In this document: piece after piece, positions 1 to 64,000 of the stretch
Layout of the letters: every line of letters begins with the position of its first letter
How positions within the stretch are numbered: position 1 is the stretch's first letter
NCBI RefSeq assembly: GCF_002899455.1
Contig: NZ_PPFB01000001.1
Location: 6,642,501 to 6,706,500 of the forward strand
Direction: 5' to 3'
DNA length: 64,000 nt
Source of the DNA: Streptomyces sp. DH-12
GTDB taxonomy: Bacteria; Actinomycetota; Actinomycetes; Streptomycetales; Streptomycetaceae
Program-made: the position numbers and the translations under genes
The notes under the pieces: generated by a model
What the model was told of the DNA's origin: nothing
Databases searched by the model: none
Seen by the model: the letters and a program-made list of their open reading frames with translations, nothing else

Positions 1-2
1 AG

Positions 3-1187
3 GAGTACGCCGCCCTCATCACCGCCGAGATGGGCAAGCCCGTCACCGAGGCGCGCGCCGAGATCGAGAAGTGCGCCATGACCTGCGAGTACTACGCCGA
101 GCACGCCCCGGCCCAGCTCGCCGACCGGCCGGTCGCCTCCAACGCCACCGAGAGCGCCGTCGTCTACGACCCCCTCGGCGTCGTCCTCGCCGTCATGCCG
201 TGGAACTACCCCTTCTGGCAGTTCTTCCGCTTCGCCGCCCCCGCCCTCGCCGCCGGCAACGGCACCCTCCTCAAGCACGCCAACAACGTCCCGCAGTGCG
301 CCCTCGCCGTCGAGGAGGTCGTCCGCAAGGCCGGTGCCCCCGAGGGCCTGTGCCACACCCTGCTCATCGAGGTCGACCAAGTCGCCGGAATCATCGCCGA
401 CCCGCGCGTCGCGGCGGTCACCCTCACCGGGTCCACCGAGGTCGGTGCGATCGTCGCCGCCCAGGCCGCGGCCGTGCTGAAGAAGCAGGTCCTCGAACTC
501 GGCGGCTCCGACCCGTTCATCGTGCTCGCCGACGCGGACATCGCGACCGCCGCCGCCACCGCCGTCAAGGCCCGGTACGTCAACGTCGGCCAGTCCTGCG
601 TCAACGCCAAGCGGTTCATCGTCGAGGAGGCCGTGGCCGACGCGTTCGTCGCCGCCTTCACGGCCGCCGCCGCGGAACTGAAGGTCGGCGACCCCTCCGA
701 CCCCGAGACGGCGATCGGCCCGATGGCCCGCGCCGATCTCCGCGACACCCTGCACGACCAGGTCCGTCGCACCGTCGACGCCGGCGCTGTTCTCGTCCTC
801 GGCGGCGAGGTCCCTGACGGCCCGGGCTGCTACTACCCGCCCACCGTCCTCGACCACGTCCGCCCCGGCATGGCCGCCTTCGACGAGGAGACCTTCGGCC
901 CGGTCGCCGCCATTACCCGCGTCGCCGACGCCGACGAGGCGATCACGCTGGCCAACCGGACCGAGTACGGCCTCGGCGCCGCTCTGTGGACCACCGACCT
1001 GGAGCGCGCCCGCCGGCTCACCCGCGTCATCGACGCCGGTGCCGTCTTCGTCAACGGCATGGTTGCCTCCGACCCTCGGCTGCCCTTCGGCGGTATCAAG
1101 AAGTCCGGCTACGGCCGCGAACTCGGCGTCGAGGGCATTCGCGAGTTCACCAACACCAAGACCGTCTGGATCGGCCCCGCCGCCTGA
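3..1187 (+). CDS. NAD(P)-dependent aldehyde dehydrogenase (5' end outside window)
   Basis: Oxidises an aldehyde to the acid, probably succinate semialdehyde or a related small aldehyde. The open frame already runs at base 3 with the family-typical LITAEMGKP segment, so the true start lies left of the window and the ATG at base 30 is internal. Visible landmarks are the cofactor-loop PWNYPFWQ, the catalytic glutamate motif LELGGSDPF, the catalytic cysteine in VGQSCVNAKRF, the EETFGPV motif and the PFGG(I)KKSGYGRE C-terminus, so the catalytic core is complete. It is followed at 23 bases by a cupin gene, then an ABM-domain gene and a GntR regulator, all on the same strand, suggesting one catabolic operon. 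The substrate is inferred from family resemblance only. Confidence 0.9.
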   Translation, partial: EYAALITAEMGKPVTEARAEIEKCAMTCEYYAEHAPAQLADRPVASNATESAVVYDPLGVVLAVMPWNYPFWQFFRFAAPALAAGNGTLLKHANNVPQCALAVEEVVRKAGAPEGLCHTLLIEVDQVAGIIADPRVAAVTLTGSTEVGAIVAAQAAAVLKKQVLELGGSDPFIVLADADIATAAATAVKARYVNVGQSCVNAKRFIVEEAVADAFVAAFTAAAAELKVGDPSDPETAIGPMARADLRDTLHDQVRRTVDAGAVLVLGGEVPDGPGCYYPPTVLDHVRPGMAAFDEETFGPVAAITRVADADEAITLANRTEYGLGAALWTTDLERARRLTRVIDAGAVFVNGMVASDPRLPFGGIKKSGYGRELGVEGIREFTNTKTVWIGPAA

Positions 1188-1210
1188 CCACCCCCACCCG
1201 GAGTGACACC

Positions 1211-1669
1211 GTGCACGACCACCCATGCGACCAGCCCTGCTTCAGCTCCTTCCCGCCCGCCGTGCTGCGACCGGCCGAACTGACCGCTTTCAGCCGCGGT
1301 GGCGGCGCCCGAACGATCCCCTTGGTGACCAAGGCGACCGGAGCCGAGGTCTTCCTCACCGGACAGACCCTCTTCGACGGCGGCGCGGGCATCGCCCTGC
1401 ACACCCACAACTGCCCCGAGAGCGTCACCATCCTCGAGGGCGACGCCATCGTGGAGATCGACGGCACCGAACACCACGTCACCCGCTTCGACACCACCTA
1501 CGTCCCCGCCGGCATGCCCCACCGGTTCCGCAACGCCTCCGCCACCGAGCCGATGCGCATCCTGTGGATCTACGCGTCGGTCGACGCCACCCGCACCATC
1601 GTCGAGACGGGTGTCACGGCGCGGGTCGACGCCGAGCACGACAAGGCCGCCGCCGCAGGCCGCGACTGA
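1211..1669 (+). CDS. Small cupin-domain protein
   Basis: A single-domain beta-barrel cupin of about 152 residues. The GTG start at 1211 was chosen because GGAG lies just upstream (about 1200) and the longer reading overlaps the dehydrogenase. Cupin motif 1 is visible as HTHNCPESVTILEG, with metal-ligand histidines and a glutamate, and motif 2 as YVPAGMPHRFRN. Such proteins can be metal-dependent dioxygenases, isomerases or sugar/ligand binders. Its place between an aldehyde dehydrogenase and an ABM-domain gene suggests a role in the same catabolic or detoxifying route, but the substrate cannot be read from the sequence. Confidence 0.8.
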   Translation: MHDHPCDQPCFSSFPPAVLRPAELTAFSRGGGARTIPLVTKATGAEVFLTGQTLFDGGAGIALHTHNCPESVTILEGDAIVEIDGTEHHVTRFDTTYVPAGMPHRFRNASATEPMRILWIYASVDATRTIVETGVTARVDAEHDKAAAAGRD

Positions 1670-1688
1670 CACCGGGAAGAAGCATCAC

Positions 1689-1985
1689 TTGATCACCGAA
1701 ATCGCGCAGATCGAGATCCATCCGGGCCAGGAGCAGGAGTTCGAGGAGGCCGTCGCCAAAGCTCTTCCCCACTTCCTCGCGGCCGACGGCTGCGACGGAG
1801 TCGACCTGCACCGCAGTGTCGAACATCCCTCACGCTACCGGCTGATGGTCCGGTGGGAGACGGTCGAGCACCACACCGTCACCTTCCGCGCCTCCGAGGG
1901 CTTCGCCCGCTGGCGGGCCCTGGCCGGACCGCACTTCGCGGCTCCGCCGCAGGTCGAACACGTATACTCCGTCCTCGCACCATGA
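1689..1985 (+). CDS. Antibiotic biosynthesis monooxygenase (ABM) domain protein
   Basis: A roughly 98-residue dimeric alpha/beta-barrel protein. I place the start at TTG 1689 (protein begins LITEIAQIEIHPGQ) behind a GGAAG ribosome site near 1675; the longer frame begins inside the cupin gene. Features typical of the ABM fold are the early beta strand with a GQEQEFEEAV helix, the central YRLMVRWETVEHH strand and the conserved C-terminal HF half. These proteins act as cofactor-free monooxygenases or simply bind small reactive compounds. Its stop overlaps a possible ATG of the next gene, so it is most likely co-transcribed with the cupin and the GntR regulator. Confidence 0.75.
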   Translation: MITEIAQIEIHPGQEQEFEEAVAKALPHFLAADGCDGVDLHRSVEHPSRYRLMVRWETVEHHTVTFRASEGFARWRALAGPHFAAPPQVEHVYSVLAP

Positions 1986-2050
1986 CGTCGGCGGCCGGGA
2001 CCGCACAGCCTGTCCCGGCCGGCCCCGGCACTCTCGCGGAGGCACAGACG

Positions 2051-2986
2051 ATGACCCCGCCCACCACGCGGAACGGGACGTCCCGGCCGGACGAAGTGGC
2101 CGCGCCCACCCCGCTGACGCGCCGAACGGCCGCACGCATCGCGGAGCACATCGCGGCGGAAGGACTGGCCGTCGGCACCCGCCTGGTCGAGCGCACGCTC
2201 GCGGACCAGCTGAAGGTCTCCCGCTCACCCGTGCGCCAGGCCCTGCGCCTGCTGGCGGAGGAAGGTGCCGTGGCCCCGGCCGAACGCGGTGGCTACACCG
2301 TCGCCCTCTCCGGGCCCGCCCTCACCGAGGCGGCAGTGGGCACGCCGACGGAGGACCACGCCGAAGACGCCTACCTGCGCATCGCCGCGGACCGCCTCGA
2401 CGGGAACCTGCCCGACCGGGTCACCGAGAACGCCCTCGCCCGACGCTACGACCTCACGCCCGGACAACTCGCCCACCTCCTGCGCCGCATCGCCGTCGAA
2501 GGCTGGATCGAACGCCTCCCGGGCTACGGCTGGGAGTTCCAGCCCATGCTCACCTCGATGGACGCCTACCAGGACAGCTACCGCTTCCGCCTGACCATCG
2601 AACCCGCGGCCGTCCTCGAACCCGGCTTCGTCCTGGACCGCGACGCCCTCGAAACCGTCCGCGCACAACAGCGGCGTCTGGTGGACGGTGACATCCGCAC
2701 CATCGGGAACGCCCAGCTGTACGACCTCAACAGCCGCTTCCACGAAACCGTGATGGCGTGCAGCCGCAACTCCTTCTTCATCGACGCGCTGCGCCGCGTC
2801 GACCGCCTGCGCCGGCTCATGGAATACCGTCGCTCGCTCCAACGCGACCGCGCACTCGTCCGGTGCGCGGAACACGTGGAGATCGCCGACCTGCTGCTGG
2901 CCGGCAAGCGCGACGAGGCATCCGCCTACCTGCGTGACCACCTGTCCTCGGTCGGCGTGGAGAAGGCGAGCCGACCGGACGGCTGA
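2051..2986 (+). CDS. GntR-family regulator with FCD domain and a second wHTH-like segment
   Basis: A transcription factor of about 311 residues, likely the local regulator of the dehydrogenase-cupin-ABM operon. The ATG at 2051 has a strong GCGGAGG site; an ATG at 1982 overlapping the previous stop is the alternative. The N-terminus carries a clear GntR winged helix (RTLADQLKVSRSPVRQALRLL). A second stretch, around residues 95-150, again looks like a winged helix (ALARRYDLTPGQLAHLLRRI). The C-terminal half is an FCD-type helical ligand-binding domain with conserved LNSRFHETVMACSRN and a late HVEIADLLLAG helix. The tandem DNA-binding-like arrangement is uncommon. The ligand is unknown. Confidence 0.8.
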   Translation: MTPPTTRNGTSRPDEVAAPTPLTRRTAARIAEHIAAEGLAVGTRLVERTLADQLKVSRSPVRQALRLLAEEGAVAPAERGGYTVALSGPALTEAAVGTPTEDHAEDAYLRIAADRLDGNLPDRVTENALARRYDLTPGQLAHLLRRIAVEGWIERLPGYGWEFQPMLTSMDAYQDSYRFRLTIEPAAVLEPGFVLDRDALETVRAQQRRLVDGDIRTIGNAQLYDLNSRFHETVMACSRNSFFIDALRRVDRLRRLMEYRRSLQRDRALVRCAEHVEIADLLLAGKRDEASAYLRDHLSSVGVEKASRPDG

Positions 2987-3248
2987 TCCGCCGGCGGGCG
3001 CAGGCGGTCCAGGAGCGAAGCGGCGCCTCGGACGGCGAGGGCGACGGAGGTCAGGGTCGGGTTTTGCAGGCGGTGGCGGTCGGGATGACGTTGTTGCCCG
3101 CGACCCACAGGCCCCGGGTGCCCCAGACGCGGCCGTGGCTGTCGCAGACGCTGGTGCCGTCGTCGGCGGGACCCATGCGCGTGGTGCCCTGGTAGTACAG
3201 CGAGCTGTCGGCGGGCAGGAGGACGGGAGTCGTCCAGGGGGACCCCGA
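2987..3248 (-). pseudogene. 3' remnant of a GMC-family oxidoreductase
   Basis: Read on the minus strand, this stretch encodes the C-terminal signature of glucose-methanol-choline type flavoprotein oxidoreductases: [10 protein letters not shown], then [20 protein letters not shown], then IPTATAC. After the cysteine the frame breaks near 3060-3066, where two extra A residues are present. It continues in another frame as [14 protein letters not shown]. The N-terminal FAD-binding part is missing because the 5' side is fused directly to an IS3 element at about 3248. It is therefore a dead, doubly damaged fragment, unless the 2-base insertion is an assembly error. The tail runs into the end of the convergent GntR gene. 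Confidence 0.75.
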
Positions 3249-3590
3249 ACTGGAAGCGGTTCACCAGCGCGTCTCCCCGGCGAAATACTTCGCCGCCTTC
3301 CGCAGGATCTCGCGCTCTTCCTCCAGCTCACGGACCTTCTTGCGCAGAGCGGCGTTCTCCGCCTCCAACGGCGTCGGCGGCTCCGCCGGCACCTCCGCCC
3401 GGCGCCCCTGGGGCCGGCTCGCTCCGGCCGCCCGGACCCAGTTCCGCAGGGTCTCGGGGTTGATCCCCAGATCGGCAGCGCCCTGCCTGATCGCTGCCTC
3501 GGGCCGCGACCGGTACAGCGCGGCCGCGTCCGCCTTGAACTGAGGCGGATAGTTCTTCATGGCCACGAGATGTCCGTTCTCAGACCCTCA
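3249..3590 (-). mobile_element. Truncated IS3-family insertion sequence
   Basis: The minus strand holds an intact IS3-type orfA and, after its stop, only the first few codons of orfB (NRFQF, the usual orfB opening in actinobacterial IS3 elements). At about base 3248 this switches abruptly to GMC oxidoreductase sequence. So nearly all of orfB, with its DDE catalytic domain and the distal inverted repeat, has been lost. The element cannot transpose on its own. The abrupt join indicates a deletion from inside orfB into a neighbouring gene, not a clean insertion. Confidence 0.75.
3261..3566 (-). CDS. IS3-family transposase OrfA
   Basis: A 101-residue protein with the standard OrfA layout: a helix-turn-helix near the N-terminus (YPPQFKADAAALYRSRPEA, then LGINPETLRNWVRAAG) followed by a coiled coil rich in leucine heptads (LEAENAALRKKVRELEEE) and the family-typical end AAKYFAGETRW. 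In complete elements OrfA is joined to OrfB by a programmed frameshift to make the active transposase. Here OrfB is deleted a few codons after this stop, so OrfA is a relic that could at most bind inverted repeats of related elements. Confidence 0.85.
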   Translation of the reverse strand: MAMKNYPPQFKADAAALYRSRPEAAIRQGAADLGINPETLRNWVRAAGASRPQGRRAEVPAEPPTPLEAENAALRKKVRELEEEREILRKAAKYFAGETRW

Positions 3591-4262
3591 AGATCCAGTG
3601 TCTCGTGTGTTCAGGATCAAGGGTCAAGGCCCATTGCTGGCACCGGCGACCGCCGCTTTGTGAACACGGTCTGTGACCGCTGGCGAGCTTGGCTGGAGCG
3701 CGTCGCGGTAGCGTCCTGGATCGCCTCGTGGGCCTCTACCAGCACGGGGAGATCCCGGTGCTGGTTCGGTGCTGACTCGAACGCCCGAGATCAGTCGAAT
3801 CCGCAGGTCCTAGCCCCGGCCGGATGAGTTGTCGTGCCACTCGATGGTGGTGCCGATGAGGGACGCGGTGCCGATGCGCTTGAGGTTGTTCGGGGCTGGT
3901 GGAGCGGCTGCGGGCGACGACATCGGCACCGCTTCCTGGGGCGTGACGGGGACGTTTGCGTGTTGCCGCACCGTAGGAATCCGCAGGTCAGGCGCACATG
4001 TGGCGGGGCGACATAGTTCGAGGGTCGGCTATGCGCGCGGCCACCATGCCGGCTCAGGGAAAGGCGGTTCAGGGGATCGGTGGGGGTCGAAACGAGTGCC
4101 GTCCGGGGGGCGTGGTTCAGGGTGATTTGACGATGCCGTGCTGACTCCCGTGCTGGTTTGGTGCTGACTACGCTCCGTTGAACCCGGGCATCTGGGAACG
4201 ACCAACTCGGAGGCGTCAAGTGGCAGGTGACCGGACTGAGAGACCGAGTCCGGCCTTGCTGC
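3591..4262. repeat. Gene-poor scar with two sets of direct repeats
   Basis: No convincing gene is seen in this stretch. A 20-base sequence at 3759-3778 recurs at 4150-4169 with one mismatch (GTGCTGGTTCGGTGCTGACT against GTGCTGGTTTGGTGCTGACT). A 13-base sequence GAATCCGCAGGTC occurs at 3797-3809 and again exactly 180 bases later at 3977-3989. Base composition is slightly lower in GC than in the neighbours and codon structure is poor. Position between an IS3 stub and importer fragments suggests residue of an integrated element. I cannot identify attachment sites or an integrase here. Confidence 0.5.
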
Positions 4263-4395
4263 TCAGCCGACGTCGACCCGGACCTGGCCGGTGCCGGGGC
4301 ACAGGACGCGGTAGACGGTGCACGGGAGGCGGGACGTGCCGCTGCCGTTGGGGCCGACGAGCCCGATGGTCTCGCCCGGGCGGTCGGGGAGACGC
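4263..4395 (-). pseudogene. Fragment of an ABC-transporter ATP-binding protein
   Basis: The minus strand reads GETIGLVGPNGSG, the start of an ABC ATPase Walker A region, followed by TSRLPCTVYRVLCPGTGQV. The family sequence at this point is normally GxxGxGKS/T followed by a leucine-rich helix and the G-x-V strand. Here the essential lysine of the P-loop is a threonine and the rest of the ATPase (Q-loop, signature, Walker B) is missing. It is therefore a dead fragment. Together with the adjoining binding-protein fragment it points to a lost iron-siderophore-type uptake system. Confidence 0.55.
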
Positions 4396-4560
4396 CGCGT
4401 ACCAGGTGGCGGGCTCCGGCGGTGGGGAGCGGCCCTCGTTCTCGGCGAAGGCGCTGCCGTAGCCGCCGTGGACGAAGTCGGGTTCGGCGTCCAGGATCTT
4501 CTCGAACGAAGGTTCCTTCCTCGCCAGTTCGGGGACCGCCCCGTAGTTCCTCTTCCTTGC
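4396..4560 (-). pseudogene. Fragment of a siderophore-type ABC substrate-binding protein
   Basis: In a minus-strand frame different from the neighbouring ATPase piece, the sequence reads YGAVPELARKEPSFEKI, then LDAEPDFVHGGYGSAF. This matches the middle of FecB/FepB-like periplasmic binding proteins, where the segment E-x-I-L-x-L-x-P-D-x-V is conserved. Neither the lipoprotein signal nor the C-terminal lobe is present. The fragment runs straight into the ATP-binding remnant, so an internal deletion has probably removed the permease genes that would normally lie between or beside them. Confidence 0.5.
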
Positions 4561-4825
4561 GTCGCGCCACCGGGCGTCCGGGGGGACGGGAGGCGCGAGC
4601 CGACTGCGTGTATCAGGGTAGAGGCGCTCGTGTTCCTGCGGCAGTGGGGCTTCGGCGGTTGTCCTGAATGCGGAGGGGAGGCGGGGACCAGGTGTGCCCC
4701 GTGCGGTTCCCGTGGCGGCTCTGGCCGGATAACGTCTGCGGGGATCACTCCCTCATCGGCCAGACTTGTCGCCTCACGCCACATGCGCACCGCTGCTGCG
4801 GTGGCCCGTGCCCGGGAGGCCCCTG

Positions 4826-5806
4826 ATGACGTCAGACGTGAGGCCGGACGAGGACGGGGCGGTGACCCCGTCCGGACGGCGGCGACCTCCCGGGGACCGC
4901 GTCGCGTTGCGCGGCGACCTGCGGGCCGCCCTGCCCGACGCCGGCGCGGCGGTGGTGGTCACGGCGCTGGTGTTCGCCCTGCTGTGGGCGCGCATGGACT
5001 CGGGTGCTTCGGACACCGTCGCGGTCATGCCGTTCATGGACGATCCCGGCACCTACTGGATGTACCTGCTCAGCCAGGCGTTCGGCTGGTCCGCCCTGCT
5101 GTGGGCGTGGGGCACGGTCGTGCTCGGTCTGCTGCTGTCGGGGCCGCGCCCCGCCTACCTGCCGGTCTCCCGGCAGGTGCTGGAGCGCTGGCACCGCACC
5201 ACGAGCCTGACGACCACGGCGCTGATGTTCGCGCACGCGCTGATGTTCGCCGCCGAACTCGTGCGCTACGAGACGGAGGTGGACTGGGCGGAGCGGTTGT
5301 GGGTGGCCTTCGCGGACACCTTCGTGCCGGGCTGGTACGACTCCGGGACCGGCCGCATCGCCATCCCGATCGGTCAGGGCGCCCTGTACCTGGCGATCCC
5401 GCTGGGGCTGCTGTTCTACGTCCGGCACCGCATCGGGGCGAACACCTGGCGCCGGCTGCACCGGTTCGTGATCGTCGTGTACGTGCTGAGCGTGTGGCAC
5501 ACGCTGCTGTACGGGACCAACGTCTGGTACGGACAGTGGCCGCGCACCGTGCTGTGGCTGCTGCAGCTGCCGGTCGCGGTGCTGTTGTTGCTCCGTCTGC
5601 TGCGGCCGGCCCGGCGGGCCGAACGGCTGGGGTCGGCCGGCGGGGGCGCGGCCCGGCCGGGCTGGTGGCTGCGGGCGGCGGGACGGGTCGCCGTCGCGGC
5701 CGTCGTCGTCGGGCTCCTCGTCGTGGTGGTGTCCGGCCGCGACGGAGGACGGGACCGTCCGGCCCACCCGCCCGCGACGGCCCCCCACGCCCAGGAGACG
5801 GACTGA
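4826..5806 (+). CDS. Ferric-reductase-like transmembrane haem protein
   Basis: An integral membrane protein of about 326 residues with several hydrophobic segments. It carries two paired histidines with the spacing of bis-haem electron-transfer proteins: H-x13-H (WHRTTSLTTTALMFAHAL) and H-x12-H (LHRFVIVVYVLSVWHTLL). This is the ferric reductase/NADPH-oxidase membrane domain. It lacks the C-terminal FAD and NAD(P)H domains, so electrons must come from a separate partner. ATG 4826 follows GGGAGG at 4813-4818; an upstream in-frame ATG at 4766 is less likely. It sits just upstream of a cobalamin riboswitch with two Fe-S protein genes, which are plausible redox partners. Confidence 0.75.
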   Translation: MTSDVRPDEDGAVTPSGRRRPPGDRVALRGDLRAALPDAGAAVVVTALVFALLWARMDSGASDTVAVMPFMDDPGTYWMYLLSQAFGWSALLWAWGTVVLGLLLSGPRPAYLPVSRQVLERWHRTTSLTTTALMFAHALMFAAELVRYETEVDWAERLWVAFADTFVPGWYDSGTGRIAIPIGQGALYLAIPLGLLFYVRHRIGANTWRRLHRFVIVVYVLSVWHTLLYGTNVWYGQWPRTVLWLLQLPVAVLLLLRLLRPARRAERLGSAGGGAARPGWWLRAAGRVAVAAVVVGLLVVVVSGRDGGRDRPAHPPATAPHAQETD

Positions 5807-5844
5807 CGGCTCGGTCCGAATAGACGGGACGGAGTCCCGGGATG

Positions 5845-6012
5845 GGATGATGGCCGACGACAGGGCGACGGCGGAACGAGGAAGCCGGTGTGAATCCGGC
5901 GCGGTCCCGCCACTGTGATCGGCGAGCGAGTCCCGACAGGCCACTGCCCGGCAACGGGTGGGAAGGCCGGGACGAGCATCGACCCGGGAGCCAGGAGACT
6001 CACGCGGTCGCC
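5845..6012 (+). promoter_or_regulatory. Cobalamin (B12) riboswitch
   Basis: The stretch contains the conserved cobalamin-riboswitch core: GAAGCCGGTGTGAATCCGGC followed by GCGGTCCCGCCACTGTGA, and the downstream B12-box-like GAGCCAGGAGACTC at about 5988-6001. Order and spacing fit the adenosylcobalamin class. It ends about 50 bases before the ATG of the ferredoxin-like gene at 6064, so B12 binding most likely represses that gene and the FhuF-like gene behind it. An expression platform was not resolved by eye. Confidence 0.93.
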
Positions 6013-6063
6013 TCCTCGACGGACCACCGGGGCGGATCTCCCCGGAGACAGGGACGGCACCGC

Positions 6064-6468
6064 ATGCCCGTAACGCCGACCGGACCGACGACGGACGACA
6101 AGAGGCCCGCGACGGCCACCGGCACCGTGCCGTGCCGCATCGTGGTGTGCCGCGACTGCTGCTGCGGCACCCCGAAGGTGACCGGCGTCGACCACGCGGC
6201 CCAGACCGAACGCCTGCGTGCCGCAGCACCGGTACGCGTCTCCGACTGCCTCGACGTCTGCGAACACGCCAACGTCATCGTCGTCCAGCCCTCCGCCGAG
6301 GGCCGGGCCGCCGGCGCCCGGCCGGTCTGGCTGGGGCTGGTCAACGACCCGGACGCGACAGAGGACATCGTCGCGTGGACCCGCGCAGGCGGTCCTGGGG
6401 TGGCGCCCCGGCCGGACATCCTCGACCTGTACGCCATCACGCCGCCGCGACGGCGTACGGCCTCCTGA
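6064..6468 (+). CDS. Thioredoxin-fold [2Fe-2S] ferredoxin-like protein under B12 riboswitch
   Basis: A 134-residue soluble protein with a cysteine cluster (CRDCCCGTPK) followed by SDCLDVCEHAN, the usual four-plus-cysteine layout of thioredoxin-like [2Fe-2S] ferredoxins. The middle part reads as the alternating strands of that fold (VIVVQPS, PVWLGLV). ATG 6064 is used because all longer in-frame starts fall inside the riboswitch. It is the first gene behind the cobalamin riboswitch and lies 36 bases before a FhuF-like gene. The likely role is low-potential electron delivery connected to corrinoid or metal reduction; the exact electron acceptor is inference. Confidence 0.8.
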   Translation: MPVTPTGPTTDDKRPATATGTVPCRIVVCRDCCCGTPKVTGVDHAAQTERLRAAAPVRVSDCLDVCEHANVIVVQPSAEGRAAGARPVWLGLVNDPDATEDIVAWTRAGGPGVAPRPDILDLYAITPPRRRTAS

Positions 6469-6504
6469 CCGTACGGACGGGGAGCCGGAGGGAGGACGAG
6501 AAGC

Positions 6505-7215
6505 GTGCGCGACGCCCGTGCTTCAACCGCGTCCGTCACCGCCGCCCTGCACGACGTGGCGGGACTCGGCGGCTTCTTCGCCCCGCAGGTCGGCGGACGG
6601 GACGACGGCTGGCATCCGGTCGCCCGCTCCTACGCGGCGGGTTTCACCGACCTCGCCGAAGCCGTCGCACGCCGCCACCACACTCCGGAACCGCGCGTCG
6701 CCGTCTCCATCGCCCAGCTCGGTCACGCCGCCCGCCTCTGGTCACCGGCCCTGGCCTGCCTCGTCCTGCACGGGATCGTCCCCGACCTGGAGGGACTGCA
6801 GCGGGCCGACGACGGACCGGCCCTCCGGGTGCCCCGCCCGGCCGGCTGGTACGCCGGCCGGCTCGACGACGGCGGTGCCCGCGCCCTGTACCAGCAGGTG
6901 ACACGTCACCTGTCGGCGCTGGCCGACGGACTGCGCGTCAAGGTCGCCCCGCGTCTGCTGGACGGCAACTCGGCGTCGGCGCTCGCCGGGGCGGCCCACG
7001 CCCTGCTCGCGCTCCGTCCCGCCGTACGCGGGCCGCTCACCGACCTCACGACCGCGCTGCTTGACACCGGACGCCTGGCGGGCACCGGAGTGCTCACCGG
7101 CCCCGACCTCGCGTTCCGCCGCCGAAGCTGCTGCCTCTACTACCGCGCGCCGAACGGCTCGAAGTGCGGTGACTGCGGGCTGGCCGGTGAGGTACGCCGC
7201 CGAGCCCCGCGATGA
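6505..7215 (+). CDS. FhuF-like (2Fe-2S) protein
   Basis: A 236-residue protein with the C-terminal cysteine motif of FhuF-type ferric-siderophore reductases, [19 protein letters not shown] (CC-x10-C-x2-C), which binds a [2Fe-2S] cluster. The rest is helical and family-like, for example [19 protein letters not shown]. The start is GTG 6505 behind a purine-rich GGGAGGACGAGAAG stretch. FhuF enzymes release iron from siderophores by reduction. Sitting in a B12-riboswitch operon, this copy could instead work on a corrinoid or cobalt complex together with the upstream ferredoxin; that substrate shift is my inference. Confidence 0.82.
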
Positions 7216-7283
7216 GGTGCATCCGTTCCGGGCTGTGCCGCTCACCGGGCCGGAAGCCGTGCGCCCAGCCCGGTGAGCCGGGG

Positions 7284-7840
7284 TCAGGAGGGGACAGCTC
7301 CGCGGAGGGTGCGGGCGGCGGCCACCGGGTGTTCGAGCGAGGCGCGGGCCTCGGGTCAGGAGCGGGTCTTCGGACCACGGTCGGGGTTGACCCAGAGACG
7401 TTCGGCGGGGACGGCCTTGAGGCCGGTGCGCAGGAGGTCCGCGGCCTCGTCGGTGCTCGGGGTGCGCGGGGAGAGGATGTCGTACACGCCGGTCCGGCCT
7501 CGCGCGGGTGGCCGCGGGCGGCGGGTTCGCGGGAGACCTGCATGGGGGAGCGGGCCGCCTCCAGGCTGATGACGTCGGCGTCGAGGTCGTCGATGGCCTG
7601 GACGATGCCGCCGAACTCGGCGTAGCACACGTGGGTGTGGACCGGGGTGCGCCCGGGCGGACGCCGGACGTGGCGAGCCGGAAGGCTTCGGTGGCCCAGG
7701 CCAGGTGTCCGGCCCGGTCCGCGGTGCGCAGCGGCAGCGTCTCACGCAGGGCGGGTTCGTCCACCTGGACGACGGCCGCGCCCACCGCCCGCAGGTCGGC
7801 CAGGACCTCGGCGTAGACGGACAGGAGCCGGCCCGGATGC
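7284..7840 (-). pseudogene. metE: Decayed 3' part of cobalamin-independent methionine synthase
   Basis: Minus-strand reading gives consecutive MetE C-terminal blocks in three or more frames. These are [20 protein letters not shown] and [14 protein letters not shown]; then [20 protein letters not shown] and [10 protein letters not shown]; then [20 protein letters not shown] and [10 protein letters not shown]. The tail [18 protein letters not shown] ends at a stop near 7284. Frame breaks lie near 7655, 7490 and 7365. Only about the last 180 of the usual ~770 residues remain, and the zinc/homocysteine-site cysteine region is partly changed. The gene is dead. Its loss would leave methionine synthesis dependent on B12-requiring MetH unless another metE exists. 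Confidence 0.85.
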
Positions 7841-8008
7841 CCCCGCCCCCTGGACGACTGCATCCGGACGCTCCACGCCCAGGCGACGGCCACGGACACG
7901 GCCGGGGAACGCCGGTTGCTCCCGGGCCGCTCTCCGGCCCGGCACCTCAGCCGCAGCCGGCTTGTCCGCCGCCTCCGTCCGCTCGGCATCCGGCCTCGCA
8001 CGGTCCGC

Positions 8009-8155
8009 GGCACCGCACTCGTCGAGCCGGCTTCCGAGCTGCCCGCGGTCATAGCCAGCCGGCTGCCCGGCGTCCACCAGAACACCGCCGACTCCTGGAA
8101 GTGCATCGGTGGGCAGGACAACGCCTGCGCCGAGGAGGTCACCGGCCTCCCATGA
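8009..8155 (+). pseudogene. Possible C-terminal scrap of a site-specific integrase
   Basis: On the plus strand the end of an open frame reads [20 protein letters not shown] followed by [17 protein letters not shown]. This resembles the LP-x2-LA-x-LLG-x-H-x-NTA-x-W tail seen in actinobacterial recombinase/integrase-like proteins. No catalytic Arg/His/Tyr residues are present and the upstream part of the frame has no coding signal. I consider it a relic that fits the scarred surroundings, but the match is short and the identification weak. Confidence 0.3.
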
Positions 8156-8166
8156 TCCAGGATTCT

Positions 8167-8176
8167 CTGAATTCAG
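8167..8176. promoter_or_regulatory. Palindrome upstream of cmtR-like gene (candidate operator)
   Basis: The perfect 10-base palindrome CTGAATTCAG lies 6 bases before the ATG at 8183 and 21 bases before an alternative GTG start at 8198, in an AT-rich pocket (8161-8195) within very GC-rich DNA. ArsR/SmtB-family sensors normally bind imperfect palindromes overlapping their own promoter, so this is a plausible autoregulatory site. Confidence 0.5.
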
Positions 8177-8182
8177 GATTTG

Positions 8183-8533
8183 ATGTACTCTCAGGGGGTG
8201 CCGACACTCGCTGCTGACATCGAGGTGCTGGCGCGGTTCGGCCGCGCCCTCGCCGACCCCATCCGCTGCCGCATCCTGCTCGCCCTCCGCCAGACCCCCG
8301 CCTACCCGGCCGACCTGGCCGACGCCCTGGGCATCTCCCGCACTCGGCTGTCGAACCACCTGGCCTGCCTGCGCGACTGCGGCCTGGTCGTCACCGTCCC
8401 CGACGGCCGACGCTCACGCTACGAACTCGCCGACGAACGCCTCGGCCACGCGCTCGACGACCTGCGGACAGCTGTCGTCGCGGTCGAGGTGGACAAGACT
8501 TGCCCGGATGCGGACGAGAAGGGCTGCTGCTGA
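8183..8533 (+). CDS. cmtR: ArsR/SmtB-family metal sensor, CmtR-like
   Basis: A winged-helix metal-responsive repressor of about 116 residues. The recognition region SRTRLSNHLACLRDCGLV contains the paired cysteines of the Cd/Pb sensor CmtR (C-x3-C in the alphaR helix), and a further cysteine pair lies at the C-terminus (KTCPDADEKGCC). Metal binding should release DNA and switch on the downstream transporter. The start may be ATG 8183 or GTG 8198; the latter has TCAGGGGG directly in front, and a leaderless transcript is possible. Its stop abuts the ATG of the transporter at 8534, so the two are one operon. Confidence 0.88.
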   Translation: MYSQGVPTLAADIEVLARFGRALADPIRCRILLALRQTPAYPADLADALGISRTRLSNHLACLRDCGLVVTVPDGRRSRYELADERLGHALDDLRTAVVAVEVDKTCPDADEKGCC

Positions 8534-9241
8534 ATGACCGCGCTGTCCCTCCGCCCCAGCCCGGTCCGCCGTGACACGCTCACCCGGCGCATACGCCTGC
8601 TCGTCGCCGCGACCATCGCCTACAACGTCATCGAAGCCGTGGTCGCGATCACCGCAGGCACTCTGGCCTCGTCGACCGCCCTGATCGGCTTCGGACTCGA
8701 CTCCGTCATCGAGGTCTCCTCCGCCACAGCGGTCGCCTGGCAGTTCTCCGCCGGCGACCCCGCTGTCCGCGAAGCACGCGAGCAGCGCACTCTGCGGATC
8801 ATCGCCGTGTCGTTCTTCGCGCTCGCGGCCTACGTCACCGTCGATGCCGCCCGCGCGCTGACCGGCACCGGCGAGGCCGGCCACTCGATCACCGGCATCG
8901 TCCTCGCCGCCCTTTCGCTGGCGATCATGCCCTTCCTGTCGGCAGCCCAACGCAAGGCCGGCCGCGAGCTCGGCTCCGCCTCCGCGGTCGCCGACTCCAA
9001 GCAGACCCTGCTGTGCACCTACCTCTCCGCCGTGCTCCTGGTCGGCCTGCTGGCCAACCTGCTGCTCGGCTGGTCCTGGGCCGACCCGATCGCCGCCCTC
9101 GTCATCGCCGCGATCGCCGTCAAGGAGGGCCGCGACGCCTGGCAGGGGAAGGGCTGCTGCGCGCCGACCGCCCCCACCGCGCCGCCAGTGTCCGGAACGC
9201 TGATGGGCTGCGGCTGCGGCTCGGGATGCTCCTGCTGCTGA
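8534..9241 (+). CDS. Cation-diffusion-facilitator-like metal transporter with Cys-rich tail
   Basis: A 235-residue polytopic membrane protein with about six hydrophobic segments and CDF-like metal-site helices (FGLDSVIEVSS and VADSKQTLLCTYLSA, where aspartates replace parts of the classical HxxxD motifs). The C-terminus has no long cytosolic CDF domain. It ends instead in clustered cysteines (GKGCCAPT and GCGCGSGCSCC), an unusual thiol-rich tail that could load or sense soft metals such as Cd, Pb or Zn. It starts one base after the CmtR-like stop and is followed by a strong terminator hairpin, so this is a two-gene metal-efflux operon. Confidence 0.82.
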   Translation: MTALSLRPSPVRRDTLTRRIRLLVAATIAYNVIEAVVAITAGTLASSTALIGFGLDSVIEVSSATAVAWQFSAGDPAVREAREQRTLRIIAVSFFALAAYVTVDAARALTGTGEAGHSITGIVLAALSLAIMPFLSAAQRKAGRELGSASAVADSKQTLLCTYLSAVLLVGLLANLLLGWSWADPIAALVIAAIAVKEGRDAWQGKGCCAPTAPTAPPVSGTLMGCGCGSGCSCC

Positions 9242-9259
9242 ACCGCTCACCTCAGTGAA

Positions 9260-9288
9260 CGCCCCGGCTCGACCTTCGAGCCGGGGCG
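9260..9288 (+). terminator. Strong hairpin after cmtR/transporter operon
   Basis: A perfect 13-base-pair inverted repeat (CGCCCCGGCTCGA at 9260-9272 and its complement at 9276-9288) with a 3-base loop lies 19 bases after the transporter stop. No U-tract follows, as is common in Streptomyces. Confidence 0.75.
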
Positions 9289-9627
9289 AAGGCTCACCGT
9301 CGATCGCATGGGAGCCATGCGGATCTCCCAGCTCGCCGCCGGGGAACTGCCGGAGTCCCGAGCCGTGGACCGGACGGAGTCGGACCGGACGGCGTGCTCC
9401 AGGGCGGCGTCCTGGGGCTCCCGCCCACCGCCCAGCAGGGACCACATGCACACCGGGTGACCACGCGTGGATTTCCGCCGGGGTGGCGGAACGCGCCGTG
9501 GCGCAGACCGACCGGCACGCCAAGGACCCCGTTCCGGTGTCGCGCCGGCCCCATGCCGCGGTGGGCGTTTCGCGCTGTCCGTCACCGGGAACCCGGCGGG
9601 CCGCCGACGCCGACGAGAGGAACGGAC
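9289..9627. other. Intergenic stretch without a convincing gene
   Basis: About 340 bases between the terminator and the next small gene. A plus-strand ATG near 9316 opens with MRISQLAAG, like the first residues of MerR regulators, but the frame then loses all resemblance and stops. No other coding signal was seen; it may hold the promoter of the gene at 9628. Confidence 0.4.
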
Positions 9628-9873
9628 ATGACCGGGCAGCAGGACCAGGACACCGACCGCTACGGCCGGGCGCGCAGCGGCGAGGAGCCCGGCGCCCACT
9701 CCGGCGGTGAGCAGCAGGCGCAGGACCGGACGATCCCGGGCGAGGGGAGCGCCAAGGAGGGCTACCAGACCGGCCGCGGCACGACGGCGGGCAACCCCCT
9801 GGAGGGGGTCGAGGCTCCCGCGGACGCCGAGGACGAGGAGAGCGGGGACACCGAGGACCGCCAGGGTTCGTGA
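9628..9873 (+). CDS. Small acidic, disordered protein of unknown function
   Basis: An 81-residue protein (MTGQQDQDTDRYGRA...) almost free of hydrophobic residues and rich in Gly, Glu, Asp, Gln and Ser, so probably unfolded. Start ATG 9628 has the purine-rich GAGAGGAA just upstream, and the reading frame is clean up to the stop at 9873, which lies inside a terminator hairpin. Short Gly/Glu/Gln-rich proteins of this type occur around Streptomyces stress genes, but I do not recognise a family and give no function. Confidence 0.55.
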   Translation: MTGQQDQDTDRYGRARSGEEPGAHSGGEQQAQDRTIPGEGSAKEGYQTGRGTTAGNPLEGVEAPADAEDEESGDTEDRQGS

Positions 9874-9890
9874 CCGCCGGCCGGTCACGA
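9868..9890. terminator. Bidirectional hairpin between convergent genes
   Basis: TCGTGACC and GGTCACGA form an 8-base-pair stem around a GC-rich 7-base centre (GCCGGCC). It overlaps the stop of the small acidic gene and lies just beyond the end of the convergent SUKH gene, so it can serve both. Confidence 0.6.
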
Positions 9891-9915
9891 GGGGCGGGCC
9901 CCGCGACCGGCGTCC

Positions 9916-11814
9916 TCACGCCATGGACCACACCAGGTACGTCTCGCCGTCCCGCGGCGGCCGGGTCCACGAACGGGTGGTGACGGTGTGCAGACGGCCG
10001 TTCAGGAGAGCGTGGCGGGGGAGACGGACGCCGAAGTGCTCGGCCACGGCTTCCAGCAGCGGCCGTTCCGCCGCGGCGCCGGCCCCGGGCACGGCGAAGA
10101 AGCGGTCCGGGTCCAGTGCCCGGGGGATGTCACCGGTGCGCCGGATCTCGCCGTCCGTGCAGGTGAAGGCGTACTCCCGCGTGCCGTCGCGTGCCACCGA
10201 GAGGTGGAAGAACGACTCTCCGCGCCGGGCTCCGAGGTCGCTCCACACCACCACCGCGCGGGTGCCCGCAGCGGCGGACGCGGCGGGGGAGACGAAGCGC
10301 CGAGGGGCGAACGGGGCCGGGTCCCCGTCGAAGGCGAAGCTCCATCCGGCGCCGGCCCGGCCGACCGCCATGACCGGCCTGTCCTCGTAGGACGAGGACT
10401 CCCTTGGGCCGCGCGGCAGGTGCCATCGCGCCTCCCGGAGGGTCCTGGGGGCGTCGAGCGCCGCACCCTCCGCGTCCTCGTCGCCCAGACGCGCGGGCAG
10501 GTCCTCCGGCTCCACCCCTTCCACCAGGACGAAGCGGTAGGGCCCTCGTCCGCCTCCCGGTCCGGGATCCACGAGCCAGGCCAGGCCGGGCGGGTCGAGG
10601 CCGGGCGTCGGGGCGGGCGCCTCTCCCGGGTGCCCGCCCCTGGGGGTGGACAGCAGTTCGCGGCCCCGTTCCACGGTGAGCAGCGGCCCGAGGACCGGGT
10701 CGGCCACCCAGCCGAGGGGCACCAAGTGGTCCGGGCCCAGTGGCCGCCACAGGGGCAGCGCGTCCGTCAAGGTGCGCCATGCCTGGTCGGTGTCGCCCCA
10801 GCGGGCCAGCTCGCGTGCCCGGTCGACCGCCTCGCCGAAGGGGCCGGGGGCCGTGTACCGGTACGCGCCGGCGCGCACCTGCTCCAGGGTCGCGAAGACC
10901 TGGGACACCAGGGCGTCGTCCGCACCCCGCAGGGGGAAGGTCAGGGAGGCGTCGCCGCGGTAGGAGTGGGCGGCGTGCTCGGCCGCCAGGGGAGGCAGGA
11001 GCTCGGGAGCGTACCTCGGGTCGGTCACCACGTCGGGGAAGTACACCAGGTGAGTCCGGCCGAGCAGGCGGCGTATCTGGTCGCCCAGACCCCTGGCCCG
11101 CGGTCTGCCGTACTCCTCGGCCTCGTCCAGCGTCTTCAGCGCCCTCTCCCAGTCGCCGCGCAGCGCGTCCCGGCGGGCCTCGTCCACCCGGGCGTCCAGC
11201 TCCCGGGTCGTGTCGTTGACGAACGCGGGCTCCCGGCCGGTGCGGTGCGCCCGGAGGCTGTGGAACTCCCGGTACATCGCCTCCATGAAGGACCCGAAGT
11301 CCGTGTACCGCTTCGGTGCGTCGGCACGCCAGCTCGCCCAGGTGTACACGGCCCACTCGCCGTCCTCGTCCACGTCCTCCGGGTCCAGCAGGACGTACGT
11401 GGCGTCGGACCGGACGTCGAGCTGGAGTCCGCGCCGCCAGATGCCCGCCTCCCGCCACTCCTCCGGGCCGGCGTCCTCGTCCAGGTCCTCCTCGTACATG
11501 TCCGCCAGCTCCGACTCGTTGTCGTGCCGGCGCGCGTCCGCCGTCCCCGCCAGCAGCCACACGAACCCGCCCGCGTGCCGCCAGCCGTCGGTGACCAGGA
11601 GGAAGGATCGGTACGACGGAGGCATACGCCGGCCGAGGCGCTCCTCCATCGCCGTGACCCGCTCCTGCGACGCGGGCGGGAAACCCAGCCACCGCGCCCG
11701 CCGCGCCGCCTCGTCGTCCGGGTCCCGCGCCTCGTCGTGCGGCAGGGAGTCCGCCCACTCACCGCTCCACCGCAGCAGGAAGGTCCGCCAGCCGAAGGCC
11801 GTGTGTCCCGTCAT
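9916..11814 (-). CDS. SMI1/KNR4 (SUKH) family protein
   Basis: A 632-residue protein with an N-terminal SUKH/SMI1-KNR4 domain: FPPASQERVTAMEERLGRRM then PPSYRSFLLVTDGW, with later VYTWASWR typical of the fold. The C-terminal two thirds has no motif I recognise; it contains helical repeat-like parts and a beta-rich region ending RDGETYLVWSMA. SUKH domains are frequent in immunity proteins of polymorphic toxin systems and also in large stand-alone proteins of Streptomyces. No toxin gene with a matching layout is visible nearby, so an immunity role is not supported here. It is divergent from the DUF5133 gene. Confidence 0.75.
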   Translation of the reverse strand: MTGHTAFGWRTFLLRWSGEWADSLPHDEARDPDDEAARRARWLGFPPASQERVTAMEERLGRRMPPSYRSFLLVTDGWRHAGGFVWLLAGTADARRHDNESELADMYEEDLDEDAGPEEWREAGIWRRGLQLDVRSDATYVLLDPEDVDEDGEWAVYTWASWRADAPKRYTDFGSFMEAMYREFHSLRAHRTGREPAFVNDTTRELDARVDEARRDALRGDWERALKTLDEAEEYGRPRARGLGDQIRRLLGRTHLVYFPDVVTDPRYAPELLPPLAAEHAAHSYRGDASLTFPLRGADDALVSQVFATLEQVRAGAYRYTAPGPFGEAVDRARELARWGDTDQAWRTLTDALPLWRPLGPDHLVPLGWVADPVLGPLLTVERGRELLSTPRGGHPGEAPAPTPGLDPPGLAWLVDPGPGGGRGPYRFVLVEGVEPEDLPARLGDEDAEGAALDAPRTLREARWHLPRGPRESSSYEDRPVMAVGRAGAGWSFAFDGDPAPFAPRRFVSPAASAAAGTRAVVVWSDLGARRGESFFHLSVARDGTREYAFTCTDGEIRRTGDIPRALDPDRFFAVPGAGAAAERPLLEAVAEHFGVRLPRHALLNGRLHTVTTRSWTRPPRDGETYLVWSMA

Positions 11815-11933
11815 GCGCCGATGCTGTCACCCGCCACTGACAGACCGACAGGCATGGACCTCTCCGGGCGGGGCAATCGCAAGCCTGGCGCCCCGCTGTG
11901 GGACGGCCTTCGACGAGGGGAGAGGAAGCGACC

Positions 11934-12179
11934 ATGATCATGCCGGCGGAGAAGGAGCTGCGTGCGGTGCTGGCCCGGTTCGCGCAGGCGCGGATCGAGC
12001 ACGACGTGCTGCCCACCGGCCACACCAGCCGTGCGCTCGAGGACGCCACCTACACGCTGTGCGTGATGACCGGCTCCCGCACCGCCGAGCAGGCCCTGCG
12101 TGCCGCCGACGCCCTGCTCGAGCAGTACCGGGCGGGCCGCGCCGGCCTCCGCCAGGCGGACGAGACGCTCGCCGCGTGA
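11934..12179 (+). CDS. DUF5133 family small protein
   Basis: An 81-residue, mostly helical protein (MIMPAEKELRAVLARFAQAR ...) characteristic of a short Streptomyces-restricted family (DUF5133) whose function is unknown. The ATG at 11934 follows a good GAGAGGAAG ribosome site; a second ATG lies two codons later. The conserved middle YTLCVMTGSRTAEQALRAAD contains the family's TGxRT-like segment. It stands alone between a divergent SUKH gene and a GPP34 gene, so context adds little. Confidence 0.7.
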   Translation: MIMPAEKELRAVLARFAQARIEHDVLPTGHTSRALEDATYTLCVMTGSRTAEQALRAADALLEQYRAGRAGLRQADETLAA

Positions 12180-12274
12180 GGAAGCCCGGCAGCGGGGAGC
12201 AACGGGGGCGCGTCGGGCGGGTGCGGGTGTGCGACCGTTGAGTCAACGGCCTTCCGCCCACACCGGAGTTGCTC

Positions 12275-12877
12275 ATGACCACAGCGCGTGACCTGGCCCT
12301 CGTCGCCGCCGACCCGCGGGACGGCGCCGTCGTGGAGCAGGGCGATCTGTCGCTCGCCCTCGCCGGGGCGGAACTGATCGACCTCCTCGACGCCGGAACC
12401 CTCGCCCTCGACGGCACCCGCCTGGTCCCCGACGGGCCCGCGCCGGCCGGCGACCCCCTGCTGTCCGAGGCCGCGCAGCGGCCGGCGGACGGGGGACCGG
12501 GCGAGACCGTGGAGGACTGGCTCTGGCGCCGTGGCCGCGACCTCGCGGCCCGCTACCGGTCTGTACTGGAGGCGGAAGGGCTGCTCGCGCCCGAGCGGCG
12601 GACCCGCAACCCGCTGCGGCGGCAGCGCACCGCGCCGGCCGACCCGTCGGGGGTCCGGGCGGCGAGGGAGCGCTGGACGTCGGGCGACCCCGTGCTCGGC
12701 GCCCTCGCGGCCGCCGCCGGGCTGACCGAGCGGGGCGGCGACGAACCGGCCGGGCTCGCCGACGACCACACGGCGGTGCTGGCCGCCGTGCTCCAGGCGG
12801 TCACGGAACTGGCCGGCGAACGGCAGCGCCGCACCATCGAGGCCGCGGCCTTCGACAACATCTGGCGCGGCAACTGA
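12275..12877 (+). CDS. GPP34 family phosphoprotein
   Basis: A 200-residue protein of the Golgi-phosphoprotein-3-like (GPP34) family, which in eukaryotes binds phosphoinositides; the bacterial role is unknown. The family features are an N-terminal LALVAADPRDGAVVEQGDL followed by the helix ALAGAELIDLLDAGTLAL, a central basic RRTRNPLRRQR patch, and a C-terminal helical bundle (AAVLQAVTELAGERQRR). The start is ATG 12275, with TTG 12269 as an alternative. It is followed by more than 500 bases without a gene. Confidence 0.75.
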   Translation: MTTARDLALVAADPRDGAVVEQGDLSLALAGAELIDLLDAGTLALDGTRLVPDGPAPAGDPLLSEAAQRPADGGPGETVEDWLWRRGRDLAARYRSVLEAEGLLAPERRTRNPLRRQRTAPADPSGVRAARERWTSGDPVLGALAAAAGLTERGGDEPAGLADDHTAVLAAVLQAVTELAGERQRRTIEAAAFDNIWRGN

Positions 12878-13415
12878 CCGGCGTCCGCCGCCCGCCCCGG
12901 CGGGCCCGGCCGTCCCGTGCCGCCGCCTCCGCCCCCGTGCACCGGCGGTGGGACGGACACACGCGTGCGTGTGCCGCGGGAGGGGGTGGCACCGGCGTCA
13001 TCCCGCCCGTCCTCACCCGGCCTCCCTCTGCCACCACCCGGTTCGGTGCCCGGCCGGCCCCCGGCCGGGCATCCCCGTGACGCGGGCCGTCAGGCCGCCG
13101 TGCCGTCGCCGTCCCGGCAGGTCCCCGGGACGCGCGGCCCCGCCTCGCTGATCGTCGGGGACGCCGGGACGCGTGCCGCAGCCGGTCCACCGGCGCCTCT
13201 GACGGGCGGCCGGGCGGTGCGACGCCGGGGGCGCGTTCCCGATGGTGCAGTGGGGCGCCCGGCCACCGGTCGAACGGGCGAGCGGTCAGGTGGGAGGTCG
13301 CGGAACCGGTGCCGCGGACGGACGGAACACGGCGCGGCGACGACCCCCGCGAGTCCGCGTCCGGCTGGGTGATCACCGGTGGCGGGCCACCGGGGCCGCT
13401 CATAGCTTCGGCCTC
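12878..13415. other. Long intergenic stretch with a possible terminator
   Basis: No gene is supported in this 540-base region. A short GC-rich inverted repeat GCCCGCC/GGCGGGC at 12890-12905, just after the GPP34 stop, may end transcription. The DNA beyond is extremely C-rich with several open but non-gene-like frames. The last part upstream of 13416 must hold the promoter of the beta-helix gene. Confidence 0.45.
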
Positions 13416-14477
13416 ATGAACAAACGTCACATCGCGTGTGTCGCCTGCATCACCGCCGTCGTCGCGGCCGGGATCGGTGCCGCGCCCTCGACCCCCCAGA
13501 CGACCGTGCACCGCGTGCAGCCCGGGCAGTCCATCCAGAAGGCCGTGGACGCGGCCCGGTCCGGGGACACCGTGCTGATCGCCGCCGGCACCTACGAGCA
13601 GAGCGTCGACATCACCCGCTCCGGCATCACCCTGCGCGGCGACGCCGCCGGCCGCACCGTCCTGGAGCCCCCCGCGAGCCCCGGGACGTCCGCCTGCGCC
13701 GAGGCGGGCAACGGCGTCTGCGTCACCGGCACCGACAAGAAGCCCCTCAAGGACGTCTCCGTACGGTCCCTGACGGTGCGCGGGTTCGCGAAGAACGGCG
13801 TGTGGGCCACCGGCACCGAGAACCTGAAGGTGCGGTCCGTGACCGCCGAGAAGAACGGCCAGTGGGGCATCGCCGCCGAACGCTCCACGCGCAGCGTGAT
13901 CAGCCACAACGTCACCCGAGGGAACGGCGACGCCGGACTGTTCGTGGCGAACACCGTCGACACCGAGGAAGGCGCGCGCGACGCGAAGAAGACGGTGATC
14001 CGCCACAACGAGACGACGGAGAACCGGGTCGGCGTCACCGTGCGGCGGCTGCGGAACCTCAGCGTCGACCACAACGAGGCCACCGGCAACTGCGCCGCCG
14101 TGTTCGTCGTCGGCGACGAGTCCGAGCCCCGCGCCGGACACCTCAGCGTCTCCTGGAACCACGTCCACGCCAACAACAAGTACTGCGCCGCGACGCCCCG
14201 GCTGCCCTTCCTCCAGGGCTCGGGCATCATTCTCACCGGCGTCGAGGAGACCCGGGTGGCGTTCAACCGGGTCGAGAACAACAAGGGCGCCTCCCCGCTC
14301 TCCGGCGGCATCGTGCTCTTCAAGAGCCTCGTCGGCATGCCCAGCGAGCGCAACGACGTCCGCGACAACCTGGTGACCGGCAACAGCCCCGCCGACCTCG
14401 CCAACCGCGACACCGCCACCACCAACACCTTCAGCCGCAACACCTGCACACTCTCCGAGCCCGCCGGAATGTGCTGA
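13416..14477 (+). CDS. Secreted right-handed parallel beta-helix protein
   Basis: A 353-residue secreted protein. It begins with a short signal sequence (MNKRHIACVACITAVVAAGI, cleavage around residue 22-30). It then shows the opening of NosD/pectate-lyase-like beta-helix proteins (VQPGQSIQKAVDAARSGDTV) followed by many short turns with N-rich repeats such as ISHNVTRGNGDAGLFV and VAFNRVENNKGASPL, the rungs of a right-handed beta helix. Such proteins bind or cleave polysaccharides. No catalytic residues can be assigned confidently. It precedes an O-methyltransferase gene by 51 bases on the same strand, though the functional link is doubtful. Confidence 0.75.
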   Translation: MNKRHIACVACITAVVAAGIGAAPSTPQTTVHRVQPGQSIQKAVDAARSGDTVLIAAGTYEQSVDITRSGITLRGDAAGRTVLEPPASPGTSACAEAGNGVCVTGTDKKPLKDVSVRSLTVRGFAKNGVWATGTENLKVRSVTAEKNGQWGIAAERSTRSVISHNVTRGNGDAGLFVANTVDTEEGARDAKKTVIRHNETTENRVGVTVRRLRNLSVDHNEATGNCAAVFVVGDESEPRAGHLSVSWNHVHANNKYCAATPRLPFLQGSGIILTGVEETRVAFNRVENNKGASPLSGGIVLFKSLVGMPSERNDVRDNLVTGNSPADLANRDTATTNTFSRNTCTLSEPAGMC

Positions 14478-14528
14478 CCCGACCGCCTTCCCCCCACCCA
14501 CGGCACCACAGCAGAAGCGAGGCAACGG

Positions 14529-15557
14529 ATGACCACCGTTGATCCGGCTCCCCCACCGCCCATGCGGCTGAGGGAGCTCGTGTTCGGGGCGGCCTGCGCG
14601 GCCGCCGTACGCGCCGCCGTCCGTCTGGGCGTGCCCGACGCGCTGGACGACGACCCCATGACCGTCGACGACCTGGCGGCGGCGGTGAAGACCCAGCCGC
14701 ACACCCTGCGGCGGCTGCTGCGCGCGCTGTCGTGCCAGGGCGTCTTCGCCGAGAACCCCGACGGCACCTTCGAGCACACCGACATGTCCCGGCTGCTGCG
14801 CGAGGACGACCCGCACAGCCTGCGCTACATCGCCCTGTGGTGCACCGAGCCCTGGACCTGGAACGTGTGGCCCCGGCTCGACGAGGCGGTGCGCACCGGC
14901 GGCAACGTCTTCGAGGACGTGTACGACCGGGAGTTCTTCACCTACCTCAACGAGTCGGCGCCCGAGTCCGCCCACGTCTTCAACCGGGCCATGACCACCT
15001 CCAGCGAGCAGTCCGCGCGGGACGTGGCCAAGCTCCTGGACCTGGGCGACGCCGCCTCCGTGGCGGACATCGGCGGCGGCCAGGGCCACGTCCTGGCCAG
15101 CCTCCTGGAGAAGCACCCTCACCTGCACGGCACCCTGCTCGACCTGCCGGGAGTCGTCGAGAACGCCGACCCCCGGCTGCGGGACGGCGGGACGCTCGCC
15201 GCCCGGGCCCGCGTCGTGGCCGGTGACTGCCGCGAGGAGGTGCCCGTCGAAGCGGACGTGTACATCATCAAGAACGTCCTGGAGTGGGACGACGACAGCA
15301 CCCGCCGGGTGCTGGCCGCCATCCGCCGGTCGGCACGCCCCGCCGCCCGGGTCGTGGTGATCGAGAACCTCGTCGACGACACCCCGTCCATGCGCTTCAC
15401 CACCGCCATGGACCTGCTGCTGCTCCTGAACGTCGGGGGCGCCAAGCACACCCGGCGGAGCATGGTGGACCGGCTCACCGGGGCGGGCCTGGTCATCGGC
15501 GAGATCCGCCCGGTCAACGCCTACCTGCACGCCTTCGAATGCACCGTTCCCGGCTGA
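14529..15557 (+). CDS. SAM-dependent O-methyltransferase next to the spore-pigment locus
   Basis: A 342-residue class I methyltransferase of the plant/aromatic polyketide O-methyltransferase type. The N-terminal part is the dimerisation winged helix (VRLGVPDALDD, LLRALSCQGVF) and the catalytic part carries the SAM-binding glycine loop ADIGGGQGHVLASLL, the acidic VAGDCREEVP motif and IIKNVLEWDDD. These enzymes methylate phenolic hydroxyls of aromatic polyketides. It is convergent with the whiE-type gene set and shares a bidirectional terminator with it, so it may tailor the spore pigment; this pairing is inference from position. Confidence 0.85.
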   Translation: MTTVDPAPPPPMRLRELVFGAACAAAVRAAVRLGVPDALDDDPMTVDDLAAAVKTQPHTLRRLLRALSCQGVFAENPDGTFEHTDMSRLLREDDPHSLRYIALWCTEPWTWNVWPRLDEAVRTGGNVFEDVYDREFFTYLNESAPESAHVFNRAMTTSSEQSARDVAKLLDLGDAASVADIGGGQGHVLASLLEKHPHLHGTLLDLPGVVENADPRLRDGGTLAARARVVAGDCREEVPVEADVYIIKNVLEWDDDSTRRVLAAIRRSARPAARVVVIENLVDDTPSMRFTTAMDLLLLLNVGGAKHTRRSMVDRLTGAGLVIGEIRPVNAYLHAFECTVPG

Positions 15558-15576
15558 TCCCGGGACCCCCGCACAC

Positions 15577-15623
15577 CCCGAGGCCGCCGGCTCCGCGACT
15601 GACGCGGAACCGGCGGCCTCGGG
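15577..15623. terminator. Large bidirectional hairpin between OMT and spore-pigment operon
   Basis: Two 21-base arms (15577-15597 and 15603-15623) pair with a single mismatch around the 5-base loop ACTGA. The hairpin sits between the converging stops at 15557 and 15643 and should end both transcripts. Confidence 0.85.
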
Positions 15624-15642
15624 CCTTCGTGTGTGCGGCGGC

Positions 15643-15978
15643 TCAGGAGCCGGCGCCGCGCTCCCAGCGGTAGAAGCACTGTGCCATGGCGTCCTTCGGG
15701 CCGCGCCACGTCGCCGGGTCGTACGGGCTGACGTACGCCTCCAGCTCCTGGCTGATGCGGCGGAACTCGGGGTGCGAGGCCACCTTCGCGATGGCGGGCG
15801 CCGGGTCCTGTTCCGACTCGATGAGGTGCAGGTACACGTCGTCCCCGAACCGGAAGAGGCTGCGCCGGCTGACGCCGACCAGGTGAGGCAGCTCACCCCG
15901 GTCCGACGCGGCGAACACGTCGGCGATGTCCGGCGCCGAACCGGGCTTCATCCGGGCGACGATCAGGGCGTGGTGCAT
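15643..15978 (-). CDS. whiE-ORFVII: TcmI-family polyketide cyclase of the spore-pigment cluster
   Basis: A 111-residue dimeric ferredoxin-like cyclase of the tetracenomycin TcmI family: start MHHALIVARMKPGSAPDIAD, then the core segment LPHLVGVSRRSLFRFGDDVY and HPEFRRISQELEAYVSPYDP, and the typical ending MAQCFYRW. It closes a ring late in the folding of the aromatic polyketide chain. It is the last gene of the seven-gene minus-strand operon. Length and order match WhiE ORFVII. Confidence 0.9.
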   Translation of the reverse strand: MHHALIVARMKPGSAPDIADVFAASDRGELPHLVGVSRRSLFRFGDDVYLHLIESEQDPAPAIAKVASHPEFRRISQELEAYVSPYDPATWRGPKDAMAQCFYRWERGAGS

Positions 15979-16012
15979 GGGATTCCTTCCGGGTCCCCGG
16001 CGGGACCGGTGC

Positions 16013-18025
<2,013 letters not shown>

Positions 18026-18029
<4 letters not shown>

Positions 18030-19294
18030 CGTGTCCTCCCGCCCGTCCCGGACAGCAGCACCGCGGACTGGAAACCGCCGAACCCGCTGCCGACGGAGAG
18101 CACGTGCTCCAGCTTCCGCGGGCGGGCGGTGCGCGGCACGTAGTCCAGGTCGCACTCCGGGTCGGGGGTCTCGTAGTTCGCCGTCGGCGGCACGGCCTGG
18201 TGCTGCAGCGCGAGCACGCAGGCGACCACCTCGATCGCGCCGATGGCGCCGAGCGAGTGCCCCACCATCGACTTGATGGAGCTCATGGGCGTCTCGTACG
18301 CGTGCGCGCCCAGCGACCGCTTCACCGCGGCCGTCTCGTGCCGGTCGTTCTGCCGGGTGCCGGAACCGTGCGCGTTGACGTAGTCGATCCGGGTGGGATC
18401 GATACGGGCCTGGTCGAGGGTGCTGTCGATGGCGCGGGCCATCTCCAGGCCCTCACTGGTCAGGCCGGTCATGTGGTAGGCGTTGCCGTAGGTGGCGTAG
18501 CCGCTGATCTCGCAGAGGATGTCCGCGCCGCGGGCCCGCGCGTGCTCGTACTCCTCCAGCACCAGCACCGCCGCGCCCTCGCCCATCACGAACCCGTCGC
18601 GGCGGGCGTCGAACGGCCGCGACGCGTGCTCGGCGTCGTCGTTGTTGGGCGACGTCGCCTTGATGGCGTCGAAGCAGGCCATCGTGATCGGGGAGATCGG
18701 CGAGTCCGACGCCCCCGCGATGCAGACGTCGGCCCGCCCCTCGGCGACGGTGTGGAAGGCGTAGCCGACCGCGTCGAGTCCGGAGGTGCAGCCGGTGGAG
18801 ACCGTCTGCACCGGGCCCCGGGCGCCGAACTGCTCGGCCACCGTGGAGGCGAGGGTGCTCGGCGAGAACGCCCGGTGCAGCTTCGGCTCCGCCTTGGTGT
18901 GGTCCACGTCCCAGCGCCGGCCGCTCTCGCTGACCAGCACGTAGTCGTGTTCCAGCCGGGTGGTGCCGCCGACCGCGCTGCCCAGCGACACCGCGGTGCG
19001 CCACGGGTCCGTGGCCCCGGTGTCCAGCCCGGACTGCCGGACCGCCTCCCGGGCCGCGACCACGGCGAACTGGATGTAGCGGTCGGAGTGCTGGCACAGG
19101 TCCGCGTCCAGGCCGTGCTCGAACGGGTCGAAGTCGCACTCGGCGGCGATGCGCGAGCGCAGACCCGCCGGGTCGAACAGGGTGATGCCGCGGGTCGCGG
19201 TGCGGCCGGCCGCCAGCAGGTCCCAGAACGCCGTCGTTCCGATGCCGCCGGGAGCGACCACACCGATGCCGGTGACGGCCACTCGCCGGGTCAC
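18026..19294 (-). CDS. whiE-ORFIII: Ketosynthase alpha of the spore-pigment type II PKS
   Basis: A 422-residue condensing enzyme that joins malonyl units on the ACP. The catalytic cysteine is Cys169 in [14 protein letters not shown]; the two catalytic histidine motifs are [12 protein letters not shown] and [14 protein letters not shown]. The N-terminus [20 protein letters not shown] is typical. The ATG at 19294 overlaps the stop of the upstream cupin and the KS-alpha stop overlaps the KS-beta start, giving tight translational coupling and equal expression of the two subunits. Confidence 0.96.
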
Positions 19295-19758
19295 TTTATG
19301 GCCTCGCTCGGCTCGGCCGGACGGCCCGCCTCCGGCCCGCCCACCGTCAACTGCGGCCCGGACAGCGCGCCTTCGGTCTCCTCCGTGTCGACGTGCCCGA
19401 GGCTCGGGTGGGGCGCGAGAGGACCCAGGTGGAACACCATGCGGGCCTCCTCGTCGCCGACGTTGCGGAACCGGTGCCGCATGTCGATCGGGATCATCAG
19501 CCCCTGCTCGGCGCGGAGCGCGAACGGCTCGCCGTCCAGGTCCACCTCGAGCGAGCCGGTGACGACGTACACGAACTCCTCGGAGTAGGGGTGGTAGTGC
19601 TCGGCGATCCGCTCGCCGGGCTTGATGACGGCCAGCCCCATGAAGCCGCTCGTGGAGCCCACGGTGGCCGGGGTGAGCAGGGTCCTCAGGTCACCCCCGC
19701 GCCGGCGGTTGGGTTCCGTCTCGCTCAGGTCCACGATGCGTGGATGCTGCTTGGACAT
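19291..19758 (-). CDS. whiE-ORFII: Cupin protein of the spore-pigment cluster
   Basis: A 155-residue single-barrel cupin, the usual second gene of whiE-type operons. ATG 19758 was chosen because GGAGG lies upstream and the longer reading has no ribosome site. Motif 1 is [16 protein letters not shown] and motif 2 [14 protein letters not shown], with metal-ligand histidines. It is required for proper pigment formation in related clusters, though its exact step is not established. It sits directly upstream of and overlapping KS-alpha. Confidence 0.9.
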
Positions 19759-19827
19759 GGTTGTTACCTCCGGGTGTTCCGGTGACGTCCGGACGTCCGC
19801 GGCCGCGGACGTCACCGCGGTGGGTCG

Positions 19828-20952
19828 TCAGGAATCCGCGGAGATGCGGTCGGTGACGGGCAGCATGTCGGCGTGCGCCAGGAGCCGGTGCAGGGTGCGC
19901 TCCGAGTCCAGGGAGCCCTCGACGCCGATCGCGGCGCCGTCCAGGAGACGCTCCAGCTCGGCAGCCTTGCCCGGGCCCTTGACGCCGAGGGCGGCGGCGG
20001 GGTCGAGATCGAGTTCGCCGGTGAAGTCGATCATGCGGACCACGACGTCGTCGCGCTGGAAGACGGTGCTCGCGTACACCGGGCTGTCCGGGTCGCTCGC
20101 CGCGGCCTCGTCCTGGTGGGCGAGGAACCTGGCCAGCTCCAGGCCGCGGTCCGTCACGGCCGGGTAGTACAGCATGTGCCGCCGCAGGCCGGCGGGTTCC
20201 GGGCGGCCGGCCGTCACGTGCTGCATGGCCGGGAGCGCCGCCCGGGTGAAGAAGATCCGCGCGGAGTCGGAGTCGGTCAGGTCCCGGTCCTGCTCCAGAT
20301 AGGGGTTGATGGCCTCCTCCACCGCCTGGACCTCGGGCTGGCTGGCCACGTGGCACAGGGTGGCCAGCAGGTCGCCCTCCACCTCCACGGCCCGCACGAC
20401 GCGGTTGCCGTGCATGAAGAGGGAGGTGCGGTGCAGGCGCGTGATGCCGTTGATGCGCGTCTCGGGCGCGTCGTAATTGGCCAGGATGTCCACGACCTTG
20501 GACTCGGATCCCGGCTTCACGGTGAAGGTGAGGGCGTGGCGGGTGATCCCGGTGCCCACGCGGGCTGCCTTCTGCAGGCTCGCCTGTGCGGCCTCGGCGG
20601 TGAGCGGCTGTTCCGGGTGGGTCTCGCGGAGGATGCTGTAGCGCATCGACCGGGTGTCCCGGACACAGCTGTGCATCGGCCGGACGATCGCGATGTGCTC
20701 CTCGCTGTTCACCCACTTGAGGAACGGCAGGGCGCTCTCCCACTCGCTGGTGATGAGCCACTGCGAGGGGTTCTCGATCGACTGGCACAGTTGGTCACTG
20801 ATGTGACCGGGGACGGACGCGACCTTGTTGCGCATGTGCTCGTACGCGTCGAGGAACTGCTCCTGGGCCCCCTCGTACAGGTCGAGCAGCAGGATCACCC
20901 GCAGCCTCGAGCCGTCGAACGCCGACTGCGACACGCGTGCCGACATGGTCAT
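19828..20952 (-). CDS. whiE-ORFI: SchA/CurD-like protein, first gene of the spore-pigment operon
   Basis: A 374-residue protein made of repeated dimeric alpha/beta-barrel modules of the SchA/CurD type. The first module reads LRVILLLDLYEGAQEQFLDA, a second starts TRHALTFTVKPGSESKVVDI, and the last third has RRHMLYYPAVTDRGLELARF. ATG 20952 (or 20946) lies 8 bases behind a GGAGAGG-like site. These proteins belong to spore-pigment clusters and probably act in cyclisation or ring oxidation. It heads the minus-strand operon and diverges from the hydroxylase gene at 21188. Confidence 0.9.
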   Translation of the reverse strand: MTMSARVSQSAFDGSRLRVILLLDLYEGAQEQFLDAYEHMRNKVASVPGHISDQLCQSIENPSQWLITSEWESALPFLKWVNSEEHIAIVRPMHSCVRDTRSMRYSILRETHPEQPLTAEAAQASLQKAARVGTGITRHALTFTVKPGSESKVVDILANYDAPETRINGITRLHRTSLFMHGNRVVRAVEVEGDLLATLCHVASQPEVQAVEEAINPYLEQDRDLTDSDSARIFFTRAALPAMQHVTAGRPEPAGLRRHMLYYPAVTDRGLELARFLAHQDEAAASDPDSPVYASTVFQRDDVVVRMIDFTGELDLDPAAALGVKGPGKAAELERLLDGAAIGVEGSLDSERTLHRLLAHADMLPVTDRISADS

Positions 20953-21187
20953 CCGGCGCACCTCTCCTCTTCGTCGGAAGGTCGGGAACGACCACCGCGC
21001 CCGCTGGAGGGCCGGGATCGTCATGCGTTGATCGTTGACGCGACTTTCCGGTGCGCGCGAGCGACACGGGGCAGGTGGGTGAACCGCGTGCCATCCGGGT
21101 GCCGCCGGGACGCGAACCGTCCCGCACCGGGCATGAAAGGTGCGTCCCATCCCACAGCCCGTCGAGGGCGACGCTGGAGGCGTTTCA
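20953..21187. promoter_or_regulatory. Divergent control region of the spore-pigment locus
   Basis: This 235-base gap separates the start of ORFI on the minus strand from the hydroxylase start on the plus strand and must hold both promoters. A GGAGG-type ribosome site lies before each gene. The AT-richer stretch TTGATCGTTGACGCG near 21028-21042 is the most promoter-like sequence seen. In S. coelicolor the two matching whiE promoters are developmentally controlled; I infer the same here. Confidence 0.6.
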
Positions 21188-22834
21188 ATGAATCGATCGG
21201 ACACGACCGGCCGGGCGGACCACCGCACGCCGGTCCTCATCGTCGGTGGTTCCCTGGTGGGCCTGTCGATGTCCCTGTTCCTGGGACGCCTCGGCGTGCC
21301 GCACACGCTCGTCGAACGTCACGCGGACACGTCGATCCACCCGCGCGGGCGGGGAAACAACGTACGCACCATGGAGCTGTTCCGGGCGGCCGGGGTCGAG
21401 CAGGGCATCCGCCGGGCCGCGTCGGTCCTGGCGGGGAACCACGGCATCTGGCAGACCCCGAGCCTGGCGGGTGACGAGGGCGAGTGGCTGCTCCAGGAGA
21501 TCGACCCCGGGGGCGGGCTCGCCCGCTTCAGCCCCAGCGGGTGGTGCCTGTGCAGCCAGAACGACCTGGAACCGGTGCTCCTCGAGGGAGCCCGGGAGCT
21601 CGGCGGGGACCTGCGCTTCGGGACGGAGATGCTCTCCTTCGAGCAGGACGCCGAGGGTGTGACGGTGCTGGTCAAGAGCCGGGAGACCGGCGAGCACACC
21701 AGGATCCGGGCGGACTACCTCGTCGCCGCCGACGGCCCGCGCAGCCCCGTCCGCGAGGCGCTGGGCATCGGGCGGAACGGCCCGGGCGACCTGTTCCACA
21801 ACGTGAGCCTCACCTTCACCTCCCGTGACCTCGCCGGCGTCGTCGGGGACCGGCGGTTCATCGTCTGCTACCTGACCAACCCGGAGGCCGACGGGGCGCT
21901 GCTGCCGGTGGACAACCGCGAGCACTGGGTGTTCCACGCCCCCTGGCACCCCGAACACGGTGAGACCCTCGAGGATTTCACCGACGAGCGGTGCGCCGCG
22001 CACATCCGGCGGGCGGTGGGCGTGCCCGACCTGGACGTGACCATCACCGGCCGGGCCGCCTGGCACGCCGCGGAGCGGGTCGCCGAACGGTACGCGGACG
22101 GGCGGGTGTTCCTGGCCGGCGACTCGGCGCACGAGATGTCGCCCACCGGGGCGTTCGGCTCCAACACCGGCATCCAGGACGCGCACAACCTCGCCTGGAA
22201 GCTGGCCGCCGTACTGGGCGGGTGGGCCGGGCCCGGACTGCTCGCCACCTACGACCGTGAGCGCCGGCCCGTCGCCGAGGCGACCAGCGCCCGCGCCTCG
22301 TCCCGCTCGGCGGAGCACAGCCACCCCGGCTACACGCCCGACGGCGACGCCGCGGCGCTCGTCAAGCGCAAGGGCGGCATCCTCAACGTGGCCCTCGGCT
22401 ACCGCTACCCGAGCGGTGCGGTGCTGGGCGCCGACCCGGCGGCCCCGGTGGTGCCCGAGACCCTCGCGCTGAACGGCGAGCCCGGCAGCCGCGCACCGCA
22501 CCTGTGGCTGGACCGCTCCGGCGCCCGCGTTTCCACGCTCGACCTCTACGAGCGCTCGCTCGTGCTGCTCGCGTCTCCGCACAGCCCGTGGCTCGCCGCC
22601 GCGGCCGAGGTGGCGGCCGCGCTCCCGGTGCCGCTGGACGCGTACGGCGTCGGCGAGGGCGCCGACCTGGTGCCCGAGCCGGACGCCGACTGGGCCGGGG
22701 CCCACGGTGTCACGCCGGACGGCGCGGTGCTGGTGCGGCCCGACGGCTTCGTCGCCTGGCGCCACGAGGGGCGGGCCGCGGACCCGGCCCGCACCCTGCG
22801 GGACGCGATCACCGCCCTGCTGTCCCGCACCTGA
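21188..22834 (+). CDS. whiE-ORFVIII: FAD-dependent polyketide hydroxylase of the spore-pigment cluster
   Basis: A 548-residue class A flavoprotein monooxygenase that hydroxylates the aromatic polyketide using NAD(P)H and O2. The FAD-binding GxGxxG-type loop is VLIVGGSLVGLSMSLFLGRL. The DG motif is YLVAADGPRSPVRE, and the second FAD contact is GRVFLAGDSAHEMSPTGAFG followed by NTGIQDAHNLAWKLA. The C-terminal thioredoxin-like domain is also present. ATG 21188 follows TGGAGGCG. It diverges from the core operon exactly as WhiE ORFVIII does and is followed by a strong hairpin. Confidence 0.92.
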   Translation: MNRSDTTGRADHRTPVLIVGGSLVGLSMSLFLGRLGVPHTLVERHADTSIHPRGRGNNVRTMELFRAAGVEQGIRRAASVLAGNHGIWQTPSLAGDEGEWLLQEIDPGGGLARFSPSGWCLCSQNDLEPVLLEGARELGGDLRFGTEMLSFEQDAEGVTVLVKSRETGEHTRIRADYLVAADGPRSPVREALGIGRNGPGDLFHNVSLTFTSRDLAGVVGDRRFIVCYLTNPEADGALLPVDNREHWVFHAPWHPEHGETLEDFTDERCAAHIRRAVGVPDLDVTITGRAAWHAAERVAERYADGRVFLAGDSAHEMSPTGAFGSNTGIQDAHNLAWKLAAVLGGWAGPGLLATYDRERRPVAEATSARASSRSAEHSHPGYTPDGDAAALVKRKGGILNVALGYRYPSGAVLGADPAAPVVPETLALNGEPGSRAPHLWLDRSGARVSTLDLYERSLVLLASPHSPWLAAAAEVAAALPVPLDAYGVGEGADLVPEPDADWAGAHGVTPDGAVLVRPDGFVAWRHEGRAADPARTLRDAITALLSRT

Positions 22835-22840
22835 CCGGCC

Positions 22841-22863
22841 GCGGCCGCCGCCCCGGCGGCCGC
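22841..22863 (+). terminator. Hairpin after the spore-pigment hydroxylase
   Basis: GCGGCCGCCG (22841-22850) and CGGCGGCCGC (22854-22863) form a perfect 10-base-pair stem with the loop CCC, seven bases beyond the hydroxylase stop. Confidence 0.7.
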
Positions 22864-23091
22864 GCTCCGACGTGGCCGGGTGCCGTCCGAAACGCTGGAG
22901 CGCCCTCCACGTCCGCACGCGTGTGGTCCGGGAGCGGAACACCAGCGCGTCCACGCAGTCGGGGCCGCGCTCCGGCCTCGGGGGAGCGGGGCGGGGTGAT
23001 CGTCGTGGATCTGGCCCTCACCGCCGGGCGGCCGGACGGACCGGGGCGGGGCCGGACGACTCGCCGGCCCTGCCCCGCCGTCGCGCGTGAC

Positions 23092-24537
23092 TCAGGCCGC
23101 GGGGGCCGGGTACGTCGGGTACTCCACGCCGGACACGTACTGGACGACGCGGACGACCTGGCAGGAGTAGCCGAACTCGTTGTCGTACCAGAGGTAGAGG
23201 ATCGCGTTGTCGCCGTCGACCTTCAGGGCGCCGGCGTCGACGATCGAGGCGTGCCGCGAGCCGACGAAGTCACTGGAGACCGCGTCCGGCGCGCTGATGA
23301 AGTCGATCTGGCGCTTCAGCGGGGAGGTCAGCGACACGTTGCGCAGGTGGTCGAGGACCTCCTCGCGGTCGGTCGCGCGGCCCAGCTGGAGGTTGAGGAT
23401 GGCGATCGACACGTCCGGCACCGGCACGCGGATGGAGCTGCCGGTGATGGGGGCCTTCAGGTCGGGCAGCGCCTTGGCGACGGCCGACGCGGCACCGGTC
23501 TCGGTGATCACCATGTTGAGCGGCGCGGACCGGCCGCGGCGCTCGGACTTGTGGTAGTTGTCCAGCAGGTTCTGGTCGTTGGTGAACGAGTGGACGGTCT
23601 CCACGTGGCCGCGGAGCACCCCGTACTCGTCCGCCATCGCCTTCAACGGCGGCACGATCGCGTTGGTGGTGCAGGACGCGCAGGACAGGATCCGCTCGTC
23701 CGGCTTGAGGGTGTCGTGGTTGACGCCGTGCACGATGTTCGGCACGTCGCCCTTGCCGGGCGCGGTCAGCACCACCTTGTCGACACCGGGCCGCAGGTGC
23801 TGCGACAGGCCTTCCCGGTCGCGCCACTTGCCGGTGTTGTCGATCAGGATGGCGTTCTTGACGCCGTACGCGGTGTAGTCGAGCTCGGCCGGGTCGTCCG
23901 CGTAGATCACCTTGATCGCGTTGCCGTTGGCGACGATCGTGCTGTTCGCCTCGTCGACGGTGATCGTGCCCTGGAACTGGCCGTGCACGGAGTCGCGGCG
24001 CAGCAGCGAGGCGCGCTTGACGATGTCCTGCTCGCCGCCCCGGCGGACGACGATCGCGCGCAGCCGCAGGCCGTTGCCGGAGCCGGCCTTCTCGATCAGC
24101 AGGCGGGCGAGGAGCCGGCCGATGCGGCCGAAGCCGTAGAGGACGACGTCGCGCGGCTCACGGCGGTCGATCTTGTTCGCGCCGGTCGCGCCGGCGACGG
24201 CCTCGGCGGTGAACTCGGCGACGGACTTGCCCTGGTCGTCCGCGCGGTAGGCCTCCGCCAGCAGGCCGATGTCGATCTGGGACGGTCCGAGGTCCAGCGC
24301 GGTGAGCGCCTGGAGGAACGGCAGGGTCTCGGTGACGGAGAGCTCCTCGCCGGCGATCTGCCGGGCGAAGCGGTGCGTCTTGAGGATGCTGACCACCGAC
24401 TTGTTCACCAGGGAGCGGCTGTGCAGCAGGACGGTGACGTCCCGCTCCCGGTGCAGCCTCCCGATGATCGGGATCATCGACTCCGCGATCTCCTCGCGGT
24501 GCTTCCAGTTGGTGAACGAGTCTTCGTTGACAGTCAC
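23092..24537 (-). CDS. gap: Glyceraldehyde-3-phosphate dehydrogenase, long form
   Basis: A 481-residue GAPDH, longer than the usual ~335 because of an N-terminal extension of about 125 residues. The NAD-binding loop is VVLYGFGRIGRLLARLL, the catalytic cysteine is Cys289 in LSCASCTTNAIVPP, and further family motifs are NAPLN-like APLNMVITETGAASAVA and the C-terminal WYDNEFGYSCQVV. It interconverts glyceraldehyde 3-phosphate and 1,3-bisphosphoglycerate in glycolysis/gluconeogenesis. The GTG at 24537 is used, with only a weak ribosome site. This long class coexists with a normal Gap in many Streptomyces, so a specialised (for example gluconeogenic) role is possible. Confidence 0.93.
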   Translation of the reverse strand: MTVNEDSFTNWKHREEIAESMIPIIGRLHRERDVTVLLHSRSLVNKSVVSILKTHRFARQIAGEELSVTETLPFLQALTALDLGPSQIDIGLLAEAYRADDQGKSVAEFTAEAVAGATGANKIDRREPRDVVLYGFGRIGRLLARLLIEKAGSGNGLRLRAIVVRRGGEQDIVKRASLLRRDSVHGQFQGTITVDEANSTIVANGNAIKVIYADDPAELDYTAYGVKNAILIDNTGKWRDREGLSQHLRPGVDKVVLTAPGKGDVPNIVHGVNHDTLKPDERILSCASCTTNAIVPPLKAMADEYGVLRGHVETVHSFTNDQNLLDNYHKSERRGRSAPLNMVITETGAASAVAKALPDLKAPITGSSIRVPVPDVSIAILNLQLGRATDREEVLDHLRNVSLTSPLKRQIDFISAPDAVSSDFVGSRHASIVDAGALKVDGDNAILYLWYDNEFGYSCQVVRVVQYVSGVEYPTYPAPAA

Positions 24538-24760
24538 AGCATCATCTTTCGAGCTAGAGGGTGCTCATATGATAGCCATGCCGCTCGGAGGGGTCGGAGG
24601 GGGTCTGTCCCGGAGGAGCGGCGGAGCCGTGCGGGGCCGCCCGGGACGGTCGCCGACCGCAGGGTTGCGCGACATGCGAACGGGTACGCGTCCCTCACCG
24701 TGCCCGGAGCCGAAGTGTGTCCCGGGCGGGCCGACAACCGCCGCTACCAGGGAATTCGTC

Positions 24761-25165
24761 ATGGAAACACCCGCGCACGAGAACAACGCCCCCACGCCCG
24801 CGCAGCGGGCCCTGGACACGCTGTCGGAGAACACCGAGGACACGGCCGCGCTGGACGCCCTGGCCAACAGCGACGTGCTGATCCCGGTCCCCGACGACGC
24901 GGGCGACGAGGAGGCCGCCGACCCCGGCGCCGTCGCGCTGCCCGTGCTGGAGCAGCCGGGCGGCACGCAGGTGGTGCCCGTGTTCACCTCCGAACTGGAG
25001 ATGGCCGGGCTGCTCCCGTTCGTGTCCCGCTACCGTCTGGTCCCGCTCGGCGCGCTCGCCGCGCAGTGGCCGGCCGACGACCTGTCCCTCACCATCGACG
25101 GCAGCTCCGACCACCGCCTCACCCTCACCTCCGAGGGCGTCCGCACCCTGCTGGCCCGCCCGTAG
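24761..25165 (+). CDS. SseB-family protein
   Basis: A 134-residue protein with the SseB N-terminal-domain pattern: a helical start (TPAQRALDTLSENTEDTAA), LDALANSDVLIPVPDD, then VVPVFTSELEMAGLLPF and a C-terminal strand-helix DHRLTLTSEGVRTLLAR. ATG 24761 gives a compact product. The biochemical role of Streptomyces SseB-like proteins is unknown. It is divergent from the GAPDH gene and ends in a terminator hairpin, so it is probably a single-gene unit. Confidence 0.75.
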   Translation: METPAHENNAPTPAQRALDTLSENTEDTAALDALANSDVLIPVPDDAGDEEAADPGAVALPVLEQPGGTQVVPVFTSELEMAGLLPFVSRYRLVPLGALAAQWPADDLSLTIDGSSDHRLTLTSEGVRTLLARP

Positions 25166-25181
25166 CGGGCGCGGTACGGCA

Positions 25182-25209
25182 GCCCCGGCCTGCACGGGCC
25201 GGCCGGGGC
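25182..25209 (+). terminator. Hairpin after the SseB-like gene
   Basis: GCCCCGGCC at 25182-25190 pairs with GGCCGGGGC at 25201-25209 around a 10-base loop, 17 bases after the stop codon. Confidence 0.55.
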
Positions 25210-25424
25210 CGGACCCCGCGCGGACCGCGGGTGAGGCCGGGGCCCTGTCGTTCGGTGAGCGCGCAGGGGCGCCCCGGGTCCACGCCGCCCGCGGGCCCGC
25301 GGCGGAGACCCGCCGGTGACCCGGCGCGGTCGGCCGGGGCCCGCACCTGTCGTCGCCTCCCGTCGGTGTCCGCGGCGGCAGCCTGCCCCCTCAAGCACCC
25401 TCGAGGTCGATGCGTCCGCCGGGT

Positions 25425-25814
25425 TCAGTCCCCGAGCGCGCGGGCCAGGGCGGCGCGCTGCACCGGGAGCGTCTCGGCGTGCAGCTCGCGGCCGCGCGCG
25501 GTCAGCTGCACATAGACACCGCGCCGGTCCGTCGGGCAGGTGCTCCGCTCGACCAGGCCGTGCCGTTCGAGGCGGGCGATCAGCCGTGACAGGGCGCTCT
25601 GGCTCAGATGCACCCGGCCGACCAGATTCTGCACCCGGCACTGCTCACCGCGCGGGGGAGCGGTGGACGCGAGGAGGTCGAGCACCTCGAAGTCGGAGGC
25701 GCCGAGACCGTAGGGATGCAGCGCGCGGTCTATCTCACCCAGGGTGCGCGCGTGCACGGCGAGGATGTCACGCCACCGTTCCTCGAGCCGTACCTCGTCG
25801 GTCGTCCCTGCCAT
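25425..25814 (-). CDS. MarR-family transcriptional regulator
   Basis: A 129-residue winged-helix regulator. The recognition helix region is VHLSQSALSRLIARLERHGL followed by the basic wing STCPTDRRGVYVQLT, both typical of MarR. The start ATG 25814 is followed upstream by an AT-rich segment (25820-25850) with the outer inverted bases GTTC...GAAC. MarR repressors usually sense small phenolic or oxidant ligands and control a divergent gene. The neighbour on that side is 380 bases away, so the target is unclear. Confidence 0.85.
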   Translation of the reverse strand: MAGTTDEVRLEERWRDILAVHARTLGEIDRALHPYGLGASDFEVLDLLASTAPPRGEQCRVQNLVGRVHLSQSALSRLIARLERHGLVERSTCPTDRRGVYVQLTARGRELHAETLPVQRAALARALGD

Positions 25815-26195
25815 ACAGGAACGGTAACATTTGTTCGAATTTCAATGAACGGGCGGCGGTGTCAGGCCGACGCCCGCTTCGCCGGCTCCGCGGACAGGAT
25901 CGCCCGGGCTGCCGGATGGTGGTCGGGGCGGGGGTCACTGCGCCGGCCGCAGGGCCGTCGTCGAAGCCGCCGACCGCGGCGTCCACGCGGTCGACGGCGG
26001 CACGCTCCGGGGCGAGGGGCATCCGCGCGGCGACCGGGGGTACGGCGCCCGGCCACCGCTTTGACGTTCAACCTCTGTGCGCGGTACGGGTGTTGGGTCG
26101 AGACGAGGTACGCGCAGCGCGGGACACGCGGGCCCCGGGCGGGGCACAGTGGGAGGGCGCCGGAGACGAGGAAGCCCGGCGGGGAGGTGGACGAC
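25815..26195. other. Gap between MarR and a small HTH gene
   Basis: About 380 bases without a supported gene. The first 40 bases are AT-rich and should hold the MarR promoter/operator. A minus-strand frame ends in ILSAEPAKRASA and could be the last trace of a lost gene, but it is too short to name. Confidence 0.4.
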
Positions 26196-26453
26196 ATGCT
26201 GAGGACTCCCGCCGACGGGACACGACTGCGCATCCTCGCGTGGCTGGGAGAACCCGGCACCGCCGAACGCGGCCTCACCGCGGACGACGTCGCCGCTCGC
26301 CTGGGCGTGTCCCGCCCCGCGGCCCTCACCCACCTCCGGCTGCTCGACTCCCTCGGCCTGCTCCGCCCCGCCGGCGACGACGGCGGCCCCCGCTACCGCC
26401 GTGACGAGATCCGCCTCGCCGAGGTGACGCGGCTGTTCGAGAAGGGCTGGTAG
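26196..26453 (+). CDS. Small ArsR-like helix-turn-helix protein
   Basis: An 85-residue protein consisting of one winged helix: DGTRLRILAWLGEPG, then the recognition part LTADDVAARLGVSRPAALTH with LRLLDSLGLLRPAG, and a short wing. The ATG at 26196 follows a good GGGGAGG site. No metal-binding cysteines are present, so it is not a classical metal sensor. It precedes the fluoride-channel gene pair by about 80 bases on the same strand, but a regulatory link is only a possibility. Confidence 0.7.
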   Translation: MLRTPADGTRLRILAWLGEPGTAERGLTADDVAARLGVSRPAALTHLRLLDSLGLLRPAGDDGGPRYRRDEIRLAEVTRLFEKGW

Positions 26454-26530
26454 GCGGGCCGGGCCCGGCGGGGGACGGAGGACGTCCGGCCGTTACGCTG
26501 ACCCCGCGAGCGAGTGGGAGACGTACGACG

Positions 26531-26989
26531 GTGACAGCCCCGGACCCCGAGAGAGCCCGGCCCCGCTCCGCGCTCCGCGCCCAGGCGCCCGTCGTCGCGA
26601 CGGTCGCGGTGGGCGGGGGAGCGGGAGCGACGGCCCGGTACGCGGCCACCCTGTGGTGGCCCACCCCCGCGGGCGGATTCCCCTGGACGATCCTGTGGGT
26701 GAACGCTGTCGGCTGCGCCCTGATGGGCGTCCTCATGGTGGCCGTCACCGAGTGGCGCACCGCCCACCCCCTGGTCCGCCCGTTCCTCGGCACCGGCGTC
26801 CTCGGCGGCTTCACCACCTTCTCCGCCTACGCGGTGGACGTCCGCGGGCTGTTCGAGGACGGCCGCCCCACGGCCGCCTTGCTCCACCTCGCCGTCACCC
26901 CGCTGACGGCCCTCGCGGCCGTGTGGGCGGCCACCGCGGCCACCCGCCGCGCCCTGCTGGGGCGGCCGGCGGGCGGAGGCGCCCGGTGA
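26531..26989 (+). CDS. crcB: Fluoride channel subunit CrcB/Fluc (first of pair)
   Basis: A 152-residue membrane protein with four hydrophobic helices. Family landmarks are GGGAGATARYAATLW, the pore asparagine segment PWTILWVNAVGCALMG and the highly conserved GFTTFSAYAVD. It exports fluoride as half of a dual-topology channel. The start is GTG 26531. Its TGA overlaps the GTG of the second crcB gene, so the two subunits are made together and probably assemble as a heterodimer. Confidence 0.93.
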   Translation: MTAPDPERARPRSALRAQAPVVATVAVGGGAGATARYAATLWWPTPAGGFPWTILWVNAVGCALMGVLMVAVTEWRTAHPLVRPFLGTGVLGGFTTFSAYAVDVRGLFEDGRPTAALLHLAVTPLTALAAVWAATAATRRALLGRPAGGGAR

Positions 26990-27360
26990 ACTGGCTGTAC
27001 GTGCTGCTCGGCGGGATGGCCGGGGCGTCCCTGCGCTGTCTCACCGACCGGGCGGTGCAGTCCCGGCACGGCTCGGCGTTCCCGTGGGGGACGTTCACCG
27101 TCAACGTCGCCGGCAGCCTGATCCTCGGCCTGCTCGCCGGGGCGGCGGCCGCGGGAGCCGCGGGCCCCGGCGCGCAGCTGCTGCTCGGGACCGGCCTGTG
27201 CGGCGCCCTCACGACCTATTCGACCTTCTCCCACGAGACGCTCCGTCTGCTGGAGAACGGCGCCCGCGGTCACGCGGTGGCCAACGTCGCGGTGAGCACG
27301 GCGGCCGGCCTGGGCGCCGCCTTCGCGGGGGCGACGCTGGCCGGGGCGATGTGGACGTAG
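26986..27360 (+). CDS. crcB: Fluoride channel subunit CrcB/Fluc (second of pair)
   Basis: A 124-residue CrcB protein with GGMAGASLRCLTDRAV, WGTFTVNVAGSLILGL and LCGALTTYSTFSHET, the same signature blocks as its upstream partner but in a smaller protein. The GTG at 26986 overlaps the preceding stop. Paired crcB genes are common in Gram-positive bacteria, where the two products lie in opposite orientation in the membrane. No fluoride riboswitch was recognised upstream of the pair. Confidence 0.93.
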   Translation: MNWLYVLLGGMAGASLRCLTDRAVQSRHGSAFPWGTFTVNVAGSLILGLLAGAAAAGAAGPGAQLLLGTGLCGALTTYSTFSHETLRLLENGARGHAVANVAVSTAAGLGAAFAGATLAGAMWT

Positions 27361-27387
27361 GACCCGAAGGCGCGGGTGCCGTGGCGG

Positions 27388-28494
27388 TCAGCGACCGGCC
27401 GTGCGCAGGGGCTCGCCCACCTGTCGCAGATGGCGCAGCGCCGTGCGGTGCGAGTCCAGCAGGCCCGTCCGGCAGTACGGGATGCCCAGCTCGGCGCAGT
27501 ACCGCTCGGTGATGACCTGGGCCCTCGCGAGCGCCGGCGTCGGCATGCTGGGGAAGAGGTGGTGCTCGATCTGGTAGTTGAGGCCGCCCATGAACACGTC
27601 GGTCAGCGCACCGCCGTCGACGTTGCGGGAGGTCAGCACCTGGCGGCGCAGGAAGTCCAGCTCGGTCCCCTCCTCGATCATCGGCATGCCCTTGTGGTTC
27701 GGCGCGAACACGGAACCGAGGTAGAGACCGAACAGCCCCTGGTGGACGGCGACGAACGCGAGCGCCTTGCCGGGGGAGAGAACCGTGAACAGACCGCCGA
27801 AATACACGGCGAAATGCGCGACCAGCAGCGTGCCCTCCAGCACGGGCCGTTTCATCGACGGACTCCGCAGTGCCTTGAAACTGCTGAAACTCAGATTCAG
27901 GCCCTCGAGGGTCAGCAGCGGAAAGAAGAGGACCGCCTGGTGTTTCCCGATGAACCGGGCCGGACCCTTGGCCTGCCGAGCCTGACGGCGTGACCACACG
28001 ATGATGTCGGGCGCGACGTCCGGGTCCTTGTTCTCGTGATTGGGATGCGCGTGGTGGCGCGTGTGCTTGTTCATCCACCAGCCGTAGCTCATGCCGAGCA
28101 GCACGTCGGCCACCACCAGGCCGCCGATCTCGCTGGGGCGCCGACGGGAGAACACCTGGCGGTGCGCCAGGTCGTGCGCGGCCAGCCCGAGCTGCCCGAA
28201 CACCACCGCCAGCACGGCGGCGACGCACAGCTGCCCCCAGCTGTCGCCCAGGATCAAGAACGCGGCGACACTCCCGGCGAGCGCCAGACCGACGGCGGTG
28301 AAACGCACCGTGTAATACAGCGGACGGCGGCGGAGCAGTCCCGCCTCCGCCATGCGCCGGGACAGCTCGGAGAAATCACTCCCTCTCCCGGTGCTTTTCT
28401 CCCGCTCTCTTTTCCATCCGTTCCCCTGGTGTTCCGTCCGCTGTTCTCCCTCACCCGGGGAATGGTTGCCGGTCAGTACCGTCGAATGGGCCAT
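27388..28494 (-). CDS. Membrane fatty acid desaturase
   Basis: A 368-residue di-iron desaturase that introduces double bonds into acyl chains of membrane lipids or acyl-CoA. The three histidine boxes are HDLAHRQ (residues 107-111), HTRHHAHPNHE and the C-terminal QIEHHLFP; the Q in the last box is typical of front-end/acyl-CoA type enzymes. Hydrophobic segments flank the boxes. ATG 28494 is used; the longer open frame upstream is not gene-like. The first 45 residues are polar and variable. It converges on the crcB pair with only 27 bases between. Confidence 0.9.
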   Translation of the reverse strand: MAHSTVLTGNHSPGEGEQRTEHQGNGWKREREKSTGRGSDFSELSRRMAEAGLLRRRPLYYTVRFTAVGLALAGSVAAFLILGDSWGQLCVAAVLAVVFGQLGLAAHDLAHRQVFSRRRPSEIGGLVVADVLLGMSYGWWMNKHTRHHAHPNHENKDPDVAPDIIVWSRRQARQAKGPARFIGKHQAVLFFPLLTLEGLNLSFSSFKALRSPSMKRPVLEGTLLVAHFAVYFGGLFTVLSPGKALAFVAVHQGLFGLYLGSVFAPNHKGMPMIEEGTELDFLRRQVLTSRNVDGGALTDVFMGGLNYQIEHHLFPSMPTPALARAQVITERYCAELGIPYCRTGLLDSHRTALRHLRQVGEPLRTAGR

Positions 28495-28669
28495 GCGTTT
28501 GAGTATGGGCGTGGTCCACGGTGCGAAGAAGGGCGCTGGCACCCGCATGCGGAAGGACGGTCGCCCCCCGGGAAAGAGGGGTGTCACCCCCAGGGCGGGG
28601 GTGTGGCCGGCACCACCTCGGCACCGCCCTCGCTTGACAGTGCGCGCGGCCGGCCCGCACGATCGTCCC

Positions 28670-29425
28670 GTGAACCTGTCAGACAGCCAGACAGGTGGTG
28701 CGGCACCACGGCGCGTCAGCGCGACGGAGGCGGTGCTCGCCCACCTCCGCGACGCCATCGAGCGCGGTGAATACGCCATCGGCGACAAGCTCCCCTCCGA
28801 GGCCGAGCTGTGCCGCGGCCTCCAGGTGTCCCGCCCGGTGCTGCGCGAGGCGCTGCGGGCGCTGCAGACCATGGGCCTGACTGTGTCCCGCACCGGCAGG
28901 GGCACCTTCGTGGTCGCCGACGCCGTGCAGGACCCCACCTTCGGCGACTACACGGCCGGACACCTCATGGAGGTGCGCCGGCACGTGGAGATCCCGGTCG
29001 CCGGCTACGCGGCCCGCCGCCGCGGCCCCGAGGACCTCGACCGGCTGCGGAGCCTGCTGGAGCGGATGGAGCGGGAGACCGACACCAGCGCCTGGGCGGC
29101 CATGGACACCCTCTTCCACCTCACCGTGGCCGAGGCCGCCCAGAACCCGGTGTTCCGGCGGGTCATCGAGGAGATCCGGGACGCCCTGGCCCGCCAGTCC
29201 GCCTTCCTCAACGAGCTCGGCGGCCGCCGCGCCCACTCCGACCGTGAGCACCGGGCCGTCGTCGAAGCCCTGGCCCGCGGCTCCGAACAGGACGCCGTCC
29301 GGGCCATGACCCACCACCTCGACCGTGTCGAGACCACCCTCACCGACATCGTGCGCTCCGCGCGCACACCGGGCCCGCGCACCACCCCCGCGCCGGCCCG
29401 CCCCGACAACCCGCAGGCAGTGTGA
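28670..29425 (+). CDS. FadR/GntR-family regulator
   Basis: A 251-residue regulator with an N-terminal GntR winged helix (GDKLPSEAELCRGLQVSRPV then LREALRALQTMGL) and a C-terminal FCD domain (DTLFHLTVAEAAQNPVFRRV, DREHRAVVEALARG). It starts at GTG 28670; TTGACA at 28634-28639 and CACGAT at 28658-28663 make a promoter that would start transcription at or next to the GTG, so the mRNA may be leaderless. Its stop overlaps the asparaginase start, so it probably controls that gene and itself, perhaps in response to an amino or carboxylic acid. Confidence 0.88.
   Translation: MNLSDSQTGGAAPRRVSATEAVLAHLRDAIERGEYAIGDKLPSEAELCRGLQVSRPVLREALRALQTMGLTVSRTGRGTFVVADAVQDPTFGDYTAGHLMEVRRHVEIPVAGYAARRRGPEDLDRLRSLLERMERETDTSAWAAMDTLFHLTVAEAAQNPVFRRVIEEIRDALARQSAFLNELGGRRAHSDREHRAVVEALARGSEQDAVRAMTHHLDRVETTLTDIVRSARTPGPRTTPAPARPDNPQAV
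28675..28695. promoter_or_regulatory. Inverted repeat at the FadR-type gene start (candidate operator)
   Basis: CCTGTC and GACAGG face each other at the ends of a 21-base partly symmetric stretch (16 of 21 positions symmetric) covering codons 2-9 of the regulator and the predicted transcription start. GntR/FadR dimers bind sites of this size, so autorepression is likely. Confidence 0.5.
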
Positions 29426-30441
29426 TGCACAGCAGTCTCCCCGCGGACGCACCCCCGGTCCGCGCACCCCGCCACGCCCCCGTCGCCCACCTGATACGCG
29501 GCGGAGTCGTCGAAGGAGTCCACTACGGCTCCGTCGTCGTCCTCGACGCCGACGGCCGGGTCGCATTCCGTCTCGGCGACCCCGAGGCGGCCTTCTACCC
29601 GCGCTCCGCGCTCAAGCCCGTCCAGGCGGTGGCCATGGTCCGCGCCGGCCTCCCGCTCGACGGCGAACTGCTGTCCCTGGCGGCGGCCAGCCACTCCGGC
29701 GAGGAGCGCCACCTCGACGGCGCCCGGCGCATCCTCGAACACACCGGACTCACCGAGGACCACCTGCGCAACGTCCCCGACCTGCCCTTCGACCCCGCCG
29801 TCCGGGACACCTGGGTGCGCGCGGGCCGCGGCCCCTCCCGGCTCGCCCAGAACTGCTCCGGCAAGCACGCCGCCATGCTGTACACGGCGAAGCTGAACGG
29901 CTGGTCCCTCGACGACTACCTCGACCCGGCCCATCCTCTCCAGCAGGCCGTCGCCGAGACCGTCGAGGACCTCACCGGGCGGCGCGTCGCCACGGTCACC
30001 GTCGACGGCTGCGGCGCGCCCCTGTTCGCGGTGTCCCTGGAGGGCCTCGCCCGCGCCGCGGCCCGCATCGCCGGCGCCCTGCCCGGCACACCCGAGGGCC
30101 GGGTCGCCGACGCGATGCGCACGCACGCCGAAATGGCGTCCGGCGCCGGCCGGGACGTGGCCGCGCTGATGCGCGCGGTGCCCGGACTGCTCGCCAAGGA
30201 CGGCTTCGAGGGTGTCCAGGTGGCCGCGCTGCCCGACGGGCGGGCCGTCGCGGTGAAGATCGCCGACGGCGCCGGCCGGGCCCGCGTCCCGGTCACCGCG
30301 GCGGCCCTGGCCCGTGCGGGCGTGGACCCCGCCCGGCTCACCGCGTTCGCGGGCGAGACGGTACTCGGCGGAGGCCGCCCGGTCGGAGGCATCCGTCCGG
30401 TGAGCGCGCTGGACGCGACGGCGGAACCCGTGTGCGTCTGA
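29425..30441 (+). CDS. Asparaginase (thermolabile/AnsA-type)
   Basis: A 338-residue asparaginase of the rhizobial thermolabile class, which hydrolyses L-asparagine to aspartate and ammonia. Family motifs are VVVLDADGRVAFRLGDPEA, the catalytic-site region FYPRSALKPVQAVAMV (serine-lysine), ASHSGEERH and NCSGKHAAML, and VDGCGAPLFAVSLEGLA with conserved cysteines. ATG 29425 overlaps the regulator's stop by one base. The pair forms an amino-acid-catabolic operon. Confidence 0.88.
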   Translation: MHSSLPADAPPVRAPRHAPVAHLIRGGVVEGVHYGSVVVLDADGRVAFRLGDPEAAFYPRSALKPVQAVAMVRAGLPLDGELLSLAAASHSGEERHLDGARRILEHTGLTEDHLRNVPDLPFDPAVRDTWVRAGRGPSRLAQNCSGKHAAMLYTAKLNGWSLDDYLDPAHPLQQAVAETVEDLTGRRVATVTVDGCGAPLFAVSLEGLARAAARIAGALPGTPEGRVADAMRTHAEMASGAGRDVAALMRAVPGLLAKDGFEGVQVAALPDGRAVAVKIADGAGRARVPVTAAALARAGVDPARLTAFAGETVLGGGRPVGGIRPVSALDATAEPVCV

Positions 30442-30487
30442 ACGAGGTGTGACCCGGCAGGCCGGCCCCCCGGCACCGGGCCGCTCC

Positions 30488-30719
30488 ACGCGTGAGGCGT
30501 GCGGAGCCGGGCGGCTGCCCGTCGGTGGGCGGGTCCACGGCGCCGCCCCGTGCACGCCTGAGGTGTGCGGGACGGGGCGGCTGCCCCCGGCGGTCAGGCC
30601 TGGGGCACGGGACCCTCCGAACCTCAGGCGTGCGGGACGGGGCGGCTGCCCCCGGCGGTCAGGCCTGGGGCACGGGACCCTCCGAACCTCAGGTGTGCGG
30701 GACGGGACGGCCGCTCGCC
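30488..30719. repeat. 65-bp tandem repeat array between convergent genes
   Basis: Two nearly identical 65-base units (30557-30621 and 30622-30686) differ at a few positions, for example CCTGAGGTGTG against CCTCAGGCGTG. A third, partial unit begins at 30687, and a diverged one covers about 30488-30556. Each contains GTGCGGGACGGGGCGGCTGC and GGCACGGGACCCTCCGAA. The array lies between the converging asparaginase and carboxypeptidase genes and may act in termination or be a simple replication-slippage expansion. Confidence 0.85.
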
Positions 30720-30724
30720 GGCGC

Positions 30725-31888
30725 TCAGCCCCTCGGCACCGGCCCCCACCTCAGCCGCAGGTACACCGCCACGCCCGCTCCGCCCAGCAGCCCGGCCCCG
30801 GTGACCGTCCACCACACCGGGCGGTCGCCGGTGTCGTCCCGGCGGGACGTGGACACGGCCACGGCGTCCGCCTCCGGGCCGCCGGGCGGGCCGCTCCGCA
30901 GGGCGTCCAGGGAGCCCACCGGACGCACCCTCCCCGCCGCCTCGAAGCCCCAGTCGAGGAGCGAGCGGGCCTCCTCGTACACCGCGTGCCCGTCGTCCGG
31001 GCGAGGGCTCATCACCGTCGCCACCAGGGTCCGCCCGTCGCGCCGTGCGGCCGCGACCAGGGTGTTCCCCGCGTGGCTGGTGTAGCCGTTCTTCACCCCG
31101 ATCAGCCCCCGGTAGGGGGCGACCCCGTCCGCCCCGGTGAGCAGCCGGTTGGTGTTGGCGATCGGGTAGCTGCCGCCGTCGCGGGCCGGGAAGGTCGCCT
31201 CCGCCCGCGCGCAGTACTCCGCGAACTCGGGGCTGCGCAGCCCCGCACGGCCGAACACGGCCAGGTCGAACGCCGACGACACCTGGCCCGGCGCGTCGTA
31301 CCCGTCGGGCGACTTCACCCGGGTGTCGCGGGCGCCCAGGGCCCACGCCTTCTCCTCCATCCGTTCGGCCGTGGCCCGCCAGCCGCCGCTGAGGGCCGCC
31401 AGCACGCGCACGGCGTCGTTGCCGGAGTTGAGGAAGACGCCGTTCCACAGGTCGGAGACGCGGTACGTCCGGTTCTCGGCGACCCCGACGAGACTGCTCC
31501 CCGGGCCGATGCCCTCCAGTTCCTCCGGGCGGACGCGGTGCCGGATGCCGGACGGCAGGACCGGCATCACGGTCAGCGCGAACAGCGTCTTGAGGGTGCT
31601 GGCGGGCGGCAGTCTGCGGTGCGCGTCGTGCGCCGCGAGCACCTCGCCGGTGTCCGCGTCGGCGACCAGCCAGGAGCGGGCGGACAGGTCCGGGACCTCG
31701 GGCGCCCCCGCGCGCGGACGGACGTGCGTGCCGGGCCGGTACAACAGGGACGCGGGGGCGTCCGTCGTCCGCGGTCCGGGATCGACGCGGGGACCGGTGG
31801 TCGCCGCGGCGGGCGCGAGCGCGAGCAGACCCGCGGCGCAGAGCGCGCACCCCGACACGGCAGCCCGCGAAGCAAATCCGATAGTCAT
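30725..31888 (-). CDS. D-alanyl-D-alanine carboxypeptidase (S11 family)
   Basis: A 387-residue penicillin-binding protein that trims the terminal D-Ala from peptidoglycan stem peptides. It has a signal peptide (FASRAAVSGCALCAAGLLAL), the catalytic STLK tetrad (residues 97-100), SGN (155-157), and KNG (266-268) in place of the usual KTG. The C-terminus has a hydrophobic helix (WWTVTGAGLLGGAGVAVYLR) followed by a short basic tail, so it is membrane-anchored from the outside. It is convergent with asparaginase across a tandem repeat. Confidence 0.9.
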   Translation of the reverse strand: MTIGFASRAAVSGCALCAAGLLALAPAAATTGPRVDPGPRTTDAPASLLYRPGTHVRPRAGAPEVPDLSARSWLVADADTGEVLAAHDAHRRLPPASTLKTLFALTVMPVLPSGIRHRVRPEELEGIGPGSSLVGVAENRTYRVSDLWNGVFLNSGNDAVRVLAALSGGWRATAERMEEKAWALGARDTRVKSPDGYDAPGQVSSAFDLAVFGRAGLRSPEFAEYCARAEATFPARDGGSYPIANTNRLLTGADGVAPYRGLIGVKNGYTSHAGNTLVAAARRDGRTLVATVMSPRPDDGHAVYEEARSLLDWGFEAAGRVRPVGSLDALRSGPPGGPEADAVAVSTSRRDDTGDRPVWWTVTGAGLLGGAGVAVYLRLRWGPVPRG

Positions 31889-32093
31889 ATCGCAAACGTA
31901 GGAAGGGGTGTCCCGAACACCGTGCTGCCCCGGCCGCGAGCCGCTCGCGAGTACCCGGATGCCCTGCCCGGCTTGCGGCGGCCCGTCGGCGGTGCGCGGA
32001 CCCCGAGGCGCGGCCCCGGGGCACGCCTCCCGTACGGGGCCGTCCCGGCGCGACTCCGGGACGGCCCCGGCGGACCGGCTCTAGGCTGGGCGG

Positions 32094-32822
32094 ATGTTCA
32101 GCCCCGAAGGCCCCCGACTGAGCGAACTCGCCGTCCAGGCACTGTCGTCCGTGGAGCGCGGCTACGACCTCCTCGCCCCGAAGTTCGACCACACCCCCTT
32201 CCGCACCCCCGACTCCGTGCTGGACGCCACGGCCGCCGCACTGCTGGAGTCCGGCCCCTACGGCACCGGGCTCGACCTGTGCTGCGGCACCGGCGCGGGC
32301 GTCGACGTGCTGCGGCAGGTGTGCCGGGACGGCGTCACCGGCGTGGACTTCAGCGCCGGGATGCTGGAGGTCGCCCGCTCGCGCACGCGGCCCGAGGGGC
32401 CCGACGTCTCCTGGGTGCGGGCGGACGCGCGGGCCCTGCCGTTCGGGCCGGAGTTCGACCTCGTGGTCAGCTTCGGGGCGCTCGGCCACTTCCTGCCGCG
32501 CGAACTGCCGGGCCTGTTCGCGCAGGTGCACAAGGTGCTCCGGCCCGGCGGCCGGTTCGTCCTCCCGGTCGTCGCACCGCCCCGGCCCGGCTCCCTCGCC
32601 CACGCGATGCTGCTCGGGTTCGACACCGTCATGCGGGTGCGCAACGCCGTCTGGCGTCCGCCGTTCGTCATGTACTACCGCGCCGTGCGCTTCGGCGGCC
32701 TGTGGCACGAGCTGGAGCGCGCCGGGTTCCGCGTGGAGTTCCTCGCCCTCCCCGAGTTCGGCCGCCGACGGGACGGGAGCCCTCGGGTGCGGCTGATCGT
32801 GGCCGAGCGGGGGGAGGGCTGA
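32094..32822 (+). CDS. Class I SAM-dependent methyltransferase
   Basis: A 242-residue methyltransferase. The SAM-binding motif is TGLDLCCGTGAGVDVL, followed by GVTGVDFSAGMLEVARSRT, the acidic ADARALPFGPEFD and the post-motif VVSFGALGHFLP. The C-terminal part contains RPGGRFVLPV and an amphipathic region around WRPPFVMYYRAV. The substrate cannot be predicted; the overall layout resembles ubiquinone/menaquinone-type or small-molecule methyltransferases. It stands alone, converging on the esterase gene across a hairpin. Confidence 0.85.
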   Translation: MFSPEGPRLSELAVQALSSVERGYDLLAPKFDHTPFRTPDSVLDATAAALLESGPYGTGLDLCCGTGAGVDVLRQVCRDGVTGVDFSAGMLEVARSRTRPEGPDVSWVRADARALPFGPEFDLVVSFGALGHFLPRELPGLFAQVHKVLRPGGRFVLPVVAPPRPGSLAHAMLLGFDTVMRVRNAVWRPPFVMYYRAVRFGGLWHELERAGFRVEFLALPEFGRRRDGSPRVRLIVAERGEG

Positions 32823-32826
32823 CCGG

Positions 32827-32847
32827 CACGCCGGAGCCTCCGGCGTG
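32827..32847. terminator. Bidirectional hairpin between methyltransferase and esterase
   Basis: CACGCCGG and CCGGCGTG pair over the loop AGCCT, with the stem extendable to ten pairs. It lies between the converging stops at 32822 and 32889. Confidence 0.7.
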
Positions 32848-32888
32848 TCTCTCCAGGTCCGGCAGTCCGGCGGGGACCGTGCGGTGCG

Positions 32889-33857
32889 TCAGGCGCGGTC
32901 CCGCATCCAGCGCAGTTTCACCGCCTCCTGGTAAGGGCCGCCGCCTTCGTGGTCGTTGAAGTCGTACACCTCGATCGCCTTGTCCTCGTGCGCCCACGCG
33001 TTGAAGGCGGCGAACACCGTGGAGGGCGGGCAGGTCTGGTCCTCCAGCGCCGCCGAGAACAGGGCGGGCGCGGTGCCGCGGGCGGCGAAGTGCACGCCGT
33101 CGAAGTAGGACAGCGTGCGCCGGACGTCCGCCGCCCGGCCGCGGTGGGTCTTGAGGTAGTTGCCGATCTCCCGGTACGGGTTGCGGTCGGTGAGCGTCAT
33201 GGCGCGCGGGAAGTCGCACAGGAACGGCACGTCCGGCGCGACGCCCGCCAGGTCCGGCACCAGACCGCCCACGGCGAGCGTGATGCCGCCGCCCTGGCTC
33301 GCGCCCACTGCCACGGTGCGGCCGGCGTCGGTGAGCGGGTGCGACCGGGCCGCCTCCACCGCGCGCACCGCGTCCGTGAACACCCGCCGGTAGTAGTAGT
33401 TCTCGGGCGCGTCGATGCCGCGCGTCATGAAGCCGGGGAACGCCGGGCCGGCGCCCACCGGGTCCGCCGTGCCGCCGCCCCCGCCCCACGCGCTGCCCTG
33501 GCCGCGGGTGTCCATCACGAAGTGCGCCCGGCCCGTGGACGCCCACAGCAGGTGCTCGTGCGGCAGCCCGCGGCCGCCGCCGTACCCGACGAACTCCACG
33601 ACCAGCGGCAGCGGCGCGTCGGCGCCGGCGGGCAGGGTCAGCCAGCCCTTCACCGGGTGGCCGCCGAACCCGGCGAACGTCACGTCGAGGACCTCCACGG
33701 TCGTCAGTCCCGTGTCGACCGGCTCGAACCGCGCGTCCAGGTCGTGCCGGCGCGCCTCGTCGAGCGTGCCGGACCAGAACGCGTCGAAGTCCTCGGGCTC
33801 CGCGGACGCACTGCGGTACGCGCGCAGCTTGTCGGGGGAGAGGTCGAACAGGGACAT
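32889..33857 (-). CDS. Acetylxylan esterase / cephalosporin-C deacetylase family hydrolase
   Basis: A 322-residue alpha/beta-hydrolase of carbohydrate esterase family 7. The catalytic serine is in VAVGASQGGGITLAVGGL, the acid is in the segment LFSAALEDQTCPPSTVFAAF, and the histidine in YDFNDHEGGGPYQ. The oxyanion region VVEFVGYGGGRGLPHEH and the RGQGSAWGG motif are family-specific. Such enzymes remove acetyl groups from xylo-oligosaccharides and antibiotics. There is no signal peptide, so it acts inside the cell. ATG 33857 is preferred over the longer open frame. Confidence 0.9.
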   Translation of the reverse strand: MSLFDLSPDKLRAYRSASAEPEDFDAFWSGTLDEARRHDLDARFEPVDTGLTTVEVLDVTFAGFGGHPVKGWLTLPAGADAPLPLVVEFVGYGGGRGLPHEHLLWASTGRAHFVMDTRGQGSAWGGGGGTADPVGAGPAFPGFMTRGIDAPENYYYRRVFTDAVRAVEAARSHPLTDAGRTVAVGASQGGGITLAVGGLVPDLAGVAPDVPFLCDFPRAMTLTDRNPYREIGNYLKTHRGRAADVRRTLSYFDGVHFAARGTAPALFSAALEDQTCPPSTVFAAFNAWAHEDKAIEVYDFNDHEGGGPYQEAVKLRWMRDRA

Positions 33858-33996
33858 GGGGGACCGCCTTCGTGAAGGGACCGTGCGCAGCGGGATCACG
33901 TTACGTGGATCATGCGGTCCGTCGCCAGAGTGCTGGAGAGAAAGACCAGGTGAGCATCGTGGAAAGCGGTTGCCCCCGGAGGGCGCCCGGCGGGTG

Positions 33997-34578
33997 TCAG
34001 ACGCCCCGGCGGGTCCACTGCGGTCCGGTGCGGGCCCAGTCCCGCTCCCACTCCTCGAGCCGGCGCCGCAGCGCCACCCGCCGCACCGCGCGGTGCGCGA
34101 GCAGCAGCACGGCCGCCGTGCCGCCGGCGGCCAGGGTGCCCATGCCGACGCCGTACTGCCACACCGACGCGTCGTCGACCGGCGGCAGCACCTCGCGACC
34201 CCGGGAGTCCAGCCAGACGTGCACCGGCTCGCCGGGGCGGACATGGGCCGGCACCCGCGCCACGGTCGTCCGCGTGCCCTCCTCCGGATCCGTCCAGCGG
34301 ACGGTCGCCCGGGAGGCGTGCGGCCGCTGCGACCCGGCCGGGGGACGCGCCGTCGAAGGGCGCTCCAGGACCTCGGCGCGCACCCGGTGCCGTTCGGCGC
34401 GCTGCTCGTCGGCGGCCGCCCGCGCGTCCCCGTACGCCCACCGGGTGGTCAGCAGCCCCGCCGGCGGAACCGTCAGGCACAGCAGCACGGTCACGGCCAC
34501 CGCCGTCCACGCCTCGACGACGTCCGACCGGCGGCACAGCGGGCCGCGCCGCCGCCGGGACAGCACCCGCGTTCGCAT
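33997..34578 (-). CDS. Rv1733c-like membrane protein
   Basis: A 193-residue protein with two hydrophobic helices (VVEAWTAVAVTVLLCLTVPP near the N-terminus, YGVGMGTLAAGGTAAVLLLA near the C-terminus) and an extracytoplasmic middle with the conserved ATVRWTDPEEGTRTTVARVP and RPGEPVHVWLDSRG. This layout matches the Rv1733c family of actinobacterial membrane proteins, whose role is unknown. The ATG at 34578 has GGGAGG upstream; the longer frame lacks one. Confidence 0.8.
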   Translation of the reverse strand: MRTRVLSRRRRGPLCRRSDVVEAWTAVAVTVLLCLTVPPAGLLTTRWAYGDARAAADEQRAERHRVRAEVLERPSTARPPAGSQRPHASRATVRWTDPEEGTRTTVARVPAHVRPGEPVHVWLDSRGREVLPPVDDASVWQYGVGMGTLAAGGTAAVLLLAHRAVRRVALRRRLEEWERDWARTGPQWTRRGV

Positions 34579-34758
34579 CTCTCGCCTCCCCTCGCCGTCC
34601 CCCCGCAGCCGAGGGGGTGACAGGCCGAGCGGGGCGGCGGACCCAGCGGCTCCGGGACGCGTCTCACGGCACGCGCGGAACAGGTCCGGGCCGGGTGCCC
34701 CCGCGGCGGGCGCGCGAAACGACACCCTCCGCGGGTCAGGCGTGCGGGTCGGGCCGGG

Positions 34759-35518
34759 TCAGCCGAAGCGCTCGATCCGGATGCGCTCCACGGGCTGACC
34801 CGCGGCCACCAGCAGCCTGGAGGCGTGTTCGGCGAAGGAGTTGGAACCGCACACGTAGGCCTCCCACCCACCGGGAGGCTGCTCGACCAGGAGCGGCGCC
34901 ACATGTGCGGCGGTCATACGTCCGACGGCCGTGCCCTCCGGGGCGGTCCGGGTGAACACCGGGGTCGTCTCCGGGCCGTACTCGTCCGCGTAGATCAGGT
35001 CCTCGGGGCCGCGCGCCGACACCAGCAGCCGCAGCGGCAGCGTCAGGTTCCGGGCGCGGTGGTGCCGCACCATCGACATCAGCGGGACGACGCCCGAGCC
35101 GGCGCCCAGCAGCAGCGCGGGCCGGTCGCCCGGCCAGGCGAAGAAGCCGCTGAGCGGGCCGCGCATCTCGATCCGGTCGCCGGGCCGGGCCACCGTGTGG
35201 AACCAGCCGGAGACCTCCCCGTCCCGCACATGGTCCAGCGTCAGCTCGACGTGCCCGGAGTCGTCCGGCGCCGAGGCGATCGAGTAGTGGCGCTGGGCCG
35301 TGTACCCGTCGCCGGCGGTCAGCCGCACCATCAGGTGCTGGCCGGGCAGATGCCCCGGCCAGCCGGGCACCGCGAACCGGAAGGTGGACACGCGGGGCGT
35401 CTCCCGGCGGATCTCCGTCAGCGTGGCCGTCCGCCACACCGACGCGGCCTGCCGGCTCACACCGATGCGCCCGGGCACGGCGAAGCGCGTGACCGGTGTG
35501 CCCGGCTGCGTCATCTGC

Positions 35519-35526
<8 letters not shown>
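34759..35526 (-). CDS. Ferredoxin-NADP-reductase-type flavoprotein
   Basis: A 255-residue FAD/NAD(P)H reductase without an iron-sulphur domain. The FAD-binding RHYSIASAPDD, the phosphate-binding LLLGAGSGVVPLMSMVRHH and the NAD contact AYVCGSNSFAEHASRLL are present. It overlaps the preceding molybdopterin oxidoreductase gene by eight bases, a standard pair in Streptomyces. The reductase therefore probably supplies electrons to that enzyme. Confidence 0.88.
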
Positions 35527-36157
<631 letters not shown>

Positions 36158-36493
36158 GTGTTCCGCGCTCCACGGTACGCGGTGCGCGGCCCGCGCACGC
36201 CGGGGGGCGGCCCGTCGTCAGCCCGTGCCCCCGGCGGGCCGGGCGTCGTGACGGACCGGGGGACCGGCGAACCGGCGCAGATCCTCCTCCGGCCGGTCCG
36301 CGAGCCGCTCCCGGAGGCGGCACGCCTGCCCTCGGTGACCCGGGTGCGCTGTCCGAGGAGGCCGTGGACGGGGGAGCCGGGCGCCGGCCGGGGTTCTCGA
36401 AGGCGCCGTAACGCCGGGAGACCGTCGGGTAGGGTGGCCGTCCGGCCGCGGACCGACCCGGCCGACCGTTGAGGAGGTGGGACCCATCACCGC
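36158..36493. other. Divergent intergenic region
   Basis: This gap lies between the start of the molybdopterin gene and the PrmC-like gene. I see no coding unit. A strong ribosome-binding-like stretch GAGGAGGTGGG sits at 36471-36481, about 13 bases before the TTG at 36494. Confidence 0.4.
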
Positions 36494-37399
36494 TTGTCAG
36501 GTCGGGTGCTCTCGCCTCGCAGCGACACGGTCCACCCGGAGCGGGTGACCCCGAGAGCGCCCTTCGGCTCCCGAAAGGCCGGGCTCTTGCCGCACCGTTC
36601 CGACCGTTCCCCTTCTTCCCCCGCCCTCCCGTCCCGTGACGCGGTCGCGGCCACGCTGCGCGCGGCGGGCTGCGTCTTCGCCGAGGACGAGGCCGACATG
36701 ATCCTCGCCGCGGCCGGGGGCGACCCGCGTGCCGTCGACGCGATGGTCGCGCGCCGCGCCGCCGGACTTCCCCTCGAACTCGTCGTCGGCTGGGCCGAGT
36801 TCGGAGGCCGGCGGATCGTCGTGGAGCCGGGCGTGTTCGTGCCGCGCCGACGCACCGAGTTCCTCGTCGAACAGGCGCTCGCCCGGGTGCCGGACGCGTC
36901 CGTGGTCGTGGACCTGTGCTGCGGCTCGGGCGCGGTCGGCGCGGCTCTGGCGGCCGCGCTCGGCGCCGTGGAGCTGCACGCCGCCGACATCGACCCGGCC
37001 GCCGTGCGCTGCGCCCGCCGCAACGTCGGGGTCCTCGGCGGGCGGGTTCACCAGGGCGACCTGTTCGACGCGCTGCCCGCGCGGCTGCGCGGCCGGGTGG
37101 ACATCCTCGCCGCCAACGTCCCGTACGTGCCCAGCGACGAGATCGCCCTGCTCCCGCCGGAGGCCCGCGACCACGAGCCGCGCGTCGCCCTCGACGGCGG
37201 CGCGGACGGCCTCGACGTCCTCCGCCGGGTCGCCGCGGAGGCCTCCGCCTGGCTCGCCCCCGGCGGCTCCCTCCTGATCGAGACGAGCCCCCGCCAGGCC
37301 TCGACGGCCCTCACCACGTTCTCCCGGGCGGGCCTCGGCCCTCACCTCGCCGTCTGCGAGGACCGCCACGCCCAGGTGGTGATCGGCACACGGCCGTGA
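36494..37399 (+). CDS. PrmC/HemK-like protein N5-glutamine methyltransferase
   Basis: A protein of up to 301 residues with the PrmC layout: an N-terminal helical part (AAGCVFAEDEADMILAAAGG, then RAAGLPLELVVGWAEFGGRR), then FVPRRRTEFLVEQAL, the SAM motif VVVDLCCGSGAVGAALAA and the catalytic NPPY-type motif seen here as ANVPYVPSDEI. It may methylate a glutamine in a release factor or ribosomal protein, but the main prmC is normally next to prfA, so this is probably a paralogue. The start is uncertain: TTG 36494, GTG 36546 and TTG 36588 are all possible. Confidence 0.8.
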   Translation: MSGRVLSPRSDTVHPERVTPRAPFGSRKAGLLPHRSDRSPSSPALPSRDAVAATLRAAGCVFAEDEADMILAAAGGDPRAVDAMVARRAAGLPLELVVGWAEFGGRRIVVEPGVFVPRRRTEFLVEQALARVPDASVVVDLCCGSGAVGAALAAALGAVELHAADIDPAAVRCARRNVGVLGGRVHQGDLFDALPARLRGRVDILAANVPYVPSDEIALLPPEARDHEPRVALDGGADGLDVLRRVAAEASAWLAPGGSLLIETSPRQASTALTTFSRAGLGPHLAVCEDRHAQVVIGTRP

Positions 37400-37871
37400 G
37401 GGGCGCGGTGCTGTCCCGGCGCGCGGTCACGGGCGGCGGCCGGCCGCGTGACCCGGGCCGCCGCCGGGAGCGCACAGGCGTCCCGGGGAACGGTCCCCGG
37501 AAGGCGGACCCCGGCCGCGTGCACGCGCCCGGCACGCCAGGGCTGCCGGTGAGGCGCCCGCCCTCGTGCGCGAGCGCGGCGTGCGCGGACCCGGTGTGCT
37601 CGCGGGCCGCCCGGCAGGCGTCCGATCACCGCACGGGCCGGGGCGCCCGCCGGGATCGCCCTGTCACGGCGGCACGGCCTCCGTACCCCTGGGGACGGGC
37701 GGCTCCCGGACCGCGGCCCACGCTCGCGGCGCGCCGGGGTCGCCCGACGGCGCCCGGCCGGCCCTCGGCGGCCGGCCCGGTGGGCGGTCACGGCGTCCGC
37801 TGTCCGGCGCGGGCCGGGATGCCGCCGTGGACGACCCCGCGCGGGGCACGTCCCGGAGGCGCCCCGCGCCC
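37400..37871. other. Intergenic region without a recognised gene
   Basis: About 470 bases between two convergent genes. Open frames exist on both strands because of the high GC, but none has a start with ribosome site or a recognisable protein pattern. It probably contains terminators only. Confidence 0.4.
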
Positions 37872-39941
37872 TCAGTCCGCCGGCGCCGTGACCCGTGCGA
37901 TCAGCAGGGCCACGTCGTCGAAGTTGTCCGGCTCGTGCAGGGTGCGCAGGAGGAGTTCGCAGACCTCGTCCAGGGAGTCGGCCGGGGTGTCGAGGAGGGC
38001 GAGGAGGCGGTCGAGGCGGGCGTCCAGGGGGTCGCGGCGGGTTTCGACCAGGCCGTCGGTGTAGAGGACCAGGCGGTCGCCGGGCTCCAGGTCGACCGTG
38101 GTCGTCGAGAAGGCGACGCCGCCCACGCCCAGCGGCACCCCGGTGGGCAGGTCGAGCAGCTCGGGCGTGCGGCCGGCGCGGATGCGGACCGGGGGCAGAT
38201 GGCCCGCGTTGGCGATGACGCAGCGCCGCTCGCGCGGATCGTGAACGGCGTAGACACAGGTGGCGATGGCCTCGTCCAGCTCCACGGTGATCCTGTTCAG
38301 GTGTGCGAGCAGCACCGCCGGGTCGAGTCCGAGAGACGCCAGGGTGTGGGTCGCGGTGCGCAGCCGGCCCATGGTGGCGGCGGCCGGGATGCCGCTGCCC
38401 ATCACGTCGCCCACGACGAGCGCCGTACGGTCGTCGTCCAGCGGGATCACGTCGAACCAGTCGCCGCCGACCTCGCTGGTGGCGCCCGCCGGCTGGTAGC
38501 GGGAGGCGACCTCCAGCCCGCCCGTCACGGACGGATGGCTGGGCAGCAGGCTGCGCTGGAGCGTGAGCGCGGTGTCGCGGGCGTTCTGGTACCAGCGGGC
38601 GTTGTCGATCTGCACGGCCGCCCGCGAGGCCAGCTCCCGCGCCAGCAGCAGGTCGTCCTCGTCGAACGGCCGGGGGTTGCGGGTGCGGATCAGGTCGATC
38701 GCCCCCAGCACCTCCCCGCGCGCGATCAGCGGCACGGCCAGGTACGAATGGACGCCCGCCCGGGCCAGTATCTCGGCGGCCTCGGGGGAGCGGGCGATCC
38801 GCAGCAGGTCCTCGTCCTTCACCTGCGCCACCATCACCGGCAGCCCGGTGCGCACGCACTCCGTGATCAGCCGGTCCGGCGCGTACCGGATCACCCGGCC
38901 CGGCGGGTCGGCGGCCGGCAGCACGTCGGACGTGTCGATCCAGCGCACCGCCAGCGCTCGCATCAGCGCCGGCTCGGCCGGGCCGAGGACGCTGCGCCGG
39001 CCCCGCGCGACCGCGTCCAGCAGGTCCACCGCGGCCGCGTCGGCCAGTTCCGGCACGGCCACGTCCGCCAGTTCGCCGGCCGTGCGGTCCAGGTCCAGCG
39101 TGGTGCCGATCCGCGCGGAGGCGTCGGCGATCAGCGCGATCCGGCGGCGCGCCGTCTCCGCCTCGGCGTTCGCCCGCCGCTGGTCGGTGATGTCCACCAC
39201 CGACACGGCCACCCCCAGCACGGTGCCGAGCACGTTCTCCAGCCGGTACAGGGACACCGCCCAGGCGTGCTCCCCGTCCGGGTCGGCGGGGGTGCGGCCG
39301 GTCATCGACCGGTCGACCAGCGGACGCCCGGTCCGCAGCACCTCCTCGGCGGCCTGCTCGACCGAAGCCGCGTCCACCAGCGGGAGCACCTCGCGCATCG
39401 TGCGGCCCAGGTGCTCCTCGGCCGGCAGGCCGTTCATCCGCTCCAGCGCCGGGTTCACCGACACGTACCGCAGACGGGAGTCCAGGACGGCCAGCCCGAT
39501 GGGGGACTGGGCGACGATCCGGGTGGACAGTGCCACGTCCCGCTCCAGCCGCCGCACCGTCGACTGGTCGACCGCGAGACCGAGGGCGTACACCTGCCCC
39601 CGGTCGTCCAGCAGCCGCATGTTGCGGAACTCCACCAGCCGGGTCCCGCCGTCCTTGTGCCGGATCGGGAAGGCGCCCGCCCAGCTCCGTCCGGTGCGCA
39701 TGACCTCGGAGAACAGCTTCTTCACCAGGTCGAGGTGTTCCTCGTGCACCATGATCCGGGCGGCGTACCGGCCCAGCGCCTCCCGCGCGGAGTAACCGAA
39801 CAGCTCCTCCGCCTGGGGGCTCCACAACACGATCCGTCCCTCGGCGTCCAGGACGACCGAGGCGACGCGCAGGACGTCGAGCAGCCCGCTGGGGCGCACC
39901 GGACCGTCCCCGCCGGCCGGGAGTGACCACGCTGCGCTCAT
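37872..39941 (-). CDS. PAS/GAF-domain PP2C (SpoIIE-type) serine phosphatase
   Basis: A 689-residue signalling protein. Domain order: PAS (about 25-130, VVLDAEGRIVLWSPQAEELF), second PAS (about 140-265, IVAQSPIGLAVLDSRLRYVS), GAF (about 280-440, with HSYLAVPLIARGEVLGAIDL), then a PP2C/SpoIIE phosphatase (about 470-685). Metal-binding aspartates lie in GGDWFDVIPLDDDRTALVVG, GDVMGSGIPAAATMGRLRTA, GDRLVLYTDGLVE and EPDNFDDVALLIARV. Such proteins dephosphorylate anti-sigma-factor antagonists, feeding stress or developmental sigma factors. No kinase partner lies next to it. Confidence 0.93.
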   Translation of the reverse strand: MSAAWSLPAGGDGPVRPSGLLDVLRVASVVLDAEGRIVLWSPQAEELFGYSAREALGRYAARIMVHEEHLDLVKKLFSEVMRTGRSWAGAFPIRHKDGGTRLVEFRNMRLLDDRGQVYALGLAVDQSTVRRLERDVALSTRIVAQSPIGLAVLDSRLRYVSVNPALERMNGLPAEEHLGRTMREVLPLVDAASVEQAAEEVLRTGRPLVDRSMTGRTPADPDGEHAWAVSLYRLENVLGTVLGVAVSVVDITDQRRANAEAETARRRIALIADASARIGTTLDLDRTAGELADVAVPELADAAAVDLLDAVARGRRSVLGPAEPALMRALAVRWIDTSDVLPAADPPGRVIRYAPDRLITECVRTGLPVMVAQVKDEDLLRIARSPEAAEILARAGVHSYLAVPLIARGEVLGAIDLIRTRNPRPFDEDDLLLARELASRAAVQIDNARWYQNARDTALTLQRSLLPSHPSVTGGLEVASRYQPAGATSEVGGDWFDVIPLDDDRTALVVGDVMGSGIPAAATMGRLRTATHTLASLGLDPAVLLAHLNRITVELDEAIATCVYAVHDPRERRCVIANAGHLPPVRIRAGRTPELLDLPTGVPLGVGGVAFSTTTVDLEPGDRLVLYTDGLVETRRDPLDARLDRLLALLDTPADSLDEVCELLLRTLHEPDNFDDVALLIARVTAPAD

Positions 39942-40194
39942 CCCACGCCCCGCCTTCGCCGAGTCCGCGGCACGCCGTCGCCGCGCCGCCGTCCCTTTGT
40001 TGTACCGCGCGCGAGGGCGATTTTCCGCCGCTCCTGTCGTCCGGTTCCTGCTCTCATCCCATCCTGGCCGGTGTCCGCGGCCGCGTCATCGCGGAAGGGG
40101 CGTGCGGGGGGCGCGGGTAGTGCGTTCCGGCGTCCGGTGCTTTGCTGAAGGAGGGCGGGGGGACGGTGGTGCGACCACGGAAGGAGCGATCACG

Positions 40195-40566
40195 ATGGTC
40201 AACGAGCCCACGCACCCGGAGTCCGTGTCGGTCGAGATCAGCGGATGCGGCAAGGACGACGCCCGGATCGTCTTCGACACGCTGTGCGCGTGCTTCTCGT
40301 CGGACCGGTGCTCCGACGACATCCCCGAGGAACTGCACGCGACCCGGCCCACGGTGTGGCTCGGCACGTTCGACGTCGCCGACGCGCGCGAAGGGCGGGC
40401 CCGCCCCGCGCGGCTGTCCTCCTCGGTCGAGGCCGACGTGTACGGCGGCTACTGGGCGATCGACCGGTTCCGCACCACGCTGGACGACCTGTTCCGCGTG
40501 AGCGAGCTGAGCGGGGCCTCGGGCGACCAGGAGCGCGAACTGCACGTCCGCCTCGAGAGCAGGTGA
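40195..40566 (+). CDS. Conserved hypothetical protein
   Basis: A 123-residue soluble protein (SVEISGCGKDDARIVFDTL, CACFSSDRCSDDIPEELHAT, VWLGTFDVADA, EADVYGGYWAIDRFRTTLDD). Start ATG 40195 has AAGGAG a short distance upstream. The mix of short strands and helices resembles small Streptomyces proteins of unknown function. I recognise no catalytic motif. It is followed by the operator of the next operon and is not part of it. Confidence 0.65.
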   Translation: MVNEPTHPESVSVEISGCGKDDARIVFDTLCACFSSDRCSDDIPEELHATRPTVWLGTFDVADAREGRARPARLSSSVEADVYGGYWAIDRFRTTLDDLFRVSELSGASGDQERELHVRLESR

Positions 40567-42690
<2,124 letters not shown>

Positions 42691-42721
42691 GGAGGGCGCG
42701 GCCCGTCCCTAGGATGAGCGC

Positions 42722-43279
42722 ATGTCACTCCCGCACGCGATCCTCACCGCCCTGCTCGAGAAGCCGTCGTCGGGGCTGGAGCTGACCCGCCGCTTCGACC
42801 GGTCGATCGGCTACTTCTGGTCCGCGACGCATCAGCAGATCTACCGCGAGCTGGGAAAGCTGGAGGCCGAGGGCCTGATCCGGGCCCTCCCCTCCGAGCA
42901 GCCCGCGCGCGGGCAGAAGAAGGCGTACGAGGTGCTGCCGGCGGGCCGGGAGGAACTGGCCCGCTGGACCGCCGCGTCCCAGGACCCCAAGCCGCACCGC
43001 GACGCGCTGCTGCTGCGGCTGCGCGCCGCCGCGGTGGTCGGGACGGCGGGCCTGGAGGCGGACCTGCGCCGCCACCGGGAGCTGCACGCGCGGCAGTTGG
43101 AGACCTACCAGGAGATCGAGCGGCGTGACTTCCCGCCCGGCAGGGACGAGCCGGAGGACCGGCTGCGCCATCTGGTGCTGCGGGCCGGCATCGACCTGGA
43201 GACCTTCTGGACCCGGTGGCTCGACCACGCCCTCGCGGAGTTCGCCGGGCTCCCGGACGTGCCGGAACGGCGGGATTAG
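42722..43279 (+). CDS. PadR-family transcriptional regulator
   Basis: A 185-residue regulator: N-terminal PadR winged helix (MSLPHAILTALLEKPSSGLE, LTRRFDRSIGYFWSATHQQI) with YRELGKLEAEGLIRAL and the wing QKKAYEVLPAGREEL, then a helical dimerisation domain (LHARQLETYQEIERRDF, LRAGIDLETFWTRWLDHALA) of the long PadR-s2 type. It lies just downstream of the reductase and most likely binds the palindrome at 40602-40621 to repress the operon until an aromatic or enone ligand is present. Confidence 0.9.
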   Translation: MSLPHAILTALLEKPSSGLELTRRFDRSIGYFWSATHQQIYRELGKLEAEGLIRALPSEQPARGQKKAYEVLPAGREELARWTAASQDPKPHRDALLLRLRAAAVVGTAGLEADLRRHRELHARQLETYQEIERRDFPPGRDEPEDRLRHLVLRAGIDLETFWTRWLDHALAEFAGLPDVPERRD

Positions 43280-43402
43280 ACGCCTGCGCGCGGGTGGGCG
43301 AGGGCTGGTCGCGCAGTTCCCGCGTCCCTGAGGGGCGCGGGGAGGGGCGACGCCGGCCACCCGACCGGAGCGCATCGGACGTGACGGCGGCCGGCGCCGG
43401 GT

Positions 43403-43939
43403 CTACAGGTGGCGCGGGCGGGAGGCGTTGCGCCGGCGCAGGTACCAGACGGTGCCGAGGACGCCGGCGCCGACCAGCGCGCCGCCCGCCACCGCGGTGA
43501 CCGTGCCGTAGTCCTCCGAGGCGCCGCCGACACCCCCCATCACACCGCGGGACGGCGACGCCGTGGGGGAGACCGAAGGGCTGGACGACGGGGACACGAC
43601 CACGGACTGGGTGCCCGCGGTGCTGCCGTTGGAGCACACCACGATCACCGTGTACGTGCCCGCGCCGACGTTCGACCAGGCCGCGGACTGCCCCGCGGAC
43701 GTTCCGGACAGCGCCACCTGGCGGCCCTGCGAGAAGTTCGCCTGACCGCTGCCGAGCAGCGAGGCGGTGCCCCAGTGGCCGTTGATCTGGCTGCACGCGG
43801 AGGTGCTCACCGAGACCGTGTTCCCGGTGGTGCTGACGGAGATCCCGTCCGCGGCAGCCGGTCCGGCCGGCAGCAGGGCGAGCGCGGCGGCGGCTGCCAC
43901 GGCCGGTCCGGGACGGAGCAGAGGCTTCGAGATGCTCAT
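43403..43939 (-). CDS. Secreted, C-terminally anchored protein of unknown function
   Basis: A 178-residue exported protein. It has a signal peptide (LLRPGPAVAAAAALALLPAG, cleavage after AAA), a beta-rich domain with two cysteines (STSACSQINGHW and YTVIVVCSNGS, likely a disulphide), a Ser/Pro linker (SPSSSPSVSPTASPS) and a C-terminal membrane helix (AVAGGALVGAGVLGTVWYLR) followed by basic residues. The arrangement is that of a surface-displayed small domain. I recognise no family function. ATG 43939 is well placed. Confidence 0.75.
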   Translation of the reverse strand: MSISKPLLRPGPAVAAAAALALLPAGPAAADGISVSTTGNTVSVSTSACSQINGHWGTASLLGSGQANFSQGRQVALSGTSAGQSAAWSNVGAGTYTVIVVCSNGSTAGTQSVVVSPSSSPSVSPTASPSRGVMGGVGGASEDYGTVTAVAGGALVGAGVLGTVWYLRRRNASRPRHL

Positions 43940-44111
43940 GTGGACTGCCTTCCGGCGGCACGGCCGGCGGTACATCCCTTGCGCCGCCGAGGTCGGGGAG
44001 CGCCCGTGCCGCCACGACGCCAGCCAACGGGCAGCCCGGCCGGGGCGCACCCCGGTCGCATCCGGGCAGGTGACGACGTCCTCCGGGCGGCTCAGCGAGG
44101 ATGTGCCGGGG

Positions 44112-45116
44112 TCAGCCGGCGGCGCCCGTCGTCACCGTGCGCTCGGCCGAGAAGGCGCCCCAGGTGCCGTCCGGCAGCAGCGGCCTGATCCGCACCCGGT
44201 GCGTGACCCCCGCCTCCTCGCCCGCGTAGAAGCGGTACGTCGCCCGGTCGCGCGGCGCCTCGCCGCCGTACACCAGCGAGGTGACGGGCCGTCCGTCCAG
44301 CCGGACCTCGTACTCGGTGACCGTCCCGTCCACGCGCGGCGGCACCCAGGAGAGCACGATGTAGTACGCCCCGCCCGAGCTCCGGGCCGTCGCGCGGAAG
44401 TCGGCGGGCGCGGTGGCCGTGGCACCGCCGTCCGCGCCGTCGGCGGTGGTGAGGCGGACGACGCGGCCGGGCGGCGAGAGGTTGTCCGCGGCGTCCCGCG
44501 CGCGGACGGTGAAGGAGTACCGGGTGCCCGGGCGCAGCCCCGTCACCACGGCGGCCGTCTGGTTCCCGCCCACACTGTGGATCTTCGTACGCCCCTGGTA
44601 GAGGTCGTACGACACCACACCGCGGTCGTCCCGTGCCGCGGACCAGGAGAGCTGGGCCGCCCGGCTGCCCGCCGCCCGTCCTTCCAGGTCCCCCGGAGCG
44701 GTGGGCGGCCGCGTGTCGGCCCGCGCCGCCGCGGGGGTCGTGGCCCGCACCTCCCGGCTGGGCGGACCGAGCCGTCCGTCCGCGTCCCGGGCCCGCACCG
44801 TGAAGACGTAGGTGGTGGCGGGCCGCAGCCTGGACACGTCCACCATGTGCGTGGCAGCGGGCACTTCCTTGACCCTGGTGTCTCCCCGGTACACCTCGTA
44901 GCCGGTCACCTCGGAACCGGCGGGGGCGACCCGGTTCCACATGACGTGGACGCTGGTGGCGCTGCCCGCCTGTGCGGTGACGCCCGTCGGCGCTCCGGGC
45001 GGCCGTTCGCCGCCGGTGTCGTCCGGTCCGCCCCAGCGGCAGGAGACGGCCAGCAGCACGACCGCGCAGAGCGCGAGCAGGCGACGCGATGACGCGGTTG
45101 GGGGAACGCCACGCAC
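44112..45116 (-). CDS. Lipoprotein with three fibronectin type III domains
   Basis: A 334-residue lipoprotein. The start is GTG 45116 behind GGGAGGCG. The N-terminal hydrophobic segment ends in the lipobox LLAVSC, so the cysteine is lipid-modified and the protein is fixed outside the membrane. Three FN3 modules follow: PGAPTGVTAQAGSATSVHVM..., PPTAPGDLEGRAAGSRAAQL... and APADFRATARSSGGAYYIVL.... The first two end with the usual TTYVFTVRARDADG or TRYSFTVRARDAADN strand. FN3 modules in actinobacteria act as spacers or carbohydrate-binding partners, and a chitosanase gene lies divergent to it. Confidence 0.85.
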   Translation of the reverse strand: MRGVPPTASSRRLLALCAVVLLAVSCRWGGPDDTGGERPPGAPTGVTAQAGSATSVHVMWNRVAPAGSEVTGYEVYRGDTRVKEVPAATHMVDVSRLRPATTYVFTVRARDADGRLGPPSREVRATTPAAARADTRPPTAPGDLEGRAAGSRAAQLSWSAARDDRGVVSYDLYQGRTKIHSVGGNQTAAVVTGLRPGTRYSFTVRARDAADNLSPPGRVVRLTTADGADGGATATAPADFRATARSSGGAYYIVLSWVPPRVDGTVTEYEVRLDGRPVTSLVYGGEAPRDRATYRFYAGEEAGVTHRVRIRPLLPDGTWGAFSAERTVTTGAAG

Positions 45117-45507
45117 GACTTCGCCTCCCGAGAATCCACGCCGGACCGGCCCGCATAAAGGTCCGTACCAATATGGGCCTACTGGCGCGTTCACATCAAG
45201 AGGGTGATGCGGGCCGGCTGCCGCGCCGCGTTGCGTATCCTGAACGCTGAACGGGGCGAACCGCCTTTGAACCACGGCGTGTTCGGGCCCGGGGCGCGGA
45301 CCGCTGTCGTCGCTGATCCCGCGCCGGTACGGGTGGCTGGACGGCCCGGGTCGACGCGCGCCCGGGTCTCCGGCGCCTTCCGTCTCCACCGGTCCTGGAG
45401 GGCCCGTCCGGGTCCTTTCGGGGCGGTCACCCTCCTTGCGGCGGGGCGAAATGGGGCAAAGTGCCCTGGGTGTGCGTCCCCGTCCCCGACGAGAGGCTTC
45501 CCTGACC
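45117..45507. promoter_or_regulatory. Divergent control region between FN3 lipoprotein and chitosanase
   Basis: No gene is seen in this 390-base gap. AT-richer DNA lies at 45150-45180 and around 45235-45260. The 16 bases at 45157-45172 (AAAGGTCCGTACCAAT) are an imperfect palindrome loosely similar to the DasR-type operator found before chitin/GlcNAc genes (about 11 of 16 positions). That resemblance is tentative. Confidence 0.35.
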
Positions 45508-46542
45508 GTGTCCCGTGTCCAGACGCTCACCGTCGCCGTGGCCGGCGTGGCACTGCTGGCCCCCTCGGCGTCCTCCGCCGCGGAGTCGGTCCACATCCGT
45601 CCCTCCGGCACCGAGGCGCGGCGCGTCGCCTCCGGCCCCGCGGCCCGCCCGGCCCTCCCGGCCGCCTTGCCGCGCGTCGCCGTACCGCACCGGGGGCGCG
45701 CCGAACCGGTCGCCCGGGACAGGACGCGGGAGGCGCTGACGCCGGGGGCGGCACCGGGCGGTTCCGCGACGCCGGGTCCCGCGGCTCCCGGCACCGGAAG
45801 CCCGGGCGCCGCCGTTCCGGGCCCGGTGACCCCGGATCCCGCGCCCGTCGACGCCGCGGCTCCGGCCCCCGCCGCCCCCGCCCCGGCCATGCCGGCCCCC
45901 GCGGCCTCCGACCCCGCGCCGACCGGCTCCGATCCCTCCGCCCCCGCGCCCCCCGCCCCCGTCACCGCGGCCGACCTGCTGGCCAAGGTGAGCGGCTGCG
46001 TCCCCGTCTCCCGGGGCCGGTACCGCAAGGACCGCGGCACCGCGGCCACCGTGCCGGTGTGCGGCACGCGCGACGCGGTGTTCTGGAAGGCCGACATGGA
46101 CATCGACTGCGACGGCCGCCCGAGCCGCCGCTGCAACGCCCGCACCGACCCGTACTTCTCCTCCTCCACGGCGTTCGCGCAGTCCGACGGACGCGCGCTC
46201 AGCTCGGAGAAGCTGCCCTACGTCGTGGTCCCCGCGCCCAGCGGCATCTGGGACCACCGCGACCACGGCGTGCGCGGCGGATCGGTCGCGGCCGTGGTCT
46301 ACCGCGACCGGGTCAGCTACGCGGTCGTCGGCGACACCGGCCCGACCGACATCATCGGCGAGGCCTCCTACGCGGCGGCCGCGTCCCTGGGCATCGACCC
46401 GGACCCGCGCTCCGGCGGCGCCCCCTCCGGGGTGACGTACATCGTGTTCAAGGACAGCCGGGTCACCCCGCTGGAGGACCGGGAGGCGGCGGAGGCCCAG
46501 GGCGCGCGTCTCGCACGGGAGTTCGTCGACTCCGCGGACTGA
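45508..46542 (+). CDS. Secreted GH75-family chitosanase
   Basis: A 344-residue exported protein. GTG 45508 follows GAGAGG and begins a signal peptide (VQTLTVAVAGVALLAPSASS). A long Pro/Ala/Ser linker (about residues 85-160) precedes the catalytic domain. The domain reads LLAKVSGCVPVSRGRYRKDR, AVFWKADMDIDCDGRPSRRC, DPYFSSSTAF, LPYVVVPAPSGIWDHRDHGV and YAVVGDTGPTDIIGEASYAA. These are the signatures of fungal/bacterial glycoside hydrolase family 75, where the first catalytic acid is the Asp in the DMDIDCDG stretch and the second the Glu in GEAS. It should hydrolyse chitosan outside the cell. Confidence 0.85.
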   Translation: MSRVQTLTVAVAGVALLAPSASSAAESVHIRPSGTEARRVASGPAARPALPAALPRVAVPHRGRAEPVARDRTREALTPGAAPGGSATPGPAAPGTGSPGAAVPGPVTPDPAPVDAAAPAPAAPAPAMPAPAASDPAPTGSDPSAPAPPAPVTAADLLAKVSGCVPVSRGRYRKDRGTAATVPVCGTRDAVFWKADMDIDCDGRPSRRCNARTDPYFSSSTAFAQSDGRALSSEKLPYVVVPAPSGIWDHRDHGVRGGSVAAVVYRDRVSYAVVGDTGPTDIIGEASYAAAASLGIDPDPRSGGAPSGVTYIVFKDSRVTPLEDREAAEAQGARLAREFVDSAD

Positions 46543-46553
46543 CGCGCCGTACG

Positions 46554-46593
46554 CGCCCCCACCCGTACGGGCCCGCCCCCACCCGTACGGGCC
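46554..46593. repeat. Two tandem 20-bp units with palindromic cores
   Basis: CGCCCCCACCCGTACGGGCC occurs twice in a row (46554-46573 and 46574-46593), followed by the first bases of a third copy. Each unit contains the perfect 10-base palindrome CCCGTACGGG. The position, between the converging chitosanase and DhaM genes, suggests a terminator-like role. Confidence 0.75.
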
Positions 46594-46598
46594 CGCCC

Positions 46599-47018
46599 TC
46601 ACGTCTTCCGGTAGTCGTACGCCTCCGAGGCCGCCGCCGCCACCGCGTCGAGGTCCGCGCCCGTGGAGGCGGTGACCACCGCGGCCACCGCGCCCTCCAG
46701 GAACGGCGCGTCCACCAGCCGCGTGTTCTCGGGGAGTTCGTCGCCCTCGGCCAGCAGCGCCTTCACGGTGAGCACCGCGCTGCCCAGATCGGTCAGCACC
46801 GCGACGCCCGCACCCCGGTCCACGGACGCGGCCGCCGCGGCGATCAGCTCCGCGCTGGTGCCCAGTTCACCGCTCCCGGTGCCGCCCGCGGGGGCGACCG
46901 GCACCGACGCCCCCGCACCCGACAGCCCCTGCGCCAGCTCCGCCACCGAGGACGCGACCGCCGCGCTGTGCGACACCAGGACGATCCCGACCGGCTTCTC
47001 CCCGCTCACCTCACTCAC
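46599..47018 (-). CDS. dhaM: Dihydroxyacetone kinase phosphotransfer subunit
   Basis: A 139-residue EIIA-mannose-type protein that hands phosphate from the PTS to DhaL. The phosphorylated histidine lies in GIVLVSHSAAVASSVAELA; the glycine-rich loop VAPAGGTGSGELGTSAEL and AVLTDLGSAVLTVKALL are typical. It is only the single-domain form, without HPr- or EI-like extensions. It overlaps dhaL by eight bases and is the last gene of the dhaKLM operon. Confidence 0.9.
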   Translation of the reverse strand: MSEVSGEKPVGIVLVSHSAAVASSVAELAQGLSGAGASVPVAPAGGTGSGELGTSAELIAAAAASVDRGAGVAVLTDLGSAVLTVKALLAEGDELPENTRLVDAPFLEGAVAAVVTASTGADLDAVAAAASEAYDYRKT

Positions 47019-47634
47019 CGCCGTCCGCCTCCCCGTCGCCGGGCGCGGCGTCGAGCAGCGCGGAGACCAGCAGCGCCGCCGAGGTCGCGCCGGGATCCTG
47101 GTGCCCGATGCTGCGGTCGCCCAGATAGCTCGCCCTGCCCTTGCGGGCGAGCATCGGCGTCGTCGCGGCCGCGCCCTCCCGCGCGGCGTCCCGGGCGGCG
47201 GCGAACGACTCGCCGAGCGCGTCCACCGCGGGAACCAGCGCGTCGATCATCGTCTTGTCGCCCGGCGCCGCGCCGCCCAGCTTCATCACGGCGTCCACCC
47301 CGGCCCGCAGCGCCTCGGCGAGCTGCCGCCGGTCCACCTCGGTCGCCTCTCCCAGCGCCTTCCCGGTGCGGCGCAGCAGCGTCCCGTACAGCGGACCGGA
47401 CGCGCCGCCCACCGTCGACACCAGCAGACGCCCGGCCTGGGTCAGCACCGCGCCGGGCGTGGCGGGCGGCTCCTCGTCCAGAGCGTCCTTCACCGCCCGG
47501 AAGCCGCGCTGCAGATTGCTGCCGTGATCGGCGTCCCCGATCGGCGAGTCGAGGGCGGTGAGCCGTTCCGCCTCGCGGTCCACGGATGCGGCGGCGGCCG
47601 TCATCCAACGACGGAAGAAGTCGGCGTCCAGCAC
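47011..47634 (-). CDS. dhaL: Dihydroxyacetone kinase ADP-binding subunit
   Basis: A 207-residue helical-barrel protein that holds ADP as a cofactor and phosphorylates dihydroxyacetone bound on DhaK. The start is GTG 47634 behind GAGGAG. The metal/nucleotide-binding motif LDSPIGDADHGSNLQRGFRA and the second motif GGASGPLYGTLLRRTGKALG, then PGDKTMIDALVPAVDAL, are characteristic of the DhaL fold. It lies 64 bases after dhaK and overlaps dhaM. Confidence 0.93.
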   Translation of the reverse strand: MLDADFFRRWMTAAAASVDREAERLTALDSPIGDADHGSNLQRGFRAVKDALDEEPPATPGAVLTQAGRLLVSTVGGASGPLYGTLLRRTGKALGEATEVDRRQLAEALRAGVDAVMKLGGAAPGDKTMIDALVPAVDALGESFAAARDAAREGAAATTPMLARKGRASYLGDRSIGHQDPGATSAALLVSALLDAAPGDGEADGGE

Positions 47635-47698
47635 GGAAACTCCTCGCGTGATAGAGAGCCGGGGCACCGGCCCCGGTGTGGATCAACCCCGGTGTGGA

Positions 47699-48691
47699 TC
47701 ACATTCCCCAGCGCAGCCCGGGCGTACGCACCGGCGCGTCCCACAGGCGGAGCAGCTCCTCGTCGACCTGGCAGAGGGTGACGGAGGCGCCCGCCATGTC
47801 CAGGGACGTGACGTAGTTGCCGACGAGGACGCGGGCGACCGGGACGCCGCGCTCGCCGAGCACCCGCTGCACCTCGGCGTTGAAGCCGTACAGCTCCAGC
47901 AGCGGCGTGGCGCCCATGCCGTTGACCAGCACCAGCACCGGGTTGCGCGGGGTGAGGTCCTCCAGAATCGCGTCGACGGCGAACTCGGCGATCTCGCCGG
48001 ACGTCATCATCGGGCGCCGCTCGCGGCCCGGCTCCCCGTGGATGCCGATGCCCAGCTCCAGCTCCCCGGCCGGCAGGTCGAACGTCGGCGAGCCCTTGGC
48101 GGGCGTGGTGACGGCGCTGAGCGCCACGCCGAAGCTGCGGGAGTTCTCGTTCACCTGCTTCGCGAGCGCCTCCACCCGCTCCAGCGGCTGCCCCTCCTCG
48201 GCCGCCGCGCCCGCGATCTTCTCCACGAACAGCGTCGCCCCGGTGCCCCGGCGGCCCGCCGTGTACAGGCTGTCGGTCACCGCCACGTCATCGTCGACCA
48301 GCACCTTCGCGACCTGGACGCCCTCGTCCTCGGCCAGCTCCGCCGCCATGTCGAAGTTGAGTACGTCGCCGGTGTAGTTCTTCACGACGAACAGCACTCC
48401 GGCCCCGCTGTCCACGGCCGCCGCGGCCCGCACCATCTGGTCGGGCACCGGGGAGGTGAACACCTCGCCGGGACAGGCCGCCGACAGCATGCCGGGGCCG
48501 ACGAACCCGCCGTGCAGCGGTTCGTGCCCCGAGCCGCCGCCGGACACCAGGCCCACCTTGCCCGCGACCGGGGCGTCCTTGCGGACCACCACCCGGTTCT
48601 CCACGTCCACCGTCAGCTCGGGATGGGCCGCCGCCATACCGCGCAGCGCGTCCGCCACCACGGTCTCCGGAACGTTGATCAGCATCCTCAC
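47699..48691 (-). CDS. dhaK: Dihydroxyacetone kinase substrate-binding subunit
   Basis: A 330-residue DhaK. The substrate loop is GLVSGGGSGHEPLHGGFVGP, and the histidine that binds dihydroxyacetone covalently as a hemiaminal lies in LELGIGIHGEPGRE. The segment FVVKNYTGDVLNFDMAAELA is also diagnostic. The start is GTG 48691 with a GGAG-type site upstream; ATG 48685 is an alternative. First gene of the PTS-dependent dhaKLM operon for glycerol/dihydroxyacetone use. Confidence 0.95.
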   Translation of the reverse strand: MRMLINVPETVVADALRGMAAAHPELTVDVENRVVVRKDAPVAGKVGLVSGGGSGHEPLHGGFVGPGMLSAACPGEVFTSPVPDQMVRAAAAVDSGAGVLFVVKNYTGDVLNFDMAAELAEDEGVQVAKVLVDDDVAVTDSLYTAGRRGTGATLFVEKIAGAAAEEGQPLERVEALAKQVNENSRSFGVALSAVTTPAKGSPTFDLPAGELELGIGIHGEPGRERRPMMTSGEIAEFAVDAILEDLTPRNPVLVLVNGMGATPLLELYGFNAEVQRVLGERGVPVARVLVGNYVTSLDMAGASVTLCQVDEELLRLWDAPVRTPGLRWGM

Positions 48692-49414
48692 GGGTATCTC
48701 CTAGGGAGCTCGGCAGGCGGGTTGTCGACCTGCGTTCTTACTGGTCAGAGTGGTTACAAGCAGCTCTTGGTCTTGACGGTTCGAGGCGGTCGGAAGCGGG
48801 CTGTGGCGGTACTGACGCTGACTTGATGCTGACTTTGGTGACGGATCGCCAGTTCTGCGAGCTGGTTCGTTGCCGGTCGGCCGGGAGCGCCGCTACCGGC
48901 AGTATCGGCCTTGCGGCAGTGAAGGTCACGTGGGCGAACCCTCACAGGTCGTGTCGGCCCTCCTCATCCCTGGCCGCGGCCCCGTGAGGCTTGGCGGCGC
49001 GCGTACCTGGAAACGTCTACCCCCGAACGGCCGTCGTGACGGGAGCCGAACGAGGCGGGGAGGGGCCTTTCGCGGGTGTGCCCTTGCACCTGAGGCCGGG
49101 AGCGGATCCACCGCTCGCCTCGCTGCCGGGGGCCGCACCCTTCCTGCGCTCGCCCGTCGACGCCCTCGGGTCCCCGCTCGACGCCCTCCTCCCCGAGATC
49201 GCCGCAGAACGCCCACCGCTTCCGTTCCGTCCACCGCCGCCACCGTCTCGCGGGGCGGGTGCGCTTCGCGCACAGGGCGAACCGGTCCAGCGCCCTGGTA
49301 CGGGGACCGGCGGCGGAGGACCCGGCCGCCGTCGGTGTCGACGTCACCTCGCTGGAGGAACCACGGCACGCCCTGAGCCGTGGTCTCACCGGAGACCGGG
49401 GTGTGAATGGCAAC
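48692..49414. other. Long stretch without a recognisable gene
   Basis: About 720 bases upstream of dhaK and of the methyltransferase at 49445. The first 200 bases are AT-richer and include TGATGCTGACTTTGG (48822-48836), which recalls the TGCTGACT repeat near 3771 and 4162. A plus-strand open frame ends at a stop near 49414 with GDRGVNGN, and another runs 48991-49473, but neither shows a known protein pattern. It may hold eroded genes. Confidence 0.4.
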
Positions 49415-49429
49415 TGATAACCGTTTCCA
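49415..49429. promoter_or_regulatory. Zur-type box upstream of methyltransferase
   Basis: TGATAACCGTTTCCA is an imperfect 7-1-7 palindrome that matches 12 of 15 bases of the box at 54978. It agrees with the AT-rich TGAAAAT-N-ATTTTCA form used by actinobacterial Zur repressors. It ends 15 bases before the GTG start at 49445, so binding there would block transcription or initiation. Confidence 0.55.
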
Positions 49430-49444
49430 CCTGTAGATTCGTCC

Positions 49445-50287
49445 GTGCCCACGGACGGACGAGAGACGGATGAGGTGGCGCGGGCGATGGGCGTGAGCAT
49501 GGGGACGGCCAGGGCGTGGGTGGAGCGCTGGGAACGGCAGCAGGAGCGGTACGCGGTGGACCGCGAGGAGCGGTTCACCGTGATCGCGGACGTCGTCGAG
49601 CACGTCACCGCCGGCCGTGCCCGCCCCCTCCTGCTCGACCTGGGGTGCGGGCCCGGCTCCCTGGCCGCCAGGCTCGCCGCCCGTTTCCCGCACGCGGAGA
49701 TCGTCGCCGCCGACATGGACCCCCTGCTGCTGGAACTGGGACGCACCCACCACGCCGACGCCGCCCGCTACGTCGACACCGTCATCGGCGAGGAGGGCTG
49801 GACCGAGGCCCTGGCACTGGAACGCCCCCTGGACGCCGCCGTCTCGACGACCGCGCTGCACTACCTGCCCGAGCCGGCGCTGCTGCGCACCTACCGCTCC
49901 CTCGCGTCCCTGCTCCGCCCCGGCGGCGTCCTCGTCAACGGAGACCACTTCCCGCCGGACGCGGCGCCGTGCGCGGACCTCACCGCCCACGTGGGCCGGC
50001 GCAGGGCGGAGCGCACGGGCGGCCGCACCCCGGAGGACTGGCGGTCCTGGTGGGACGCCGCGGCCCGCGACCCCGAACTGGCCGACCTGCTCGACGAACG
50101 CGGACGGCGCCGGGCCGTCCATGCCGGGAACGGCGGCGACGAGCAGGTCACGGTGAGCCGCCACGCCGAACTGCTGCGCCGGGCCGGCTTCGCCCACGCC
50201 GCGCCGGTCTGGCAGTTCGGCGACAGCACCGTCCTGGTGGCGGTCATGGACGGCGCACCCGCGGCCCGTGACCGAGTCGGGGCATGA
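49445..50287 (+). CDS. SAM-dependent methyltransferase (Zur-box gene)
   Basis: A 280-residue class I methyltransferase. The SAM loop is LLLDLGCGPGSLAARLAARF, followed by AEIVAADMDPLLLELGRTHH, the acidic segment ALERPLDAAVSTTALHYLPE and LLRPGGVLVNGDHF. The N-terminal 45 residues are helical and may form a lid. GTG 49445 is chosen because it follows the Zur-like box closely. Together with the second methyltransferase at 54223 it could serve as the C-, N- or S-methylating activity of the nearby assembly line, which shows no internal methyltransferase domain in the part seen. Confidence 0.8.
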   Translation: MPTDGRETDEVARAMGVSMGTARAWVERWERQQERYAVDREERFTVIADVVEHVTAGRARPLLLDLGCGPGSLAARLAARFPHAEIVAADMDPLLLELGRTHHADAARYVDTVIGEEGWTEALALERPLDAAVSTTALHYLPEPALLRTYRSLASLLRPGGVLVNGDHFPPDAAPCADLTAHVGRRRAERTGGRTPEDWRSWWDAAARDPELADLLDERGRRRAVHAGNGGDEQVTVSRHAELLRRAGFAHAAPVWQFGDSTVLVAVMDGAPAARDRVGA

Positions 50288-50326
50288 GGCCGCCCGGGGG
50301 AGAGCGGTCCCGGAGAACCGGACTCA

Positions 50327-50917
50327 TCAGGATCTCGTCCCGGTCGTCACCGGGCGCCACGCGCAGTGCGCCCGGCCGCCGGCCGACCTCGGTCCGGTCC
50401 GCCTGGCGGGAGAAGCCTCAAGTCCCGGACCGGATCTCACGGTGAGCCGCAGCCGTTCCAGGCCCGTCTCGTCGTGTGTGGCGCCCCTGGCACGCCGCAT
50501 CAGCGCGGTGCCGATGCCCCTGCCCCGGAAGCGGAGGTGCGTCTGGACGTGGTTCACCATGCCGCAGCGCGCCACGGGGAGATGCCGCTCGAGACGCAGG
50601 ACCATCCAGCCCGCGAGCGCGCCGTCCACGGTCGCCGGAGGAAGTCTGCTCCGGTCCGGGGAGAGCCCTCGCGTGATTCCTCCGACTGCGGGCCGAAGCG
50701 CCGCCGCGGTCACCGGAGGCGGTGGGCGGTCCACGGGGACGACCGCTCCACCGGCGTTGATCACCGCCGCCCGGCACGCGGTGAGTTCCTGCCGGACGGC
50801 CGCGGTGGCGTCCCGGGGCCGTCCGGGCTGCGTGATCACGGGAGCGCGCACCGTCTCATGCGCTGTCGCACCGGTAAGCCCGCCGGCCTGCGGCTGCCTT
50901 ACCTCTTCCCTCCGCAT
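50327..50917 (-). pseudogene. GNAT-family acetyltransferase with frameshifted C-terminus
   Basis: The minus strand encodes a GNAT protein with an acetyl-CoA-binding loop RFRGRGIGTALMRRA and the following GLERLRLTVRSGPGLEA. Soon after this, near 50420, the frame shifts. The annotated tail is arginine-rich nonsense, while the next frame continues with a sensible ending (QADRTEVGRRPGALRVAPGD then DRDEILM). A one-base insertion or deletion explains this; it may be a true mutation or a sequencing error. Without the correct C-terminus the protein is likely inactive. It is divergent from the His-rich gene across a palindrome. Confidence 0.6.
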
Positions 50918-50932
50918 GCGCGGTCGCGAGCG

Positions 50933-50946
50933 TCACCCTAGGGTGA
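50933..50946. promoter_or_regulatory. 14-bp palindrome between divergent GNAT and His-rich genes
   Basis: TCACCCTAGGGTGA is a perfect palindrome lying 16 bases from the GNAT start and 64 bases from the His-rich gene start, a natural place for a shared operator. It does not look like a Zur box; the regulator is unknown. Confidence 0.55.
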
Positions 50947-51010
50947 TCCGGTAGCGCGGCAGTGGCCGTCGTACGGGCGGCCGCCCGCTCGACCGCATCA
51001 GGAGGACCTC

Positions 51011-51313
51011 ATGACGTCCGCCACCGAGCACCGCACCCACGAAGCCCATGACCACCGGCATGAGGAGGGCTGCGGGCACGTCGCCGTCCCGCACGGCGAC
51101 CACGTCGACTACATGCACGACGGACACATCCACCGCGCGCACGACGGGCACGTCGACGAGTGCACCGCCACCGGTCACAGGCCGCACGAGGACCACGAAC
51201 ACCGGCACGGAAGCGGCTGCGGGCACGTCGCCGTGCCGCACGAGAACCACGTCGACTACGTGCACGACGGGCATCGGCACGCCGCCCACGAGGGGCACTG
51301 GGACGACCACTGA
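51011..51313 (+). CDS. Histidine-rich metal-binding protein with internal duplication
   Basis: A 100-residue cytosolic protein in which 27 residues are histidine, with four cysteines (two in GCGHVAVPH, two in the second half). It consists of two tandem copies of about 42 residues, each holding CGHVAVPHGDHVDYMHDGH or its near copy CGHVAVPHENHVDYVHDGH and a further H-rich run. ATG 51011 follows GGAGGACCTC. Proteins of this kind bind or store zinc, nickel or cobalt; in Streptomyces similar ones sit with zinc-limitation genes. It is followed by a hairpin and by decayed cobW and rpsR genes, supporting zinc. Confidence 0.85.
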   Translation: MTSATEHRTHEAHDHRHEEGCGHVAVPHGDHVDYMHDGHIHRAHDGHVDECTATGHRPHEDHEHRHGSGCGHVAVPHENHVDYVHDGHRHAAHEGHWDDH

Positions 51314-51318
51314 GTCCT

Positions 51319-51337
51319 CCGGACCACCCGGGTCCGG
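51319..51337 (+). terminator. Hairpin after the His-rich gene
   Basis: CCGGACC (51319-51325) and GGTCCGG (51331-51337) pair with a 5-base loop, just after the stop at 51313. Confidence 0.5.
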
Positions 51338-51361
51338 CCACGGACGCGGACGGAGCGGACG

Positions 51362-51830
51362 GTGAGCGCGGGCCGGGCACGGCTGCCGGTCGCGATCGTC
51401 GCCGGACTCCACGCCGACGCCCGCCGGGCGGCCGTCGACGAGATCCTGCCGCGGTGCCCGGTGCGGTCGCCCCGCACCACGATCCGGCGTCCGCCGTCGA
51501 CGGTGCGGTGCACCGGACCGTGCGCGACGCCGACGGCCTGCTCGGCAGCGGCGACGCGCCCCTGATGAGCGACTGCTGCGCGCTGCGCGAGGACCTCGTC
51601 CCGGAACTGACGCGGCTCGCGGAAGCGGGCGGCCGCCGGCCGGCCGTCGTGGAACTGCGGGACTCCCTCGAGCCCCACGGCATGGCCCCGGTCATCGCGT
51701 CCGAGGGCGCACCGCTCGCACTGACCGGGGTGGCCGCCGTGGTCGGCCCGGCCCCGGTCCTGCCGTACCTGTCCGACGGCGACGACCTCGCCGAGGCGGG
51801 CCTCGACGCGCTGGCACCGACCGGCGCACC
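51362..51830 (+). pseudogene. Decayed CobW-type GTPase metallochaperone
   Basis: Reading from GTG 51362 gives [20 protein letters not shown]. The frame then breaks near 51460 and continues as [60 protein letters not shown] and [14 protein letters not shown], after which the sequence ends in ribosomal-protein DNA. These blocks match the N-terminal 150 or so residues of actinobacterial CobW/COG0523 zinc metallochaperones, with the metal site CxCC here reduced to DCCALRED. The GTP-binding loop, GxGKT-like in the family, is missing and the C-terminal domain is lost. It is dead, a remnant of a Zur-regulated operon. Confidence 0.65.
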
Positions 51831-52025
51831 GCGAAACGCGCCAGTCCGCCGGACGCCGCCGGCATCACCCACGTCGACTGCAAGGACACCGACCTGCTGC
51901 GCAGGTTCATCCCCGACCGTGGGAAGATCCGCAGCCGCCGGGTGACCCATGTGCACGCCGGCAGCAGCGGCAGACAGCGCGAGCCGTCAGGAACGCGCGC
52001 GAGACGGCCCCGCTTCCCTGCGACT
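51831..52025 (+). pseudogene. rpsR: Decayed ribosomal protein bS18 (zinc-free paralogue)
   Basis: The plus strand reads [40 protein letters not shown]. After a frame break near 51950 it continues as [20 protein letters not shown]. These are the recognisable body and C-terminal helix of ribosomal protein S18, whose usual sequence is ...YKDTNLLRKFISDRGKIR followed by RQQRQxARAVKNAR. No intact start or stop remains. In Streptomyces a second, zinc-independent S18 with other ribosomal paralogues and a CobW gene is induced in zinc starvation; here only ruins remain. Confidence 0.75.
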
Positions 52026-52195
52026 CCCGACGGCACGGCTGGAGCCGGTCCGTCGGGCCGTGCCGAAGAGCGGGATCGAGGTGTCCGCCTCGCCCGCAAG
52101 GCGGGACGGGCACCCTCCCGGCTCCGGCCGAGCAGGGGACACTCGCACGGACACGCTCGTACCGGGGCGCCCCTCGCTGCCCGTGGCGACCGGGG

Positions 52196-52948
52196 TCAGC
52201 GCTTCTCGTACGGATCCGACGGCTCCGCGATGTGTCGGACGGTCGCGGCGTCCAGCACCGGGGGCCAGGCCGCCGATGACCCCAGTTCGCCTTCGGGGTG
52301 CCAGGCGCCTGTCACCACCACCCACGTGTCGGCCTCCGGTGCGTCCGCACCGCGGACCTCCACCCTGACCGCTGTGGCGTCGGCCGCGCAGCACGCGACC
52401 CGGAGCCGGGTCACGTACCAGGCGCCGCCGTCCCCGTGGGTGACGAACCCGGTCAGCCGGACCGTGCGGCCCTTCAGCGAGTACCCGCTGTCGTAGACGG
52501 CGCGAGTGCTGAACTCGGCCAGGCTCAGGTCCACCGGGTCCCCGGCGGGCAGCGCGGGGAACGTGCCGACATTCTCCGCGGCGCGTCGGGCCTCTTCGCG
52601 CGCGGCGCTGTAGGAACCGAGCGCGGGCGGCGGAAAGAGGAGCAGGGCGGCTGCGGGCAGTGCGAGCAGCCAGGCGACGCGCGGGCCGCCCGCATGGGAG
52701 TGGACGTGGCCGTGTCCGTCCTCGGCCGGGTGCGCGCTCCGGTCCACGGAAGCGGTGCCGTCCCGTGCCGCTCGCGCCGTCGACGCTGCCCGCGCCAGAC
52801 CGAGCAGCACCAGCAGCGCCCCGGACGCGATCAGGCAGGGCCGCAGCCCGGCCTGCACGTACCGCAGATACAGGTCGCTGAACAGCGAGATCCGCAGCAC
52901 CGCGGCGCCGACCAGCAGCAACAGCACGGCGGGACCGTACCGCCTCAC
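52196..52948 (-). CDS. TIGR03943-family membrane subunit of putative permease
   Basis: A 250-residue membrane protein. The N-terminal two hydrophobic helices ([40 protein letters not shown]) are followed by a His-containing loop ([15 protein letters not shown]), a third helix and a soluble domain with [20 protein letters not shown] and [20 protein letters not shown]. This is the TIGR03943 pattern, always found with an UPF0718-type permease. GTG 52948 overlaps the permease stop by four bases. The His-rich loop suggests a metal substrate, consistent with zinc or cobalt context; the transported substance is not proven. Confidence 0.85.
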
Positions 52949-53976
52949 AGCACCCACCACCCCACGAGCGCACTGCTCGCCACCGCGACCACCCAGGTCG
53001 CGGACGAGAACCGGATCGCGAACGTCCGCCCGAACGTGCCGGCCTGAAGCGCGAACAGCTTGAGGTCGACCATCGGGCCGACCACCATGAACGTCAGTTG
53101 CGCGATCGGTCCGAACCCGCTCAGCGACGCCGCCACGAACGCGTCCGCCTCGCTGCACACGCACAGCACCACGGCGAGGAGGGCCAGCAGGAGCACCGAT
53201 GCCCAGGCGGACGCCGTGAAGACGTCCAGCAGCGACCGTGGCACCGCGATGGTGAAGGTCGCCGCTGCCGCCGAACCCACTACCAGGAAACCCCCGGCGT
53301 GCAGGAAGTCGTGCTGGAGCCCCGCCATGAAGGAGCCCGCGCGGGAGGCGCCGGCCCCGGCCCCGGCCGTCGGTGCTCCCGGCAGCCGCAGCCATTCCTT
53401 CCTGCCGAAGCGTGCCCACAACCAGCCCATGGCGACGGCGGTGACGAGCGAGGCGACGAGCCGGGCCACCACCATCAGCGGCTGGCCGGGAAACGCGAGG
53501 GACGTGGCGACGAGGACGACGGGATTGATCGCGGGCGCGGAGAGCAGGAACGCCAGCGCGGCGGCCGGAACGACCCCGCGCCGCATCAGGCTGCCGGCCA
53601 CCGGCACGGACGCGCACTCGCAGCCGGGAAGCACCACACCGGCCGCGCCCGCGACGGGTACGGCGAGAGCCGGGCTGCGCGGCAGCAGTCGGGTGAAGAC
53701 GCGCTCGGGCACGAACGCACCTATGGCCGCGGAGACCAGCGCGCCGAGCAGGAGGAACGGGACGCCCTGGACGACGACGGCGGTGAACACGGTCCACCAG
53801 GCGGCGACGGGCGGAGTGTAGAGGTCGAGCGCGAGCATCGGCCCGAGGGTCCCGGCGACCGTGATGATCGTGACGAGTGCGAACCCGCCGAGAAAGAGGT
53901 GCACGACCGCCCGCACGACGAGGCGCACGACATCGGTGAGCCCGCCCCGCCTCTCGGCGTACTCCTGATCGCTCAC
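52945..53976 (-). CDS. UPF0718/YraQ-type permease
   Basis: A 343-residue polytopic membrane protein with about eight helices. The family signature is VVLPGCECASVPVAGSLMRR followed by GVVPAAALAFLLSAPAINPV, plus a second repeat-like segment VLCVCSEADAFVAASLSGFG. GTG 53976 is chosen because the longer frame begins in GC-rich non-coding DNA; the ribosome site is weak. Its stop overlaps the start of the TIGR03943 partner. The pair is thought to export or import a small metal complex. A Zur-like palindrome lies 183 bases upstream, divergent to the methyltransferase. Confidence 0.88.
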   Translation of the reverse strand: MSDQEYAERRGGLTDVVRLVVRAVVHLFLGGFALVTIITVAGTLGPMLALDLYTPPVAAWWTVFTAVVVQGVPFLLLGALVSAAIGAFVPERVFTRLLPRSPALAVPVAGAAGVVLPGCECASVPVAGSLMRRGVVPAAALAFLLSAPAINPVVLVATSLAFPGQPLMVVARLVASLVTAVAMGWLWARFGRKEWLRLPGAPTAGAGAGASRAGSFMAGLQHDFLHAGGFLVVGSAAAATFTIAVPRSLLDVFTASAWASVLLLALLAVVLCVCSEADAFVAASLSGFGPIAQLTFMVVGPMVDLKLFALQAGTFGRTFAIRFSSATWVVAVASSALVGWWVL

Positions 53977-54158
53977 GTCACTCGTCTCGCCGCACGGCAA
54001 CACCGATGCGCCGCCCGCGGGAAGCCGCCGAAGAGGTGACCGCGCGGTGCCGGACCAGGACACCTTACTGAGGCACCTCCGGCTGCCGGGCCCCAGGGCC
54101 TCGGGAGACCCGGCGGACCCGGCTGACGACGCGTCAACGCCCCTTGCACCTTTCTAGT

Positions 54159-54171
54159 AATGAAATTCATT
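54159..54171. promoter_or_regulatory. Zur/Fur-type palindrome between permease and methyltransferase
   Basis: AATGAAATTCATT is a perfect 6-1-6 palindrome inside the AT-rich stretch TAATGAAATTCATTTCTGAT (54157-54176), which stands out against the surrounding GC-rich DNA. It lies 51 bases before the methyltransferase ATG (54223) and about 180 bases before the permease start, and is similar in style to the box at 54978. Confidence 0.5.
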
Positions 54172-54222
54172 TCTGATTACTGTACGGGGCGAACCGTGAG
54201 GCATCGAGTCTTTGGAGCAGTG

Positions 54223-54975
54223 ATGAGCGACCCCTACGAGCGGTCCGCCGAGTACCTCGACATCCTGATCGCCGAGTCGTGGGAGCCGCTGGCTCCGGCG
54301 CTGGCGGACGTCCTGTCGCACGTCCGCGCCGGAACCGGGGCCGTGGTGGACCTCGGGGCCGGGTCCGGCCGGGGCGTGCGCGTCATCTGCGAGGCGCTGC
54401 CGCGGGTGCCGGTGCTCGCCGTCGAGCCGTCCGCCGCGATGCGTGCCGTCCTGCTCGCCCGGGTTCACGAGGACGACGGACTGCGTGAGCGCGTCACGGT
54501 GGTTCCCGGTGACTGCACGAGCGCCGACTGGCCCGACGGTGTGCGGGCCGTGGTGGCCCTGAACATGATCGGCCACCTGTCGCCCGGGCAGAGGTGCGCG
54601 CTGTGGAGCCGCGCCGCCCGGCAGCTCGCCCCGGGCGGGGCGCTGGTGTTCAACCTCGCTCCGCCGTTCACCCCGGTGGAGGTGGAGCGGGTGCGGACGG
54701 CCCGGGCCGTCGTCGGCGAGCTGGAGTACGAGGGCTGGGCGAGCGCGCGTCCCACCGGAGCGGACGAGATCACCTGGCGCATGGACTACGGCGTCCTGCG
54801 TCAGGGCCGGCCGCTGGCCGGGACGTCGGTCGAGTACCGCTGGTGGGTCGCCACGGAGGGCGCGCTGGCGGCCGAAGTCGCCGAGGCGGGACTGGTGTTG
54901 CGCCGGACCGGTGATTCCGCTCTGGGGCTGTGCGTTCTCGAGCGCGCGAGCGATCTGGCACCACAAGTTGGTTGA
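54223..54975 (+). CDS. SAM-dependent methyltransferase next to the NRPS
   Basis: A 250-residue class I methyltransferase. The start ATG 54223 follows GGAG at 54214. Motifs: GAVVDLGAGSGRGVRVICEA (SAM loop), VPVLAVEPSAAMRAVLLARV, VVPGDCTSADWPDGVRAVVA and LAPGGALVFNLAPPFTPVEV. Three bases after its stop, a Zur-type box precedes the first NRPS gene. The location makes it the best candidate to supply a methyl group to the metallophore, for example C-methylation of a thiazoline or O/N-methylation. Confidence 0.82.
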   Translation: MSDPYERSAEYLDILIAESWEPLAPALADVLSHVRAGTGAVVDLGAGSGRGVRVICEALPRVPVLAVEPSAAMRAVLLARVHEDDGLRERVTVVPGDCTSADWPDGVRAVVALNMIGHLSPGQRCALWSRAARQLAPGGALVFNLAPPFTPVEVERVRTARAVVGELEYEGWASARPTGADEITWRMDYGVLRQGRPLAGTSVEYRWWVATEGALAAEVAEAGLVLRRTGDSALGLCVLERASDLAPQVG

Positions 54976-54977
54976 TC

Positions 54978-54992
54978 TGATAATCATTTTCA
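54978..54992. promoter_or_regulatory. Zur box upstream of the metallophore NRPS
   Basis: TGATAATCATTTTCA is a 7-1-7 palindrome with one mismatch, extended by outer GTTGA/TCAAC arms (54971-54975 and 54990-54994). It is almost identical to the TGAAAAT-N-ATTTTCA operator of actinobacterial Zur. It sits 82 bases before the NRPS ATG at 55074, in a 98-base gap that must hold the promoter, and is by far the most AT-rich part of the neighbourhood. Confidence 0.75.
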
Positions 54993-55073
54993 ACTAGGTT
55001 CATCGGTGTTCCGCCTCCCCCGGATCTCTCTGCGGGGGAGGTGTCGCCCTGCCCGCCTTTCGACGGAGACCGG

Positions 55074-58000
55074 ATGGACCAGCCTGTGCCGAGCGACGAC
55101 CTCCTTGCCCGCGTCATCGACTGCATCGCCGAAGTCCTCGGCACACCACCCCACGAGGTCGCACGGACCACTCCGCTCGCGGCCCTGGGGCTCGAATCGT
55201 TCACCGCGGTGCGGCTGAGGCGGAGGATCCGCGAACGCACCGGCCAGGACCTGCCGTTGACCGCCCTTCTGGGTGACGGCGCGACGGCCCGTGCGGTGGC
55301 GGACCGTCTGCTCGCCGGTCGCACGCCGGAGAAGGCCACCGATCCCGAGCCCCTCGGTGCCGAGGGCCGGGCGGGGGCGGAACCCGGCGGTGCACGGAAC
55401 GACGAGGAAGCGGAGGAGGAGTACTTCCCCCTGACGCCCATTCAGGCCTCGTACCTGGCCGGGCGGGCCGAGGGCATGCCGCTGGGCGGAGTGGCCACCT
55501 TCTACTACTACGAGTACGACCGCACACCCGGCGGCACGGACCCGTTCGTGGACGTGGCCCGGCTGGAAGCCGCCTGGAACCGACTGGTCGACCACCACCC
55601 GATGCTGCGTATGACGGTGGACGACCGGGGCCGCCAGCGCATCGCAGCCACTCCCGGCCCCTACCGGATCGGCGTCACCGACCTGCGGGGCGAGTCCGCC
55701 GGACAGGTGAGGGAAACGTTGTCCGCCCAGCGTCGGGAGCGCTCCCACCAGAACCGGCCCACGGAGTCGTGGCCGTTGTTCGACATCCACGCCACCCTGC
55801 TGCCCGACGGGCGGACCCGGCTGCACATCGGCGTGGACGTGCTCCTGACCGATCTCACCGGCTGGATGCTGCTGATGCGTCAGTGGGGCCGCCTCGTCGC
55901 GGACCCCGACCACCGGCTTCCCGAGCCGGCAGCCCGGTTCGCCGACCTCCAGCGCGCCCGCTCGAGGGACCCGGAGTGGGCGGCCCGGCGCGCCCGCGAC
56001 CACGCCTACTGGGCCGAACGAGCCCCCGAACTGCCGCCGCCGCCGCGGCTGCCCCTGCTGCGCGACCCCGCCGACACCACCCCGCCCCGCTTCGTCCGCT
56101 CCGCCGCCGAACTCGACGCCGGAACCTGGACCCGGCTACGAGCCCGGTGCACCGAGCACGCGGTCACGCCGACCGCGGCCCTGCTCGCGGCCTTCGCCGT
56201 CGTCCTCGGCCGGTGGGGAGCCGGGGAACGGATCTGCCTCAACACCACCCTGTTCGACCGCCCGGAGGACGAGAGCGGGGCCGAGGGGGTGGTCGGCGAC
56301 TTCACCACCACCGCCCTGGTCGGCACGCCGCGCTTCGACCCCGCCGGCTGGAAGGGCTTCGCCGACTACGCCACCGCCGTCAACCGCCGCTTCTGGGAGG
56401 ACCTGGACCACCGGTCCGTGTCCGGCGTCGAGGTGCTCAGGGAGCTGCGGGGGCAGGAGCCGCCGTCGGCGGGAGCCCTCAGCCACCCGGTGGTGTTCAC
56501 CAGCGGGGTGGGTCTCGCGGGCGCCGGGGAGCCTCCGGCGTCCTGGATCGGACAGGAGGTGTACGGCATCTCCCAGACCCCGCAGGTCCTGCTCGACCAC
56601 ATCGTGTGGGACGAGGGCGGACGCCTCCGCCTGGCCTGGGACGCCGTCGAGGGGGCGTTCCCCGACGGCTGGGTACCGGCCCTGCTCGACGCCTTCGTAC
56701 GCCTGCTCCACACCCTGACGGACCCCGACGCCTGGCACGACGCCACCCTGGGCTGGGACCCGTCCTTCCACCCCGAAGAGCCCCTGGACGCGGTGCCCTT
56801 CCCGAACGCGGGCCCCCTGCTGCACGATCCGGTCACCGACGCGGCCCGGCGGCATCCGCGACGGCCCGCCCTGCGCACCTCCTCCACCACCGTCACCCAC
56901 GCCCGCCTCGCGGACAACGCCGCCGCCACCGCGGCACTGCTGGCCGCGCACGGGGTGGGGCCCGGCGACATGGTCGCCGTCGCCTGCGAGAAGGGCACCG
57001 CGCAGATCACCGCCGTACTCGGCGTCAGCCTGAGCGGAGCGGGCTACCTGCCGGTCGAACCCTCCTGGCCGGCCGCGCGGATCACCGCCGTCTGCGAGCG
57101 GGCCGGGGTCCGGCACGCGCTGACCGGCCGCGGTGTGAGGACCGACTGGCCCGAAGGCGTCACCGTCCACCGCCTGACCGCCGCGGGGCGCCCCGCCCGC
57201 ACCGCCGCGGGCTCCACCGGTCCCGCGGCGCCGCTCACGGTCCCACGGCCCGAGGACATCGCCTACACCATCTTCACCTCGGGTTCCACCGGCAGCCCCA
57301 AGGGCGTGGAGATCGAGCACCGGGCCGCGCGCACGACCGTCGACGACATCGTCGACCGGTTCGCCATCGGCCCCGACGACCGGGTGCTGGCGCTGTCGGC
57401 ACTCAGCTTCGACCTGTCCGTGTTCGACATCTACGGCGTCCTCGGCGCCGGCGGCTGCCTGGTGCTGCCCGACCCCGCCCGGCAGCGCGACCCGCAGCAC
57501 TGGCTCGAACAGGCCGGCCGGCACGGCGTCACCGTGTGGAACACCGCGCCCGCCCTGCTCGAAATGCTCGTCGAGTACGCGGAGATGGAACCGGAGGAGG
57601 CCACCGGGGCGCTGCGCACCCTGCGCCTGGTGATGCTCTCCGGTGACTGGATCCCCCTGACCCTGCCCGACCGGCTGCGACGACTGGCCCCCCAGGCGGA
57701 GGTGATGAGCCTGGGCGGAGCCACCGAGGCGTCCATCTGGTCCATCACTCATCCGGTGGGACACGTCGATCCGGGGTGGCGCAGCATCCCCTACGGCCGG
57801 GCGCTGCGCGGCCAGAGCTTCTTCGTCCTCGACGAGGACGGCGCGCCCTGCCCGGTGGGCGAGGCGGGGGAGCTGTTCATCGGCGGCGACGGGCTGGCCC
57901 GCGGCTACACCGCCGATCCGGTCCAGACCGCCGAGAGGTTCGCCGTCCACCCCGTACTGGGCCGCCGGCTGTACCGCACCGGGGACCTCGGCCGGTGGAC

Positions 58001-59138
58001 CGCCGAGGGCGCCATCGAGTTCCTCGGGCGCGTCGACCGGCAGGTGAAGATCCGCGGGCACCGCATCGAACTGGGCGAGGTGGAGGCGGTGCTGGCCCGC
58101 CATCCGGCGGTCCGCCAGTGCGTGGTGTCGTCGGTACGCGGCCCCGACGGACGGCCACGACTGGTGGCGCACCTCGCGCCCCGGGGCGCGAGCGAACCGC
58201 CGGCCGCCCAGGAGCTGGCGGACGTCCTGCGCGAACGGCTGCCCGACTACATGGTGCCCAGCCGGTTCGTGATCCTGGACCAGCTGCCGGTGACGGCCAA
58301 CGGCAAGATCGACCACGCGGCGCTGACCGCCCCGCCCGCCGATGACCGGACCACCGACGCCGACGGGCCGGCCCCGGTCGCCGAGGCGGCGGCCGAGCCC
58401 ACCGCGACACCGCGTACGGTCCCGGCCGGAGCCGCCGCCGAGTCCGCTCCGGGCGGGGACTGGGTCGCCGCCGCGCTGGCCGAGGCGACCACCCTGGGCC
58501 TGGAGGCCGCCGTCGTGGTCCGGCCCGGACGTCTCCGGCCGGACCAGGCGCTGGAGGCGTCGGCCCGATGGCTCCGGCACGTGGCGCGAACCGCCGACGG
58601 CGAAGCCGCAGTGCCGCTCCTGGGCCCCGGAGGACTGGCGGAGGTGGTCTGCCGCCCCCGGGCAGGGGACTCCCCGACGCCCTCCCCGTCCACCGGTCCG
58701 GCGTCCGGCGCCCCGGCCCCGGAACGGTACGGCACCGGACCGGACCAGGAACCCCGGCACCGCGGGCCGGGCCCGGCCGCGCCCGTGGCGCCGGCCGTGC
58801 TGGAGGCCCTGACCGGCATCCTGGCCGACTTCACGGACGTGCCGGTGACACCCGACAGCACCTTCAAGGAGCTGGGGGCCACCTCCCTCACCCTGGTCCT
58901 CACCCACCGCAGGCTCCGGGAGGGCATCGCGCCCCGGCTCGCACTGGCGGACATGTTCGAACACCCCACCGTCGCGGCCCTGGCCGCCCGCATCACCGCC
59001 CAGAACGCCCCGGACACCGACCGGGCCGCCACCGTCGCCGGCGCCGTCAGGCCCCCCGCCTCCCAGCGGTCCGAACGGCCCACGCGCAGAACGTCCCGCG
59101 TCGCCGCACGCGCCCTGGCCGAGGAGACCGCACGATGA
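55074..59138 (+). CDS. NRPS: carrier-Cy-A(Cys)-X-PCP, HMWP2/PchE-like
   Basis: A 1,354-residue synthetase. Domains: N-terminal aryl/peptidyl carrier (Ser about 42 in LGLESFTAV); cyclisation domain (about 120-560) with the DxxxxD motif DVLLTDLTGW, at residues 255 and 260, instead of a condensation HHxxxDG; adenylation domain (about 590-1080; TIFTSGSTGSPKGVEIEH, and TANGKID at its end). Specificity residues around SFDLSVFDIYG, VWNTAPALLEML, MLSGDWI and ASIWSITH fit a cysteine code (DLF-N...IW-K). A linker block of unknown kind (about 1125-1190) and a final carrier (Ser about 1268, ELGATSLTLV) follow. It should condense cysteine onto an acyl or aryl starter and cyclise it to a thiazoline. ATG 55074 has GGAG at 55065; GTG 55041 is the alternative. 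Confidence 0.93.
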   Translation: MDQPVPSDDLLARVIDCIAEVLGTPPHEVARTTPLAALGLESFTAVRLRRRIRERTGQDLPLTALLGDGATARAVADRLLAGRTPEKATDPEPLGAEGRAGAEPGGARNDEEAEEEYFPLTPIQASYLAGRAEGMPLGGVATFYYYEYDRTPGGTDPFVDVARLEAAWNRLVDHHPMLRMTVDDRGRQRIAATPGPYRIGVTDLRGESAGQVRETLSAQRRERSHQNRPTESWPLFDIHATLLPDGRTRLHIGVDVLLTDLTGWMLLMRQWGRLVADPDHRLPEPAARFADLQRARSRDPEWAARRARDHAYWAERAPELPPPPRLPLLRDPADTTPPRFVRSAAELDAGTWTRLRARCTEHAVTPTAALLAAFAVVLGRWGAGERICLNTTLFDRPEDESGAEGVVGDFTTTALVGTPRFDPAGWKGFADYATAVNRRFWEDLDHRSVSGVEVLRELRGQEPPSAGALSHPVVFTSGVGLAGAGEPPASWIGQEVYGISQTPQVLLDHIVWDEGGRLRLAWDAVEGAFPDGWVPALLDAFVRLLHTLTDPDAWHDATLGWDPSFHPEEPLDAVPFPNAGPLLHDPVTDAARRHPRRPALRTSSTTVTHARLADNAAATAALLAAHGVGPGDMVAVACEKGTAQITAVLGVSLSGAGYLPVEPSWPAARITAVCERAGVRHALTGRGVRTDWPEGVTVHRLTAAGRPARTAAGSTGPAAPLTVPRPEDIAYTIFTSGSTGSPKGVEIEHRAARTTVDDIVDRFAIGPDDRVLALSALSFDLSVFDIYGVLGAGGCLVLPDPARQRDPQHWLEQAGRHGVTVWNTAPALLEMLVEYAEMEPEEATGALRTLRLVMLSGDWIPLTLPDRLRRLAPQAEVMSLGGATEASIWSITHPVGHVDPGWRSIPYGRALRGQSFFVLDEDGAPCPVGEAGELFIGGDGLARGYTADPVQTAERFAVHPVLGRRLYRTGDLGRWTAEGAIEFLGRVDRQVKIRGHRIELGEVEAVLARHPAVRQCVVSSVRGPDGRPRLVAHLAPRGASEPPAAQELADVLRERLPDYMVPSRFVILDQLPVTANGKIDHAALTAPPADDRTTDADGPAPVAEAAAEPTATPRTVPAGAAAESAPGGDWVAAALAEATTLGLEAAVVVRPGRLRPDQALEASARWLRHVARTADGEAAVPLLGPGGLAEVVCRPRAGDSPTPSPSTGPASGAPAPERYGTGPDQEPRHRGPGPAAPVAPAVLEALTGILADFTDVPVTPDSTFKELGATSLTLVLTHRRLREGIAPRLALADMFEHPTVAALAARITAQNAPDTDRAATVAGAVRPPASQRSERPTRRTSRVAARALAEETAR

Positions 59139-62100
59139 CCGAACCGACTTCCTCCCGGGCGGACACGCCGGACACGCCCCGGCCCGACCACGAGGCCGGC
59201 GACGACCTGATCGCGGTCACCGCCCTGGACTGCCGGTTCCCCGGAGCCCCCGACACGGCGGCCTACTGGGACCTGCTCGTCGGCGGCCGCAGCGGACTGA
59301 CCCGGCACGACGAGCGGGAACTGGCCGAACGCGGCGTCCCGGCGAGGCTGCTGGCCAACCCCGCCCACATACCCGTCAGCGGGGTCATCGACGGACAGGA
59401 CCGGTTCGATCCCGAGCCGTTCGGCCTGACCGACGCCGAAGCGGCCGTGATGGACCCCCAGCAGAGGCTCTTCCTCGAAGCGTGCCTGCGCGCCCTGGAG
59501 AGCGCCGGACACGGCGGCGGCGCCGGCGCGGGCGCCGTGGGCGTCTTCGCCGGCGCCGCCCACAGCGACTACCTCGCCCGCAACCTCGCCGACCGGTACG
59601 CCGCCTCCGCCACCGATCCCGTCGGCAGCCTCCAGGCGGCCCTCGCGGGCGTGGCCGACTACCTCCCCCTGCACGTCGCGCACCGCCTCGCGCTCACCGG
59701 ACCCGCCGTCGCGGTCGGCACCGCCTGCTCGACCTCGCTGGTGGCCGTGCACATGGCGGCTCAGTCCCTGCTGGCGGGGGAGTGCGACACCGCCCTCGCC
59801 GGCGGCGCCTCCCTGATCGTCCCGCAGGGCAGGGGCTACCTCCACGTCCCCGACGGCATCTTCTCCGCCGACGGGCGCGTACGGACCTTCTCCGCCGAGG
59901 GCACCGGCATCGTGCACACCCAGGGCGTCGGTGTGGCCGTCCTGCGGCGGCTGCGCGACGCCCTCGCCGACGGCGACCCGGTGCTGGCCGTCCTGCACGG
60001 CTCCGCCGTCAACAACGACGGCGGCGACCGCACCGGCTTCACCGCCCCCTCGCCGCGCGGACAGGCCCGCGTGGTCTCCGAGGCGCTCGCGGTGGCCGGT
60101 CTCACGCCCGGGGACATCACCTACGTCGAGGCCCACGGCACCGCCACCCGCCTCGGCGACGTGGTGGAGGTCGCCGCGCTGCGCCGCGTGTTCGGCGACA
60201 CCGGCCCGGCCTGGTGCGCCCTGGGCTCGGTCAAGAGCAACATCGGGCACGCCAACGCGGCCGCGGGCATCGCCGGTTTCGCCAAGACCGTCCTCGCCCT
60301 GCACCACGGCGTACTGCCGCCCACCCTGGACGCCCTGCCCCTCAACCCCGACCTCCGGCTGGACGACTCGCCCTTCACCGTCGTCCACGAGGCCACCGAC
60401 TGGACCGGGCCCCGGTACGCGGGCGTCAGCTCCTTCGGCATCGGCGGCACCAACTGCCACGTCGTCCTGGGCAGCGCCCCCGTCCGTCCGGAGCCGCCCG
60501 CCGATCCGCGCCCGCAGCTCGCCCTGCTCAGCGCGCACCGCGACGACGCCCTCGCCCGCCTCACCGAGGCCACCGCGACCGCCCTCCACACCATGGAGGT
60601 CGCGCCCGCCGACGCGGCCCACACCCTGCACACAGGCCGCGCGACGCTGCCGTACCGCGCCGCCGCGGTGATCACCGGGGCGGCGGAGACCGACAGCCGC
60701 GCCCTGCGCGCCGCCCCGCGGCGCCGCCCCGGTCCCACCCCGTCCCGGATCGTGCTGGCCTTCCCCGGCGGAGGAGCGCAGTACGCGGGCATGGGTCGCG
60801 AACTGTGCGCGGAGGAAGAGGAGTTCTACCGCACCGTGCGCGAGTGCGCCGATCTCTTCGACGACGGGACCGGTACCGGCCTCACCGCGCTGATCACCGC
60901 CGACCCGTCCGACGAGCACGCGCGCCGGCTGCTGCGCGACCCCGCCCACGGACTGCCCGCCCTGTTCACCGTCTCCCTCGCCGCCGCGCGCACGCTGCGC
61001 TCCTGGGGCGTCGAGCCGGACGCGGTGGTCGGTCACAGCCTCGGCGAGTACGTGGCCGCCGTGCTGTCCGGTGCCCTGTCCCTGCCCGACGCCGCGACAC
61101 TGGTGGCGGTCCGCTCGCGCGGCATGTCCCGGGCGGCCGGCGGCGGGGTGATGCTGACGGTCCCGCTGACCGAGCGGCAGACCCTCGCCCTGCTCGCCGA
61201 CCACCCGGAACTGGACCTGGCCGCGGTCAACGGCCCGCGGTCCTGTGTGGTGTCCGGACCCTCGCCGGCCGTGGCCGAAGCGGAGCGCGTCCTGACCGCA
61301 CGCGGCGAGCGCACCGTGCGGCTCTCGCTCGACGCGGCCGCCCACTCGCGCCTGGTCGACCCCGTCCTGCCCGAACTGCGCGCGGCCGCCAGGACCGTCC
61401 GGGCGCGTGTTCCCGGCATCCCGCTCGCCACCACCCTCACCGGGAGACTGCTGGACACCGCTCCCGGTGCCGACCACTGGGTGGCGCACCTGCGCTCCAC
61501 CGTGCGCTTCTCCGACGCCCTGGCCACCGCCCTGGGCGAAGGGCCGGCCGTCCTCGTCCAGGCGGGACCCGGCGGTGCACTGCTCCAACTGGCCCGTCAG
61601 CAGGGACACCGGCAGCTCCTGGCCACCCTGGCCGCCTTCCCCGACCGCGAGCAGCCCGGCGGAGGACGGGCCGCGCTGCTGGCGGCCGCCGGAGAACTGT
61701 GGACGCACGGAGTCCCCCTGGACGCCGCGGCCCTGCACCGTCCGGGGCGCCGCCGTGTCGTCCTGCCGGGCCTGCCCATGGAGCGCCGCAGACTGTGGAT
61801 CGATCCGCCGGCCGCCACCGCGTCGGCCACCGCGCAGGCCGGTACGGCGGCCGGCCCCGGCCACGGCGCCGGGCAGGCAGCCCCGGACGAGTCCGAGCCC
61901 TTCCAGCTGCCCGTCTGGCGGCGCACGCCCCCCGTCGAGACGGACCCGTCGGCGCTGCGGGGCCGCTGGCTGGTGGACGGTCCGCCCGGCTCGCCGTCGG
62001 CCGAGCGGGTGCGCGCCGCGCTCGCCGCCGCCGGCGCCCGCACCGTCACCCTCGGCGAGGCGCTCGCGGACCCCGGCACCCCGTGCGAGGGCATCGTCGT

Positions 62101-64000
62101 GATCGGCCCGTACGGTGACACCGGCGACGACCCGGCGGAGACCGTCAGCGCGTCGGTCCTGCACTACGCGGAGGTGGCACGGGCCGCCGCCTCCTGGGCG
62201 CACCGCACCTGCCTGCTGCACCTCAGCCACAACGCCCAGCAGGTGGAGAGCACCGACCGGCCGGCGGCCCACGTCGCCGCCGGCCTCGCCGTGCCCCGCG
62301 TTCTCGCCCAGGAGTTCCCGGGCCTGCGCTGGCGCTCGGTGGACCTGCCGGCCGGCCCGCCGCACGCCGACGACGTCCGGGCCGTGCCGGCGGAGGCCGC
62401 CGACCTGCTGGCGGGAGGCCCCAACGGCATCGAGTGCGCCCTGCGCGGCGGACACCGCTGGACGCGCGGCATCACCCCCTGGCGGCCGTCCGCACCCGCG
62501 CCGGACACGGACGGCCCGGCCGCCACCGACGGCGGAACGGGCACGGCGGTGATCCTCGGCGGACTCGGGGACGTGGGCCTGGCCCTGGCGGGGCACCTGG
62601 CCCGCTCCGGGCGGCGGGTCGTGGTGACCGGCCGCACCGGGCTCCCCCCGGACCCCGCCCCCGGCAGCACCGAAGCCGAACGGGCGGAGACGATCCGTGC
62701 CCTGCGGGACTCCGGCGCCGACATCGAGGTCCGTGCCGCGGACGCCGCGGACACCGCCGCCACGACGGAACTGCTGCGGGAACTGACCGACCGCGACGGC
62801 CCGCTGGACCTGGTCGTGCACGCCGCCGGCGTGGTCGCCTCCGCCGCCGTCGCGCCGTTGCGGGCCACCGAGGAGCGGGCCGTGCGCGCGCACGCGCACG
62901 CCAAGGTCACCGCGGCCCTCGCGGTGCGCGACGCCGTGCACGGCCTGCCGCCCGGCCGCCGCCCGGCCACCGTCCTGCTGATGTCCTCCGCCACGGCGTT
63001 CGTCGGAGGCCTCGGCCTCGCCCCCTACGCCGCCGTCAACCGCTACCTGGACGCCCTCGCCGAACACGAGCACCACGCGGACCCGGACGCACCCCGCTGG
63101 ATCAGCGTGGCCTGGGACGGCTGGCGCGTCGGGCCCGGCCGGAGCGAACGCACCGTCGCCTCCCGGCACTCGATCGGCCTGGCGGACGGCATGCGCACCG
63201 TGGACCGTCTGCTGGCGCTCGCGGCCGGCGGCCGTGTCCCGGCCTCCGTCGCCGTCTCGCCGGCCGACCTCGCGCCCCGCACCGCGGGCACGCCCACCGC
63301 CGTACCCGTCTCCGTCGCTCCGGCTCCCGGCGCGCCCACGGCGGAGCTGCGGGCCGGTGCGGGATTCACCACCGGGGCGGAGACACTCCTGGCGGAGGTC
63401 TGGTCGGACCTGCTGGGCTTCCCCGTCACCGACCGTGACGCCGACTTCTTCGCCCTCGGCGGGCACTCCCTGCTGGCCACCCGCATGCTCGCCCGGCTGC
63501 GCGACGACCACGGTGCCGACCTGCGGCTGCAGGACCTGCTCGCCCGGCCCACCATCGCGGCCCTGGCCCCGATGCTGCCCGGCGGGGAATCCCGGCGGGA
63601 TCCCGCCGCGCCCCGGACCGCGGGCGTTCCCTCCTCGCAACCCGGGGACGGCCCCCGGGAGTTCCCCCTCACCCGGGTGCAGCACGCCTACTGGGTCGGT
63701 GGATCGGGCGGTTACCGCCTCGGCGACGTCCCGTGCTCCTTCCACCTGGAGTACGACTGTCCCGGCCTGGACACCGACCGCTACGAAACGGCGTGGAACG
63801 CGGTCGTCGCCCGCCACCCGATGCTGCGCGCGGTCGTCTCACCGGAAGGCCGCAACCGGGTGCTCGACAAGGTGCCCCCCTACCGGATCCGGGTGCAGGA
63901 CCTGACGAAGGACGACGACGCCGAGCGCGCCCGGAAGCTGGAGCGCGTGCGCACCCGCATGGTGCGCCGCGAACCCCGCCCGGGCCGCTGGCCCCTGGTC
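59135..64000 (+). CDS. PKS-NRPS: KS-AT-KR-ACP-Cy..., HMWP1-like (3' end outside window)
   Basis: ATG 59135 overlaps the NRPS stop as ATGA, and the frame is still open at the window end (more than 1,620 residues). Domains: KS (active Cys about 196 in VGTACSTSLVAVH, EAHGTATR, NIGHANAAAG); AT (about 540-870, GHSLGEYVAA and AAHSRLVDPVL); KR (about 950-1370, ILGGLGDVGLALAGHLA, catalytic Tyr in APYAAVNRYLDAL); ACP (Ser about 1447, FFALGGHSLLATRML); then the start of a second Cy domain (FPLTRVQHAYWVGG). No methyltransferase domain lies between AT and KR, unlike yersiniabactin HMWP1. It should add a reduced malonate unit and lead to another thiazoline. The remaining domains and release enzyme lie outside. 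Confidence 0.93.
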   Translation, partial: MTEPTSSRADTPDTPRPDHEAGDDLIAVTALDCRFPGAPDTAAYWDLLVGGRSGLTRHDERELAERGVPARLLANPAHIPVSGVIDGQDRFDPEPFGLTDAEAAVMDPQQRLFLEACLRALESAGHGGGAGAGAVGVFAGAAHSDYLARNLADRYAASATDPVGSLQAALAGVADYLPLHVAHRLALTGPAVAVGTACSTSLVAVHMAAQSLLAGECDTALAGGASLIVPQGRGYLHVPDGIFSADGRVRTFSAEGTGIVHTQGVGVAVLRRLRDALADGDPVLAVLHGSAVNNDGGDRTGFTAPSPRGQARVVSEALAVAGLTPGDITYVEAHGTATRLGDVVEVAALRRVFGDTGPAWCALGSVKSNIGHANAAAGIAGFAKTVLALHHGVLPPTLDALPLNPDLRLDDSPFTVVHEATDWTGPRYAGVSSFGIGGTNCHVVLGSAPVRPEPPADPRPQLALLSAHRDDALARLTEATATALHTMEVAPADAAHTLHTGRATLPYRAAAVITGAAETDSRALRAAPRRRPGPTPSRIVLAFPGGGAQYAGMGRELCAEEEEFYRTVRECADLFDDGTGTGLTALITADPSDEHARRLLRDPAHGLPALFTVSLAAARTLRSWGVEPDAVVGHSLGEYVAAVLSGALSLPDAATLVAVRSRGMSRAAGGGVMLTVPLTERQTLALLADHPELDLAAVNGPRSCVVSGPSPAVAEAERVLTARGERTVRLSLDAAAHSRLVDPVLPELRAAARTVRARVPGIPLATTLTGRLLDTAPGADHWVAHLRSTVRFSDALATALGEGPAVLVQAGPGGALLQLARQQGHRQLLATLAAFPDREQPGGGRAALLAAAGELWTHGVPLDAAALHRPGRRRVVLPGLPMERRRLWIDPPAATASATAQAGTAAGPGHGAGQAAPDESEPFQLPVWRRTPPVETDPSALRGRWLVDGPPGSPSAERVRAALAAAGARTVTLGEALADPGTPCEGIVVIGPYGDTGDDPAETVSASVLHYAEVARAAASWAHRTCLLHLSHNAQQVESTDRPAAHVAAGLAVPRVLAQEFPGLRWRSVDLPAGPPHADDVRAVPAEAADLLAGGPNGIECALRGGHRWTRGITPWRPSAPAPDTDGPAATDGGTGTAVILGGLGDVGLALAGHLARSGRRVVVTGRTGLPPDPAPGSTEAERAETIRALRDSGADIEVRAADAADTAATTELLRELTDRDGPLDLVVHAAGVVASAAVAPLRATEERAVRAHAHAKVTAALAVRDAVHGLPPGRRPATVLLMSSATAFVGGLGLAPYAAVNRYLDALAEHEHHADPDAPRWISVAWDGWRVGPGRSERTVASRHSIGLADGMRTVDRLLALAAGGRVPASVAVSPADLAPRTAGTPTAVPVSVAPAPGAPTAELRAGAGFTTGAETLLAEVWSDLLGFPVTDRDADFFALGGHSLLATRMLARLRDDHGADLRLQDLLARPTIAALAPMLPGGESRRDPAAPRTAGVPSSQPGDGPREFPLTRVQHAYWVGGSGGYRLGDVPCSFHLEYDCPGLDTDRYETAWNAVVARHPMLRAVVSPEGRNRVLDKVPPYRIRVQDLTKDDDAERARKLERVRTRMVRREPRPGRWPLV

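Follow-up and report, generated by a model that had tools for sequence, protein, structure and literature searches.

HMWP2 and HMWP1, the synthetases of yersiniabactin, together contain five carrier domains, three Cy domains, one cysteine-specific adenylation (A) domain, KS, AT, and KR domains, two methyltransferases, and a TE. Yersiniabactin is able to act as a zincophore (PMC8636617). Few zincophores are known so far; the Streptomyces model is coelibactin, whose isolation has failed to date. Genes of the saccharopine dehydrogenase family are required for both sorangibactin and equibactin. In S. coelicolor, ChIP-chip yielded the Zur motif tGaNNatSatNNtCa (PMC5472717). Here, we describe a locus that occurs in cultured strains and in which a Zur operator, a complete assembly line of the ybt type, and an importer are found together. 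The window analyzed is a 64,000-nucleotide stretch (G000:C1:6642501-6706500) of the 7.6-Mb genome of Streptomyces sp. DH-12; coordinates above 64000 continue the window numbering (contig position = number + 6642500; Table 1). We consider it quite probable that the locus serves the Zur-repressed biosynthesis and uptake of a thiazoline-polyketide zincophore. This zincophore is probably undescribed: the open-access literature contained no description of the cluster that we could find, although subscription papers were not covered and a published product is possible.

Table 1. Features of the cluster and its neighbors, in window numbering
Feature	Position	Strand	Basis or remark
His-rich 100-aa protein with repeats	51011..51313	+	No Pfam family; outside core
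ArsP_1-type permease and TIGR03943 subunit	52196..54063	-	Metal-associated neighbors, outside conserved core
MT0, class I SAM methyltransferase	54160..54975	+	Pfam Methyltransf_25; first gene of conserved core
Candidate promoter TTGATC-N17-TAGGTT, spacer = Zur box	54972..55000	+	Ortholog conservation
Box 1, Zur-type operator TGATAATCATTTTCA	54978-54992	.	Motif match (PMC5472717)
D, NRPS, CP-Cy-A(Cys)-CP	55041..59138	+	Pfam; GTG start, ATG 55074 alternative
E, PKS/NRPS, KS-AT-KR-ACP-Cy-TE	59135-65917	+	Pfam; window ends at 64000
SBP_bac_5 lipoprotein (SBP)	65964-67529	+	
Permeases	67526-68497 and 68494-69315	+	
Double ABC ATPase	69312-70928	+	
MTJ, methyltransferase	70906-72288	+	
MTK, methyltransferase	72285-73706	+	
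K2, PCP-Cy-PCP	~73661-75718	+	Start approximate
Flavoprotein	75763-76686	-	
Box 2 CGATAATAATTATCATTTTCA	76725-76745		Upstream of SDH
SDH, saccharopine-dehydrogenase-like	76780-77868	+	PF03435
Zur paralog	77996-78412 (L006 13996-14412)	-	
ZigA zinc GTPase	78457-79656	-	Box-bearing
ZigA box CGACAATGATTTTCA	79901-79915		
ArsR-like gene, then P-type ATPase-like gene	Beyond ZigA box	-, then +	Read by eye

Assembly line and search for a starter

The first-pass annotation, made from the window alone, had described a carrier-Cy-A(Cys)-PCP synthetase translationally coupled to a KS-AT-KR-ACP-Cy synthetase and had likened the pair to HMWP2 and HMWP1. Pfam domains and a cysteine-type A-domain code bear out the first of these, protein D. 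The code, D-L-F-N-M-S-L-I-W, is invariant in seven genomes and differs by two conservative changes from the readable code of BmdB (D-L-Y-N-L-S-L-I-W); codes of this kind are specific for cysteine. The overlap of the two genes was confirmed as a shared ATGA at 59135-59138. The domains proposed for the second protein, E, were found, but the protein terminates in a TE past the window end. A domain search revealed neither an embedded methyltransferase nor a second carrier domain in E, and a carrier domain between Cy and TE is absent in seven orthologs. E shares 34% identity with annotated irp1/HMWP1 over residues 9 to 2258, and other PKS-NRPS proteins score equally. As a matter of domain inventory, the HMWP2/HMWP1 parallel stands.

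Extension past 64000, suggested by the same annotation, yielded the thioesterase and the transporters, together with a further NRPS protein, K2, 8 kb downstream of E. The Cy domain of K2 has Ser in place of the first Asp of DxxxxDxxS; this is true of every ortholog recovered, and the Asp residues of this motif have been described as critical. Because an S. clavuligerus relative also has Ser, we regard this domain as a member of a conserved subfamily rather than as decayed. MTJ is similar to methyltransferases embedded in large NRPSs, and the nearest relatives of MTK are the PKS C-methyltransferases CurJ and AprA MT2. MT0 lies upstream of the synthetase in seven genomes and has homologs in coelibactin-like loci (35 to 38% identity). 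The AF2 model of SDH (pLDDT 90) has a carboxyspermidine/saccharopine dehydrogenase fold, which suggests C=N redox chemistry. The flavoprotein resembles the DepH/HlmI/GliT dithiol oxidases and has a CxxC motif, CPFC; its closest solved relatives are DepH and 4ntd, and generic TrxR-like proteins are almost equally close.

Searches of the whole genomes of this strain (G000) and of close relatives (G343, G317, G379, and G339) identified no salicylate synthase (YbtS) and no salicyl-AMP ligase (YbtE) above the curated cut-offs; the best ligase score in G000 was 227 bits, versus a DHB/salicyl-type cut-off of 724. For the thiazolinyl imine reductase (YbtU), there was no match in G000 and none above the cut-off in the other four. 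No salicylate starter gene above the cut-off was found in the cluster or in the flanks of its relatives; G331 has a salicylate synthase gene elsewhere in its genome. The salicylate-AMP ligase that had been expected beyond 64000 was therefore not recovered above the cut-off, either in the cluster or in the rest of the genome. Since none of the three enzyme types reaches the cut-off, a salicylate starter is unsupported, and both yersiniabactin and coelibactin are improbable as the product. No loading enzyme was found for the first carrier domain, for which other ligases of the genome are possible. The cluster raises the biochemical question of what primes a line that lacks salicylate genes.

Zur boxes and a candidate promoter

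The near-perfect Zur-type box of the first-pass annotation proved to be an exact match to the published motif and is conserved in orthologs: TGATAATCATTTTCA agrees with the S. coelicolor motif at each specified base. Box 1 is the sole site in the window within two mismatches of TGAAAATSATTTTCA (0/100 for shuffled sequences). No other stretch of the window fits TGANNATSATNNTCA, the published 7-1-7 motif, exactly; when up to one mismatch was allowed, a window scan detected 2 sites versus 0.02 expected. The 7.6-Mb genome contains three exact Zur-motif sites, and the reversed control yielded none. Contrary to its description as the only operator-like element, box 1 is accompanied by two further boxes, at 76731 and 79901, beyond the window end. 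Each of the 11 records that cover box 2 retains it, either unchanged or in variant form.

When up to three mismatches to TGAAAATSATTTTCA were allowed, the control gave 3 places and the genome 15. Among the latter are znuA, a zinc-type ABC ATPase gene, and a FecB/FecCD importer locus. The cluster itself accounts for three intergenic sites, which fall inside 25 kb (Poisson, ~0.001 for such clustering). No DmdR-type iron boxes were found near the cluster, the genome's six all being elsewhere.

Box 1 forms the 17-bp spacer of TTGAnn-N17-TAGGTT in five orthologs, with TTGACA in G331. Across five orthologous genomes, 23/29 bases of this element are invariant, compared with 8/79 in the flanks. A generic promoter scan chose another hexamer pair, and we therefore treat the element as a candidate promoter, argued from ortholog conservation. 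The box-in-spacer geometry would fit repressor action. In G351 and G022, the box is absent before D and a weaker box lies ahead of MT0.

A second Zur-boxed biosynthetic locus was observed elsewhere in the genome (L054 7660-16970 = G000:C1:970659-979969). It contains genes for a YcaO cyclodehydratase, an ABC transporter, and a FecB/FecCD-type importer, as well as the boxes TGAATCTGATTTTCA and TGATAATCGTTTTCA, and it possibly encodes a Zur-controlled azole peptide (RiPP) metallophore.

Importer, zinc-related genes, and distribution

The ABC importer of the cluster is of the nickel/peptide type, with an SBP nearest to NikA/GsiB/CntA-type binding proteins, and almost every relative encodes it within the operon. 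Homologs of the SBP in coelibactin-like loci match at E values of 1e-55 to 1e-67, compared with 1e-24 for the best paralog in the genome of strain DH-12. The genome encodes two Zur-type proteins, which are 50% identical and share a GLTTVYRTL stretch. The cluster paralog has YRPR where the main Zur has the YRRC motif; because this Cys is missing, its zinc affinity may differ from that of the main Zur.

The core of the cluster is kept in a dozen Streptomyces. Orthologs of MTJ occur in 8/393 sampled Streptomyces genomes and in 9 named records, all of which are Streptomyces; identities range from 63 to 100% and then drop to 39%. Outside Streptomyces, no MTJ ortholog was detected among 396 sampled Actinomycetota genomes, the strain's own genome aside. 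The carriers include cultured S. caelestis NRRL B-24567, S. ruber, and S. minutiscleroticus, so that zinc-starvation metabolomics is immediately feasible. In G022 (L050/L051), the ortholog cluster has no importer genes between E and MTJ, and IucA/IucC-like genes follow. In S. beigongshangae (L031), a homolog of the His-rich protein is encoded close to the cluster, where its neighbors are an ArsR-like gene and a Zur-like box.

Proposed function and comparison with known systems

Zinc control of the cluster, as judged from sequence, is well supported: in addition to ortholog-conserved boxes, the locus encodes a Zur paralog and a ZigA GTPase preceded by a box, has no iron box nearby, and shares its importer and SDH with Zur-boxed coelibactin-like clusters. 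The zinc role first proposed for it gains strong support from the same observations, and zinc starvation very probably induces the cluster. From these data, we infer the following scheme of repression, reaction order, product, and transport. Under zinc-replete conditions, Zur (the main protein and/or the cluster paralog) would occupy the spacer box and block transcription; zinc depletion would release the operon from D onward and, at box 2, SDH and the flavoprotein. The single A domain of D would load cysteine onto the carrier domains of D and K2, and the Cy domains of D, K2, and E would condense and cyclize these units. E would add one ketide, which its KR would reduce and MTK would C-methylate in trans; MTJ would methylate a cysteine-derived unit, the TE would release the chain, and SDH and the flavoprotein may tune its oxidation state. 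The product is predicted to be a thiazoline ligand that derives from cysteine and malonate, probably contains no salicylate, and would bind zinc. Its zinc complex would be re-imported through the SBP/ABC importer, and ZigA may assist metal allocation. Several observations count against a zincophore: (i) nickel, peptides, and opines are further substrates of SBP_bac_5 importers; (ii) G351 and G022 lack box 1 before D, and G022 lacks the importer genes at their usual place; (iii) the Cy domain of K2 lacks its first Asp, and E is just 34% identical to HMWP1; and (iv) the first carrier domain has no loading enzyme among those found.

A more specific form of the zincophore proposal, which we regard as rather unlikely, has a non-aryl starter (Cys or another small acid) and one cysteine left uncyclized at the Asp-less Cy domain. 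The result would be a salicylate-free thiol zincophore whose disulfide is kept by the DepH-like flavoprotein and opened in the cell to free zinc. The affinities of the SBP, and the ability of yersiniabactin-type ligands to bind several metals, also agree with a staphylopine-like arrangement in which a zinc-responsive locus makes a broad-spectrum or nickel, cobalt, or copper metallophore; this is improbable, as the Zur boxes, the Zur paralog, and ZigA all indicate zinc. There is a slender chance that the product is like coelibactin, made by rearranged enzymes with salicylate from elsewhere. Such a variant would explain what the two have in common (Zur boxes, importer family, SDH, MT0-like methyltransferase, and ZigA), and equibactin, for which salicylate can come from the medium, offers a precedent. 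However, the KS-AT-KR-ACP module, on which the original distinction from coelibactin was based, is present; the sole A domain is of the Cys type, neither a salicyl-AMP ligase nor a YbtU-type reductase reaches the cut-off in the genome, and no P450 is found among the core genes. We think it very improbable that the cluster makes a Zur-controlled, holomycin-like antibiotic thiol that starves competitors of zinc rather than feeding the producer; the flavoprotein is nearest to DepH and 4ntd, but generic TrxR-like proteins come nearly as close, and the operon of nearly all relatives includes a dedicated importer. The least probable alternative is a yersiniabactin-like iron siderophore under a Fur-type iron regulator. 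Box 1 does resemble a 7-1-7 Fur box, and iron is what the nearest assembly lines studied so far acquire. Against this, closely similar boxes stand at znuA and ZigA, the Fur-family gene of the locus encodes a Zur, and the iron boxes lie elsewhere.

The cluster equals HMWP2/HMWP1 of yersiniabactin in its summed domain inventory. In contrast to that system, its line is spread over five proteins, its methyltransferases stand alone with none in cis, no PCP separates the last Cy from the TE, YbtS, YbtE, and YbtU are not found above the cut-off in the genome, the importer is different, and control is of the zinc rather than the iron type. A single fused NRPS encoded on S. clavuligerus pCLA1 is related in its A(Cys) (55%), PCP-Cy-PCP (37%), and TE (49%) parts and in its MTJ-like neighbor (39%), and it shares the SxxxxDGWS Cy motif with K2, but it has no PKS, and neither an importer nor a Zur-like box was seen in the 42-kb stretch. 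The gene region itself (L097 17823-24379), encoding A(Cys)-PCP-Cy-PCP-TE and the methyltransferase, is unannotated. Equibactin of Streptococcus equi has a Ybt-like thiazoline line and an essential saccharopine-DH-family protein, EqbM; it differs in having no PKS part, a DtxR-type iron repressor, and a salicyl-AMP ligase. Searches that used SDH as the query returned loci encoding large Cy-NRPSs, a P450, and a stand-alone AMP ligase and carrying Zur-like boxes, which by gene content we identified as putatively coelibactin-like. With the coelibactin family (S. coelicolor SCO7676-7692, its relatives, and sorangibactin), the cluster shares Zur boxes, the importer family (SBP, 33 to 34%; permease, 43 to 45%), a saccharopine-DH-like enzyme beside a Cy-NRPS (SDH, 40 to 46%), an MT0-like methyltransferase, and, in one locus, a nearby ZigA (73%). 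Whereas coelibactin is made by a pure NRPS line with a salicyl-AMP ligase, the cluster has no P450 in its core, its genome yields no hit above the cut-off for a salicylate synthase, a salicyl-AMP ligase, or a reductase of the YbtU type, and its line combines a PKS module and a single A domain with split methyltransferases and a separate PCP-Cy-PCP protein. The cluster would add a new variant to the Zur-controlled thiazoline metallophores.
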